The notes beneath the pieces are model-generated. The model was not told the DNA's origin, searched no databases, and was given only the letters and a program-made list of their open reading frames with translations. The translations under genes and the position numbers were made by a program. Below, piece by piece: positions 1-64,000 of a stretch of DNA of 64,000 bases. Every line of letters begins with the position of its first letter. Within the stretch, counting starts at the first letter, position 1. The DNA comes from Diphasiastrum complanatum. Taxonomy: Eukaryota > Streptophyta > Lycopodiopsida > Lycopodiales > Lycopodiaceae. The stretch spans positions 36,364,361 through 36,428,360 of the forward strand of contig CM055106.1 in NCBI GenBank assembly GCA_029204225.1, written 5' to 3'.

Positions 1-333
1 CTGTTGGTCAACTTGTGGATAGTGGATTAGATGTACATTTCAAGCATGGAGCATGTTCGATCTTGAAGAACAATATATGTATTGCTAGTGGTTTTAAGCA
101 AGGAGGGTTATTTAAGTTGGATGCTAATGTGATGGTTTGTAAACATGGCAAGGGAGGAGCTCTCTCAAGTGGAGTTATGGCACAAGAGGTTAGGCCATCC
201 TAAATTCAAAGCTATGGAGACCACGGTGAACAAGGAGCTAGCAATTGGACTTCCCAAAGATCCAAGTGTGGCAAGCTTTGTGAAGCTTGTGGACTCTCCA
301 AGTCTCATAAGCAATCTCTCAAGAGATCTTTGA
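1..333 (+). pseudogene. Copia-1 GAG-pre-integrase segment (frameshifted)
   Basis: The first stretch reads in one frame (GGLFKLDANVMV near 100-135). A shift near 145 leads to ELWHKRLGHPKFKAM, the hallmark of the GAG-pre-integrase zinc-binding region. The Cys pair (CGKLCEACGLSKSHK, about 265-312) lies in a third frame. So the HxxH..CxxC module can be read only through two frameshifts. In an intact element this segment precedes the integrase core and is part of the Gag-Pol polyprotein. Confidence 0.75.
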
Positions 334-1009
334 CCAGATATAACTCTCCTCTTGAACTTATTCACTCAGATGGTCATTCTTTTCACATGAATCTAATGGT
401 GGAGCTCTTATGTATGTCACTTTTATTGATGATAAATCAAGATACTCTTGGATTTACCTCTTGTCTAAGAAAAGTGACTTGTTTGAATCCTTTGTGAAGT
501 TCAAAACTCTTGTAGAAAAGCAACTTAATGCTAGCTTGAAAGTATTAAGATGTGATAATGGAGGGGAGTACATCTTCAATAGCATGAAAGAGTTTTGTCA
601 AACTAGTGGCATTAGAAGAGAGTTTACTTGCACATACACTCCACAACGAAATGGAGTGGCCGAAAGAAAAAATAGAACACTATTTGAATGTGCTAAAGCA
701 TTGGGATTAGATGCATCTCTCCCTTTTTCATTTTGGGGAGAAGCTATTTTATGTGCAAAATTTCTATGTAATAGAATGACTAATAGTGTCATTGAAGGAC
801 TTACACCTTATGAATCATTGTATGGCAAAAAGCCAAATCTTAGTGATTTGAAAATTTTTGGATGTACTTGTTATGCACACATTCATTTAGAAGTAAGGAA
901 GAAGGAAGATGCTACTTCATTTAAAGGCATCTTTGTTGGTTATAGAGAAAATAGTAAATATCCTATTACCAAGAAAGTTGTTGTAAGTAGAGATGTACTT
1001 TTTGATTAA
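334..1009 (+). pseudogene. Copia-1 integrase core
   Basis: An open stretch of 199 codons from 410 carries the rve integrase core. The first Asp is in FIDDKSRYSW, the second in LRCDNGGEY, and the Glu in [10 protein letters not shown]. The copia motifs FGCTCYAHI and SRDVLFD follow near the end. The upstream LELIHSDG motif (about 350-372) is in another frame, so the domain is broken at its N-terminus. The enzyme would insert cDNA into host DNA in virus-like particles. It ends at an in-frame stop at 1007-1009, where the polyprotein should continue into RT. Confidence 0.85.
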
Positions 1010-1030
1010 TCTCTCAATGATAAAGAGAAG

Positions 1031-2270
1031 GTGCTTTCCAACAACACTCATCTTATCAATGATCATGCTATGGCCGAGGAGGAGCTTCAAGGAGTTGAAG
1101 ACCAGGAGGATCTTGCTCAAGATCCAAAGGACCCAAGAAGATCAACAAGGTTGAGGGCCGAGCCATCAAGGCTCACTTATAGTGACAAAGGGAAGCAAAG
1201 GGAGGATTCTCAACTACACACCTCTTATTCTTTCTTGACTACTATGCTTGAAGAACTAACATGTTTTGAAAAAGCAATTAAGTCTCAAAGTTGGAAGAAT
1301 GCTATGCAAGTAGAGTTTGATGCTTTGTTAGAAAATCGAACTTGGGATCTTGTTGATCTACTCTTACTTGTAAGTGGATATAAAGATTGAAATATAATCA
1401 AGATGGTTCCATTCATAAGTATAAAGCTAGACTTGCAGCAAAAGAATTTTTTCAAGTCAAAGGCATAGATTATGATGAAAGCTTTGCTCTTGTTGCAAAG
1501 CTTGTAACCATTAGATTGATTATATGTCTTGCTACTTCTTTCAAATGGAAGCTCTTTCAACTTGATGTGACAAATGCTTTCTTGAATGGATTCTTGGAGG
1601 AGAAAATCTACATGTGCCAACCCAAGGGCTTCATCAAAGATGGAGAAGAAGAAAAAGTGTGCTTTTTAAGAAGAGTCTTTATGGACTCAAGCAAGCACCT
1701 AGAGCTTGGTACTCTAGGTTGCATTCTTATCTTGTCTCTATTGGATTTGTTGTAAGTTCTTATTGAACCGTCATTGTACTACAAATCTAATGATGGAAAG
1801 ATCATCCTTTTGGTTTTATATGTTGATGGTATAATTCTCACAGGAAATGATCATGATGGCATTAGAGATGGAAAAATTTCCTTGTCTAGTGAGTTTAAGA
1901 TGGTAGATCTAGGACTTCTAAAGGTCATACTTGGAATAGAAGTCACTAGATGTGATGATTTTACTTTGATATGTCAATCTAAGTATGCTAGATCCATCTT
2001 AGAGAAGTTTGGCATGAAGGATTGTAAAGGGCTTGAAACTCCCATGGAACTAAATGTGAAAGTTTCTAAGGAAAGTGATGAAGCATCCTTTGAGGACATC
2101 ACTACCTATAGAAAACTTATTGGTTCCTTGATCTATTTGACAATCACTAGACCAAATCTTAGCTTTTGTGTTGGAAAATTGAGTCAATACATGCAAAGTT
2201 CGCTAGTATGTCATTGAAAGAGTGCCAAAAGAGTGTTAAGGTACATCTCGACTACTAGAAACTTTGGCAT
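1031..2270 (+). pseudogene. Copia-1 reverse transcriptase (three broken frames)
   Basis: RVT_2-type reverse transcriptase split over three frames. 1031-1390 holds the acidic linker and the motif SWKNAMQVEFDALLENRTW. 1387-1755 holds [20 protein letters not shown] and [12 protein letters not shown]. 1774-2217 holds LYVDGIILTG, where copia elements normally have YVDD, so the second catalytic Asp is replaced by Gly. It also holds SKYARSILEKF, TPMELN and SLIYLTITRPNLSF. The KQAPRAWY motif is lost in the 1755 frameshift. After the stop at 2215-2217 the frame continues as KSAKRVLRYIS and then loses similarity. Confidence 0.85.
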
Positions 2271-2385
2271 AGTGCCAAATAATCAAATTCTGTGTCCATT
2301 GTTGCTTTCCATTGATCAGTATTATTTGTAGACATTGCCTCTTGAACTGAATGTGGTTCCTGCACAAAGTAGCAAGCTACATCAT

Positions 2386-4250
2386 TCATAAATCTAGATG
2401 GAGGCTGTCTGGGTTGATTCGATCTTCTAAGCTAAATTTTGACCCTCTACTGATCAGACTAATTTTTGAAATTTGTATCGATTTCTTGATTTTCGACCCT
2501 GGGTTCAAAATTTTGTTGTTCGATCCTGGGGTCAAAATTTGGTTGTTCGACCCTGGGGTCGGAATTTTGTTGTTCAACCCTTGGATCAAAAATTTGTGCA
2601 GCCTTTTCCTTGGGATCAAAAAACTTGTCCTCCAAAAAAATGACATCTCTGCTCGTAAATGTCTTTTATGTGTCCAGATTGTAGAGCTTGTATGCCTTGT
2701 GATCTGGAGAGTAGCCAATAAAAATCGATTTTCTCTTGTGATGTCCAGCTTTTTCTTGAGGTCATCAAGGATCTGAGCATAGGCAATACAACCAAACATT
2801 CTAATGTTTTTGAGTGATGGTTTCGATCATGTCCACACCTCATAAGGTGTTTTGCCATCTAGGGGTTTGGTGATGGGTCGACTTGGTAAATAGGCAGCTG
2901 TATTGACAACTTCTGTCTAGAATTTCTTTGGAAGAAACACATGGGCCAACATGCTCTTGGCACTTTCAACAAGTGTTCGATTCTTTCTCTTAGCTATACC
3001 ATTGGAATGTGGTGAATAGCTTGTTGTAAATTGTTGGTGTATTCCATTTGCCTTGCAGAATTCTAAAAATATTGTGGAGATAAATTCTCCCATTGGAGTG
3101 TAAATGCTTCTGATTTGTTCTTCAAGAAATAGGTAGCAGTCCATCGTGAGAAGTCATCAATGAAGCTAAGAAAATATAGTGCTCCCCTTGAGGTAGTAGT
3201 CTGCATTGGGCCACAAATGTCACTATGTACAAGGTCCAGCAAATTTCTAGAAGTGTGAACTGAATCAGAAATGAATGGACTTCTAGCATGCTTGTTGATA
3301 ATACAGCTTTCACATGGAGAACTCGATTTTTTGATTTGAGACAGATCTTGTACCAAACTTTGTTCTGACATCTGTTGAATATTGTTGAAGTTGAAATGGC
3401 CTAATTTGAGATGCCATAGCATATCAGTTGATTCAGATGTAGTGGTGTGAAGAGCTTGACTATTCAAAGAGTAGCAGTGATTGAGCTTGTATAAATTGCC
3501 ACTTCTTCTCCCAAAAGCTAGAGCTTTCCATGATTTGTCAAAGATTGTGCAGCCATTTGTGTCAAATTTGACCCTTTGACCTGAATCAGTGATTTTGCTA
3601 ACTGAGAGTAGATTCTTGGTGAGATTTGGTATGTGGAGAACATTGGAAAACAACTTGACTTCAACTTTCTGAAATTCGATTATGATTGTTCCTTCACCCT
3701 GGATCGAATGTGATGATTTGTCTCCAAGTTGCACAATTCGAGAATGGGTGAAAAATTTGTAATCCTCGAACCAGTCAAGCTGGTGAGTCATGTATTCAGT
3801 TGCTCCAGAGTCAATATACCAAGTATCGATATCTTGTTGTTCTTCGACCTTTGTCATAAAGGCTTCTTTCATCTTCCTCTTTTTGATGGGTAAAAAAACT
3901 GGTTGAAGCACTATGTGCTTGTTGTTGGTACTTTTCATTGTTGTATTTCAAAGTTCTGCAGTCCTTGATTTCATGTCCAGTTTTCTTGCAGTATTTGAAG
4001 AATAATTTCTGCTTTGGTTGGAAGAATAAAGTATTCGAATTCGACCCTGGCTGCATGTTGCTCTTCTTTTTGGATCTAAATTTCTGGTTCTTTAAATATA
4101 GTACTTGTGGATCCGATCCTGAGCCTGAGGAGAAAGCTGATCTTCTAATTTTTTCTTGTAGAACAAGTGAGATTACTCTTAGAGTTAGATTCTCCTTAGA
4201 TCAAAATTGCCATGACCCAATTTTTGTTAGCTTCAGGCAGACTCGATGTC
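2386..4250 (-). pseudogene. Copia-2 gag C-terminus, protease and integrase
   Basis: Minus-strand copia fragment. From the right: a gag tail (SLPEANKNWVMAI, then ENLTLRVISLVLQEKIRRS), a zinc knuckle KYCKKTGHEIKDC, the protease motif WYIDSGATEYMT (Asp-Ser-Gly), LLSVSKI, the GAG-pre-integrase motif LWHLKLGHFNF with CESCIINKH, and integrase with HSDICGPM, FIDDFSRW, YSPHSNGIAKRKNRT and MFGCIAYA. Frames change near 3938, 3144, 2858 and 2799. Gag lacks its N-terminus and there is no RT after the integrase. The 2386-2600 end encodes a repeated proline-glycine linker. It is dead and truncated at both ends. Confidence 0.85.
2480..2610 (-). repeat. Short tandem repeat inside Copia-2
   Basis: Four imperfect copies of a unit of about 30 bp built on TTCGACCCTGGGGTCAAAAT, followed by a TTTGTTG-like spacer. 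On the minus strand they encode a repeated nine-residue motif of the form PGSNNKILN. The array lies downstream of the integrase core, where copia proteins have a variable hydrophilic linker before RT. Confidence 0.6.
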
Positions 4251-4254
4251 AATA

Positions 4255-4509
4255 ATTAGATATGCAACATCAAGCATTCACCATAAGCATACACCACAAG
4301 AAGGCGAAAGAAGAACACGAACTATCACTCTATCGCACTAACTCATACAGAATGTAAAAAGTACAAATAAACCCTGAACCCTTGATAGAGAGAGAAAACC
4401 TACGAGTAGACTAATAGACTAGCCTACGGCTAATGACAGCTGGTCATAGCTATCAACATTAATATACCTTGTAAACAGTAACAATGAAGTTTATCATTGA
4501 TTTCTAACA
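4255..4509 (-). repeat. Partial LTR downstream of Copia-3 RNase H
   Basis: On the minus strand the RNase H coding end is followed by the purine tract TTGAGGGAGAG (4520-4510) and then TGTTAGAAATCAATG, a typical copia 3' LTR start at 4509. The LTR-like sequence runs to about 4255, where gag coding sequence of Copia-2 begins abruptly. The true LTR end is therefore lost or fused to gag. Confidence 0.6.
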
Positions 4510-5469
4510 CTCTCCCTCAATGATAAAATTACATTTTTTTATTCCTATTAGAGTACAAAACCTCTCAAATTTACATCTACCTAATGACTTAGTAAAAATA
4601 TCTGCCATTTGATGTTCAGATTTACAAAAAACAAGATCAATGGCTCCATCAAGTATTTTCTCTCGAACAAAATGGTAGTGTATTTCGATGTGCTTGGTTT
4701 GAGCATGTAAAACTGGATTTTTGGCAAGGTGAATGCAACTTTTACTATCGCAAGATATGGTAGTCGCATCCACCTGTGGTTGACCTAAATCCACAAGCAA
4801 TTTTTGTAACCATATCGCTTCTTGTGTAGCATTGCTGAGTGCTCGATATTCAGCTTCCGTTGATGACAAAGCTACAGTAGGTTGCTTTTTGCTACTCCAT
4901 GAGATTGCAACTGTACCATAACTGAATGTATGACCACTGGTAGATCTTTTGTCATCAATATTACTCGCCCAATCGACATCTGTATAACTTACCAACATTA
5001 GCGCTTCAGGCTGATCATACTTCAAATCAAAATTCAATGTCCCTCAAATGTATCTGAGAATATGTTTAGCAGAGTTCCAGTGTGCTTGACTAGGATCTTG
5101 CATAAATTGACTAACAACACCAACAGCATAAGAAATATCAGGTCGTGTGTGTGTCAAATGAATCAAACTACTCACCAACTGTCTATACAAATAAGCATCC
5201 ACTTTCTCAGATTCATCATATGTAGTAAGCATCATGTTGACATCCATAGGTGTACTCAAAGGCTTACAATCCTGCATATTGAACTTATAAAGCAAATCTC
5301 GTGCATATTTGCTTTGTGTAAGAAAGACCATGTCCTCCTTTTGCCATACTTCAATGCCAAGACAATAGTGCATCAATTCTAGATCACTCATGTCAAAAGC
5401 ATTGGAAAGATCTGACTTTATTTCATTAATTAAGCTCTCATTACTTCCTATAATTTCAAATTTGAGAAT

Positions 5470-5470
<1 letters not shown>
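4504..5470 (-). pseudogene. Copia-3 RT C-terminus and RNase H
   Basis: Minus-strand tail of a copia polyprotein. Visible motifs, in order: GSNESLINEIKSDL, MHYCLGIEVWQ, SKYARDLLYKF, STPMDVN, SLIHLTHTRPDISYAVG and SAKHILRYI. A TGA follows at 5046-5044, after which the same frame continues as GTLNFDLKYDQPEA. RNase H follows with [62 protein letters not shown] and ADIFTKSLG. The RT palm with YVDD is missing because the fragment abuts LTR sequence at about 5470. The TGA sits where copia proteins have Arg or Lys and can be read as CGA to TGA. Confidence 0.85.
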
Positions 5471-5830
<360 letters not shown>

Positions 5831-6245
5831 CCCTCCCTCAATGACAACTTTGTTAGAGGTGTTACTTCATGCTTTAACATGTACATCACAATGAAAGTAC
5901 AATAAATTTCCTAACTCTACTGATGTGGCATTCATGCTAGCAATAGGTGCAATATATGATGTCATCAAATGGTTGATGTGTGGAACACAATTCCAACACC
6001 CTCCCTTGAGCCAAACATCCACTAGAATCTGCAAAACAAATTGCTCACTGCATCATGTCCAAGAGCTATGCCAAGGATAATATCCTTCCCTGAAACTACA
6101 AATGCATCTACAAACTGCCTCATATTGAAGATATCACCTTACTTCTGCATCCAAGGAACCATCTTCTAGGATACCTATTCCAAGTTTAGAAATCTTGCAA
6201 CAACTTTCTGAATCCCATAGAAGATATAGTACATGCGCACAAACT
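5831..6245 (-). other. Second purine tract and LTR-start remnant
   Basis: No coding sequence. On the minus strand TCAAGGGAGGG is followed by TGTTGGAATTGTG at about 5998, another polypurine-tract/LTR start like the one at 5830. About 250 bp of degenerate sequence joins it to the gag end at 6248. In an intact copia element several kilobases of pol should lie between gag and this tract, so pol has been deleted. Confidence 0.45.
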
Positions 6246-6247
6246 TA

Positions 6248-7114
6248 TTACCAAGCATCTGCTTCGTCATAAGACTTTTCAGCTACAACTGTTAGGTTCA
6301 CTTCCTCTTTTTTTTTATCACTTTCAGTGGACCACTTTGACTTAAGATCTGCTTTCATCTTTAAACATTGATTCTTATAATGTCCCATCTTTCCACAATA
6401 AAAGCACTTAACATTCTTTTTACTCTTAGAACTACCTTCGTCACTTTTAGATTTACTAGTCTGATTAGCTTTCCATTTAGTAAATAAAGCGACTTCATCT
6501 GAAGAGATTGTAACAACAGAATGTTGCATTCTACGTTCTTCTTCAAGTAATGAAGCTATCATCATCTCTAGTGATTGATTAGGCAAGTTTCCGAGTGTAA
6601 AAATGACATCACTATACTCAACCAGCATGCTATTTAATAGCACGACCATAGCATCATCTTCGGGAACATTAGAACCAATTCCAGCAAGCTAATTTATTAT
6701 TGAGTTCATACGATTTACTTGATCATTTAAGCTCATTCCACTTTCTAGCTTTAGAGCAAAAAATTGCTGCTTAAGAAGAATTTTGTCATTTTTAGAACGT
6801 GCTCCAAATATAGCTTCCAATGATTGCCATATTTTACGAGCAGTCTTAGATAGGTCCAAATGATGAATTTGAGAATCAACCAAACCAAGACCAATGAAAG
6901 CATCAGCTCTCTTATCACGCAAATCAATACTAGAAGAATCACCGAAATCTTCTTGTTTAACTTTGGAACCGTCAACAAGATCCCACAGATTTTTCTCAGT
7001 CAAAAATAATCTCATCTTGACTTGCCATGTATGAAAGTTCTTACCATCAAATTTATCAAATGAAGTTCTTTGATCCATTGTAGCCAACTTGAATGACATA
7101 AATGAACTCATCAA
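6248..7114 (-). pseudogene. Copia-4 gag (capsid and nucleocapsid)
   Basis: Copia gag of about 288 codons on the minus strand in one frame, interrupted by one TAG at 6691-6689. The N-terminal half has the UBN2-type gag motifs FDGKNFHTWQVKMRLFL, LWDLVDG and ARKIWQSLEAIFG. The C-terminal half carries a CCHC zinc knuckle CFYCGKMGHYKNQC. Reading the TAG as CAG gives NSIINQLAGIG, the usual spacing in this family, so I infer a C-to-T change in a CAG codon. Gag forms the virus-like particle and binds RNA through the knuckle. No protease follows. The ATG at 7114 or the downstream ATG before DQRTSFDKF could be the start. Confidence 0.8.
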
Positions 7115-7595
7115 TTCAATTTCAAAAAATTTTGCAATTGTTTTACTTAGCTAACTAATGATAAGTGCACGTAACCGAGGGAGAGGGCATAAGACATCAC
7201 CTCAACTAGGGTTATCACTTGGTTAGTTCGTAAAACCAATTTGACCTCTTAATTCCTTGAAAAACATCCACTTCAATCTATATATATTCTGTACTTAGCA
7301 TGACAATCAATTACTAGCTTTTGATAAGCCTTTAACAAGTTTTACATTGACATTTTTTAGAAAAGTCTATGATGTCCCTAATGTAAATGATGGAGGTCTT
7401 CGCACTGGAAACTTAATAGGTTTTTTTATTGATGTCTTAAGGGACGTAGATCTTTTGTAGTAGTAGCCCTCCCGCATGTCAACAAGGGTTAGAATGCTAG
7501 ATAGGTGCCTAACTATGTAAAGATACAACTTTTAGATACTTCTCTACTCAAACACTAACTCTATCACCCCTAACACTACCCACCACTAACTATAC
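7115..7595. other. No gene seen; probable gag leader and element junction
   Basis: AT-rich sequence between the Copia-4 gag start and the resumption of Copia-1 RNase H. On the minus strand TGTTAGGGGTGATAG at about 7575 could be an LTR start, but no clear primer binding site follows, so no LTR is called. Confidence 0.4.
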
Positions 7596-7892
7596 CCTGC
7601 TATATGGTTGAGACAAATCTTGGATGAAGCTGGCATGAAACAAGAAAATCCTACAACTATACATAGCGACAGTCAGAGTGGCATTCAGCTAGCAAAGAAT
7701 CCAGTGTTCCATGCGAGAACCAAACACATTGAGATTCAGTATCACTTTATACGTGAGAGGCTGCTGAGTCGTAAAATTCATGTTGTTCATTGTAGTACGG
7801 AAGAACAACTAGCTGATATTTTCACTAAGCCACTTGTTAGAGAAAAGTTTGATGAGTTTAGATCAAAACTTTCTGTACTTAAAGTTTGTTGA
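7596..7892 (+). pseudogene. Copia RNase H C-terminus (probable end of Copia-1)
   Basis: Open + strand stretch beginning abruptly with AIWLRQILDEAGMKQE and continuing through HSDSQSGIQLAKNPVFHA, TKHIEIQYHFIRERLL, HCSTEEQLADIFTKPL and REKFDEFRSKLSV to a TGA at 7890. These are the last 95 or so residues of copia RNase H. The upstream catalytic half (DSDWAG, STEAEY) is missing. Orientation and content fit the missing end of the element interrupted at 2270. This is inference. Confidence 0.8.
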
Positions 7893-7946
7893 CTTTAAAG
7901 CTATGTATATGACTGTATAAAAAGTAGACTCTACTTCAAGGGAGAG

Positions 7947-8219
7947 AGTTAGAATTAAAGTAGAATCACTGTGTTACTGTACTGTGGGTCCTATCAGTAG
8001 ATAAGGATCAGTTGGCCTTGCCACGAGGCGAGTCGACAGGACACACATCCCGTCAACGGCAACCTAGGTCATGCATGGGTTGCTTGAGTGAAGAAATATG
8101 TGTACAATGTATTTTCATTTTGAGAAATACAGTTGCTACGTGAGGTTGTTGTGGAGAGTGTTTTTCTGTCTATGTTACTGCGTAGCATGATCTGTGCTCC
8201 TATTCCAAGCAAATTCTAA
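7947..8219 (+). repeat. Probable 3' LTR of Copia-1
   Basis: A purine tract CTTCAAGGGAGAG (7934-7946) follows the RNase H stop, as expected before a 3' LTR. The segment is bounded by the short inverted repeat TTAGAATT (7949-7956) and AATTCTAA (8212-8219), giving about 270 bp. LINE sequence starts directly after it. The outermost TG/CA bases are not clear. Confidence 0.5.
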
Positions 8220-8224
8220 GTAGA

Positions 8225-9129
8225 TGATGGTCTGGGTTGTAGCTTTGGTGATATCTTGATTGCCATACTTTTATATGTTGATAGCTCTATTATCACCGAC
8301 TAGGGAGGGACTACAGAGACACTTGGACAGTCTACATAAATTTTGTGCTAGATGGGGATTACAAGTGAACATCTCGAAGACCAAAGGTATGGTCTTCAAT
8401 ACTTCCATATTCTTTATATTGAGACAGGAGTTTACCTTTGAAGATCAGCCTCTATAGGTGGTTTCATCTTATACCTACGTGGGGGTGCTTTTCAGTGGTC
8501 CTATTTTCAGTATGAGACATGCAACCTTGGCCCGCCACGTAGAGAAGGGTCATGCATCATTGGTCCAGCTAGAGAGATTTTGCTTCAGGAGATATATTCA
8601 TGATGCTCCTAGTAAGTGTCGCCCTTTTGACATTATAGTCACTCCTACAGTACTCTATTCAGTTGAGACTTGGTGTGCATGTCTTACTTCCTCTAATTGG
8701 GCTAGTATATCACGACTACAGATCATTATGCTTTTTCGGATGATACAAGCTAAGTCATCAGTACCACATCATATCATCATCACAGAGTATGAGACATAGT
8801 CGTCATCAGCGGATCACTATTTTACCAGATCTTCTGGTTTCATCGAGAACACATATCACATCCTTTTTCAGTTGTCTTAGCTAAGAGAGTTTAGATCCAT
8901 ACACTTCTTCTCAGCATGGACATCCACATTTATTGTACCATCTCTCATATTTAGTTACTATGAGAGTAGAGTAGAGTAGAGATCTATCTAGTAGTTGTTT
9001 GTTGTACTGGAGACATTTATATGCTCCTATTATTGTTGATCATACTTGAGATGTACTTATTGGTCTTATATGTCTTTTGGCATTTAAAAGACATTAATAA
9101 AACTTTCTTTCTTTCTCTCTTTCTCTCCA
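8225..9129 (+). mobile_element. 5'-truncated LINE, tail in CT-rich tract
   Basis: Starts in the middle of the RT domain and ends with the family's conserved 3' terminus: TTGAGATGTACT, a hairpin with GTCTTTT and AAAAGAC arms at 9072-9092, ACATTAATAA, then a CT-rich tail to 9129. It matches the intact minus-strand LINE at 28.5-33.6 kb in both protein and 3'-end layout. Truncation at the 5' end is typical of target-primed reverse transcription. Confidence 0.8.
8235..8799 (+). pseudogene. LINE ORF2 fragment (end of RT and linker)
   Basis: Begins with GCSFGDILIAILLYV, matching the residues just before the YADD active site of the intact copy. A frameshift destroys the Asp pair. Then LQRHLDSLHKFCARWGLQVN and SKTKGMVFN follow, a TAG at 8455-8457, and VVSSYTYVGVLFSG, MRHATLARHVEKGHASLVQLERF, TVLYSVETWC and PHHIIITEYE up to a TAG at 8797. 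The intact LINE aligns through all of these (for example [19 protein letters not shown]). The downstream Cys-His region is not recognisable. Confidence 0.8.
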
Positions 9130-9396
9130 GTGATGGTTGCCTAGTGCGCCCTCCTCCCCCCAGGGATGGCCTGATGATCCCCCCCCCCCTTCCTCCCTCC
9201 CATCCATCTCCTTCCCCTTTCCCTCCCTCCATAGAAAATAAGGTTAGCCCATTCTTCCCCCACCTGACCACCTCCTCTGCCTCCTCCACCCCTCCTTCCT
9301 TTCCCACCCGCCCTCTTGTTGCACAGCAGGTGCCCGTGTCCGGCCCTCTCTCTCTATGTTCGGCTTCCATTTCTACTTGCCCTTCGCCAAACACCT

Positions 9397-9499
9397 CAAA
9401 TCCTCACACCCCATCCGTCTCTCTTACCCCCTTTCTTTTTGTATTTCAAATCCTCACACCCCATCTACCCCTCTTACTCCCTTTCTTTTTGTATTTCAG
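9397..9499 (+). repeat. Two-copy 50-bp tandem repeat
   Basis: Unit starts CAAATCCTCACACCCCATC and ends in CTTTCTTTTTGTATTT. The copies start at 9397 and 9447 and differ at a few bases. It lies inside the short LINE derivative. Confidence 0.85.
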
Positions 9500-9608
9500 A
9501 TTGTATTTCTTGAGTTGCTTTGCGGAGTTACTATGCTCTCATGTTACTACACACTTGAGATGTACTACTCTTTTTTATATGCTTTTTGGCATCAAAAGAC
9601 ATTAATAA

Positions 9609-11609
<2,001 letters not shown>

Positions 11610-11611
11610 GA

Positions 11612-12058
11612 TTACCTAAAAAAAGTAGGAGAAGGAAATCCTAGTGGTGCAGAGGGAAATCCAGGTGGTGGTACAGAAGACCTGAAAGGAGACCCATAAA
11701 GACTAGTACTATATGAAGGGAGACCAAACGTACTACCAAAAGCACCTCCTGAAGATGAAGCAGGAGCAAGCATACTCAAAATAGAAAATAAAGGTGCTTT
11801 ACCAGGACGATGAAGAATGTCTAGGGAGATGGTATCCCCTCGTAGTAGGATAGTCTCAAGGCTAGAAATAACACGATCAATACAACTCTCAAGATGATCC
11901 ATGCGGGCATCAATATGTGTAAAACAATCATCTAAATAACTCTGCGGTGGATTTTTTGATGAAGAAGTCGCCATAGGGACTAAGGAAGAGACAAAACTTG
12001 AGGAAGAGGACGTTTGTCTAACTTTCAAAATCACCAAAAATGGCACAGAAACAACCAA
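11612..12058 (-). CDS. Gypsy-A copy 1 gag N-terminal ORF
   Basis: ORF of 148 codons just upstream of, and in a different frame from, the gag capsid ORF; two bases separate them. It is rich in Ser, Pro and Gly. A short helical segment (DDCFTHIDARMDHLESCIDRVISSLETIL, shown in parts: DARMDHLESCIDRV, ISSLETIL) resembles the matrix-like N-termini of chromovirus gag. The internal Met before ATSSSKNPPQS is a likelier start than the upstream one, because the first 30 residues overlap the leader. Either a frameshift mutation or a frameshift site separates it from capsid; I infer mutation. Confidence 0.5.
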   Translation of the reverse strand: MVVSVPFLVILKVRQTSSSSSFVSSLVPMATSSSKNPPQSYLDDCFTHIDARMDHLESCIDRVISSLETILLRGDTISLDILHRPGKAPLFSILSMLAPASSSGGAFGSTFGLPSYSTSLYGSPFRSSVPPPGFPSAPLGFPSPTFFR

Positions 12059-12339
12059 TCAAGATGGATAATAATCAAAAAATAAGGGACTGAGAAAGTA
12101 GAATAATGGACAACAAATGTGCAAGGCCAATAAGTAGAAGGGTTCTAACAAAATGGAAAATGGGAGGAGGAGGGTGTGAGGGAGCAAAATAACAAATATG
12201 AGAGGGAAATAAGGGGCTGGAAAAAGAGCAGTATGTGAACAAAAAGAGAGCTAGGTGCAAAAAAGAAGTACAAATGGGCGCAAGCAATACCTGGGTGGGT
12301 GTTGATCCGTCGTCCAATCAGTAGTGCCAACAAAGAGAG

Positions 12340-12990
12340 GTAAAAGCTGAAGATATGACTAAATAGATGCGCCAACCAGCCACCAATCCGAATCCTCAAC
12401 TCGCACCAAATAAGCTAAAAAAAAGTACTGAAAGAGGGCGCTACAGATAGTCGACAAATAACCAACAAAATGAGCAACAAGTCGATGGAGAAATCCGTCG
12501 AGAATGGTGAAATAATAGGGTGATGGGCAACAACTACCAAGATCCACAATATGCTAAAAAATAGGCTGGAAAGGGTGCTGAAGTAAGGCATCGATCAGCC
12601 TTCAATCAATAGCCGAAACAAACAGCAAGTCGGTGAAGAGAACCGCTGAAAATGAGACGGTCGTAGGGCGCTAAGTAGCAGCTACCAAATCTGAAAAATG
12701 ATGAGTAAAATAGTTGAAAATAATGGTGATGTATGATAGCCTCCAATCAAGATAGAAAATGGTCAGCAAATCAGTGACGAAAAGTGTCAAAAACGATGAG
12801 ATAGTAGGGCGTTGGACAACAACTACCAAATCTGTGAAAACAATGAAAAGCTGCCCAAAAAATCGACGAAAGTGATGGGTTAGCAGGGCGCTGGACAACC
12901 TCCACCAAGCCTGCAAAAAATGATGAGTAAATCGTCGAAAGTGATGGGTAGTAGGGCGCTGGACAGCCTGCAAACAAGCTGGACTTAGGC
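12340..12990 (-). repeat. Gypsy-A leader modules of about 90 bp
   Basis: Between primer site and gag, about six imperfect modules recur. Each has GGTAGTTGTTGCCCAACGCCCTAC-like parts (core GCGCCCTACT), a TCACCATTTTCGACGG-like part and a CTCACCGATTTGCTG-like part. The same modules occur on the + strand in copy 2 at 54330-54660, so they belong to the element. Several hydrophobic ORFs crossing them are artefacts. Confidence 0.7.
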
Positions 12991-13224
12991 GCCGAAAATA
13001 ATCTGCCAAAAAAAAAATTGGCCGCTAAATTTAGCAAAAGTACTTCCGCTAACTGTCCGCTAAAGCTCCACCAAGGAAAATGCTCTGATGAGAGTTGGTC
13101 CTCCTCCAAACTGTGCTGAATGTTGCTGAAGCAAAGAGATGAAAGCCCTCAGCAAAAAAAAATCAACAAGGAAAATGGGCACCCAATCAGAAAATCAGAT
13201 CTAAAATTCAGCAATTAGGAAAGT

Positions 13225-13236
13225 GCTCTGATACCA
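13225..13236 (-). other. Primer binding site, initiator tRNA-Met type
   Basis: TGGTATCAGAGC on the minus strand, immediately downstream of the LTR end. It is the standard complement of the tRNA-iMet 3' end used by many plant LTR retrotransposons. Confidence 0.9.
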
Positions 13237-13237
13237 A

Positions 13238-13621
13238 GTTAAAAGCTAAGATTCACTACCTATGCTAGAAAGCAGGACTTAAACTAGAAAGCACGAAGAG
13301 AATGCTTAAGGAGGCTAAAGAGGAGCAATCATCATAAACTGAATAAAGGAATACAATGATGCCCTACTTATAACCTCTCCCTGAATCAAATGGAGGATTC
13401 AAAAAAGGGAGGAAAAAGGACTTGGAGAAAAAATAGTGCGCCCTCCCAATAGAAGGACCCCCACTCCAAATCAATGTGACCAAGTCCTAAAAATATAACC
13501 AAATAGGTCCCAAGGCCAATATATGAATAAAAAGGGCCCTTAGGCCTGCTTATGCATAATAACAATAAAAGAATGGACGCGACGAGAAGACTCAGATCAT
13601 GATCTTTAACACCTCTAGGTG
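13238..13621 (-). repeat. Gypsy-A copy 1 5' LTR
   Basis: Starts TGTTAAAGATCATGATC at 13621 and ends CTTTTAAC next to the primer site. It shares long blocks with both LTRs of copy 2 (TAAGCAGGCCT..GGGCCCTTTTTATTC, GATTTGGAGTGGGGGTCCT, CCTCCTTAAGCATT). The first 20 bases differ from copy 2, where the LTR appears to extend further upstream. Confidence 0.75.
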
Positions 13622-16049
13622 GTCAACCTATGGAGATTGTATCATCCTACACATACTAGGAACACGATGACATTTGTTTAAAAACTTTGACTTAAAAAAG
13701 AGTAATCTTTTTTGGTATTTTTTAATGGTCCTAGTTTTAGGCCAAAATCATGGTTTTTTTTAAGTTAATCTCCAAATTATATCGAAAAAAAAAAGTACCA
13801 AATAATGTACTTTTTAAAATAGCATTACAATTTTTTTTGCAAACTTCATAAAATCACCCGAATAAAACACGAAACAAGATTTCAGACAACAAATGATTTT
13901 TGAAAATCCAAATCTCATAAAAAATACATAAGGCTTCTATATATGTTTACATTTTTTTTTCAAAGTACAGTTTCTAACAAATTTTCACTAATGCCTTTGA
14001 CATATTCTAAATACTCTCTTTTCCAGTTAATGAAGCTGAAGACCCGTCTTCCTCATCGAAGTCAACTGGCATATCTTCTTCTGAATTAGCATCTAATGTT
14101 GACATAAAACCTTGTATATCGACATTCTTGTGTTTGTGACAAGTTGAGGACGACGGTTGTGCAGTTAATAAATGAGAGCAAACAACATGCAAACAATTTG
14201 AAAAAGACCAAAAACATATGTACCCTTTTTTTTTCAAATATATGCATTTTTAGAGAATTTTCACCAATGTCTCTCCATTTAATACTTGATATATACATAA
14301 AGTGGACTTGTAGCATTTTTGTCTCGTTGTTGTTCTTAATGACTCCAAAAATATTTCCAATCCAAAATAAATATTTTTTGTTATTTTAACAAGTCAGATG
14401 TGGAATAAACATATCAACTTGAATTTTATGAAAATCACTACATCACTTCATTTTGATAGCTTTTACAGTTTGTCAATTTTTTCACAAGGCCAAATAATTA
14501 TATCATTCTTACCTTGCACAAATTATAAAAGGTCAATATTTTTTAGAGTCGTTGAGGATTCAAGAGTCTTAGTTAGAGTTGTCATTCTTGGCAAGGCTTA
14601 AACTACCAAATGCTCTCAGTATTGAGCTACTCATGCTCTAGAGAATAATAGTTACTTTTTATTGTTCTACTGGCTTTCATAATGGTCCCCGTAGAGTGCA
14701 CCATTGCTCATGAAAAATTCACAAATACAAACTACGTAATTGTTAAAATTAAAAAAAAAAAAGTTGTAACATAATTGTTGAAATTAATAAAACAAGCTAT
14801 AATTGGTGTATGCGGTTTTTTGTAATGTTTAAAAATCAATTTTTATGAACTATGCAAAAATTGAACTATTGTTTGCTATTCTCAGCATAACAAAAAACTT
14901 TCACAAGGTTTTTTGCTATGCTATAAACCTTGCCCTTCAAGGCGATATTTACCAGTAGCAGACACTTCAACTTTTGCTATACTGCCATAGCCAAAAGAAA
15001 ATTGAACACTGTTCATAGCAAAAACTTTCAAGAAAAAATTTACTATTCATAGCAAAAACTTTCAAAACAAAATTTACTATGCTGAGCATAGCAAACTAGT
15101 CTTTTGAATCGTTTTGTTCTTTTGAGGAAATTATATTATTCAATGTGATATTCAATGTGAGGCACTTCAAGTTCAAAAAGGCATGAATGGTGAAAATGAC
15201 ATTGAAGGGCAGGGTTTCTTCAAACAGAAGAGACTTCAAAGGTTTGGAGTCTTATGCTCAGCATAAGACTCTTATGCTCATTTGTTACGTAGAGGTCGAG
15301 ATCGCGAGACAGGACCGAGAGAGATGATCAAAGAAAAGATTATGGTTGCCGTGTTAGCGCTACTTGGTGCCGCCTTTCTTCTGGTTAGCTATGATCGCAT
15401 CTTGGCACAATATTGCACTGCTTGGCAGTGTCTTCAACGTGTAAAGCGACCTAGCAACCACAGGAATTGCAATCAAACCACCTGCAATGGCTGCAGTTTC
15501 TGCTACCCCGACGCCCTGCTGATCCTCGTCCTGAAGTTTTGCCACTACAGAATGAATACCATGTATTAGGTTATACGCGAGTATCCATGGCCAGCAGGCA
15601 GAGTCAAACGACCACTAGCTCTGGCCCGAGATCTAGAAAGGAAACAAACGTGATAGAGAAACAATAAAGAACTTCAAATTTCACACTCCAAACGTCAATT
15701 GTCACGGTTCAAGTTGATTTGAGATTGCACCATGTTTTTGCAAAAGGTCAACAAATTACCCCGTGTCACGGACACGAAAATCGCAAAGGACTCAAAATAT
15801 ATATATAAATATTTGAAAAAAATATATAAAAAAAAATTAAAAAATCACAAGCAGTTAAAACCAAACCTGGATACAATGAGCTCCTCCCTTCCTACGGCAG
15901 GGCCAAAAAAAAACAATTTCAACAAACATAACGTGCCGTGCGCCCCCCCGCCCCCCAACCCCCCCGAAAAACAAAAAAAAAACACTTCCTCCTTTCCCTC
16001 CACTAGTACCTCGTAGGCCCGTCCTCCTGCCGGAAAACAGGCAGAGAAG
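13622..16049. other. Region upstream of TRM6; no gene supported
   Basis: Mostly AT-rich. A minus-strand stretch at 14007-14150 encodes about 45 acidic residues (DANSEEDMPVDFDEEDG) with no recognisable family. 14900-15100 holds short repeats of TTCATAGCAAAAACTTTCAA and an inverted TATGCTGAGCATA. 15880-16080 is GC- and C-rich, then GA-rich, a composition often seen at plant promoters and 5' UTRs, and lies just upstream of TRM6. Confidence 0.4.
15360..15545 (-). other. Possible exon remnant, unidentified
   Basis: Minus-strand open stretch with DEDQQGVGVAETAAIAGGL and IPVVARSLYTLKT, whose small-residue-rich pattern is reminiscent of chloroplast membrane proteins. The + strand of the same DNA has an equally open hydrophobic stretch (MVAVLALLGAAFLLVSY). 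Neither has convincing splice sites or a clear homolog in my knowledge. It may be a fragment of a neighbouring gene or chance. Low confidence. Confidence 0.2.
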
Positions 16050-16160
16050 ATGGAGATGGAGTCGTCCGAGAGGGAGCGAGCGAGCGAGCAAGAGAGAGCC
16101 CTGCTGCGCGCTCTCCCAAGCTGCAGCTATCTGAAAGTTTGATTTGCAGGTTCTATTTCC
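16049..16160 (+). promoter_or_regulatory. Probable TRM6 5' UTR exon
   Basis: GA-rich sequence starting with an ATG and a 29-codon open stretch (MEMESSERERASEQERALL..) that stops at TGA 16137-16139. CAG|GTTCTA near 16150 could be a splice donor, pairing with the acceptor ATAG just before CAACAATG at 16503. I read it as 5' UTR with an upstream ORF, because the downstream ATG at 16509 gives a protein start of normal TRM6 form. Confidence 0.35.
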
Positions 16161-16508
16161 TTGCAGGGGTTATTTAGTTCTCTGTGTGAGAGAGAGGGAG
16201 AGAGATTTAAACTCTTTTTGCTGTTGATCAAGTGTAGCCCATTTTTTCAAGTCTTTACTTGAAGCATAACCTATTTATATGTGGCTTATGTTTTCTAAGA
16301 TTTTGACATTTAATCTAATGCATTCTATGCACAACTTTTAGTATTAGTTATCTCAAGGTTCATGCATTTTTATACCATACAGGGGATCATGGTTCATGAT
16401 ATCCTTATTCTATCATTTATTGATCTAGCTATTAGATGTTAATTTGGCTTTGTGCTATACTGTGCATGTGATAATTGACAGGCTTTCATTGTTGTAAACA
16501 TAGCAACA

Positions 16509-16636
16509 ATGTCGGAAAACAGTAGTGAAACAAGGAGTAAAAGACACATGGGAACAATAGTCATTGAAGGAAGTAGCATATTGCTGGACATCAACCATGG
16601 AGACCGCTTTACGTTTGCTCGCGCTCACACCTCTTC
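16509..16636 (+). CDS. TRM6: TRM6 exon with start codon
   Basis: Encodes [15 protein letters not shown] then [17 protein letters not shown] and [10 protein letters not shown]. The acceptor is probably TAG at 16500-16502 just upstream. The donor is GTATGG at 16637. It ends in phase 2 (TC), completed by the G that starts the next exon. The LLDINHGDR block is the strongest TRM6 signature near the N-terminus. Confidence 0.85.
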
Positions 16637-19600
16637 GTATGGCTCAAAACATTCTTTCTGTGTAGGCTTCATAGGTATCGTTGTGTCATTTATCTTTATT
16701 TAAGTGTGGAATGGGCGATGAAACTTTTGATGTTGGTGCACTCTCCATGTTTGTCACTAGACGTTACTACTTTTTGATTAATACGTCATAAACATGAAGT
16801 TGAATAAAGTTTTGTGTCTCAAGAACAAAATAGTGGATCTCTCCATGTATTTTTGAGCAATTGTTTATTTACTGCTTATAAGTTCGATCATATTTAAAGA
16901 CTTTTATTATTTCTTATCTAACAGGATGGTGAAACTTGGAAATGTGAAGTGCTCTTTGGCACCACTTATTGGCTGTCCGTTTGGTTCAATATTCGAAGTT
17001 AGCAAGGATCCTAAAGGTCCCCACCTTGTCCAGGTTTCTCAAGACAAGGGTATACTTGTTTGGCCCCTTAAAAGGAGTAATACTCTTTAGACGTAATCTC
17101 AATATTATTGACAATAAATAATGTATATCTAGGTAATGAATTTCCTTACAATATAACTGTTTACTTTCTTTTGTGCCCTCAACTAGTGTTAAAATTTGAA
17201 ATCTTTTTGATACACAATAGAGTTTAATGAACCCAATTTCAATTTTTTGTAGCATAAAGCAAATTATACACTCAAGGTTCTACCGCTGTTTTATATATGT
17301 ACTTCTATATATTTTGATTGGAATTTTGTTAGTAAAGAGTTTGTCCATGTATATGATTCCTTGTGCTTTGTAGTTTAATGTTGTGACGTCAAACGGCTCA
17401 ATAAGATGTTTTCTGACGTTCGTTGCTCGATGTTTGTAGAGATTCAATCGAGTAATTGCAACAAAACTGAAGTGCATGGTGTTGAAGAACTAGACATTTG
17501 CAGTGACAGAGATAATAGAGACTTGATTGATGATAACACTGCCCAATCACTTTCTGAACTAGAAATCAGTTACATGCGAAGGTACTATCTATAGAATCTT
17601 TACAATCCTTGTGAGCATTGCTAATGACGATTGTATATTGTATTTATGTCCTAATAGTGTCATGACTAGTCATGAAACAATGAGCAAAAAGCTCTCGACA
17701 AAGCTATCTGAAAACAAAAGAATTATAAATGTCTGCCCAACATATAAAAGGTTTCAATGAATTTTAGGTCACATCAGAAAATTAACACATCACAAAGTGA
17801 AGCAGTTAGTCATTACTTGGGAACTTGTCAAAATAACTTGATCCATAAATGGTTGACTTGGGCTAGTGACCGTAACGTCACAAGGATGGACTTCTAAAGA
17901 CCTGAACTTTGGGTTCCAGATTTCTTAAGACAATAAGACTCCTAAGGACAAGTAGTTTGCAACTTAGCTCGTTAATTTTGCAGATGATTAACCTGATTTC
18001 AACACGATTCTTTGTTGATGCACCCACATTCATTTCAAGGCGATGCATGAATAATGAAAACTTTCTTAGGGTGTGTGTACGATCAACATTACCGAGGGTT
18101 CATTTATTCATAGAGTTGGAAGACTCAATTCTGTCATATAGACCAAGTTTCAACTCAAGTTCATAGGGTTAGTGAGTCAAGTTCACAACTGCATCCATCA
18201 GGGTGGAGACAGATGGTGAGATCCTTCTTGCTCAATTTCTGCTGATCCTTGTTCTTCCAAGAAACATCCGTAGGAGCCAAGTAGCTTTATCTTTGATTGT
18301 CATAAGTTTTGGAACCCTTCAATTTTCTATCATTTTTTATAACTCTAGAAGTTCTTTGTCATTTATGCATGACGTGTTGTTATCTACTTTGACCATGTAC
18401 TGGTCCATTAAGCAGTTCATCAAAAAAAGTATCAGCAAGGAAAATGAGAAAGCATTCAAGATCAATAGGAACATCATATTAGACATAATATTATCCTTAG
18501 CTTTGTTTATGAAAACATGCCTTAAAGTGAAATTAGAGTTGTCATTGGTGCTGGCCTGTATGGCCACGTGCTGCCCCTTATACTTCCCACGTGAGTTCCT
18601 TGCCCAAAGCCAAAAAATCACATTCCTTCCTCCAGTAAGGGTGCTATCACGAACTCCACCTGCTAATGGCAATTTCTTGTATAGGAGTTTTCACTCGCAG
18701 CTCACATAGGAATGAGGTTAGTGTATCATTTATCAAAGAAAATATGTTTGAATCTGCAATGAGAATCCTAATCATCAAATAAAGCAAAATTTGCTTATCT
18801 CAATTCATCCTTGTCTTTTAGGATCTGCCCTTGAGTCTCCAACAGTGTAAACTGCTACCCTTTTCCTTAAAGGGCTTCTTATTCTCCTTCAGTTTGCTTT
18901 TTGAGCCAAAGGATGTTCATTTTCTGCTACTACAGATCCATGAGATTGGCTTAGAGCCATGATTGGGCACAACCTGGTAAAAGTTTTCCCCAACATCAGA
19001 TGATTTTGTCCCAAAATTTACACCATTTAACCTTGATTTTGAATGATGTAACCATTCAAATTCAAGTTCAGTTGAAAACATTCCACATCTTTCCTAGCCT
19101 CAGATACTACTATTGTATTCAGACATATGGCTATCATACCAAGTGTTTAAACAATTTTTTGCATGCTGCATGTTGCATGTCTGGTCTTCCATATTGTGAA
19201 AGGTTTGCCATCAAGGTCTGTAGTAGCTTCAATCTATTGTCCATCCAATTCATTGCAGTCTTTTCATATTTTTTTGGCTGCATGCATGCACGATTGGCTT
19301 GCAACGACTTTCCTTCTTAAGCAAACCGTCGCCACTTCAGGAGGGGGCTGCCATCTGATTTCTTTCATCATGGTTCTTAGGCCATAAACACTGATCATAT
19401 TAGTGCGGAGTTGAAGCACAAAGCACAAGTGTTTGGCAAAATTCCTTCAAAGCATGGGAGTAGAAAGAAGAGCAATGGGTTCCTTCGAAGTTCGATTGTA
19501 TGTTTGATGGCATAGTAAAAAGGTTCTTGCTTCATGGAATTTGGCTAGCTGATCTGTGCATTAATCGATGGCTGGGGGTTTGTTGGGAGCTTAGTTGGTC

Positions 19601-22600
19601 TGCCTTTATAGCCTGTGTTATGTCCTGTACATAGGATTTGGTATAGTCCTAGACTTGGATACACGGTACTCCAGAGCTCGAGATTATTGGTTACGACACG
19701 TCATACTGGATGTGACCCGTAAAGTAATTAATTACCTTGTAAGGCCCAGACACGCTAATTGGAGTGAGTACAAGGTTTGGGACAGTCAATGCATGTGTAG
19801 AGTATCAACAACAATTGGATTTATTAATAGGGGGGTTTAGACCTTGCATTACCGCATGCACAGGGTGGTCTTAAGCCTATATATGGGCAAATTTCATGTA
19901 CTAGAGTACAACGGTTTGCGGTTCCTTTAGTCTAATTTGAATTATCTATAGTCGGGAAATAATTTAGCTTTAGCGAAAACACGATTTTTAACCAACTTTA
20001 CGTAATTAAAAAATCCTGACGAATATATTGTTAATACTGAAGGCAATCAAAATCGAAAAATTGAAATACTGTTCGATTCCAATTGTCACTAAACCAATGT
20101 CAGACTGGCATGCAAAGCACACTACATTAGTCACAAAACGTCATTACGGAATTTTTTACGTAAATTTCAGTTTTACAGAATTTGTCAGCCATATCCCTGA
20201 TTTGTGACCCAACCGTTAGAGCACATGTGTATGACCACTCAAATCGACTGTAAATCCCTCATGCATATCAGAAACACTTTCAAAATCCACATGCAATCAA
20301 TCCATGCAAGCACAGTACCACAAGTTAGGAAAAAAGCAAGCATGCAATCAAAACATTTACGGATTTTGTCAATTTTGCTCACAAAATCGCCAAAATTTCA
20401 AACGGCCATAACTTGAGATACAGTGCACCAAATTAGGCGTTGTAAAGCACAATATGGAGGGAAACCGAGATGCTTGCCACATCAGCCTGCCACCTAGTCT
20501 TCACACGTGCGAGCACAAAACCTCTGAAATTTTGCAATAGGGCGCACTTTTTCAAGGCCATACACTGTAAAATCATGCAAACACTTTCCCTAGCCCAAAA
20601 GTGATGTTAGCAACAGTCTTAAATGCTCTATTAGACTTCTGTAAGCATTCATATAGGTCCTAAGAAGCAGTATAGGCTGAGAACTAAGATTTCTTGATTT
20701 GTAGAAGGGATTTTGGTTTCAAATGTGATGGAGACGGAGCATAAGCCACCGGCCATCAATTTACAAGTCTGATAGCTTGCTGGTGATGATTTTTAGCTAT
20801 TTTCCTGTTTTCTTCACCATGAAGTGCAAATTTATGACATGCAATAAAACGACCCCAAGACCTCCAATCAGGATTGAGAACCAAGAATACAATAAGGGAG
20901 TGCAGTGGATGAAACCAACCCAACCAAACCTAGACCATCCGATCTAGCCCCCGAGCACTAGAGAGTATGGCAAATCACAATGATGGTAAGCACTTACCAA
21001 TCTGACAACATAACGGCCGTAGACTCTCAATGATCCCTATGGACACGGGTGAGGGTATATACAGAGAGTAGCACCCACTCTGCCTGCCCATGCACTGAAT
21101 CCACAAAGCGTGCCATCAACCCATGCTTAACTCCCATGCATGACCACTGCATGTGGGTACCCCTAACCTATAATAGCAAAGACCCATGCGTAGACACAGT
21201 GCATGTAAATCTTGTTGAAGAGTAATGCCTATTTTACCCCTTTTGGCTAAGCATTAGTTAAGTTTGTACACAACTCATGGCCCCTTTTGTAAGTTATGTA
21301 AATTAGTGCAAGTGGCCCACTTGGCCAAGTAGCTCACTCCTATGGTTGACACCTAGACTTTCCATGCATGTAAAGGAGGTGCTTGCCCTACAAGGGATTT
21401 GGAGGACCCACGCCCTCCTCTCTCTCTCTCTAGCAATTCATTTCTTCTTGAGACTTTTGAGTTTGTGAGATGCTCATGCAGTTCTCCTTGTGTGATATAT
21501 TTTCCATAGCCAAGTTTTCTCAAGCTTTCATAGTTGATCTAGCATTTGAGTTAAGATACTCCATAGCTAGGTCTTGTAAATCTTCATGGTATCAGAGCAG
21601 GTTGTCTAGCTTGTGAGTCTGAGAGTGAGAGAAACTTCAGTGCTTAGATTCTTGAGAAGATTCTCATCTTCTACAAGCACCTCAATCTTGAAAGAGGGAG
21701 CATTTGATCTACAAGTGTCAGATCAGGTGGAGTCTTGCACTGTTGGAGAGCTATTGGCAAGGGGAGTGGGATGATCCAAAAACTTTCTAAATCTGGCCAA
21801 GTTTTGGGGAGTCTTTCTGGAGGAGCTTACACAAAAGTAGGGCGCACTTTTTGTAGGGGCTTCTGGTTTCTGTTCTAGTGGAGCCTAGTGCTTGTGCTAG
21901 TGAGGCCACACCAAGTGGCAAAGACAAAAGCAGGAGCTGAAGGGTTGCCTTGAAGTGGCTACATACCCTAGTTTGGGGTTAAACCCTTGTTGCTGGAAGC
22001 TGTTCTTTTCTGATCTTTTTCAGGTTGAGCTTTTGTTTTAAGCACAGATTTTAGCATGGCAAGTCTTGGGGAGAGTTTGCTGGGTGAATCTAGCAAACTA
22101 GATGGCACAAACTACAGAGTGTGGAAGCTCAAGATAGCTAATATCTTGATGGATAAGAATTGCTGGGAGGTCATGACAGGTACAGAACCTGTACCAACAT
22201 CTGATCCTGAATTGAAGGACTACATGAACAGGAGATAGAAAGCTCATAGGATAATTAATCTTTCTGTCAAGGACAATATTATTCCTCACATCTGCAATGC
22301 AAGGGATGCAGCTGATGCTTGGACAATTCTGAAGTCTATGTTTGAAACAATGGATTCAGCCAAGCTGGTGTATTTGCAAAACATGTTACATACTCTCAAG
22401 ATGGAAGCAGGTGCAACAATTGGTGATCATATTACAAAGGTCAAGGACCTAATGGATCAGCTTGCTTCAGTTGGAGAGAAAGTAAGTGACAGGAGTATTG
22501 TTCCCATAGTCTGGAACAACTTGTCATTCAACTATCAAGACTATGTGATGTCCCTTTCTGCTAGGGAGAAACTCCCAACCTTTGGGGAGTTATGTGGTCT

Positions 22601-25600
22601 TCTTTTACAGGAGGAGATGAGAAGGAAGAATCTTTCTGAAAGGGAAGATAATCCAGAGCTTGCATCTGCTTCTAAGAAGAAGCAAAACTTTCAGAAGAAA
22701 GGCAAAGGCAAAAAGAAGAACTCAAAGCAAAGCTTGGAGCAGTAGGTGTCCAAGTTACAGGTTGGAGAGGAGTCAAGCACCAATTCCTCATCTACACCCA
22801 AGAGGAAGGGCAACTGCAACTATTGTGGTAAGTATGGGCATTTTGCCTTTGAATGCAGGAAGAAGCAAAGTGATCAGAAGAAGGGAAAGAACCAGCAGGG
22901 TCACTTTGTTGACAAAGTTGCAGAGGAGGAGCAATCTGGTGTGCTTGAGCTATTCACCGCAGCCCTATCATCCGAATCCACATTTGGTGGATGGTACATT
23001 GATTCTGGAGTCTCAAAGCACATGACACCTCATAGAGATTGGTTCAGCACCTATGAGGAGACAAAAGATGGTCAGCATGTTTGCCTTGGAGATAATTCTA
23101 CACGCATAGTGAGGGGCAAAGGCACAGTTGCAATACAGCTGTCATCAGGTGAGGTGAAGGAAATTAAAAGTGTGTTGCATGTACCTGGGTTGGCTAAGAA
23201 CTTGCTATCTATTGGTGCCATTATCAAACAAGATATGGTGGTAGAGTTTAATGATTCTAAATGTTTGGTAAAAGACAAAGATCAGAACTTCAAGGTGGTA
23301 GCCAAGGGAATGCAAGAAGGAGGTCTTTACAAGCTTTTCACAACCATTCCTAGCCAAGAGGCCTTGTCTGCAAGAGATACTAATCGGGACAAGCTTTGGC
23401 ATGAGAGATATGGTCATTTGAGTTATAAAAGTTTGCAAGTTTTGAACAGGCACAAAATGGTAGTAGATCTTCCTAGCATTAAGTCTTCTTCAGATACATG
23501 TGAGGCTTGTGCATTACAGAGGAAAAAGTTTCCAAAGGAGAAAGCTACCAGGGCCAAGGGCATTCTTGAACTTGTGCATTCAGATTTATGCGGTCCCATG
23601 CAGGTCAAATCAGCAGGGGGGGCATACTATCTCATGACCTTCGTAGATGATTTCTCTCGGAAGGTATGGGTCTATTTTCTGAAACTGAAATCTGAAGCGT
23701 TCAAATACTTCGAACAGTGGAAAGCTATGGTGGAAAACCACACAGGAAAGAGGTTAAAAACTCTCAGGTCAGATAAGGGTGGTGAGTATATTTCTGATGA
23801 GTTCAAAGATCTTTGCAAAGCATGTGGGATAAAGAGATAGTTTACTGCTCCACATACACCGCAGCAAAACGGCGTGGCTGAGCGGAAAAATAGGTCTATA
23901 GTTGAGTGTGCGAGGAGCATGCTCAAGGCAAAGGGGTTGCCAAATTCCTTTTGGGCGGAAGCGGTAGCAACTGCTGTTTTTCTATTGAATAGAAGTCCAA
24001 CCAAAGCAGTTGAGGGAATCACGCCAGAAGAATCATATAGTGGCAACAAGCCCAAAGTGGGCAGCCTTCGAGTGTTTGGGTGTACAGCATATGCACATAT
24101 ACCAAAGGACTTGCGGAAGAAACTTGATGCAAAATTCGTAAAGTGTGTCTTTCTTGGGTATAGTGAAGGTGAGAAAGCTTATGTGCTATATGATCTCGAA
24201 AACAGGAGGAAGATCCTAAGTCGAGATGTCATCTTTGATGAAGAGCATGCACCCAAGATACAGGAGCAGGAGAAGGAAGGAACTACTGAGTTCATACCCT
24301 TGATTGATTCCACGGATGAGGATCCTAGTCAAGAGTCCTGTAAGCTTCAAGTGCAGGAGCAACAATAGGAAATCGAACCTACTAGTTTGAGACCTCTTTT
24401 TGGCCAAGTACCAGAAGCTGAAGTTGGGGACAAACAAAAGACTAAGACAGTACCATGGGATACGTGGTCACCATCCACATCACCTACTGCTAGGAAGAAG
24501 CTACCTAGGTGGTATTGGGAAACAATCAAGAAGGAGAGAGCAGTGAATAGGGTGTCAGAAGATTTTTTAGGTCTCATGAGGGACAAGAGACTAACTTTGC
24601 TCTTATGTCCACTATTCTAAATGCAGATGAGCCACAGTTCTTTCATGAAGCCGTGAGAGAAAAGGTATGGCAACATCCCATGCAGGAGGAGTACGACTCC
24701 ATTGTCAAGAATGACACATGGGAGCTCACTACATTGCCAGAAGGGAAGCAACCAATAGGTTGCAAGTGGGTCTATAAGACCAAGTTTCATGCCAATGGAA
24801 CAGTGGACAAGTACAAGGCAAGGTTGGTGGCGAAAGGCTATGCTAAGCAAGAGGGGCTAGACTATGATGAGACATTCGCACCTGTTGCTAAGATGACATC
24901 TATCAGGACCGTTTTGGCTATAGCCTCATATTTTGATTGGGATGTCCATCAAATGGATGTCAAGAGTGCCTTTCTTAATGGGCACCTACAGGAGGAGGTT
25001 TACATGGAACAACCGCAGGGATTTGAAATAACAGGCAAGGAGAATCTGGTTTGCAGGCTTAGGAAAGCCTTGTATGGGCTCAAACAGGCGCCAAGGGCTT
25101 GGTATAGCCGAATTGATGAGTACTTTGCAAGGCAAGGATTTGAGAAGAGTAAGTCTAATTGCAATCTTTATGTCTTCAGGGAAGGAGAAGACTTTGTGGT
25201 TGTTGTGCTCTATGTGGATGATCTACTCATCACAGGAAGCAATAAGAAGCTTATTGCTTGTGTTAAGAAGAATCTTTCTAGTGAGTTTGAGATGAAAGAT
25301 TTGGGTTTGCTACACTATTGCCTAGGAGTTGAAGTTTGGAAAGGGAAGCGTTGTCTTTTTATCTCACAGGCAAAGTATGCACATAAATTATTGAAGAGGT
25401 TTAACATGCAAGAAAGCAAACCAATCAGCACACCCATGGATGCAAGCAACAAGTCATCAAAAGATGATGGTCCAGCATTTGCAGATGAGACGCTCTATCG
25501 TCAGTTAGTGGGCAGCCTGATTTACCTTACTACCACCAGGCCAGATATTGCTTATGCGGTTGGAATTGCAAGTCAATACATGAGCAAGCCTACCGAAGCA

Positions 25601-27500
25601 CATTGGAAGGCAGCCAAGCGGATCCTATGATATGTGAGAGGGACAGTGACTTATGGGATTGGATACACGGATGATGGGAACCTTCAGCTGGAGGGTTGTT
25701 CAGATTCTGATTGGGCAGGTGATAGAGACGATCGGAGATCGACGACAGGCTATTGTTTCAGCCTAGGTTCAGGGGCTATATCATGGTGCAGTAAGAAGTA
25801 GCCTACTATTGCTCTATCATCTACCGAAGCTGAGTACAGGGCGACTACGAGGTCCGCCTGTGAAGCCATTTGGTTAGCCGTCTACTTGAGGACATGCAGA
25901 TTGCTCAAGTAAGACCTACATTGTTACATTGTGATAACCAAAGCTGCATTCAGCTTGCAAGAAATCCAGTCTATCATGCATGGACAAAACACATAGAGGT
26001 GGACCAGCATTTTATACGAGAGAAAGTGCACAGTGTGGAGATCGAGCTAGTTTATTGTGACACCAACGACCAGACAGCTGATATTTTTACTAAAGCACTT
26101 AGTAAAGATAAGTTTGAAAAGTTCAGAACTTTGTTGGGTGTCCAGTTTGAATAAAATTGCCATTAAGGGGGGGTGTTGAAGAGTAATGCCTATTTTACCC
26201 CTTTTGGCTAAGCATTAGTTAAGTTTGTACATAACTCATGGGGCATGTTTTAATTAAATGCATGAGACCCCCTTTTGTAAGTTAGGTAAATTAGTGCAAG
26301 TGGCCCACTTGGCCAAGTAGCTCACTCCTATGGTTGACACCTAGACTTTCCATGCATGTAAAGGAGGTGCTTGCCTCACAAGGGATTTGGAGGACCCACG
26401 CCCTCCTCTCTCTCTGTAGCAATTCATTTCTTCTTGAGACTTTTGAGTTTGTGAGATGCTCATGCAATTCTCCTTGTGTGTGATATTTTCCATAGCCAAG
26501 TTTTCTCAAGCTTTCATAGTTGATCTAGCATTTGAGTTAAGATACTCCATAGCTAGGTCTTGTAAATCTTCACATCCTATCCCATACTAGGATGCAACAC
26601 ACATGCCTATACTGCATGCAGGCATAGCCCATGGTCCTACTCAGCTATTATTCGAATTAGGCCTGGCCCCTACGTCTAAGAGAGCCCCCCAATGGTACAA
26701 ACTTCCATTAGGGCCGTAACATGCAACCCTTTCTCACCCACATGCAACTCAATTTACAGGATTATAGACATCCTAATGATCTGATCTTACTGGATTTTAG
26801 CTCTTACTATCAATTTTTAGTCAAAAATCATGAAAAACAAGCAATTTTTGACCAAGCCTAGAACCATAAATCATGAAAAGAACTGGCATGCATCATTAAT
26901 TTCTTCATTAATGATCCCTAAAATGAAAGTACACTTGCTGGAAAATTCAGATCTACACAAGATTTGAGTTATACAAGAAAAAGCTCCAAAAAAGCATCAC
27001 GAATATATAGGCTTAAGGCCACCCTACGCATGCGGCAATGCAAGGTCTAAACTCCCTTATTAATAAATCCAATTGCTATTGATACTCTACACATGCATTG
27101 ATTGTCTCAAACCTTGTACTAACTCCAATTAGTGTGTCTGGGCCTTACAAGGTTATTAATTACTTTACGGGTCGCATCTAGTATGACGTGGCGTAATCAA
27201 TAATCTCGAGCTTTGGTGTATCGTGTATCCAAGTTTAGGACTATACCAAATCCTATATACAGGACGTGGATGTGGTACATCTTGCTGTTGCGCAGTAGCC
27301 GCAGCAGGAAAAACTTGCTGTGCAACAGCAGCAAGAGGGGGGGTGGGGAAGGAAGGAGCAGAGGAGGAGGAGGAGGAGGAGATGGTGAGGTGGGGGGAGC
27401 GTGGGGTCCCCCTTACCTTCTTTGCCATGGGAAGGGGAAGGGAGGGGTGGGGAAAGAGATGGTGCAGGAGGGGGAGGGATCACCTGACAACAACCATCAC

Positions 27501-27561
<61 letters not shown>

Positions 27562-28508
27562 TGTATTCACGTCTTTTCCATGCCAAAAGGCATATAAGAC
27601 AAAAAAAACAGGACATCAAAGTACGATGGAAACAAGACGGGACAATGCCGTCAACCAGATAAGAAAACTAAGCTATAGCTAACCACTATGCAATAGTCAA
27701 TATATGGTGTGAAAATGCAACCATTTACAAGGTCAACTGGATATCAAACTCAACTCAAACTCAATTCTATTCTCAACTCCAACTTCAAATTCATCTATTT
27801 CGTTTTAGCTAAACGTTTAGCTATAACAGAACGGATTTTACCGTCTCTGTAAATGAGATGTTTCCTTGTGTCCCTTGGTTTTTGCATGGTATCTTTTAGT
27901 TTGTGTCTTTGATGCAGTACCTCCCATCGAGATTCCAACGAGGTGAAGCGCAGGATAAGAATATTGGCATCTTTCTTGGCACGCCAGGCTGAGACCAAAC
28001 CTTTGTCGTGATGATGGAGAGTTACTTCCAAATTTTTTCTGGCTTCAGTAAAAGCATCTTGAGAATCCGGGATGCCTGTGACATGGACATTGAGAGCCTT
28101 TTGCTCGTGCAACTGGCTGTCAACTATCATAGCAGAAATGAAAGAAACTGGAGCATTCGCCAATTTTCTTGGACCTTTGAGAATATCTGCCCAAGATTGG
28201 ACAAATGTAAGATGCTGCTCCACTTTACTTCAAGGTCTTGGATCGTAGTTGAAGTAGCTACCTGAAAGGGTATTGCACATTTGATGGCTGTAATTTCCTG
28301 CTTCAGTTTTGTAATGAATTTCTCTAGCAAACTATCTGCAAGGCAGCTAGAATGTGGGAGGGCAATGACAACCAGCGATGGTTGACCTGGTACAACAACG
28401 ATGGAGCGGGGCGTCAGGCGTGGGCATTAGGTATGGAGCCCATCAGAGCCAGCGTGATGGAGGACAAATATCCAGCGACAACTATAGGCGCTAGAGCTAG
28501 CAGGCGGC

Positions 28509-28603
<95 letters not shown>

Positions 28604-31600
28604 AGAATTAGATTTAGAATTATTATTATTAACGTCTTTTGGTGCCCAGGGGCACATAAGACAAAAGAGAGTACAAAATGTGAGAAGCATTGTCCGCATA
28701 AGGACTTATTTACCAATGAAAAGACAGTAAAACTAAAACTAAAATATCGATCTCTCTGTCTCTAAGAGAAAAAGTATCCAAGCTTGACCACCAGCTGGTG
28801 AGGGTACAAAGCAAGAGCTTAACCACCTGCTCCGCGGAGGAAACGAGCTACGAGCAAGCTGAAAGTAATGAGTGATGGTAGTAGTGGGTCGTGATGTAGG
28901 CTGGTGGGAGGCGTATGAAGATCTAGTAGCACTAGATCGAGCCGAAACTCTCTGTGTCTTCGATCTTCGGACGGGGATGTCAAAATCCGCAACCGAAATA
29001 TCCACTCTGTCTCGCTTCTGGAAGAACTGAGTAATGTGAGCCTGACTGGAATCCATATCTGAGAGCGTAGGTAGAAGTGAAGCTCGTAAAATATACATCT
29101 CTCTCAAAAGAAGACCCACACATCTAGCATCTGGATACTCGAGGAAGGAGCTCAACGTGAGGGGAATATCTCGGTATAAACAATGGTATCGTCCTCTAAT
29201 CTCATAGTATACTGGGCAGCGAAAGATGAAATGAAACTCATCTTCCACCTCCTGAAGAGAACAAAGCTGACATATCCGCTGCAATCTGGGAGTGTCTGTG
29301 TATCTACCTGTCTCGATAGCAAGCTGATGAGAAGAGACTCGAAGCTGTCCTATACGATATCTCAGACCAAAAGATAGCGTCTGTGTAAGATAAACTGGAA
29401 GAATAGGCAAGCCCGAAACGTCCAGCCGTAAAAGATGTGTGCCATAATAATGTAGCTTGACCCTATCTGGATCAGGATGTGACCATATAGTGCGTATGTA
29501 GCTCCGGTAAATCTGCTGTCTGATATAAGCATGGGTTCCATTCGGAAGATCAAGTGCGGATAAACCCCAAGTCTGAAGAAGGGCTGAGACACTGCGATAC
29601 CAAGAGTGCTTGGCTCCCTGATCTGCAAGGGTACAAGATGAAGTGAGAGCAGCAACAATGTATCTGGAGGTATCTAGATCTGATACCCTGTGAAGAAAGG
29701 TGATGATCTGAAACATAGCACCAACAACTAATGGAGGAGAAGCAAACTCGGCTAGTATGATATCATGTGGTACTGAGGGCTTAGCCCGAATTATCCTACT
29801 GAGCATGAGAATCTGGATACGAGTAAGATCTCTCCATGTATCGCGTGATAAATCAGGGCACCAAGTCTCAGCCGAATATAGCACAACTGGGGAGACAGTA
29901 GCAGAAAATAGTAGGCATCTGGTAGCAGGATCCTGCACATAATAAGTAGAGCAAAATCTCTCCATATGCACAAGAGCGGTATGCCCCTTGCGGAGCCTGG
30001 CGGTGGCTGCTGGTCGAAAAGTGAGTAGCGGACCAGAGAAAAGAACTCCCAAATAGGTGTAGGAGGTCACGATCTCAATCGGTAGCCCGTTATAATAGAA
30101 AATCACATCTCTCATATGCTGTCTGTTGGTGTTAAACACCATAATCTTAGTCTTCTTAAGGTTAACCGTCAATCCCCAACGCTGGCAAAAGTGATGTAAA
30201 GCAGAAAGGTGACTCTGTAAACCAGCTGCAGAGGATGAGAGGAGAACCACATCATCAGCGTACAAGAGAATGGGGATAATAATGTCTGCTAGGGGACAGC
30301 CCTCTCCACCTTCCTCGCGAATAATCCGCTCGAGGTCATCTATATATAGTGCAAAAAGAGTGGGTGATAAGGGGCAACCCTGCTTCACCCCAATGGTAGA
30401 ATGTATCTGTGAGGACCAGCCACTACCATCTCTGAAACGTGCCAAGACTCGCTCATATAAAGTAATGATCGCAGCAATAGTATCCTCTGAAAAGCCAACT
30501 GAAGACAGTCTCTGGAAAAGAAGATGTCGTGGAACAGAGTCAAAAGCTTTGCGAAAATCCACAAAGCAACAGTAAATTCTCTGTTTCCGATGTCGAGCCT
30601 CCTCAATAATGCATCTCAAAATGAAGATCTGGTCTGAAGTAGAATATCCCGGTCTGAAACCAGCTTGACCCATAGCGTGTAAACCCTCAGTTTCAGCAAA
30701 AGATCCAGTGACTGTCTGTAGTATAGAGCCATATATCTTAGCTAGAGTGTGGCCAATCATAATGGTGCGGTAGTTTCCTACATTCATGGGATCACCTGCC
30801 TTGAGGATGGGGTGAAGGATATTAGTACACCAAGCCGTAGGAAAACCAGAAGTAACAGCTGTGTTAAAAACATGAGCAATGTAAGGGGAGATGAGATGTG
30901 CTACGGGCTTTAGGAAGTCTACACTTAAGGAGTCATAGTCAGTGGCTTTATTTAGTTTGGCATGTTTAATGGCGTTTTCAACCATGTCAGGGGTGAAAAG
31001 TGAGCAGTGGTCAGGTCTCGGTGAGAGTGAGGTAGGAGGAGAGTCCGTGGTATATAACTCCGTGGCATACTCGATCCAGGATTCGATGGCTATGGGGGCC
31101 AATGTTGAAGAGTGTCTGGTGAAATGTTTCCAGAAAAAAGAGGAGGAGGGTGAATCTAAAGAGTTGATCATTTTTTGGCAGAGTGATTGTAGGTACTTGA
31201 TCTTCTTTGTTCTGGTGGTTCTATGATATTCTTTCTGGCATTGTTTGAGTGTGGCAGGGGAGTGTGACCTGGCATATGTCACATGATTGTGAAGAGAGCG
31301 GCATTCTGCATCATACCATCTGTTGTGAACACTTCTGTGAGATGATGTCGTTTTGGTGGGGAAGGATGAGGAAGCAGTAGCTAAGAGGGATGTAGAGAGA
31401 AAAGTGGCTTGCTGGTCAATTGGTGCCATGAACGGGAAGTTAGCGAGTAGTTGGGATAAGATTGTGGTGTAATTAGTGAATCCAGATTGGGTGAAAGGAA
31501 TACGTTTATGAGTGGGAAGAGAGCAAGAAATTTGCAAAGAAGAGGTTATGTGACCAAGTGAGATGTGTAAGAGTGAGTGATCGGAAATGGTAGGGGGTGT

Positions 31601-33627
31601 GATGGAGAAATCAGAAATGTGAGAGATCAAAGCAGGTGATCCAATGAAGTAGTCGACCACACTATGTCCTCCACCATGAGGATAGCATGTATATGCTGAT
31701 GAGGAAGGCCACTGTGTGAGGCCATTCAAAATGGCAAGAGCGTGTGTCTCTGCTAGAGTGATCAACTGCTCCCCGAATGATGTAGCTGGAGTGTCTGCAT
31801 CCTGTGATACCCGGTCTAGCCCCATATCCAAAGGGTAAAGCCTGAGAAGATCCGTAGCTGCATGAAATTCGGTTTGTCTAGAGCTTGTGCGGGCGTTGAA
31901 ATCACCTGCTAGTAAAATGGAACCCTGCTGAGAAAAGATAGCAATATCATCTGAGAGAGCCTGAAAAGGGTCCCCGCCAAACTCAGCAAACACTGAGGTC
32001 TGTGGAGCAAAATAGCATACAGCTATATAGATGTCCTGAGGTAATCCCAATAGTGAGCCAATAATGTGTAACCAAATATAGCGAGCGTATGGATCTTGTT
32101 TAACCATCTGAACTGTGGTGTCTCTGTATAAACAAGCTACTCCTCCAGATCCTCGACAAGTTTTTCCCCTAACAAATGGACGAAAAGCAGAATGCCAAGA
32201 GTACTCCTGTATATTTGGAAGAGGATGATATAAGGACTCATGAGTTTCAGCCAACAACAAAATGTCGCATTTTCTAATAAAATCAGCAAAGTCTCCGGCT
32301 GATGACGAAGATAAAAAACCATTACAATTCCAGAAGCCAAGTCTCAAATTGGTAGGGGATCTCGGGTAGCTTCTATATCCGGGGGCCCCTAGTTCCTATT
32401 GTGGAAGGTCGAAAAATCTCGGTTTCCCGTCAATAAAAACAACCCTTTGCCCTTTCTCTTTCGCTTCAAGGATAATCTTTTTTCTTGCCAACCATTGAGT
32501 ATTTGTTAAGTCATCATCCATATAAATGAAAGTACCTTTAAGCTTTGCCCTAAGCCGAAGGGCAGCATTGCGTTGTGAAAGCGAGCGGAACTTGATAAAC
32601 AAAACATTGTCATCAAATTTACTGCGCCAAGCAGTATCAAAACCGTCAGCCACATGAGATAACTTGGAAATGAGCAAATCCGTAGCTTCTTCCAACGGTT
32701 TTCCACCATTGGCAATGCCTCTTACTCTAATGTTAAAGGCTTTTTTGGCCCTTCTGGCTTGTTCACCCAAAACTGTCTCCAAATCGTTTTCCTTCGGAAA
32801 AGATGAAATCTGAGAGTGATTACCTTGCTTAAGGATCGATGTCGTTTCTTCAACCTGTTTTGCGAGTGATGAGAGTTTGCTGCCCATATCATCCGGTTTG
32901 AAGAGTGCTGCCCACGTTTTCGTCTCCTCGACTTGTTTCTCCAAGCTATTGATCTTGTTGGAAGTCTCCTCCAAGGCACTTTTTTCTGCAATTCGTTGCT
33001 TAAGATATATATTTTCTTGCTCAAGCTGCTCCACACGTTCCGTGACACCAAAAAGATCCTTAGCTAACTTGCTATTTTCAGCTTCAAAGAGGTGTAGTTG
33101 TTTCTTAAGTCCAAGAATTTCTTGCCGGATAAAACTAAGATCATAAGCAAAAAGACTTTCGGTAGGTTTGGAAGGAGTGTAGTCAATGGCAGCCATGTTG
33201 ATAGTTTCTGTCACCGAAGACGGCTCCTCCATCACTACCGGTGATGGGGGGGTGTCCAACAGGGAGGGGGGTGTAAGAACACCCTCCTTTTTCTTAGGTG
33301 CCATAGGAGGCGGTAAGTAGATGGAGGAGAGAGAGAGAGAGAGATCGCGCGATGAGAGGGAAGGGAGGCAGATTTGGCCACGGGAGCAAGGGGCGAGGCA
33401 GGAGGGAGAGCGGGGGTAAAGGAAACAGGAGTGAGGGTAGAGGAGGCAAAGAGATCAGGGCGCAGAGTTCAAGGCCAGCGAGGGGCAGGATATGAGGGCG
33501 AAATAGAGGCAGGGAACAGTGTGGAGGTGCGATGGTGGACAAAGAGTAGCGGATCGCTGGTTGGAGAGAGAATAGCAAGGAAGGTAGAGGGAAGGGAAGA
33601 GGGAATTGGGCAGCGATGGAGATGCTG

Positions 33628-33703
<76 letters not shown>

Positions 33704-34085
33704 CTTCAGATTATACCAACCCTCAAACAACAAATAGTGTCATCTATCACCTTTTGATTCATTTGCTGGAACTTGATTCATGAGGCATCAACGATGGCTG
33801 GCTACATGCGATGCTTGGGAGAGAGAGCAACAGCGATGGCAGACCTGCAACAGCGATGGCTCATACCTCCAGCAATAGTTCAGACCTCCATTCAGACCTC
33901 CAGCGATGGTGAGAGAGGAGACCTCCAGCGATAGTTCAGACCTCCAGCGATGGTGAGAGAGAGAGAGAGAGAGGGAGGGAGGGAGGGAGGGAGGGAAGGA
34001 GGGAGAGAGAGAACAACAATGATGAAGAGATGTACTCCAGCGATGGTGAGAGAGGAGACCTCCAGCGATAGTTCAGACCTCCAGC

Positions 34086-34167
<82 letters not shown>

Positions 34168-36544
34168 ATTAATGTCCTTGAATACCCCAAGGTACATAGG
34201 ACTCGGAAAAGGTATAGTCAAGTGTGCACATAGGAGCTTAATGCTCAATCATCTATAAAACAATAACTGCGAATATAATGCCTAAAGATGGCTGGCCCAC
34301 AACAGCCTAGAATCGAATATCATGATGCCTATCAGCCTGGAAGAAGTGGTGAATGGTATGCTGTGAAGGTGTCAATGGGTGTGCCATGGACCTCTGCCGT
34401 CGGGTAGGCTGTCGGTGTCGTCTCTACTGTCGTGTCCATCTGGGCTGGGGCCTAATGGCTGACTGTCTCTCTGGCCGTCGACATGGTCGCTGTTGCCGAT
34501 GTATGGAAGAATCTGGAATCTCGGCCTCTCCATCTGAATCGTAGCCTATGGATATGTCGGATCTTTGTCTCCGACGGGATATGCACTCACTGATGCTAAA
34601 CTGTACCAGGGAGTGTGTATCAGTATCTAGTCTCCTCCTCCTCAAGTCTGACATCTCCCGGATCATCAATGCGACACATCTGGGGTCCTCATAGGATATC
34701 AAGGTAGAAAGTGTGACTGGGTGCTCTCTGAATAAGCAGTAGTACCTCCCTCGACTCTCATAGTAGGCTGGACATCTGAAGAGGAAATGTGATTCGTCCT
34801 CAATCTCATGCATAGAACACATGTTACAAAGCCGGTCCTCTCGTGGGGTGCCACTGTATCAGCCGGTCTCAATGGCCAGCTGATGTGAAGAAACCCGAAA
34901 CTGACCCATCTCTATCCGTAATCTGTGTGATATACTCCTCAGCAAGTAACCAGATAGTTTGGGGTAGCCAGCTGGATCAAGAGATAGAAAGTGTGTACGA
35001 TAAAAATCACTCTTGGTCCCCAATGGACCCTGCCAGGTGATATGAAGATATGATCTGTAGAGGAGGCCTCTGATGTACTGATGGGTGCCCGCAGCCAATG
35101 TACATCCCTCCTCTCCATCACTCCATATAACATGCTCCAACTCGTCAATGTAAAGACCAAAAAGTGTAGGAGAGAGTGGACATCCCTGTTTGAACCCAAT
35201 AGTACTAACCACCTCCGTGAAATAACTCCTGATAGTCGGACCCTGCCAACCACAAGCTTGTACAATGCTACTACTGCCTATATAGCATCCTCCTGAAAGC
35301 CCTGATCGTGAAGTCTCTGTATCAATAGATGCATAGGCACAGAATCAAAGGCCTTGCAGAAATCCACAAAGCAACAGTATACACGTTCTCTCTTGCCTTA
35401 GCCTCCTCAATGATGGACCTCAAAGTAAAGATATGATCCGATGTATATCCTGGTCTGAAACCCGCCTGTCCAATGGCATAACGTGATCTCGCATCCACCT
35501 CTTACTAATCTCTGACTGTAGGATAGAACCATAGACTTTGGCAAAGAGGTGGTTGATCATAATGGTGCGGTAGTTGTCAACTTTCATGGGGTCCCTGCCT
35601 TTATGGATAGGGTGAATGAGGTTTGTGGACCATGGAGATGGAAAATCAGAGGTGACAGCTCGGTTGAATAGAATGGAGAGGAAGGGTGAGAGGATGTCAT
35701 CAATGTCTTTGGCTTTATGGGAATCGAGTCGTGTGATGGCCTTCTCTATAAGGTCGTTAGTAAATATGGCAGGAGTATCCGTGACACGAGGTGGGAAGAG
35801 GAGGGGTATCTGGGATGGTGTACAGTGATGTGGCATATGTGACCCAAGTGCTGAGGTCTGTAGTCCGTGGTGGAGGTGACCGTGGAGGAACTTCTTCCAG
35901 AACGAACCTGAGGAGGAACTGAAGAGGAGATCCATCATTACAGAGAAGCCCTCTCTGATCTCCTTACCTATTTTCCACATGAGCATACTTTAGAGGAGCG
36001 GTCCCTCTTTCTTGTCCAGACCATCCACAATGCAGCAAAACACTATTTGATTGTTGTTTTTTTCCTCTCAATTCATTGGTGGCATGCTGAACTTTCAGTA
36101 TTTACAAGTTTGCTGAAAAGACCCAATACATATCGCTTTTTCCTATTTATTAGAGCTAAATGGAGTTTGTAAGCTTAAATATTTTGATGTTGTTTGACTC
36201 GAGAGGGTGATATTTTCTAGATTTGACGGCTTGCCTCATAGTATTACAGGGATGGAGCTTCTGGGACAAAAATTGTGGAGGCATTAATTGCAAATAGTGC
36301 GTCCTTTCAAAACAAGACAACGTTGTCTCAAGTATGTGAAGATTAAAAGCTGTTCTACATTAGTTTTGAGAGCTTGGGAGTCATATACATTTAGTTTTTC
36401 ACTCATGTTTATGGTCTGTAAAAAGTGTCTAGCTGTGGTACAGGCAAGTTGACCGGATTGGAGTTGTTTGCAGGAAAAATACAAGCGTAAGAAGCAGAAG
36501 AAGCATGCTCCTCGCATTGTTGTCAGATGTCCTTCTGCTCGAAG
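16509..36544 (+). CDS. TRM6: tRNA m1A58 methyltransferase non-catalytic subunit TRM6 (spliced, partial)
   Basis: Joined coding segments 16509-16636, 16925-17049, 17440-17581, 36250-36331 and 36474-36544 give about 182 residues in one frame with no stop. All introns are GT..AG and all codon phases agree. The family is recognised from [66 protein letters not shown] and [18 protein letters not shown], consecutive conserved blocks of Gcd10p/TRM6. TRM6 pairs with the catalytic TRM61 in the nucleus to methylate A58 of tRNAs, including initiator tRNA, and supplies tRNA binding. The C-terminal half (expected to start with a segment like xICEAYF) is not in the window. Introns carry all the TEs. HTSSMVKLGN deviates from the usual LTPG.xxKIGN, possibly reflecting divergence. 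RNA data would settle the start and whether the gene is expressed. Confidence 0.85.
16925..17049 (+). CDS. TRM6: TRM6 exon, PLIGCPFGS block
   Basis: Acceptor CTAACAG at 16918-16924, donor GTATAC at 17050. Encodes [20 protein letters not shown] then [20 protein letters not shown]. Conserved through the family as the end of the N-terminal beta-barrel-like domain. Confidence 0.88.
17440..17581 (+). CDS. TRM6: TRM6 exon, DNTAQSLS block
   Basis: Acceptor TTTGTAG at 17433-17439, donor GTACTA at 17582. Encodes [19 protein letters not shown], then [20 protein letters not shown] and ISYMR. RDNRxLxDDNTAQ is highly diagnostic. It ends in phase 2 (AG), completed by G at 36250. Confidence 0.9.
17582..19621 (+). 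other. Start of TRM6 intron 4; no gene seen
   Basis: AT-rich intronic sequence before the first inverted repeat. Open stretches here (18203-18709 + and its minus shadow) show no family features. The whole intron runs 17582-36249 (18,668 bp) and houses the inverted-repeat pair, a copia element and the LINE array. Confidence 0.6.
19622..19884 (+). repeat. Left arm of a 263-bp inverted repeat
   Basis: Runs from GTCCTGTACATAGGATTTGG to TTAAGCCTATATAT and matches, in reverse complement, 27003-27265 with scattered substitutions. Both arms are the same length. They may be terminal inverted repeats of a DNA transposon of about 2.3 kb into which Copia-5 inserted, or LTR-like sequences in opposite orientation. 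Confidence 0.8.
19885..21212. other. Interior left of Copia-5; no gene seen
   Basis: Between the left inverted repeat and the copia 5' LTR. It has many ATGCATG/CATGCA words and no sustained coding similarity on either strand. If the flanking repeats are TIRs, this is the left interior of that element. Confidence 0.4.
21213..21586 (+). repeat. Copia-5 5' LTR
   Basis: 374 bp, starts TGTTGAAG and ends CTTCA (short inverted repeat TGAAG/CTTCA). Includes a short CT run. Lacks 27 bp (around CATGTTTTAATTAAATGC) that are present in the 3' LTR. Confidence 0.92.
21587..21598 (+). other. Copia-5 primer binding site
   Basis: TGGTATCAGAGC directly abutting the 5' LTR, complementary to the 3' end of initiator tRNA-Met. 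Confidence 0.92.
22056..22745 (+). pseudogene. Copia-5 gag
   Basis: Capsid region beginning [20 protein letters not shown] with [12 protein letters not shown], a TAG at 22236-22238, then [45 protein letters not shown] and [15 protein letters not shown], the usual UBN2-type capsid order. It ends with a Lys-rich tail and a TAG at 22743-22745 just before the zinc knuckle, which lies in another frame. About 230 codons, normal for copia capsid. Confidence 0.85.
22746..24368 (+). pseudogene. Copia-5 nucleocapsid, protease and integrase
   Basis: Frame with zinc knuckle [14 protein letters not shown], protease [12 protein letters not shown] (usual DSGAS altered to DSGVS), [12 protein letters not shown], the GAG-pre-integrase motif [14 protein letters not shown] with [10 protein letters not shown], and integrase with [31 protein letters not shown], a TAG at 23838-23840, [19 protein letters not shown] and [10 protein letters not shown]. 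The DDE residues are all visible. The TAG replaces the Gln of the conserved (K/R)QFTxPxTPQQNG motif. A second TAG ends the stretch at 24366-24368 in the acidic linker. Confidence 0.88.
24605..25630 (+). pseudogene. Copia-5 reverse transcriptase
   Basis: 341 open codons with the whole RVT_2 domain: [89 protein letters not shown] (intact YVDD), [26 protein letters not shown] and [17 protein letters not shown]. It stops at TGA 25628-25630 after AAKRIL, where the family has RYVRGT, so CGA to TGA is likely. The catalytic core itself is undamaged. Confidence 0.92.
25631..26154 (+). pseudogene. Copia-5 RNase H
   Basis: Continues as [31 protein letters not shown], then ISWCSKK followed by TAG at 25799-25801 in place of the Gln of [15 protein letters not shown]. 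After a frameshift near 25870, [44 protein letters not shown] and [16 protein letters not shown] follow to the stop at 26152. RNase H removes the RNA strand during cDNA synthesis. Confidence 0.88.
26164..26173 (+). other. Copia-5 polypurine tract
   Basis: TAAGGGGGGG immediately before the TG of the 3' LTR, the primer for plus-strand cDNA synthesis. Confidence 0.85.
26174..26572 (+). repeat. Copia-5 3' LTR
   Basis: 399 bp from TGTTGAAG to CTTCA. Nearly identical to the 5' LTR except for the extra 27 bp around 26240 and a handful of substitutions. Confidence 0.92.
26573..27002. other. Interior right of Copia-5; no gene seen
   Basis: Between the copia 3' LTR and the right inverted repeat. Rich in GCATGC-type words like the left interior, no coding similarity. 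Confidence 0.4.
27003..27265 (-). repeat. Right arm of the 263-bp inverted repeat
   Basis: Reverse-complement partner of 19622-19884. Its outer end abuts the truncated LINE 5' fragment at about 27270. Confidence 0.8.
27266..27502 (-). mobile_element. LINE 5' fragment (leader and ORF1 start)
   Basis: Follows the CT tract at 27503 on the minus strand with CCAGTGATGGTTG, then a pyrimidine-rich leader and an ORF1 start at 27428: [18 protein letters not shown], a Ser run, then [15 protein letters not shown]. It is cut at about 27266 by the inverted repeat. The fragment is homologous to 9130-9340 on the + strand. Confidence 0.6.
27503..27559. repeat. (GA)n tract, tail of the ORF1-only LINE
   Basis: GA run on the + strand (CT on the LINE strand) that follows the hairpin at 27571-27594. 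Confidence 0.95.
27795..28335 (-). pseudogene. LINE ORF1 protein fragment (frameshifted)
   Basis: The upstream frame has [19 protein letters not shown] and [12 protein letters not shown] shift near 28210 leads to [75 protein letters not shown] and [20 protein letters not shown]. This matches the ORF1 of the intact LINE ([26 protein letters not shown]) and the fragment at 63.8 kb. Like L1 ORF1p it probably bound LINE RNA through the coiled coil and RRM-like part. It is interrupted and has no partner ORF2 in this copy. Confidence 0.7.
28513..28600. repeat. (GA)n tract, tail of the intact LINE
   Basis: 88-bp GA run (CT on the LINE strand), following the GTGCCC/GGGCAC hairpin at 28655-28634 and a short AATTCTAAAT spacer. 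Confidence 0.95.
28739..32347 (-). CDS. LINE ORF2: AP-endonuclease and reverse transcriptase
   Basis: 1,202 residues, no interruption. Residues 1-260 form the exonuclease-endonuclease-phosphatase fold: WNCNG (7-10), AETH (33-36), GDFNAR (148-153), DYF (232) and SDH (255-257), all catalytic positions present. RT covers about 440-740: [55 protein letters not shown] and [12 protein letters not shown], with YADD at 696-699. Near residue 1023 a Cys-His motif [15 protein letters not shown] followed by RCPVYY resembles zf-RVT. The protein nicks DNA and primes cDNA synthesis at the nick. All motifs are intact, so this copy or a close relative may be active. Confidence 0.93.
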   Translation of the reverse strand: MRLGFWNCNGFLSSSSAGDFADFIRKCDILLLAETHESLYHPLPNIQEYSWHSAFRPFVRGKTCRGSGGVACLYRDTTVQMVKQDPYARYIWLHIIGSLLGLPQDIYIAVCYFAPQTSVFAEFGGDPFQALSDDIAIFSQQGSILLAGDFNARTSSRQTEFHAATDLLRLYPLDMGLDRVSQDADTPATSFGEQLITLAETHALAILNGLTQWPSSSAYTCYPHGGGHSVVDYFIGSPALISHISDFSITPPTISDHSLLHISLGHITSSLQISCSLPTHKRIPFTQSGFTNYTTILSQLLANFPFMAPIDQQATFLSTSLLATASSSFPTKTTSSHRSVHNRWYDAECRSLHNHVTYARSHSPATLKQCQKEYHRTTRTKKIKYLQSLCQKMINSLDSPSSSFFWKHFTRHSSTLAPIAIESWIEYATELYTTDSPPTSLSPRPDHCSLFTPDMVENAIKHAKLNKATDYDSLSVDFLKPVAHLISPYIAHVFNTAVTSGFPTAWCTNILHPILKAGDPMNVGNYRTIMIGHTLAKIYGSILQTVTGSFAETEGLHAMGQAGFRPGYSTSDQIFILRCIIEEARHRKQRIYCCFVDFRKAFDSVPRHLLFQRLSSVGFSEDTIAAIITLYERVLARFRDGSGWSSQIHSTIGVKQGCPLSPTLFALYIDDLERIIREEGGEGCPLADIIIPILLYADDVVLLSSSAAGLQSHLSALHHFCQRWGLTVNLKKTKIMVFNTNRQHMRDVIFYYNGLPIEIVTSYTYLGVLFSGPLLTFRPAATARLRKGHTALVHMERFCSTYYVQDPATRCLLFSATVSPVVLYSAETWCPDLSRDTWRDLTRIQILMLSRIIRAKPSVPHDIILAEFASPPLVVGAMFQIITFLHRVSDLDTSRYIVAALTSSCTLADQGAKHSWYRSVSALLQTWGLSALDLPNGTHAYIRQQIYRSYIRTIWSHPDPDRVKLHYYGTHLLRLDVSGLPILPVYLTQTLSFGLRYRIGQLRVSSHQLAIETGRYTDTPRLQRICQLCSLQEVEDEFHFIFRCPVYYEIRGRYHCLYRDIPLTLSSFLEYPDARCVGLLLREMYILRASLLPTLSDMDSSQAHITQFFQKRDRVDISVADFDIPVRRSKTQRVSARSSATRSSYASHQPTSRPTTTITHYFQLARSSFPPRSRWLSSCFVPSPAGGQAWILFLLETERSIF
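32396..33304 (-). CDS. LINE ORF1: coiled-coil RNA-binding protein
   Basis: 302 residues from ATG at 33304. A Pro-rich N-terminus ([20 protein letters not shown]), then a Leu/Glu-heptad coiled coil at about 60-165 ([37 protein letters not shown]), then an RRM-like part ([36 protein letters not shown]) and a C-terminal domain ([32 protein letters not shown]). The order matches L1 ORF1p (Transposase_22), a trimeric nucleic-acid chaperone. It lacks a CCHC knuckle. The ATG is preceded by the pyrimidine-rich leader, and no nearer in-frame Met precedes the conserved part. Confidence 0.85.
   Translation of the reverse strand: MAPKKKEGVLTPPSLLDTPPSPVVMEEPSSVTETINMAAIDYTPSKPTESLFAYDLSFIRQEILGLKKQLHLFEAENSKLAKDLFGVTERVEQLEQENIYLKQRIAEKSALEETSNKINSLEKQVEETKTWAALFKPDDMGSKLSSLAKQVEETTSILKQGNHSQISSFPKENDLETVLGEQARRAKKAFNIRVRGIANGGKPLEEATDLLISKLSHVADGFDTAWRSKFDDNVLFIKFRSLSQRNAALRLRAKLKGTFIYMDDDLTNTQWLARKKIILEAKEKGQRVVFIDGKPRFFDLPQ
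33630..33701. repeat. (GA)n tract at the 5' end of the intact LINE
   Basis: 72-bp GA run on the + strand directly adjoining the LINE 5' leader. No LINE hairpin is adjacent on its other side (AATCTTCAGATTATACC), so this tract marks an insertion site or the element's own 5' end. Confidence 0.95.
33800..34090 (-). repeat. CATCGCTGGAGG tandem repeats
   Basis: About ten copies of a 12-20-bp unit (CACCATCGCTGGAGGTCTGA, with variants ending in CCTCTCT), plus a (GGGA)n run at 33973-34000 and a short GA run at 33955. A unit of about 130 bp seems duplicated (33890-33960 and 34035-34100). Lies between the CT tail of LINE-3 and the next CT tract. Confidence 0.75.
34091..34163. repeat. (GA)n tract, tail of LINE-3
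   Basis: 73-bp GA run (CT on the LINE strand), following the CCTTG/CAAGG hairpin at 34196-34173 and ACATTAATAAAAT. Confidence 0.95.
34424..35986 (-). pseudogene. LINE-3 ORF2 remnant lacking the YADD motif
   Basis: 35986-35420 holds the start of RT ([39 protein letters not shown]). An out-of-frame part holds [18 protein letters not shown]. 35212-34859 holds [20 protein letters not shown], then jumps from EEGCTLA to [16 protein letters not shown]. The intact copy has about 250 residues between these points, including YADD. A TGA at 34861-34859 replaces the Arg of ETGRYTDTP. 34822-34424 holds [20 protein letters not shown] and the basic C-terminus. Confidence 0.85.
36250..36331 (+). CDS. TRM6: TRM6 exon after the 18.7-kb intron
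   Basis: Acceptor TTACAG ending at 36249, donor GTATGT at 36332. Encodes [19 protein letters not shown] and QNKTTLSQ, which directly continue SYMRR of the preceding exon as in other TRM6 proteins (MRR.GxxGxxIVExLIxNSxxFxxKT). Confidence 0.9.
36474..36544 (+). CDS. TRM6: TRM6 exon, basic segment; last one in the window
   Basis: Acceptor TTTGCAG ending at 36473, donor GTATGC at 36545. Encodes [20 protein letters not shown] and SAR, the basic stretch that precedes the Rossmann-like C-terminal domain of TRM6. It ends in phase 2. No following exon was found before 64000. Confidence 0.88.
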
Positions 36545-36815
36545 GTATGCTGACTTTTTTTTTCGAATCCATTTAATTATTGCAATTAAGTTCACTCTAG
36601 TAGTACACTAATTTTTTTTTTCAATTGTGGTACTTTTCAATGTTTATTCAGAGATATCAAAAAGCTCTTGAAATTTATCACTCGAGCAACGTTAGGATAT
36701 TCTTGCGCTCTAGCTACTTCTTAAGCTATTGGATCATACAAGCACCACACACTGCTCAAACAATGAACTGATAATAACAATATGAGCCACTTAATGTATG
36801 ATGGTGATTGAAATT
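36545..36815 (+). other. Intron sequence between TRM6 exon and Gypsy-B
   Basis: AT-rich, no coding signal. Ends with AAATT (36811-36815), the left target duplication of Gypsy-B. Confidence 0.7.
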
Positions 36816-37561
36816 TGTAGTGGGTTTCTTTCCTTGCCTATCCTCAACCCAAGATCTAATCAATCTAGCATCAAGGAGATGAAGTTAGTTGTCACGCGTA
36901 GGTTAGTTCCCATGAGAGCGATAACATATATCAGATTTCAGCATGAATGGAAGATCCACATCTAACTCTAACATCCATTAACCCTAAGCATTAACACTAC
37001 AATCATTGACACTAAGATCCACAATGAAGATAGCTTATTCTTTCTCTCTCTCCCTTTCTCTCATAAAAGTATAAAAACATGCAATCCCAATAATACTCAA
37101 ATCCAACAATTAGCAAACACAATAAAAGCATGAGAGATGGAGGAAAAGTGATAGAGAGCAAGGACATTCAAAAATCCATTTCTCTAGAGAACCAATTTGC
37201 TTTATTGAAATGAAGATATGTACATGTGTAGGAAACTCGATTTGGTCCCTTCTTATAGTAGAGAGGAGGACCCTGGCCTCAGAATCCTATTGGTCCATTT
37301 CTGCCTCCCTAATTATTCAAATTTAAAAAAGATTGGGAACCATCCAAAATTGGAGGGAAACCCAACTTTATTCACTAACTTGACATTTAGGCCCTGCGAC
37401 ACTAAAAGTCCTGCAAAAAGGCCTAAAGTCCTTTTATTGACTTTCTAATTAATCAAATCTCTATGTGATCATTGGGTTGGACTTATACACGCACGGTGCC
37501 AAATCCCTCTCACTTATTAACTAGGGTTAGGGTTGCCTTGGGATCCGCAAACCCTCCAACA
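36816..37561 (-). repeat. Gypsy-B 3' LTR
   Basis: 746 bp from TGTTGGAGGGTTTG (37561) to ACCCACTACA (36816). Contains AATAAAGC-type polyadenylation-like signals and a GA-rich stretch. The last residues of the extra ORF (stop at 37510) run into it. Confidence 0.85.
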
Positions 37562-38736
37562 GTATCCCCCACCAAAACTGGTGGTGGTCTTAAATGATAC
37601 TGCACCTTCTCCATGAAATCAAGTCGGGCAGTGTTGAAATCTAGGTTGTGAGGCAAAAAACAACGGTGGGCTCCAACAATCCACTTCGAAGTTGTCCAAG
37701 CTGTGAATCGAGATTCCCAGGAACCTCCCATCATTGCTGCACGAAAACATAATTTGGCCACCGACAACTGATCCTTAATGCTATCTGACGCCATTGGCTT
37801 ATTCGGATCGAATGCTAAAGTGGGAAGACAATCATCCCATCGCGTTGCAACGGACGCCAATAGAGTGAGATCTTTTGCAAATAGCGCTGATTGCCTGACT
37901 GTTGGATCAAGAGAGTGGATATACTCCCGCTGGTATGCTTGTAGGGCTTGATGGAAGTCCACTGAGATCTCCCAGCTATACGGTTGGTGGATAATTGGCC
38001 AGTTCGGTGTATGGATGTTAATTTTGTCCATGGCCAATGCCAAATCCTTCCACTTATTTTTGCGTAGCATTGGTACGTAGTATGGATCTACGCGCAATTG
38101 GCGAGGGCTGGCCACATAACTCCTGATAGATTCCGAAGTTTTCTCAAAAACTGTAATTCTCCAAGCCGACTGCTCCCCCAATGCGGGTATTTTATCCAAT
38201 TCTTTGCCGGCCTCAATTTCAAAGGTCTTAAACTTGATGACCCAACCACCATGCGAGGACTCATGAGGATGTTGTGCTAAAAAGCTCTGGATCTGGTCCT
38301 CGACGCTGATTGGTCGTCTGAACAATGGTGTGGTCCTTGATGAAGATGGACCTGCTTGCATTGCCTGTGGAACTGGCTGTTCTTCAGTGACTTCGGGGGT
38401 TCCACCGTGTTCCATGCCTGAATCCAACTCTGTATCCAGAGTTGTGTCGTCTTGGTGCAGAGGGGAGAACTGCGGCATGACCGGAACTGGAATTTGAGGC
38501 CCAACTTCCAACACCCGAGCGACGACTTTCTCATAATGCTTGATAATGGCCTTGGCCTTGCCTAACTCGGTGGTTGCCGTCCTTTTGAGTTTATCAAATT
38601 TTTCCTGAAACCCCGCCAGTGCAATATGGTAGGTTTCCACTTTGCGAAACAAATATCTGATCTCATCCGGTGTGACTAGACGATCAAGCACTTGGGTCTG
38701 TAAGTAGGAATCGCGTTCAAGGGTGGTTGCATCCAA
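37510..38736 (-). CDS. Gypsy-B extra ORF, C-terminal part
   Basis: 408 open codons downstream of integrase. The first 90 residues are helical and charged (LFRKVETYHIALAGFQEKFD, AKAIIKHYEKVVARVLE). An acidic/Pro linker follows, then a globular region at about 190-395 with WVIKFKTFEIEAGKELDKIP, YYVPMLRKNKWKDLALAMDK, PYSWEISVDFHQALQAYQRE, TRWDDCLPTLAFDPNKP and MMGGSWESRFTAWTTSKW. I do not recognise a family. A diverged copy at 50.1-50.7 kb keeps the same motifs, showing selection or common descent. It might be structural or envelope-like; no membrane segment or signal peptide is seen. Confidence 0.7.
   Translation of the reverse strand: MDATTLERDSYLQTQVLDRLVTPDEIRYLFRKVETYHIALAGFQEKFDKLKRTATTELGKAKAIIKHYEKVVARVLEVGPQIPVPVMPQFSPLHQDDTTLDTELDSGMEHGGTPEVTEEQPVPQAMQAGPSSSRTTPLFRRPISVEDQIQSFLAQHPHESSHGGWVIKFKTFEIEAGKELDKIPALGEQSAWRITVFEKTSESIRSYVASPRQLRVDPYYVPMLRKNKWKDLALAMDKINIHTPNWPIIHQPYSWEISVDFHQALQAYQREYIHSLDPTVRQSALFAKDLTLLASVATRWDDCLPTLAFDPNKPMASDSIKDQLSVAKLCFRAAMMGGSWESRFTAWTTSKWIVGAHRCFLPHNLDFNTARLDFMEKVQYHLRPPPVLVGDTVGGFADPKATLTLVNK
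37562..37577 (-). other. Gypsy-B polypurine tract
   Basis: TTTTGGTGGGGGATAC on the minus strand, directly before the 3' LTR. Confidence 0.8.
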
Positions 38737-38810
38737 TTCAGCTTGTCCAATTGTCTGGCTAGCAACAAGACCTGCTGTTTGAAATCTTGGACTGCCTTGT
38801 CAACCTTGTC

Positions 38811-40460
38811 CTACGCCGTGGTGAGTGCATTCTGAAGGGTTGCCACATAGTCTTCTAGTCGTTGAGCGGACTCATCGGCCTTTTTCAAATCAGCTTCGTA
38901 CTTGGCCTCGTGTTGCCTGACAATCGTCAGCTCGCGGTTGATCTGAAAAACCTTCTTGCTAATCAGGGTATTTTTTGTCCCAAGATCGGCTATGCGCTTG
39001 GACATGTCTTTCTTTTCATCAATCATGGTCTGGATCACGCGCGCAAGGTTAGAAACAAGACCCATTGCGTCACCAGAATCCACGATAGTAGGTACAACAG
39101 CAGCAGGAGCAACAGGAACAACTCCGGTAGGAATCGTGCTAACTGGCCTTTGGTGTGTTCTTCTTCTTCAAATGTATCTTCGGCTTCAAAACCCTCTGGT
39201 ACTGTGGCGTCAAACTGCTTTGGGGATATAACAACATGATCGACCCTAAGGGTGTCTGGTGCGGCTTCAACTTGATCTTGCTGGTTGATCTGGAAGGAAT
39301 CATCAAAGCTAGTAGTGGTCTCATGGAACTGTTCGAATTCTCTTCCAGGGGATTGGAGTTCAAAGGGTCTGGGGCTTGTGGGCATTACAAAAGTCTCATC
39401 TGGGCCCAGTGGGTTGGAATCATCGAACATGTCCATGAATGATTGTGTGTTTGGGGAAATAACTCGGATTTGTGGAAAAGGGGCGGCCGAGGCAGCTGCG
39501 ACTGGAATGGTAGATCCAATTGTCACAGACTGACCTTGTGAGGAAGCAGAGGTGAGGGAAGCATCAGAGGCGGGGGGAATAGGAAGTTCAGTGCGAATAA
39601 CAACGGGGGGTGGAAGAGCAGCTGAAGTTGTCTGCCTAGTACGACGTCGTGACGTGGAAGGTGAATCAGGAGTGACGATCTTGTTGCGTGGACGACGACG
39701 ACTATGTGAGCTCGATGCCTGTTGGGAGGATTCAGCTGGTGCCTCTTCATAAATATAGAGCACAACGTCCATACGAAAACCATGGATTTTATTATCCAGG
39801 TGGGAGGTTGCTAGGAGTGACAACATCTGGCTAGCAGCAAATTGCTGCTTGGTATTGCTCTTGATAGCTCGTTTGAGCTCTCCAAAGACAGTCTTGAACC
39901 AGTTATATGGTTCCAGAGGAGCCTTGGCTATCTTGGCCTGGAACTCAACTATCGTATGCAAAATTTGGGAAGTAATACGGTCTTTTCTGAGGTTGCCAAC
40001 CATCAGGAAATTGTTGAGGAGGTGAGCAGCAGCCTGAATGGCAGGATCAGTAAAAGATAGCCGTCATTAGTCCAGTGCAGGTCATTGGTAGTGTCAATAT
40101 AAGGCTTGATAGCCTGTTTGGCTTGCTTATGGTTCGGTGAGGCTTGGGTACCAGACGCTATCCCTATGGCAGCAAGGGCGGCCTCAGTCACACGCACCTT
40201 GTGTGTGGCTCCTTGGAAGGTAATTTAAAATCTGGATTTCTCTTCCTTCCAAGTACTGAAGGCAAGAGTGATAAAATCCATGTTGATTCTCCCCGAGAAG
40301 GCTCTCTCATGAATACCCATTGCAGTAAGTAGAGGCTCCGCAAGGGTCATCCATTGAGTGACCATGCTTGTGCTAGGAAGGATCATGATATTCGTTGCAG
40401 ATGGGACATCACGATGAATAGTGTAACGAGGCGACTGAGACGTATATATGGAAGACATGA
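38811..40460 (-). pseudogene. Gypsy-B extra ORF, N-terminal part (frameshifted)
   Basis: From MSSIYTSQSPRYTIHRDVPS (40460) the frame runs through MVTQWMTLAEPLLTAMGIHE and TLAFSTWKEEKSRF to a TAA at 40225-40227, then ITFQGATHKVRVTEAALAAI and HWTNDGY. A frameshift near 40060 continues as FTDPAIQAAAHLLNNFLMVG, then GNLRKDRITSQILHTIVEF, a Ser/Arg-rich basic stretch (SSHSRRRPRNKIVTPDSPS), Pro-rich linkers and DMFDDSNPLGPDETFV. After another shift a coiled coil follows (VIQTMIDEKKDMSKRIADL, RQHEAKYEADLKKADESAQR). With the C-terminal part the ancestral protein was about 950 residues. Function unknown. Confidence 0.65.
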
Positions 40461-40639
40461 TGGAAAAGAGCAGACACTGAGAATAATGAGCGCGAGTGTA
40501 TATCAGAAAACAATATGGAAAGTTTTGAAGGCTTTGGTCGCTGGAAAAATTGGCAAGAGCTTCGCTAGCACAAGTGAGGAATGAATCGAATTCAGCCAAC
40601 CTATAGGCCGATTTGGAGGGTCCATTAGACAATGTACTA

Positions 40640-41270
40640 GTTGGGGCTCAGTTCTGAACCAAAATTTGCAGGCTTGTTCAATACTGTGAAATTAGGCTAT
40701 AAAAATCTTAGCGAAGGTCTCTGGAGCTCTGAACCAATCCGGCGAACGTTTTCCAGGTCTGGCAAAGGATGAACCTTCGCCCAAGAGTATCCTTCGCCCA
40801 AGGACTGTTATAAATGCAAATTTTCAGAATCTGAACCTATAGCTGACCTAATTTTGGCATTTTAAATCCATTTGGCATGTCGGCAAAGGTTTTTGAGGAG
40901 AGTAAGGTGCTCGGCGAAGGTTCCCAAAATGGCATATTGTTGATCATTCGCCTAACTCCAAAACAGGTACCAACTGGTGAAAAGAACGTTTGCCCAACTC
41001 AGTAAGGGTATATCTGAGGTGGATCTTGCTTCTAAAAACTCGGTGAACATTTCTAACACAGTTTGTGCAAAAAATGACCAAAAAAGTAATTTCCCAAGTC
41101 ATTTTTCCATAAAGATCTGACTACGTTCTGATCTGATGACATTTCTGACTTTTGCTCATCAGTGTTTCCCCTTTTTCCTTCGTTTTTTTTTTCATGCTGT
41201 CTTTTCCAAAAGAAATTAACAATTAAGTGGTGAAAACAATAAATTGAAAAACAAATAAAAATAAAAAATC
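40640..41270 (-). other. Gypsy-B spacer with GGCGAAGGTT-type motifs
   Basis: No coding sequence. About ten copies or variants of CTCGGCGAAGGTTC occur in both orientations (for example AACCTTCGCC near 40770 and GGCGAAGGTTCCC near 40916). The same motif fills the gag leader and the spacer of the related element. Confidence 0.65.
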
Positions 41271-42688
41271 ATTTGGATCATGTTGGCTGAACTGGCAGAG
41301 CAGGCTGCCAAAACTTGCGTAATCGGCTGCCATTCACGGGAGTATAAAAACGTTTTCCATCCAAGTGTTCAAAAATCACTGCTCCATAGTTCAGGATTTC
41401 CTTCACTCTGTACGGGCCTTACCGGTAAACTTCAATTTTCCCTTTATCAGCTTGGTTTTGTACATCAGTGCTAGATCTCTTTCTTTTAGATCCTTTTTGT
41501 GTAAACGACGATCGTGCCATGCCTTACGACGGGCTTTCTCTGCTGCTAACGCGAACTGTCATCAATTTCACACAATTTGTGCAAAGCTTCATGACGTAGT
41601 TGTAAAGACTTATCATCATTTAACCGCTCTGTTGTTGCTATGCGTAAAGATGGGATTAAAAATTCAATTGGCATGACAACATCTTGACCATAAACAGGTT
41701 GAAAGGGTGTTTGATTTGTATTACTCTTGTAAGCAGTTCTGAATGCCCATAATGCTGCATGCAGTTTATGTTCCCAATCAGACCAACTTGCTTGAACTGT
41801 TTTCATCATAATAGTGCAGAGAATCTCTTTGGAAGATTCAGCTTGGCCATTCCCTCTGGGATAATATGGTGTACTAAATCTGTGTATAACAAATAAATCT
41901 TCCAGTAAACACTTCATTGTTTGATTAACAAAGTGTGTACCCCGGTCACTGACAATTTCGATCGGACATCCAAATCTGATAATAATATTTTCATAAAGAA
42001 ACTTGGCCGTAGATTTCGCATCAGCAACTTTGACAACTTCTTCAACCCACTTGGTCATATAATTAGTTGTTACGATAATGTATCGGGCTTGACATTCTTG
42101 CGCGACAGGATGAATAGGACCAACATAATCCAGTCCCCATTTTTCAAATGGTGCTTGCGATAAAACCGGATGTAAGGGTTCATAGTTCTGTCTAGTAGGC
42201 CGTCGTGCTCGCTGACAAACATCACATGTCTGAATATAATTTTCTGTGTCCTTATGAAGCGTAGGCCACCAACAACATGATTGCAAAAGTTTGCGAATAG
42301 TAATATCTGTAGAGAAGTGTCCTCCGCCCATGCCATCATGTGAAAACGTGATTAAATTTGATATTTCATGCGGTAAAACACATCTACGTAGAATATTGTC
42401 TGATCCACGACGATACAATTGACCTGCAATCAATTGATAAGGTTGAGCCTTATGAATCAATTGCCTCTTCTGTACTTTTGTCAAAGAGTCATTCGGTTGT
42501 CCTAGCATCAGATACTCAACAATATCCGCTGCCCACTCAGGTACTGCCTCTACATAGAATAATGCAGCATCTGGTAATTCATCATCCACTTCAGTATTAA
42601 TTGGTGCGGATTCAATTCGCGAAACGTGGTCGGCAAGATAATGTTGCTTTCCCTTACGAACCACAATTCGAAAGTCAAATTCAGTCAA
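41270..42688 (-). pseudogene. Gypsy-B integrase
   Basis: 380 open codons then a broken C-terminus. The end of RNase H precedes (FDFRIVVRKGKQHYLADHVSR, residues 4-24, shown as family 'adhvSR' linker). The HHCC zinc finger uses H117, H124, C155 and C158 (HDGMGGGH, CDVCQRARR). The core has D187 (GLDYVGPIHP), D248 (IVSDRGTHFV) and E284 (RGNGQAESSKE), giving the D,D-35-E spacing. The C-terminal part (KLRHEALHKLCEID, KARRKAWHDR, LKFTGKARTE) is frameshifted. No chromodomain follows. All catalytic residues survive. Confidence 0.9.
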
Positions 42689-43900
42689 TAACTGTAACCA
42701 TCTTGTAATACGCCCAGTATTGCATGTCTTGCCAAGTAAAGTAACGGCTGGTGATCTGTATAAAATGCGAAGTGCGTTTCCATGAGGTAATGTCGGAATT
42801 TCCGTATAGAAAAAATCATGGCTAACGCTTCATGTTCTGTTGTTGAATAGTTCTTTTCTGGATCTGTAAGCTGTTTGCTTGCAAATCGTATTGGATAGTC
42901 CTCGTCCAATCTGGAGAACATCGTATCGGTGCTAAGGCTAATGCTTTTTTATAATTTTTCAAAGGCTTCTAACACCTTTACTGTCCAAATAGGAACAATA
43001 GTCAATTTGTATATAGGTCTTGCTAAATCCGCCAAGAAGATAATAAAAATTCGGTAATAGTTCGCATGACCCATAAATACATAAACTCCACGAATTGTTG
43101 TTGGCGGTGGCAATTCCACAATAACCTTGATTTTAGAATAATCTGTGGCAATGCCATGTCTTGATATCACGTGTCCAAGAACAACTCCCATATCTGGCAC
43201 TTTTCTGGATTTAGGAAAATTTGATACTTGCGACATCGTTCGAATACTTTATCCAATTGGTCCAGGTGGTTTGTATCTGTGCTATGGACTCCAAGGTCAT
43301 CCAAGTAAATTTCAAGGAATTTTTGTAGATAATCTTTAAAAGCAAATTGCATTACCCTTTGGAACGAACTTGGTGCATTATAGAGTCCAAACGACATTAC
43401 TTTGTAAGCATAGGTGTCCCATTCTGTTGCAAAAGCTGTTTTGTGGCGATCTGCAGCTGCAATCTTGACCTGGTTGTAACCACTAAATCCATCCAAAAAA
43501 CTATAGGCTTCCGCTCAAGCAAGGCGATCCAAAATGCTTTCAGTAAAAGGTAACGAAAAGTGATCCTTTTGCATAACTTTGTTCAAGGCCTTGAGATTCA
43601 CACAAATTCTCAATTTCCCATTCTTCTTAGGAACAATGACAATCGGTGAAACCTAGTAGGTATGCTCAATCTCATAAATGAAATCAGCGTCAAGCAATCT
43701 CTGAAGCTCTTTCTTTATCAGATCCACAACATCAGGATTACAACGATAGAACTTTGTAACCTTTAGATTTGCATCAGGTATTAAAGGTATGGTGTGTTCA
43801 ATAACTGACGTCGGAATACCCTTGAGATCCTTATAAGTCCATGCGAAGCAATCTTGATACTTAATAAGTAACGTTCGTAGCGCTTGAAACTGTTTAGGCT
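42685..43900 (-). pseudogene. Gypsy-B reverse transcriptase and RNase H (broken)
   Basis: The RT N-terminus is degraded by stops (EHTY then TAG, where WVSPIVIVPKK is expected, a TGG-to-TAG change). 43496-43167 holds MDGFSGYNQVKIAAADRHKT, FGLYNAPSSFQRVMQ and IYLDDLGVHS (intact YLDD). 43236-42949 holds LGHVISRHGIATDYSKI and the FMGHANYYR connection. RNase H continues in 42921-42685 with RFASKQLTDPEKNYSTTEHE, ALAMIFSIRKFRHYL and FYTDHQPLLYL. At least three frame changes occur. Confidence 0.85.
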
Positions 43901-44799
43901 TAAGTTGTATCCAACTTGTACAATTTTTTTTGGTTCTCCTGGTTCAGCGAGCTAGGCTGTGTCCTAGCTGGGCCATCATAAACATCTTTCGATTTTGGCA
44001 CTTGTTCTTCGGGTTCACGATGTGCTTTAAGTAACATGATAACCACATCATCCAGTGTATAGCGTTTGAAATGTTCGGGCATATCATGTTGGACTCCATC
44101 TGTTTGTTCTTTGTCAAAAGGATTTGTCTTGGATCTTCGCTTAGCCTTCTTAGCAGGAATTGATCATGGAGGTGATGACTTTCTCGAAGAAAAACTTTTC
44201 TTCGACGGTGATGTCTTGCTAGAACTCTGACTTGCAGAATCATCCTTGACTTTCCCTTTGCCTTTATCCAGTAAGGGTGGCACATTCTTTGAATCAATCT
44301 TTTGAGGAGGATTTTCCCATTTCAGGACCGTATTATAATGTTGCTTGGCTTGTTTCTTCGTCATTGAACCTGTGATCCTGTCTTCCTTCAATATAACTGC
44401 TTTTGGCGGTTTTATTGTTGGTTCATCAGGAATATTACGCACTCCAAATCTGGTCGGATCCATATGATTTAGAATCTGCTCATCAGTAAGTTCTGCATTA
44501 GGAATGAGTTCATCTTCAATTTGTTCTGGTATAGGCTCCGTTGATATCCAAGCTACATTCAACACATTCAATGGAAAAGTGATCGGTGTATCCAAGGTTC
44601 GATCCAATAATAAAATCTCGCTCAAATCTGATTGATTATCTTGTTGACACATATAACCTGCTGTACAATCAATTGTTGCAAGAGCTTGATTCCAGTGGAC
44701 AGTATCGGTTTGAGAGTCGTAATGAACTCCCAAATTTTTTACTGGTCGGTGACAAGTATGATCCGTTGTTGATGAATCATCATCCTCTTTTTGAGCCAT
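43900..44799 (-). pseudogene. Gypsy-B linker between protease and RT
   Basis: Open stretch 44799-44164 of unfamiliar sequence (NHMDPTRFGVRNIPDEPTIK, MTKKQAKQHYNTVLKWENPP) followed by a Ser/Lys-rich tail and 44082-43900 (MPEHFKRYTLDDVVIMLLKA). Such long linkers between protease and RT occur in Tat/Athila-type gypsy polyproteins. A stop and a frameshift separate the parts. Confidence 0.6.
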
Positions 44800-44904
44800 T
44801 GGTTTGATAGTCCAAGTTACAGAATTAACTTTGACTGCACGTTCACGATTTTCAAAAGTGATTTTCTCGGTACTCCAGTTATGAATTACTTACGCAACTC
44901 ATAA

Positions 44905-45765
44905 CTATGGGCGTCCCAATAGGACTCGGTAGACATTTGGTGCTTCTGGTAAGTCCATTACTACGAAAGTAATGACGAATTGTACTCCAGCTATTCTGAC
45001 AGGTATATCTTCAACCATTTCTCCCGGACGAACTGTCGTTTGATCAGCCAACTTGATGGCAAAAGTCGCAGGCTTTATCTTTGTAAGGCCCCACTTTGCA
45101 CATAGCTTTGTAGAAACCAGGTTAACTCCTGAACCACCATCTATCACGACTGCTTCATTAGGAAATTGTCTATGCTGTATCGGCAGGGTGATATTTTTTT
45201 GTTCACTTTCCCAAGCTGCTCCAACATGGAGTACTTCATTAGATTCTTCAAATCCGGCACAAAAAAGTGGCTCTTGATGGACTTCTGGTTCAGCTTGAGT
45301 TAACTTTTGCGCTAATACTTCTTTTGCTTTTGGCACCAACTTTAGGAACTCTCCCAACGAAATATTGATCTTACTAGACAAAATATTCATGAGCAGTTCT
45401 GTTTGCGGTGCTTCCGATTCAGTCATCTTGAAGGGTTCTTCATGATGATGCAACTGAGCATTCATATCTGTACGTGAATTATTCGGTGGTTGCACTGGTG
45501 AAGAATGAATTTCGGTTGTTGCTCTAGCAGCTTCAAGCTCCTCTTCCTCTTGCAAATGTTTAATCCACTGCCTCATATCCTGATATCTTCTCTTTTCTGC
45601 ATGAAGATTTGGGTAGACTCCAGATTCTGTTGGTATATCAGTTAATGGTATAGAATCAACAGGGACTGGATCTGCTACAGGTTCTTTCTGCTTCTGTGCT
45701 CTGGTAACCACCAAGGATACACTTGGTTTATTCTGAGCTTCTGGTCTTTGCTTGATTGTTATCAA
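44905..45765 (-). pseudogene. Gypsy-B protease region
   Basis: 286 codons. N-terminal half is a charged linker (EKRRYQDMRQWIKHLQEEEE). The aspartyl-protease-like fold starts near residue 205 with PNEAVVIDGGSGVNLVSTKL, then KLADQTTVRPGEMVED, ITFVVMDLPEAPNVYRVLLG and RP. The catalytic motif is Asp-Gly-Gly-Ser where most gypsy elements have Asp-Thr/Ser-Gly. DGGS is known in some plant gypsy lineages, so it need not be a mutation. Confidence 0.75.
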
Positions 45766-45767
45766 AT

Positions 45768-46975
45768 TTACAGGAGCTGTAGCCGGTGGTGACTTCGGTC
45801 TTGCTGGACATTCCTTATAGCAATGCTCATAACCACAGTCACGACAGAATGGTACAAATTTGCCTTTATTTGGACATTTTGCAACTCTGTGATTTTCTCC
45901 ACATGCAAAGCATCCAAGTGGTGCTTTGGTCCAGTTTCTAGATGCTTGCCTTCATGATCATTACTATAACTCCATTGCTTGGTACCTGTGTAAGGTTCTG
46001 GTTCCATCAAATTGGCAGGTGGAGCGGGGTGCTTTGGTGGGGCAGGTAAGGCTAATCGTTTCGGGTATCCAAGATCAGATTGACGAGGTCTAGCTGCTGG
46101 ATTTCCTCCATAAAGTGGTTCTCGATATCCCATCTGGGCATACCGTTGTTGAATAATCCAAGGATTGAAGTTGCAAAAAGCAGTTTCATGATCAGGCAAA
46201 TTACACAAATGGCATATACTGATTTCCATTCGTTTTTTCAATTGAGGACACTCATTCACTGTGTGATTTCCCGTACAAATAGAAGACAAAATTGCGATTG
46301 CAACTTTTCCATCTGTTTCTGCTGGTTCTTCCCGAGTTTCTCGAACTCATTGAGCATCATCTCTGTAGTAGCATTGACATTCGTTGATGCAATAGTGGTG
46401 GATGTCGTAGTGGTCTGCCCTGCTGTATAAGGCAACATATTGATATTCGGCTCATCGTCTGAATCTTCATCCTCCTCCCGAATTGCATCATCCATAGCGT
46501 TTTGCAAAATTGTGTACTCATTATGGCGTTTCAGCTCACGTCTGATCCTTTTAGGTAGACCTGACAAAAACCACATAATCGTGGCATTTTCATTAATCAG
46601 CTCAGGTTCGCACTTAGATCTGAGGCGTTTTACCCGTTCAATGTAATCTCGAACCATTTCCCGCTTTCGCATTTTAATTTTACTTAAAAGTAGGAAAGGG
46701 TCTTCCATAGACTTCCGAGGTTTGAATCGTGTGATAAGGGCTCGTTTGACAATCTCCGAATCTGTACGCTCAGTCTCGTCGCTTGTTAAGGCCATTGAAA
46801 AAAGCTTAAGTTTATCCTGGGGAAAAACTTCGCCATAGACTTCACAAGATTCAGAATAGATCTGGAGAAATCTAACTGGATCTGTTAATCCATTGTATTT
46901 GGGTAGATCCAAACGGGGTGCTCTCCTAACAATGATTGGATTGACTTCTTGAGGAGCACCTCCAGGGACAACCAT
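45768..46975 (-). pseudogene. Gypsy-B gag
   Basis: 46975-46256 starts MVVPGGAPQEVNPIIVRRAP and holds the retrotransposon capsid (PKYNGLTDPVRFLQIYSES, FSMALTSDETE, RKREMVRDYIERVKRLRSKC, FLSGLPKRIRRELKRH). An overlapping frame, 46289-45768, carries two Cys-rich knuckle-like motifs (CTGNHTVNECPQL and CHLCNLPDHETAFC) and a Pro-rich tail, then a third possible knuckle out of frame. A frameshift near 46270 separates capsid from nucleocapsid. The ATG follows a leader full of GGCGAAGGTT motifs. Confidence 0.85.
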
Positions 46976-47770
46976 TTTTACGGATCAAATCAAGCAGACA
47001 ATGAGATTGGATCTAGATTTTCAATCAAGACTATCTCAAATCAGATCTGCTAGATCTCTTCCACTTGACAAGAATCAGATTCTTAGATCGTGAAAAAGAT
47101 TCCTAAGATCCACCGATTGATAAATGAAAAATTCTCAGAATCAAAATCAGACCCAAAATTTGACAGAGACTTGATCTGGAAAATCAGAACCTAAAAATAG
47201 AACTGGCGAAGGTTAACTCGGCGAAGGTTCAGCAATGCTATTTTTGGTAAAAACTCTCTGATCAGGCTTTTCTGACAAATTCTATGGAAATAACCTTTGC
47301 CTAACTCTCAGACTCAAAATCTGAAACAGATAAAGCTAGGGTAGAACTGGCGAAGGTTCCTGACACATAAAAGCACAGTTTTTGTAGTTTGGCGAGGGTA
47401 AAAATAGAGATTTTCTATGATCCAGATAGAATAAATGTTCGCCGAACTCAAAAATAGTAAATTATTATAAGTAGAATAATCTGGAAACTCGGCGAAGGTT
47501 CTGGCGAAGAATCAAGAGTGATACTGATATTTTTGCAAAAAGGAGACTTTTTTGGCAAAAATATAACAATATGACATCTGATCTTCTGAGAAACCTTCTA
47601 TTTCTGATATTATTCTTCGCCGACTTGGCAGTAGATATCACACCTATGCACAATGAATCGGGCGAAGGTTCTTTTTACGTATTTTTAGGGTTTTGGTGAT
47701 TTTTTGGTGGTTTTTCTGATGTTTCTGGAAATCTGCTGGGAAGGATTGTTCGCCCTTCAAATTGAAGGTT
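46976..47770 (-). other. Gypsy-B gag leader with GGCGAAGGTT motifs
   Basis: Non-coding. At least five near-exact copies of GGCGAAGGTT (about 47206, 47219, 47350, 47489 and 47660 on the + strand) and as many variants (TTCGCCGAAC, GTTCGCCCTTC). No primer binding site is left, because the inner part of the 5' LTR is deleted. Confidence 0.65.
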
Positions 47771-47958
47771 CTGTGATTAAAACTGAAGCCCTGCGACATT
47801 AAAAGTCCTGCAAAAAGGCCTAAAGTCCTTTTATTGACTTTCTAATTAATCAAATCTCTATGTGATCATTGGGTTGGACTTACACATGCAGGGTGCCAAA
47901 TCTCTCTCACTTATTAACTAGGGTTAGGGTTGCCTTGGGTTCCCCAAACCCTCCAACA
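47770..47958 (-). repeat. Gypsy-B 5' LTR, internally truncated
   Basis: The first 190 bp match the start of the 3' LTR (TGTTGGAGGGTTTG..GACTTTAGGCCTTTTTGCAG) with few differences. The remaining 550 bp of LTR and the primer site are missing. Confidence 0.8.
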
Positions 47959-47963
47959 AAATT

Positions 47964-49406
47964 GTTGCGCTCTTTAACGTAGAAAAAACTGCTTTTGTAT
48001 CTAAGTTGAACAAAAGCAAACAACAAATGTTGCTTTACATAGGAATTTTCCAACTAAGAGCATGGTATGACATTAATTGTTGGTTGAGAAAGTAGTTGCA
48101 CTTCCCTCACAAGAAAATGCATTAGAGCCTCCAACAAAGAACTACAAAGATTGCAAAATTTGAATGTGCTCATGGTAAGCTGTAAAAAAAAATTGAACTA
48201 TATTTGAGCTGTGGCTGTGTTGATCAGGCATTGCTACACATCTTTATCCTTCGCCGCCACTTGTATCGATCATAAAGCCATTATATTGTAGATCTATTAG
48301 TGGATAAGGAAGCATTGTTGGTCCATTCTATTAAGTGGCCGATCGTGAGCATCATCCTTTATTAAAATTCTATATCTAACAAAGGTATTATTATTGCATC
48401 AATCTAACATTTGGCTCACATTGAGGATGTTCTTTTGGATTTCATTGTTCTATTCATACTTACGGGTTCCAAAGTTGGTAGCAATATGTTTGCTTGTGTA
48501 ACAAACATCTTGTAGGTTCTTTGGTATTGATGGCTTCAATAATGCCTCAAGAGTAGTAGTCGGATTCAAAGTAAGATTTATGTTCAGCTGCTATCTTGTT
48601 AGAGTTTGAATGTTTCAGCAGCCAAGTCCTTTATTGGTATAGATATTTTGTGGCTCCTAGGATTTCCTTGTATTGTGCCCACTTTCAAGATTCTTCTTTG
48701 ATCTATACATTTTATGTGAATTTTGGCAACATTATCCTCCTTTTGAAACTACAACATTTTTCTATGTTGACATTGAAGTTTGAGGGGAGAAGAAGGGGTA
48801 TGTTACGAACTTCTTAGGCTGAATATTGTTCAGTGCTAAACCTTACAACAAGCTGGACACTTGCAATTCACCCTGCCATAGGATCCGCCCTAGTCCTGAG
48901 ACTTAAAATCGGGCAAAATTCAACCTCCAGCACTAAAGACATCCCATACCACCGCAACACCTACCTCTAGCTAGCTCGCATCCTGGCTATGCACATGTGC
49001 ACTGCCATCCACCTCCTCCTAGGTAGAATATAAGGGCTTGTCTTTACATATTCATGGATATTGCCTTGCTCATTTTTTAATGCGGTTAAGGGTCATTACC
49101 CCCTAAGTACTTAAGAATAATGCTTTTGAGGCCTATTTAAAGTCTAAGGGCATACTTCAAACGCCAAAGGTATGGTCTTCAAATCTTGAGATAGTGCCTT
49201 TACCCATTAAGGACAATGCCTTTAAAACTTAGGGTCCTTGTTTTCAGGTATCAAGGACATGGCTTTTAAACACCAAGCATATTGTCTCTAAGTGTTAAGG
49301 GAATATTAGGTCTTTAGCCATTGTAGGTGCCCGTTGAATAAATTACCACAATGGTGCTCGTTAAGAATCATTGCAATCATAAAGCCCAATTATCCATTTG
49401 CCCGAT
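47964..49406. other. Intron sequence between two gypsy elements
   Basis: No coding similarity. 48790-49040 resembles an LTR (next entry). 49075-49330 has recurring CCTTTA/TTAAGG words (TTAAGGGTCATTACC, TTAAGGACAATGCC, TTAAGGGAATATT), a weak degenerate repeat. Confidence 0.5.
48790..49040 (-). repeat. Solo-LTR-like repeat, copy 1
   Basis: Shares with 62912-63125 the blocks GAACTTCTTAGG/CACACTTCTTAGG, CCTGCCATAGGATCCGCCCT and GCACTGCCATCCACC..CTAGGTA, at roughly 70% identity. The other copy is followed by a primer-site-like sequence, so both are probably LTRs read on the minus strand. Confidence 0.5.
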
Positions 49407-49614
49407 TGTAGGGACTTTCCTGTCCACCTTCCTGTCCACCTTCAACCCTAATCCCAAGCACATGCGAAGCAATTAAGATATGAAGCGGATTCTAACATGT
49501 CAAGCAACAGTTGGTGGATCCCGTGGAGCAATTCATAGTTTCATTATCACAAACATGCGATGATTTCACAATTAACCCTAACAACCATTAACCCTAGCCT
49601 TCATGATCAAGCTT

Positions 49615-49653
<39 letters not shown>

Positions 49654-50085
49654 CTCTCTCACAAAAATAGAAGAAAGATTCAATTCCAACAATTAGCAAA
49701 TTCAAATAAAATCAAGATAGCATAAAAACATGAGAGATGAAGGAAGAGGAAGAGCAAGAGCAAGGACATCCAGTTGCAAAATGGTAGAGGTTCCACCTTC
49801 TTTGATTGAACATGAAAAATGAAATACAATGTACGACTATTTATAGTGGATTTTGGGCACTTGGTGTCAATGGCTATTGGCCAATTTCTACCTCCCTTAT
49901 TATCCGAATTTGAATGTAGGTGGGAAAGGACCCTCCAATCACTAACTTGACTAAACTTATTTACTCGCATAAATAACCTAAAAGTCCCTTTATTGCTATC
50001 TATTTGATTAAATAACAATGTGATCACTAGGTTGGACTTACACACGAAGTGTGCCAACTCAGATGTTGTCCATGTCACAAACTCG
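49407..50085 (-). repeat. LTR of a Gypsy-B relative (Gypsy-C)
   Basis: Minus-strand LTR related to the Gypsy-B LTR (shared AAGTCCAACC..TGATCACAT, AATAAAGGGACTTTTAGG, CTAATTGTTGGA). Ends AGTCCCTACA at 49407. The first bases (TGTTGG..) are deleted: the extra ORF runs straight into TTGGCACAC. Contains a 33-bp CT run at 49617-49650. Confidence 0.7.
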
Positions 50086-52700
50086 CTCTCCCATGATCCA
50101 CCAATCATTGACGCTCTCTAATAAAGTCTTGCCAATGGTAATTGATCTTTCACTTCCTCGGACACCAATGGCAGATTGGGATTGAATGCCAAACCAGGCA
50201 AACAATCATCCCGTCTTGTTTTGATCGCTGCCTCACGGTCGGATTTGGTGACGATAGATATTCGTTGGCATAGCTTTTGAGCACGCGGTGAAAGTCCACG
50301 ACAATGATTGAATTAAATTGCTAATAAATAATTGGCCAGTTGCAAGTGTGGATGATTATTTGAGAAAGAAGGATACCACACTCCGCCCACTTCGTCGGGA
50401 CGTAGAACGGATCCATTCCAAGCTATTGAGGGCTTGCCGCATAACTCCTTATTATCTCAGGTGTCTTTTTGAAACCACCAACCTCCACTTGGCTTGTTCA
50501 CCAAGTGTGGGTATCTTCTCTATTTTTGCCCTTTTCCAACTCGGATGTTTTAAATTTAAAAAAGTAGTTGCTTGCTTGTAATTTTTGATGATCTCCTTGG
50601 CCTTTGCCAACTCCTGTGTCGCCATCAGCTTATAACCATCAAATTTGCTCTGAAATCGTGCCAAAGCTGCTTTGTAAGAGTCAACTTTGTGGACCAAATA
50701 ATTAATCTCCTAACGAGAAATAGGCCGAGTTGCAACAGGTGTATGCAGGAGATTGTCCCTTTCTTTGGCCACAGTATCCAACTCTTTGAAAATTCATTCC
50801 TTCTCAAGTTGCACCATTTCAAGCTGGCCTTGCAATTGGGACTTGTTGTTTCGTCTCGTGCACACCTTTGTCAACTTGATCCTGTGCATTGGATAAGCTC
50901 TCTTGTAGCTTGCCGACATACTCCTGCAAGTCTGCTTCGTGCTTCTGTGTAGCTTGAGGTTCCGCTATGGAATTTTTCTCGTGCTGCTTTGAGACTAGTA
51001 ACTCTTTGTTCAACTTGATCAGCTTCTGGGCCTTGAGAGTGTTTTCCATGCCCATATTTGATTTTCGTTTATCGATCACAACTTTGTCCTCCATCGTTTT
51101 CTGTATAAGATTGCCCAGTTGCGTTTGAATGCCCCATGATGTCCCGAGAATCAAGAGAACAGCTGTTGAGTTGATGCCTACCCCACCTGTGCAGCCTGGG
51201 GATCTTCTTTCTAGAAAGACATCTTCCTCCTCAAACCTTTTTGGAATTGTAGCGTCATGGATCTTTGGGGATCTCGTTCTAGGTGATATGGGAAGAGTAT
51301 TTGGTACTTGAATACTGGCTTGCTGAACACGAGTGTATCTCGTGGAACATCTGATCGATGCTTCTCATAATCGGAAAATTGATCGAATCCTTCTCTAGGG
51401 GAGGTGGCTTGGAGAGGTGCAAAGTTGCATGAATCACGATTCGAACCTCGAACTGTAGTTCGAATCATTCTAACCGTCTGGAGCCGGTTCGAATTGGAAA
51501 AAACAACCCAAAAAACTGTTTTTTTTGTGGGATTCGAACCGTTTTCTGATTCAAACCAGCCTTGCCGGTTCGAATCCCATTTGAACCGGTCGAATCGGCC
51601 GGTAACCCTGGAAAGGTGGAGGGCTAAGAGGCTCAAGACATTGAATATTAGTCTCGAGGGGGTTGGACTCATCAATCATGTCCATGAACATTTGTGTGGT
51701 GGGGGAAAGTGCAGCAGATTGAAGAGGTAAAACAGGTTGTGGTTCCACAGTCCCAATGGTGGACCCAATGGTGACGGAAGTTAGTAAGGAGGAATCAGAG
51801 GCCATGGTAGTTGCAGAGGCTGAGGGATGAGAAGGTTCAGTGCGAACTGCAGCAGGAGTTGTAGCAGTTGCTGAAGGTGGTTGATGAGTTCGATGGTGTA
51901 TGGTGGGAGGCGAGCGGGGTGAAACAATCTTGCTGCAAGTACGTCGTCTACTTTGTGAGGTACTCCCTTGTTGGGAGCTTTTTGCTAGTGCTGGTGCGTA
52001 TGTGACAAGTGGTCTGCGGCTACCCTTGCAATTTACTCTCTAGTAATGAAGCAGCGACCGAAGACAATAGTGGACCAGCTGCAAACTTACACTTGGTGTT
52101 TGATTTAATCGCCTTTTTGATTTCTCCCAATATGATACGATGCTATTCATATGGCACAATGGTTCCTGCAGCAAACTCCTTGTGAGATTGCACTATCTTG
52201 TGCAATAGGTAGGAAGCGATGTGCTCCTTCCTAAGGTTGCCGACCACCACAAATTGGTTTATGAGATGCACGGTAGGTTGGGGACTACTGGATCGCGGAT
52301 GGCCTCGATGGAATAACCATCGTTGGTTTGGAGCTGGGCCACACGAGTGTCTAGGAAAAGCACGACAGTGGTATGGGCAACCTTGTGGGAGGGGTTTGGA
52401 TGAGTGCCCGAGACTACTCCTTGGGCTACAAGGGCGGCTTCAAAGACTCGCACCTTGTTTGCTATGCCTTGGTACTTAACATAAAACTTGGCCTTGGGCT
52501 CGTTCTAAGTACCAAAGGCATCAACTATGAAATCCAAATTGATTTTGCTGTTGAAAAACATGGCATGAATGCCCACTCCTTTGAGTAGACGCTCGACAAG
52601 CTGGAGCCATTCAGCCACTTGTTCAATGCTAGCCAGAGCATTGTGCTCGAGAGGAACAGTCTAACAATCAATGTGACATAGATGTTTTAGAAACAGTGGA
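50086..52700 (-). pseudogene. Gypsy-C extra ORF, paralog of the Gypsy-B extra ORF
   Basis: Decayed relative with motifs in the same order: VRVFEAALVAQGVVSGT and TNDGYSIEA (52453-52259), SQSRRRTCSKIVSPRSP (near 51930), SVTIGSTI and FMDMIDESNPLE (51805-51680), SPREGFDQFSDYEKHRSD (51400-51340), coiled coil VSKQHEKNSIAEPQATQKHE (51154-50819), KVDSYKAALARFQSKFDGYK (50697-50452), then RRDDCLPGLAFNPNLP and MIGGSWESEFVTWTTSE (50230-50080). Frameshifts, stops and a 200-bp insert break it. Conserved blocks shared with Gypsy-B outline the original protein. Confidence 0.7.
51407..51612. repeat. GGTTCGAA-rich insert, copy 1
   Basis: About 200 bp beginning AAGTTGCATGAATCACGATT and ending CGGTAACCCTGGAA, full of GGTTCGAA/TTCGAACC words. 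It interrupts the Gypsy-C extra ORF between SPPPF and APLQATSP and is flanked by AGGTG on both sides, a possible 5-bp target duplication. A related copy begins at 61766. Confidence 0.6.
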
Positions 52701-52859
52701 AGACATGGTTGCAAAGAATAACGAAAGTACAAGAGTGTATGTAGAAGGCTGGTTGAAAGTTCAAAAACAAGTTTTCAGGAATTTTTTTTTGCAAGAGCTT
52801 CGCTAGCATTGGTGCTAAATGAGTTGATTTTGGGCCTTATATAGGGAATTTTGGCAAAT

Positions 52860-53484
52860 CAGTTTTGAAAAAAAACTTGATAGGTGTCTTCAGTACTGTA
52901 AAACTAGCTACCATAAATGTTGGCGAAGGTTCCTGACCAATAGGGAAGCTTGATGAAGGTTCTGAAGGTTTGGGGAGGGTTGAACTTTCGCGCCTAGCTC
53001 TATCCTTCACCTAGTTATTGCTAATAACTTTTTTCGAGGTTTCAACCCTTGCCCAATCTAATTTTGGTGTTCCAAGTCTATCTGTCAAGTCAGCAAAGGT
53101 TCATAATGACTCCTTGATGCTCGGTGAAGGTTCCCAAAGTGACATGGAACTGAACCTTCTCCTAATGGCTTTTTGAGGTCTTCTGATGCAAACTAACCTT
53201 CGCCCTTTTCATTGTAGCCAAAAGACAGTTTGGAATCAACTGTGCGATTGGCGAAGGTTGGTTTGACTGTTGGAATAAAAAATTAGCCCTCCTAGTGATT
53301 TTTGACCCTTTTTTACTTGAAAATATTTTCCTTCCTCTTTTCTTGTTTTGATGACTTTTCTGACTTTTGCTCGTTTTTTCTTTCTTTTGTTTTTTTTTTT
53401 TAATTTTAAACTTTTTCAATGTCTTTTTTTTTTCAAAAAATAGAAAATAAGTAGTGCAAAAAGTTATGGACTCGGCTCATTACA
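52860..53484 (-). other. Gypsy-C spacer with GGCGAAGGTT motifs
   Basis: Non-coding spacer with GGCGAAGGTT at about 52922, AACCTTCGCC near 53200, GGCGAAGGTTGG near 53252 and several variants, as in Gypsy-B. Cut on the right by Gypsy-A copy 2. Confidence 0.6.
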
Positions 53485-53870
53485 TTTGCCATGTCCGTTT
53501 ACATTTACTTTACTTTATGCATAAGCAGGCCTTGGGCCCTTTTTTATTCATTATTGACACTTAGACTATATGGTTCACCTTAGGCCTTATTATTCATTAT
53601 TTGGACATATTACTGGAGAGTGGGGGCCTTCTTGGATGGCGCACTATTATCCCTCCCAGTTGGGCCCTAACCATTGGAAGCTTCCTTTTAGGGCTTCCTC
53701 TAGGCTATAAGTAGGGAATCTGTGTCATTTGTTACTTAGCTGATGGTATTGATCTCTCTCTTTAGTCTCATTAATCTCTCTTTCCTGCTTTCTAGGGTTA
53801 AGTCTTGCTTATGTGATGCTTTCATAGCTTAGCTCTATTATCATTTGTAAGCATTCACCAAAATTTCCCT
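53485..53870 (+). repeat. Gypsy-A copy 2 5' LTR (start missing)
   Basis: Matches the 3' LTR from CTCATTACATTTGCC through TAAGCAGGCCTTGGGCCC, GAGAGTGGGGGCC and CTTTCTAGGGTTAAG. The first 75 bp or so of the LTR (TGTTGTGACGAC..) are missing, and no iMet primer site follows. Confidence 0.6.
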
Positions 53871-54329
53871 AGTTATTTTGTTCACCATGTAAAAGAAATA
53901 AAAATCCATTTATGTTCATTGCATTTAATTCTTTCCATACTTTAAAATGTTCTTCTTGTTGTCTTGAATTATAGAGCCAATCTGCCATTTTCTGGGATCA
54001 TAATTCTTAATCATTTGGAGATCCAAATTGTGTAGATCATTGCACATCTATCCATACACTTTCTAAAATGTTTTTTTATGCATTTTGATGATCTTGTTGA
54101 ATCTTTTAGCTTGCTGCTACAGCCACATACAGATCTGGATCAGATGTCTCCAAACAACCGATTGCTCAAGATCTTTTTTCATCAAGCTTCAAAGTGATTT
54201 TATGCTTGCATGTCCTTGCATGAAGTCCTGCAGGAACTCCTAGACCTTGCATGGTAAGTGCATGCTCTTGCATGTTGTTACATGAGCTTGCATGTTGCTT
54301 AAACGTTCTTGCATGCCCATTTCGTGGAT

Positions 54330-54660
54330 TGATTGGAGGCTGTCCAGCGCCCTACTTCATCACCATTTTCAGCGGTTTTCTCCATTTTTTTTCAGGTTAT
54401 GTGCGGATTTTGTAGCTGCTGCCCAGCGCCCTACTACCTTGCCATCTTCGACGGATCTCTCCACCGATTTGCTGTCCATTTTGTTGATTGTACAGCGCCC
54501 TACTTCATCACCATTTTCAGCGATTTTTTCCATCATTTTGCAGGACATTTGTGGATCTTACTAGCTGCTACCCAGCACCCATTTTCAGCTTGGATCTTCA
54601 GCAATTTCAGCTTGGATTTTCAGCTGTCTCTCTCTGCACTTGTTTTGCAGATTATCACTA
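54330..54660 (+). repeat. Gypsy-A leader modules, copy 2
   Basis: Three to four modules of about 75-95 bp with CAGCGCCCTACTTCATCACC, TTTTCAGCG and GATTTGCTGTCC, matching 12340-12990 on the other strand. Hydrophobic ORFs over this stretch (54333-55293) are not supported as genes. Confidence 0.7.
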
Positions 54661-55107
54661 TCATTTGGAGGAGGATTGGTGCCCTGCTGCTGCCCACCAT
54701 CACCTACTTCCAGCACCCTACTTTACTTTCCGTTTGCTGTCCACAACTCAACCTATTTGTACTCTTTACCAGCCCACTCCTCTTTGCATTGTCTCCACCT
54801 TCTTTCTACTGATTTTCCAGCTTTGCTTGTTGGCTGCTTGACCCTCTCTTTTTGGCACTCACCTTCCTTATTTGGCTGTCCATTTTCCAGCCATCTACTC
54901 CACTACTTGTTACTTCTTTCTCTCATTATTTGGTTGCTTTTGCAGGCCCCTCTTATCTCTATTTGGTGGCTGCCCGGTATCTCTCCAGTTTACTACCGTT
55001 TTCAGCACGCTTTCGATTGCAGTTGTGAGGTACTACTTACATTATTTGTCATTTCCCATTTTTTTTTTTCTTTAGCAGGTTTTGTCACGTCTTTTCATTG
55101 GCGTACG

Positions 55108-55135
55108 TGTTGTGACGACTTAGGTCCTCTCCTTC
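55108..55135 (+). repeat. LTR-start-like sequence inside the leader
   Basis: TGTTGTGACGACTTAGGTCC repeats, with one difference, the start of the 3' LTR at 61186, although it lies between leader and gag. Similarity fades after 25 bp. Confidence 0.45.
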
Positions 55136-55389
55136 AGTTCGTCCACTTGATTAGCATTTTCCCTGGCTTAACTTTCTGCATGTGGCTGGTTATTTCCATT
55201 CCATTTTGTAGTTTGTGTTTTCCATCGCATTTTTCATTTCGTCTTTCGTTATTTGTTATTAGTTTCCGTTCCATTTGCGTTTCGATTCCATAGTTCATTT
55301 TCATCGTCGATTTCGTTTCTCACTTTTTCGTTTGTCTTCGTTTTCTACGCTCCATTATAAAAAAAAAAAAAACAAACTACCCAAACTAT

Positions 55390-56720
55390 TTGGATCATCG
55401 GGTTACATATTCTTTTCAGTTACTTTTGATTTTAATTTTTATCATGACTTCTGATTTTCGGTCTCTATCCCCTTTAGATTATTTTTTTATTTTTAATAGT
55501 GATATACCATCTGAATATATGTTCGACAAATGGCTCACACATCTTCAATATTTCTTTGATACTTCTCGGCTAACTTGTCCAGGTCCTATTAAGATTTTTG
55601 ATGCAATTTATCTCTTAAAGGGTTTTGCTAGGTCGAAGTGGTTTGACTATGTCCATTCTCATCCTTTTATCTCTGAGTGGCATGACTTTCTACTTTGTAC
55701 TTCGCTTTCTTATATTTTCCGATGATGGTTTCGCATTTGTTCCTCCTCTTGCTCTTACGAGTGGTATTATAGGTCTTGAGAGTTCTACTTCTTCTGATTC
55801 CCCTCGTGAGCATTCTTCTATATGCGAGGTTCTATTTTCTTGTGCAGGACAAATAGAGATAGTGTCACACATTCCTAGCGATTCACATGAGGTTGATTCA
55901 CACATTGCTAGCGATACACATGAGGATGATTCTATATCACACAGTGTGAGCGAGTTGCCTGATTTACTTGAGGTAGTTATTGATCTACCTGAGCTCGTCA
56001 TTGTATCCCATAGTGAGTCAGAGTCACATATACAGGATCCTACTGATGCTGATTCACATATACAAGTTGCAGCTGATATGGTCCTTGATACTGATATAGC
56101 ATGCTATGATACTAGTGTTGATGCCGTTGCATGCTTTGATGGTGCTACCAATGTTGTTGCATGTTATGATATTGTTGATATAGTATGCCTTGCTACTACT
56201 GTCGATGTTGTTGCATGCTTTGATATTGTTGCTGAGTACTTTGATGCTACTCATGTTCCTGAGCGCCATGATATAGATGTTGTCGCCTATGCTCCTTATT
56301 TCGATATTATTCATGGGTCTACGGTTGCTCTTTCAGATGCTTTGCCTACTCCTCCAATAGATCTGCATATGGGATATGGTTATACATTTCATGATGCTCC
56401 TATTGTATCCTCACTAGCTTATTTTGCTGATAGTCGTCTGGATGAGTATGCGGTTCTTCTTTTGCTTTACTCCATGGATCTTTGCTTGAGGTTTGTGATC
56501 TGCCTCATGATATTTCTACGGTTCCTTATATGATTCTTGCGCATTTGGCCCTTACCGTTACACATTTTCCATCCGAGGATATTTGCCAGATGGTCACCAT
56601 TACTTATCTAGGGTATTTATATGCTGAGATCTTTCTAGATGAGTATACGGGGATCCTTTAGTCTCCTTGTGTTTCTACATATACGTTTGATGCAGTCAAT
56701 GCCGATGGTATACACTTTTG
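55390..56720 (+). pseudogene. Gypsy-A copy 2 gag N-terminus and acidic region
   Basis: 55390-55725 encodes gag-like FDKWLTHLQYFFDTSRL and FDAIYLLKGFARSKWFDYV. A frameshift leads into an Asp/Ser/His-rich region (SHIPSDSHEVDSHIASDTHE) and a run of VVACYDIVDIV-type repeats. Then a segment follows (CLRFVICLMIFL in one frame, THFPSEDICQMVTITYLGYL in another) that in copy 1 lies after the protease. The capsid part seen in copy 1 is missing. Partial and rearranged. Confidence 0.6.
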
Positions 56721-56774
56721 GGCTTTTTATGCATTAGAGGTTTTTCATGCGACTGATTCCTTTTTACCTCTTGA

Positions 56775-56915
56775 TATTTGGCATTCCTAGTTATTACGTA
56801 TCGCTTGGATTTCATTTGGACCTATTGCTTATACTACTGCTACATTTTCAGCTATGGATATATGGCATTCTTGGTTATTACGTATAGCTTGGTTTTCATT
56901 TGGACCTGTTGATTG
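56775..56915 (+). repeat. Two-copy tandem repeat of about 80 bp
   Basis: GATATTTGGCATTCCTAGTT and GATATATGGCATTCTTGGTT start two copies that both continue ATTACGTAT.GCTTGG.TTTCATTTGGACCT. The LINE tail in Gypsy-A copy 1 joins at this same GGCATT. Confidence 0.75.
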
Positions 56916-57119
56916 GTGCTTGATTTTTCCACATTACTGATCGCCTATGGTGCGGCTATCTCTATGATTATGCATGTGGCTCTCTATCTGTTCCTTGGAT
57001 TGTTGCTCATTGTCAGGCTTGGCATATCCTATGGTTTGGGTTATTGCCTCCATTCGAGCTACTGTTTGTCCTAGTGATCTTCACAGTCATTTCGGGTTGC
57101 TCCATATCGCTTGGTCTCC

Positions 57120-57657
57120 GATGCTGAGTTATCGTGTTCAAAGATTCGGCTTGTCCATTGCCTCTTGGATAGTAAGGGTTACTAAAGCGATGGATCACAA
57201 AGAATTGCTCCAAAAGAATTTTGATTGTCTTATTGACAAAATGTCTACCTCGATCGCTTACGATTTCAATAGGACATCCAAATCACACCATAACATTTTC
57301 ATACAAGAACTTTGTAGTGGATTTAGCATCAACAACCCGCACAGGTCTTGCTTCAACCCATTTGGTCATATAATCCATTGCCACGATTATGTATCGTGCT
57401 TGAGTTCCTCGTGCTACTGGATGTATTGGACCAACATAAGCAAGTCCCCACTTCTCAAATGTTACTTGTGCTAACATTGGATGCAATGGCTCATAATGCT
57501 GTTTAGTAGGTCGATGTGCACATTGACAAACATCATGTGATTGAATATACTTTTCTGTATCCTTATGAATAGAAGGCCACTAACACCTTGATTGCAAAAT
57601 CTTGCGAACCTGTAATATCAACTGCAAAATCACCTCCTCCCATTCCATTATGTGATA
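57120..57657 (-). pseudogene. Gypsy-B-like integrase fragment inside Gypsy-A
   Basis: Minus-strand fragment with the same motifs as the Gypsy-B integrase: VDITGSQDLQS and WPSIHKDTEKYIQSHDVCQ (zinc finger), MLAQVTFEKWGLAYVGPIHP, YIIVAMDYMTKWVEARPV, WFGCPIEIVSDRGRHFVNKT and FVIHRFSNPYYPRGNGQAES. Opposite in orientation to the host element and truncated at both ends, so it was inserted or captured. Confidence 0.85.
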
Positions 57658-57660
57658 GCA

Positions 57661-59622
57661 TGACTAGATCTGATGATCCTGCTTCTGCCGCTTGCCATGC
57701 ACAACTTGCTTATGCTACTTGGGCTGGGCGTCCTGGTCGTTCTATTCGGTTACGTGTTCGCATTTTGGGGCGAGAGTATATTGCTTTGGTGGATACTGGC
57801 AGTACACATTCATTTATTAGCAGTTACATTTCCACCAGGATTTGCTACACAGTCTCTTAGTGTCGAGGTTGCTAGCTCACATTCTTTTATCAGCTCTCAG
57901 ATGTTTCAGGGCTTGGACTATAGCATTGGTGACTTCTTTGGACAGGCAGATTTCTATATTATTCCTCTGGAGTGCTCTGACATTATACTTGGTGCAGATT
58001 GGTTTTCGTCACTTGGTACTGTTGCTGTGGATCTTTCTCAGCAGACACTGTCTTTTACACATGTTGGTCGACATCATTTACTTTCTGGTATTGATTCCCA
58101 GGGTGACTATCAGTTGGTTACCGGGAAGCAGTTTATGCGTAGCCTACCAAAGGCTCAGGGTGCAGCTCTTCTTATCATTCAGAGTACATCAGTTGCTGCT
58201 CCTCCTGCTCCATTCATGGGTCCTCTTCCTCAGGTGATTTTTGACTTATTGCATCGGGATTCTGTTGTCTTTTCAGAACCTACCTCTCTGCCACCATTAC
58301 GAGATGTCACCCACCATATTGATCTTATTCCTGGTGCTACCCCACCTTCTCGTGCTTCATATCGTATGCCTAAAGATGAACGTGATGAGGTTCAGCTCCA
58401 AATTGCTTCCCTTTTACGTCAGGGCCTCATTGTTCCTAGCCATAGTCCCTTTGGTGCTCCTGTCCTCCTTGTTGCTAAAAAAGATGGAACCAAACGCCTT
58501 CGCATTGACTATCGTGCCTTGAACAAGCTGACTATCCGTAATGAGTATCCTATACCTCATATGGATGACCTTTTTGATCAGCTTGGCACTTCTTCCATCT
58601 TTTCCAAAATTGACCTACGTTCTGGATACTACCAAATTAGGATGCGTCCTTCTGATGAGCATAAGACTGCATTTCGTACTCATTTAGGTTTGTATGAGTT
58701 TCGTGTTCTTCCATTTGGTGTTCAGAATGGTCCACCAACATTTAAGAATGCTATGAATAATATTTTACGTCCTCTTCTAGGTGTTTGTGTATTGGTTTAT
58801 TTTGATAACATTCTTGTTTTTAGTACTTCTTTGTCTGATCATGTAAAACATCTATCGTCTGTGTTTGAATTATTTGTTAAGCATCAAATGTTCGCCAAAT
58901 TGTCCAAATGTTCTTTTGTCATGATTGAAATCGAATTTTTGGGTTTTCTTATTTGTGATGGACGTATTCATCTTGATCCTCGGAAAGTTCAGGCTATTGA
59001 GAATTGGCCTGTCCCAACCAATGTTCATTTTGTTCGTATGTTTTTAGGTATGGCTACCCATCTTCGTCGTCCTGTTAAGTATTTTGCCACTGTGGCTGCT
59101 CCGCTTCATTCGTTACTAAAGGAGTCTCATACCTTTGTTTGGACTTCTGAGTGTCAGACTGCTTTTGATGCTTTACGTCATGCCATTGTTTCTGCTACTG
59201 TTATGTGTCTCCCCCAGTTTGATCAGCGTTTTATTGTTGAGACTGATGGTAGTGCTATTGGTTTAGGCGCTCTTCTTCGTCAGTCTGAGTGTATTATTGC
59301 TTATGAGTCTCGTCGTTTGCGCTCTTATGAGCAACGTTACTCTGTACATGAAAAAGAGCTACTTGTTGTCATCCATGCTATTAAGAAGTGGCGCCATTGT
59401 TTGTATCGTGTTCCCTTTGATATTATTACTAATCATCAGTCTCTCCGTTATCTTTTCTCTCAGCATGATCTTAGTGATCGTCAATATCGTTGGTTACAAT
59501 TTTTACAGTCTTTTCATTTTGATATTTTGTATCGTCCAGGCAAGGCAAACACGGCAGCTGATGCTTTATCTCGTCTTCCTGCATTGTTACATAGTTGTTG
59601 CTTCAGTTCCTTCTTGGTTTGA
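57661..59622 (+). pseudogene. Gypsy-A copy 2 protease, RT and RNase H
   Basis: Protease in 57661-57858 with IALVDTGSTHSFISSYIS (intact DTGS), then a frameshift. 57673-59622 continues with DIILGADWFSSLGTVAVDL, HHIDLIPGATPPSRASYRMP, FGAPVLLVAKKDGTKRLRID, IDLRSGYYQIRMRPSDEHKT, LPFGVQNGPPTFKNAMNNIL and VYFDNILVFS. The RT motif is YFDN instead of YFDD, so the third catalytic Asp is Asn. RNase H has VETDGSAIGLGALLRQ, YSVHEKELLVVIHAIKKWRH and ITNHQSLRYLF, where TDHQSL is usual, again Asp to Asn. Ends in the DALSRLP linker. Confidence 0.9.
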
Positions 59623-61097
59623 TGATTTACCGGCCGCATATTTGTCTTGTTCTGACTTTTCTGATGTTTATCGTTCTCGTCCCCTTTCGTCCTCTCGGAA
59701 GTTCCAAGTTTATACTGTTGTTGATGATCGTTTATACCATTATGGTGCTTTATGTATTCCCAGTTCTCTTTCCATTCGTCCTCAGTTGTTGTCTGATGCT
59801 CATGCTTCCCCTATTGGTGGCCATTTTGGTTTTCAAAAGTCTTATGCACGTCTTAAGGACAATTTCTATTGGCCATCCATGAAGTCTGAGCTAGCCCATC
59901 TTATTCGTGATTGTTCTTTTTGTGTCCGTAATAAATATTCCCGTGCTAAGTCCGCTGGTGTGCTCCAGAGTTCGCCCATTCCTCATCGCCAGTGGACAAA
60001 TATTTCTATGGACTTTATCCTTGGTCTTCCTCATACCCGCCGTGGTCATGACTCTTGTATGGTGATGGTAGATCAGTTCTCGAAACAGGCACACTTTATA
60101 CCGGTCCGCAGTACTATTACAGCTGAGCAGTGCGCACGTCTTTTTTTATCAGAGATTTTTTGCCTACATGGTATGCCACGTACTATCCTATCTGATTAGG
60201 ATAGTAAGTTTACATCTACCTTTTGGACAGAGCTTATGCGTATTTTGGATGTACAACTTCTGATGGATACTGCTTATCATTCTACTGCTGATGGGCAGAC
60301 TGAGGTCCTTAATTGGATCCTTGAGGATTACCTTCGACATTTTGTTTCTCCTTCCGGGAAGGATTGGGATCAGCATTTATGTTTGGCAAAGTATAGCTAT
60401 AATAGCTCTGTTAGTACCAGCATTGGAGTTTCACCTTTCTTATTGGCTCATGGGTATGCTCCACTTTTGCCAGGGGTGCCTCTTCCTCTTGATGATACAC
60501 CAGTTACCATTGCTTCTTTTTTATCCGATGCTTGTGAGCTTATTGCTCACTTACAGCATGTTCAGCAGCGCTATCAGACTTTTGTTGATCGTCATCGCCG
60601 TCATGTTGAGTTTTAAGTTGGTGATATGGTTTACCTCCGACTACGCTTTGCACGTCATCACTTTGTTCAGGGTCACGCTTCTACTGAAAAGCTTGCACCA
60701 CGCTATTATGGGCCTTACTGTATCTTGGATCGCCTCAGCCCTGTTACATACCGGTTATAGTTGCCTGATTCTACACGAGCCTGTGATATCTTTCATGTTA
60801 GCCCTTTACGAGCTGCCATTGAGGATGATGCTCCTCGCGATCACATTTCCTACAGCGCCAGAGCTGTTCCCTTTTTTGCCAGTTGCCATCCATCAGGTTC
60901 GCCTTCAATATAGTCGACGTCGCCGACAGGTTCAATTTTTAGTACAGTGGGATGGTCGTCCTCTTGAGGAGGCCACTTGGGAGCCTATTGATGTCTTTTA
61001 TCATACACCATTATTGGCAGATCAGGCTCGAGCCCTCATGGCTTTAGTTCTTTCCTCTACTATAGATGTCATTATAGATGTTCCCTCTACTTCATGA
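59600..61097 (+). pseudogene. Gypsy-A copy 2 integrase and chromodomain
   Basis: Integrase zinc finger HASPIGGHFGFQKSYARLKD, FYWPSMKSELAHLIRDCSFC; core NISMDFILGLPHTRRGHDS, VDQFSKQAHFIPV, TILSD then TAG at 60197-60199, DSKFTSTFWTELMR, ADGQTEVLNWILEDYLR. Further stops: TAA at 60614-60616 (EF|VGDMVYLRL) and TAG at 60758-60760 (TYRL|LPDST), both at Gln positions. After a frameshift a chromodomain appears: RRRRQVQFLVQWDGRPLEEA then TWEPIDVF. Chromodomains steer integration to histone-marked chromatin. The asparagine in EVLN is where NRxLE is usual. Confidence 0.88.
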
Positions 61098-61185
61098 TTC
61101 GGCTAGCTATGACTATTCTTTTTAGTTTTGCTTGTAGTATTTGCTTAGTACTTGCTTTACACAATTATGATACTTTTGGGGTATT

Positions 61186-61636
61186 TGTTGTGACGACTTA
61201 TGTCCTCTCCATCAGTATTTCCATTAGTTCGTGATTTTACAGTATTTAGCATGCTTACCTTATTGTTCTAGATGGGCTCATTACATTCGCCGCGTCCATT
61301 CTTTTATTCGTTATTATGCGTAAGCAGGCCTAGGGGCCCTTTTTATTCATATACTAGCCTTGGGCCCTATTTGGTCATATTTTTAGGACTTGGTCACGTT
61401 GATTTGGAGTGGGGGTCCTCCTATTGGGAGGGCACACTATTTTCCCTCCAAATCCTTTCCGTCCCTTTTTTGAATCCTCTATTTGATTCGGGGAGAGGGT
61501 ATATGTAGGGCAACATTGTATTCCTTTATTCAGTTTATGATGATTGCTCCTCTTTAGCCTCCTTAAGCATTATCTCTTCCTGCTTTCTAGCTTAAGTACT
61601 GCTTTCTAGCATAGCTAGTGAATCTTAGCTTGTAAC
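61186..61636 (+). repeat. Gypsy-A copy 2 3' LTR
   Basis: Preceded by the purine run TTTTGGGG (61175-61182). Starts TGTTGTGACGACTTATG and ends CTTGTAAC. Shares long blocks with the LTRs at 53485 and 13238. Confidence 0.7.
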
Positions 61637-61692
61637 TCGATGCAACTTATCATCCAAGCATCATAAACATGTTGAAAATGAAAATATTGGTG

Positions 61693-61712
61693 TTACTCCC
61701 CGGCAATGGTGC
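61693..61712 (-). other. tRNA-Asp-type primer binding site
   Basis: TTTGGCACCATTGCCGGGG on the minus strand differs at two positions from TGGCGCCGTTGCCGGGG, the tRNA-Asp primer site typical of Tat/Athila gypsy elements. It directly follows LTR-end sequence (AGTCCCTATAACT) and supports the Gypsy-B/C group being Tat/Athila-like. Confidence 0.7.
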
Positions 61713-61765
61713 CAAAGTTATAGGGACTTCCACCTTCAACCCTAATCCCAAGCACATGCGAACAT
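61713..61765 (-). repeat. End of a Gypsy-C LTR
   Basis: GCACATGCGAA.. on the + strand matches the inner LTR end at 49410-49465 (CCACCTTCAACCCTAATCCC, AAGCACATGCGAA). The rest of the LTR is cut by the GGTTCGAA-rich repeat. Confidence 0.7.
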
Positions 61766-61915
61766 AGTTGCACGAATCGCGGTTCGAACCTCGAACCACA
61801 GTTCAAATTGTTCAAACCATTCGGAGCTGGTTCAAACCGACATCTGGTTGGAACCAGGAAAAAAGAAACCCAAAAAACGTTATGATTTTTTTTTTTTTTG
61901 GGTTTGAACCGTTTT
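61766..61915. repeat. GGTTCGAA-rich repeat, copy 2
   Basis: AGTTGCACGAATCGCGGTTCG and following bases match the insert at 51407 (CGAACCTCGAAC, GGAGC.GGTTC, AAACCCAAAAAAC, TTGAACCGTTTTC). The right end is truncated. Confidence 0.6.
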
Positions 61916-62520
61916 CCTCAACAATGGCCTAAAGTTCCATAGGTACAAAGGTTGATAGATCCTCTAGTTGAATCAGTTCATCTTCCTAAATCAAACCATC
62001 CTTTCCATCGAGCCATTTCTTTAAATCACAAATATGAAAATTGGGTGGACTTCGATGCCCTATGGAGGATCTAGTTCATAGGCATTTTGATTGACTTTAC
62101 TTGCAATATAGAAGGGCCCATTTGAAATGAGGGGCCATCAACACCTTGGAACCTTTTTGGAATGCGAAGGTAGACCCAGTCACCTTCTACAAAGACTCGA
62201 GGTTGCAGTTTTTGATTGGCATAAAATTGGGCCCTATCTTAGGCTATTTTCATGCTATCTTAAGCGATAAGCAGCATTTCTTGCATATCCTGCAAGAAAT
62301 TTATCGCTGCTTTCAGCTTGAGACCTTTGTGGCCAACAGAGATAGGAGCACTTGGCTAAAAGCCATACATTAACACAAACAAACTATAACCAACCATCTA
62401 GTACTTTTGCTGCTATATGCAAACTCAACCATTGCAAGTTACCTTGCCCAATCTGTCTGTCTTATGGAAACATATGCACGAAGCACATCTTCTTTGAGCC
62501 CTAATTTTTCATTCTTTGGC
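61905..62520 (-). pseudogene. Gypsy integrase C-terminal fragment
   Basis: Minus-strand, several frames: QTDWARQLAMVEFAYSSKST (after NEKLGLKEDVLRAYVSI), then QFYANQKLQPRVFVEGDWVY, LRIPKRFQGVDGPSFQMGP and LQVKSIKMP. These are the core end and C-terminal domain of a gypsy integrase. It is not similar enough to Gypsy-A (SVGDMVYLRL) to be a copy of it. Stops and frameshifts occur; the catalytic core is missing. Confidence 0.7.
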
Positions 62521-62895
62521 ACACATACTAGCTCTCCTAGATCGTTATAGCGGCATTTTCATGGCTACCACCTAATCTAGGTGAATAAGCTAGATTCCGG
62601 CTAGGTGAAACTCCACCACCACTCCTAGCCCATGTGTCCGCCGTTGTTGGCTACTAGCTGGCTGCCAACTGGGAATGCAGGCAGCAGTAGCAGGCCAGTG
62701 CAACATGAGTCCTTTCCTTATCTTTTCTTTCTTTTAGAACTATAAAAAGGACATCAAAAATATTTTTGTTGTTTTGGCAGTATGTGGGATGGAAAAGCCG
62801 CTACTCATCCTATTGATTACAATTTTGTTTTACAAGAAACACTGGAAAACTTACCAAATCATCCAAATTGGATACTTGAAGCATGATTTTCGGTG
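62521..62895. other. Leader-like sequence, no gene seen
   Basis: Downstream on the minus strand of the primer-site-like motif at 62896, so probably the leader of the LTR element whose LTR lies at 62908-63130. No coding similarity. Confidence 0.4.
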
Positions 62896-63130
62896 GCTTT
62901 GATACCAATTAGTACACACTTCTTAGGTCAAATACCGTCATGTGCCAATCATCATATGATCATAAGAAGCTGGATGGTCACGATCCACCCCGCCGTAGGA
63001 TCCATGCCCTAGGCCTCACTTAGAATTGAGCAACATCCGACCTCCAACACCTTCAACCATCTCCTGCTTCACATCTGGGCTATAAACATGCGCACTGCTA
63101 TCCACCTTTTTCTAGGTAAATACAATGAAT
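62896..63130 (-). repeat. LTR-like repeat, copy 2, with primer site
   Basis: On the minus strand the repeat ends GTGTGTACTAA and is followed by TGGTATCAAAGC (62907-62896), one mismatch from the iMet primer site. Matches the copy at 48790-49040. Confidence 0.55.
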
Positions 63131-63761
63131 AGCTGAAAGTCCTACCCCTAATCTATACTAAGAATGTAGGAGTCTCCATGCCAAGTATACAGTCCTGATC
63201 ATGATAATTGGCATAAATGCAATCCACGACTCACTGGTCAAGTCAACAGGCCCTGTTCAACATCCAGTATCAAGTGGGGTGGAACCCAAGGAGTTGGGTA
63301 TGTACTGTACATTAGATTTTGCTCCTGACCAATAAGCTTTTAGTATTTGTCAGTACACCATTATGCCTCCTCATTTAAAAGATTGATTGTTTTGAGGACT
63401 ACCTCCTCACATAATATCAACTTTGATTCAGTTTACATTTAGTTTCAAATCAGCTTGTATTTATCATCATTTTTTAAAACATTATTATCTTGGTATTGAT
63501 CTTCAGTAATTGATCACTCCATTGCAATGTCTCTCTGTTTCATGCAATGTGTGCAGTTTTGTGAGTAAGTATTATGTTCTTTTGTAATTACAAAACTTAA
63601 ATGAATAAAGCATGTAATAGATAGTTAAGGACATTATTCCACTCTATTTGTATGGGCCTTTATTGTGAAATATTATTTTTTATTATTGGGCCTCGTTAAT
63701 CATTTCCAGGGCATGGTTGATTGTTTGTATCCAAATCATTGCTATGATGATGGAGGTTTTC
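63131..63761. other. AT-rich intron sequence, no gene seen
   Basis: No coding similarity on either strand and no TRM6 exon. The upstream ATTGTTTTGAGGACTACC region shows nothing notable. Confidence 0.5.
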
Positions 63762-63997
63762 ATCCAGAAACTTTTTTGGCTTCTCCAAGAGCATCTTGAG
63801 AGTTAGGGATGCCCCTTACACAGACATTAAGGGCCTTTTGCTCTCGCAACCGGCTCTCAGTGAATGTGGCGGAGATGAAAGAGATTGGGGCACTCAATTT
63901 ACCTGGACGTTTAAGGATGTTTGTCCATGAAGCCTCCTTATGGTGTTGTTCTTCACTTTCGTGGATAGTTTCAGTGTTAGTGTTGGTATTCTTTCTT
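63762..63997 (-). pseudogene. LINE ORF1 fragment at window edge
   Basis: Minus-strand frame: TNTNTETIHESEEQHHKEAS, WTNILKRPGKLSAPISFISA, TFTESRLREQKALNVCVRGI, PNSQDALGEAKKVSG, stop. It aligns with the ORF1-only LINE ([40 protein letters not shown]). The element may continue past 64000. The stop at 63762 is premature relative to the other copies. Confidence 0.75.
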
Positions 63998-64000
63998 TAG

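Follow-up and report, generated by a model that had tools for sequence, protein, structure and literature searches.

Background

Kojima and Fujiwara reportedly described KibiFr1 in 2004 as a TC-repeat LINE of fugu. According to a passage in PMC6515669, L1-related consensus sequences from fugu are closest to KibiFr1 in RepBase. In the sections of PMC4640811 drawn on here, some HERO families insert in microsatellites and Togen in (TG)n, and the Tx1 and R1 clades have an APE. A different kind of clustering is found in green algae, where Zepp and Zepp-like L1 LINEs target copies already present and build tandem clusters, as set out in parts of PMC8226300 and PMC3446292. For flowering plants, passages of PMC3747384 state that almost all L1-clade LINEs end in poly(A), and that the stringent-type L1 LINEs of monocots have a conserved hairpin at the 3' end with compensatory changes.

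The locus considered here is from the clubmoss Diphasiastrum complanatum, and the window denotes the whole stretch of 64,000 nucleotides that was analysed. It contains two arrays in which LINE pieces with a hairpin at the 3' end follow each other across CT tracts.

Organisation of the two arrays

LINE pieces were located within the window by tblastn against the proteins of copy A, the copy in which both reading frames are open. They form one array on the minus strand (27266-36000), consisting of B, a 390-bp 5'-UTR-like unit, A, C and D, and one on the plus strand (8223-9733), consisting of the decayed ORF2 half E, an imperfect CTTT/CT tract, the short copy F and a 123-bp CT tract. Orientation is constant inside each array. 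The features are as follows:

34164-36000, minus strand: copy B (LINE-3 in the initial annotation), first member of the array, old decayed 3' half of a diverged LINE
34092-34163, minus strand: (CT)36, 72 bp, forming the tail of B and the 5' junction of the piece that follows
33702-34091, minus strand: 5'-UTR-like unit, containing CCATCGCTGG motifs and tandemly duplicated in its interior
33630-33701, minus strand: (CT)36, 72 bp, preceding the 5' end of copy A
28601-33629, minus strand: copy A, about 5 kb, both frames open
32399-33304, minus strand: ORF1 of copy A, 302 codons from ATG
28739-32395, minus strand: ORF2 frame of copy A, 1218 codons from stop to stop (open 32395-28742)
28626-28662, minus strand: two-tier 3' hairpin of copy A
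28512-28600, minus strand: (CT)44, 89 bp, tail of A and upstream boundary of C
27560-28511, minus strand: copy C, internally deleted, with part of ORF1 and the 3' end
27503-27559, minus strand: (CT)28, 57 bp, tail of C and 5' junction of D
27266-27502, minus strand: copy D, 5' end (CAGTGATGGTTG...) and start of ORF1
8223-9102, plus strand: copy E, decayed 3' half of ORF2 (ORF2 piece 8223-8796 by tblastn) and 3' hairpin
9103-9128, plus strand: imperfect CTTT/CT pyrimidine tract, tail of E and 5' junction of F
9129-9610, plus strand: copy F, short, 5' and 3' ends only, the 5' end matching that of D
9611-9733, plus strand: (CT)61, 123 bp, tail of F
63731-64000, minus strand: extra ORF1 fragment related to copy C, without a 3' end and reaching the end of the window
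49618-49650: CT/GA tract without a LINE, inside a presumed LTR-type repeat

The initial annotation had described LINE pieces in the same orientation, head to tail, on the minus strand, and the tblastn pieces and the 3' ends agree with this. The CT tracts had been correctly placed at the junctions; they are pure, lie on the LINE sense strand and measure 72, 72, 89 and 57 bp. The plus strand repeats the pattern as claimed, with E, the CTTT/CT tract, F and the 123-bp CT tract in succession. The pieces had also been assigned to one LINE family, which does not hold: amino-acid identity to copy A in tblastn is 34-49%, with 34% and 43% for two ORF2 segments of B, 49% for the ORF2 piece of E and 40% for the ORF1 piece of C (28103-27885), so that different families are involved. 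Four of the five LINE tails are directly followed by another piece. Three of these four pieces are LINEs by ORF1 or 5'-end homology, and the fourth, at 33702-34091, is presumably of LINE type.

Coding capacity of copy A

Copy A is a LINE with an APE-type endonuclease and a reverse transcriptase. Its ORF2 matches PF03372 (2.6e-14) and PF00078 (1.8e-33) and has all of the motifs WNCNG, GDFNA, SDHS and YADD, together with a CCHC near the C terminus and QAHITQFF in the C-terminal part. Self-comparison of the window gave no LTR, the CT repeats being the only pair that flanks the copy; the 5' end was set at the CT border and not by homology. In phmmer comparisons ORF2 scores 86.5 bits with R2 and 77.7 bits with human L1, scores that do not settle the clade, and the nearest full-length relatives are 40-41% identical over 89-93%.

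ORF1 and ORF2 are in frame with one TAG between them (32396-32398, minus strand; CAA TAG GAA CTA). Up to residue 97 the ORF2 frame has no ATG, and the endonuclease motif is found at residue 22; ORF2 would therefore need read-through, a non-ATG start or some other device.

The structure model of ORF1 begins with a long and confident coiled coil. Downstream of it the order of strands and helices fits the L1 type (RRM, CTD), but the pLDDT of this block is about 40-70. No Pfam match to ORF1 was obtained at E 0.02 or better, and comparison with solved structures gave two matches (E 0.31 and 0.86), each involving the coiled-coil region. Over its full length ORF1 is 97% identical to a protein of Diphasiastrum complanatum, a species that is also the source of three further ORF1 matches (five in all). 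Judged from sequence, the 97% identical ORF1, be it another copy or the version of another accession, would fit recent activity.

A QxxITxFF motif, which in ORF2 we take to be of the PCNA-binding type (residues 1118-1125), is situated 72-104 residues from the C terminus of the window ORF2, of the proteins P0003-P0006 and of the relative L002, that is in six of six, with L instead of I in P0005. Such a motif is absent within 110 residues of the end in all 38 more distant proteins (P0007-P0044, partial sequences included), three of which have one elsewhere in the protein. Copy B has a similar QHTIHHFF. In another Diphasiastrum protein, P0036, the C terminus runs into the start of ORF2 of the copy A LINE. 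P0036 matches Pfam PF03200, presumably of the glucosidase type, and represents either a chimeric gene model or a LINE-derived exon.

A hairpin at the 3' ends

All five LINE 3' ends found in the window have a two-tier hairpin, behind which comes a near match to RTTAATAA. In an alignment of the five hairpins 49 of 50 cells are paired and three pairs are changed on both sides, and sliding the hairpin partners cuts the pairing to 32-60%. The observed covariation is matched by 8 of 500 shuffles and the number of pair types by 196 of 500. A single hairpin is not rare, because about 1.3-1.4% of the window positions give at least 9 of 10 pairs in this geometry; the telling point is that it recurs at the LINE ends.

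A covariance model built from the five ends recovers those five by construction, and with it no sixth LINE 3' end was found in the window below E 1. Two relatives from outside the window were also compared. The model places the hairpin of L002 at the expected spot only at E 2.4 and does not find that of L003. When aligned by hand, the five ends and L002 form 57 of 60 pairs (8 of 10 in L002 and 9 of 10 in F), and L003 shows a hairpin of identical layout. Energy folding of short stretches yields the two-tier form for A, C, E, F and L003 but does not yield this form for B or L002. The only Rfam match in 27000-36600 has an E of 0.9 and is far under the gathering score.

CT tracts at the junctions

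Pyrimidine tracts of at least 20 bases with a C share of 20-80% were counted, and there are 16 on both strands of the window. A tract on the same strand is found within 35 bases after all five LINE 3' ends (window rate 0.32-0.56% of positions) and touches all five upstream boundaries (window rate 0.05-0.08%), though these junctions are not independent because a single tract serves two neighbours. A CT-type tract flanks each of the copies A, C and F at either end, a small sample in which tracts are again shared between neighbours.

CT/GA tracts of at least 30 bp occur seven times in the window. The tracts might be unrelated microsatellite growth, or copies might have been artificially joined across repeats in the assembly, and two of the seven are indeed without a LINE. 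However, the other five are placed at LINE ends on the sense strand, and two arrays are found in one window, which makes an explanation of this kind very improbable.

A pure CT tract of 104 bp at 5557-5660 (minus strand) is situated beside a copia RT remnant and has no LINE hairpin. It was ruled out as a LINE tail because no hairpin precedes it, and it is possibly a vacant target or a ghost tail. Two other candidates were dropped: the equal 72-bp length of the tracts around 33702-34091, which may easily be due to chance, and a purine immediately behind CT as an indication of transcription start, which is trivial since the tract is defined to end there.

Decay, boundaries and probable order of insertion

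The two ORF2 segments of copy B (35938-34328 by tblastn) are in one frame with two stops each, about 240 codons are missing between them, and there are short matches in another frame. Its hairpin is found at 34202-34166 and its 5' boundary near 36000 is without CT. The ORF2 piece of copy E has one stop and one frameshift, and there is no CT upstream of its 5' boundary at 8223, where it appears to adjoin an LTR-like end. These boundaries of B and E, the first members of their arrays, may be secondary and were counted neither for nor against the readings below. An interpretation of B and E as 5'-truncated founders was dropped because of the LTR-like end next to E and the unexplained flank of B.

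Only part of ORF1 is kept in copy C, and its boundary at 28511 is possibly a 5' end but could also mark the other side of the copy A insertion. This boundary and the unit at 33702-34091 can be read as one older element split by A at an internal CT tract, the unit possibly being its upstream half; the 5' ends then number four, all of which still abut CT. The unit has an internal tandem duplication (33898-34012 and 34035-34149, 92% identical) that includes a pyrimidine tract, and a search with the covariance model gave no LINE 3' hairpin in it. Mouse L1 has promoter monomers, and the duplication of the 5' unit with its pyrimidine tract at 33898-34149 (minus strand) resembles them.

Because the boundary at 28511 is possibly not a true 5' end and 33702-34091 is without a LINE 3' end, there are four firm 5' ends at most, and only two of them (D and F) are set by homology. 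D and F, 18 kb apart and on opposite strands, have the identical first bases CAGTGATGGTTG directly after CT, so that their 5' ends lie at or inside CT. The shared start fits target-derived and element-borne CT equally. At its other side copy D is cut at 27266 by a repeat (19622-27265) with 263-bp inverted ends that are 91.6% identical, for which no target duplication was seen. This repeat encloses a copia-type element that has direct repeats at 26174-26572 and 21213-21586 (90.8% identical).

The elements might carry pyrimidine repeats at both ends. Transcription would then start in upstream CT and full-length copies would bring a 5' CT with them, while the arrays would result from recombination or deletion between CT tracts or from read-through copies of two neighbours. 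The pyrimidine tract in the duplicated 5' unit and the like beginnings of D and F directly after CT agree with such an origin, as does the fact that the copies whose boundaries are free of CT (B, E and the relatives L001 and L002) all lack a 5' end of their own. Nevertheless, in four of five cases there is one CT tract and no other DNA between neighbours, a result that random insertion does not give, and F begins directly behind the imperfect CTTT/CT tail of E. On balance this origin is unlikely.

An array could also be laid down in one event by template jumping, in which the reverse transcriptase passes from the 5' end of one RNA to the CU tail of another and leaves a head-to-tail chain. The reverse transcriptase of R2 jumps end to end, and both the observed head-to-tail order and the tail at every junction are predicted. 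The members differ, however, in family and in decay, A being open, B and E having stops and C being deleted. Given this difference, it is most likely that A was inserted between older members of an array already present, and A at least probably arrived separately. Its position among decayed members argues against a single jumping event, which is improbable, and for repeated insertion into CT.

The preferred and probably correct reading is that related LINEs, each with a (CT)n tail behind a 3' hairpin, inserted one after another into (GA)n/(CT)n by target-primed reverse transcription and so built the arrays. The LINE RNAs would end in the two-tier hairpin and a CU-repeat tail, the hairpin would be recognised by the reverse transcriptase, and the nick would fall in the purine strand of (GA)n/(CT)n, whose GA-rich 3' end would pair with the CU tail and prime cDNA synthesis. 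A copy that reached the 5' end of the RNA would start directly after CT and end in CT. The best source of GA-rich 3' ends would be (GA)n/(CT)n tracts, including those left as tails by earlier copies. As the tail is itself a (CT)n tract, that of an older copy would be a landing site, in the same orientation, for any family with the same tail, and arrays would grow because every copy renews the target. Earlier CT tails as landing sites make the best-fitting model since the neighbours are too diverged to be copies of one RNA. The initial annotation had already suggested that a CT tail becomes the next target; the order of the pieces, the frequency of CT far above chance, the common strand and the divergence of the neighbours support this, whereas the single LINE family that it assumed has to be given up.

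A wider reading is put forward more tentatively. It assumes a land-plant LINE lineage in which the tail equals the target and (CT)n is the landing site and possibly, from its place right ahead of the next 5' end, a promoter-proximal element, so that several families having this tail in common share sites and the arrays grow by themselves and can duplicate into 5' monomers. That CT might aid the promoter of the next copy is speculation. The evidence base for these readings is one window.

Relatives beyond the window

Among the best 120 of 939 reverse transcriptase matches, at least 21 are from the fern Adiantum nelumboides and at least one is from the streptophyte alga Klebsormidium nitens. One of the same 120 is labelled Enterobacter and is probably contaminant DNA. 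L001 and L002 come from a MAG named Trichormus, and we infer that they are fern (Azolla) DNA binned with the cyanobacterial partner.

The 5' junctions of L001 and L002 are outside CT, which means that relatives can insert outside microsatellites. L002 lies antisense within an apparent plant-L1-like coding region and has a pyrimidine-rich tail, CTATTTTCTTTCTTTCTCCC. The frame of its target was read from what we take to be L1 motifs, which gives an estimated gap of about 35 target residues between the flanks. If this frame is read correctly, the priming strand of the target would end in GGGAGA, which would be GA-rich priming outside a microsatellite. Perhaps priming is GA-rich in the relatives, and tail pairing may weigh more than strict cutting specificity.

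The distant relative L003, with its hairpin of identical layout, ends in (ATTG)5. Another distant LINE relative was observed in the MAG of a snail endosymbiont (L005:3222-3287), where the 3' end continues as (TC)9, followed by N. This DNA is probably that of the snail host, and the (TC)9 end is suggestive, the sequence gap blocking the reading. In viral contigs 186 stretches matched a search pattern and none of them encodes a relative.

Comparison with known systems

Kibi and the clubmoss LINEs are both tied to (TC)n; Kibi is an animal element, and the two are likened by the repeat and not by sequence. HERO and Togen resemble the clubmoss LINEs in that their insertions lie in short tandem repeats. 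In the relevant sections of PMC4640811, HERO and the NeSL-related Togen are grouped with the LINEs that have a restriction-like endonuclease, whereas the clubmoss LINE is of the APE type; the Togen families named in those sections are from fish and no plant example is given there. The stringent-type L1 LINEs of monocots and the clubmoss LINEs share a 3' hairpin with compensatory change, but the 3'-flanking and loop bases of the former, CGAG and UCU in the passages of PMC3747384 used here, differ from those of the clubmoss LINEs. A literature search of partial coverage found no land-plant LINE aimed at a microsatellite or at its own CT tail, which is weak evidence of absence. Passages of PMC12477314, PMC5753468 and PMC6786969 contributed nothing further to this question.

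If the preferred reading is true, this would be a land-plant case of a microsatellite-aimed LINE with a self-made target, and a simple positive feedback would turn a dispersed element into arrays. Certain pure CT microsatellites of great length would then be explained as LINE tails. The sequenced clubmoss would also offer a clear test of whether LINE target choice depends on tail pairing or on endonuclease specificity.

With Zepp a possible likeness lies in the arrangement: another piece directly adjoins four of the five tails, which would fit insertion into existing copies, as far as this can be judged from the order. The Zepp copies described in the portions of PMC8226300 and PMC3446292 drawn on here are mostly 5'-truncated 3' ends in one cluster per chromosome at putative centromeres, and no microsatellite junction is described in these portions. 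The clubmoss arrays, in contrast, have CT at every joint, and several of their later members, unlike those of Zepp as described there, have a 5' end. Insertion into self-made CT targets would, if true, link the TC-repeat LINEs of animals with the self-clustering Zepp elements of green algae.
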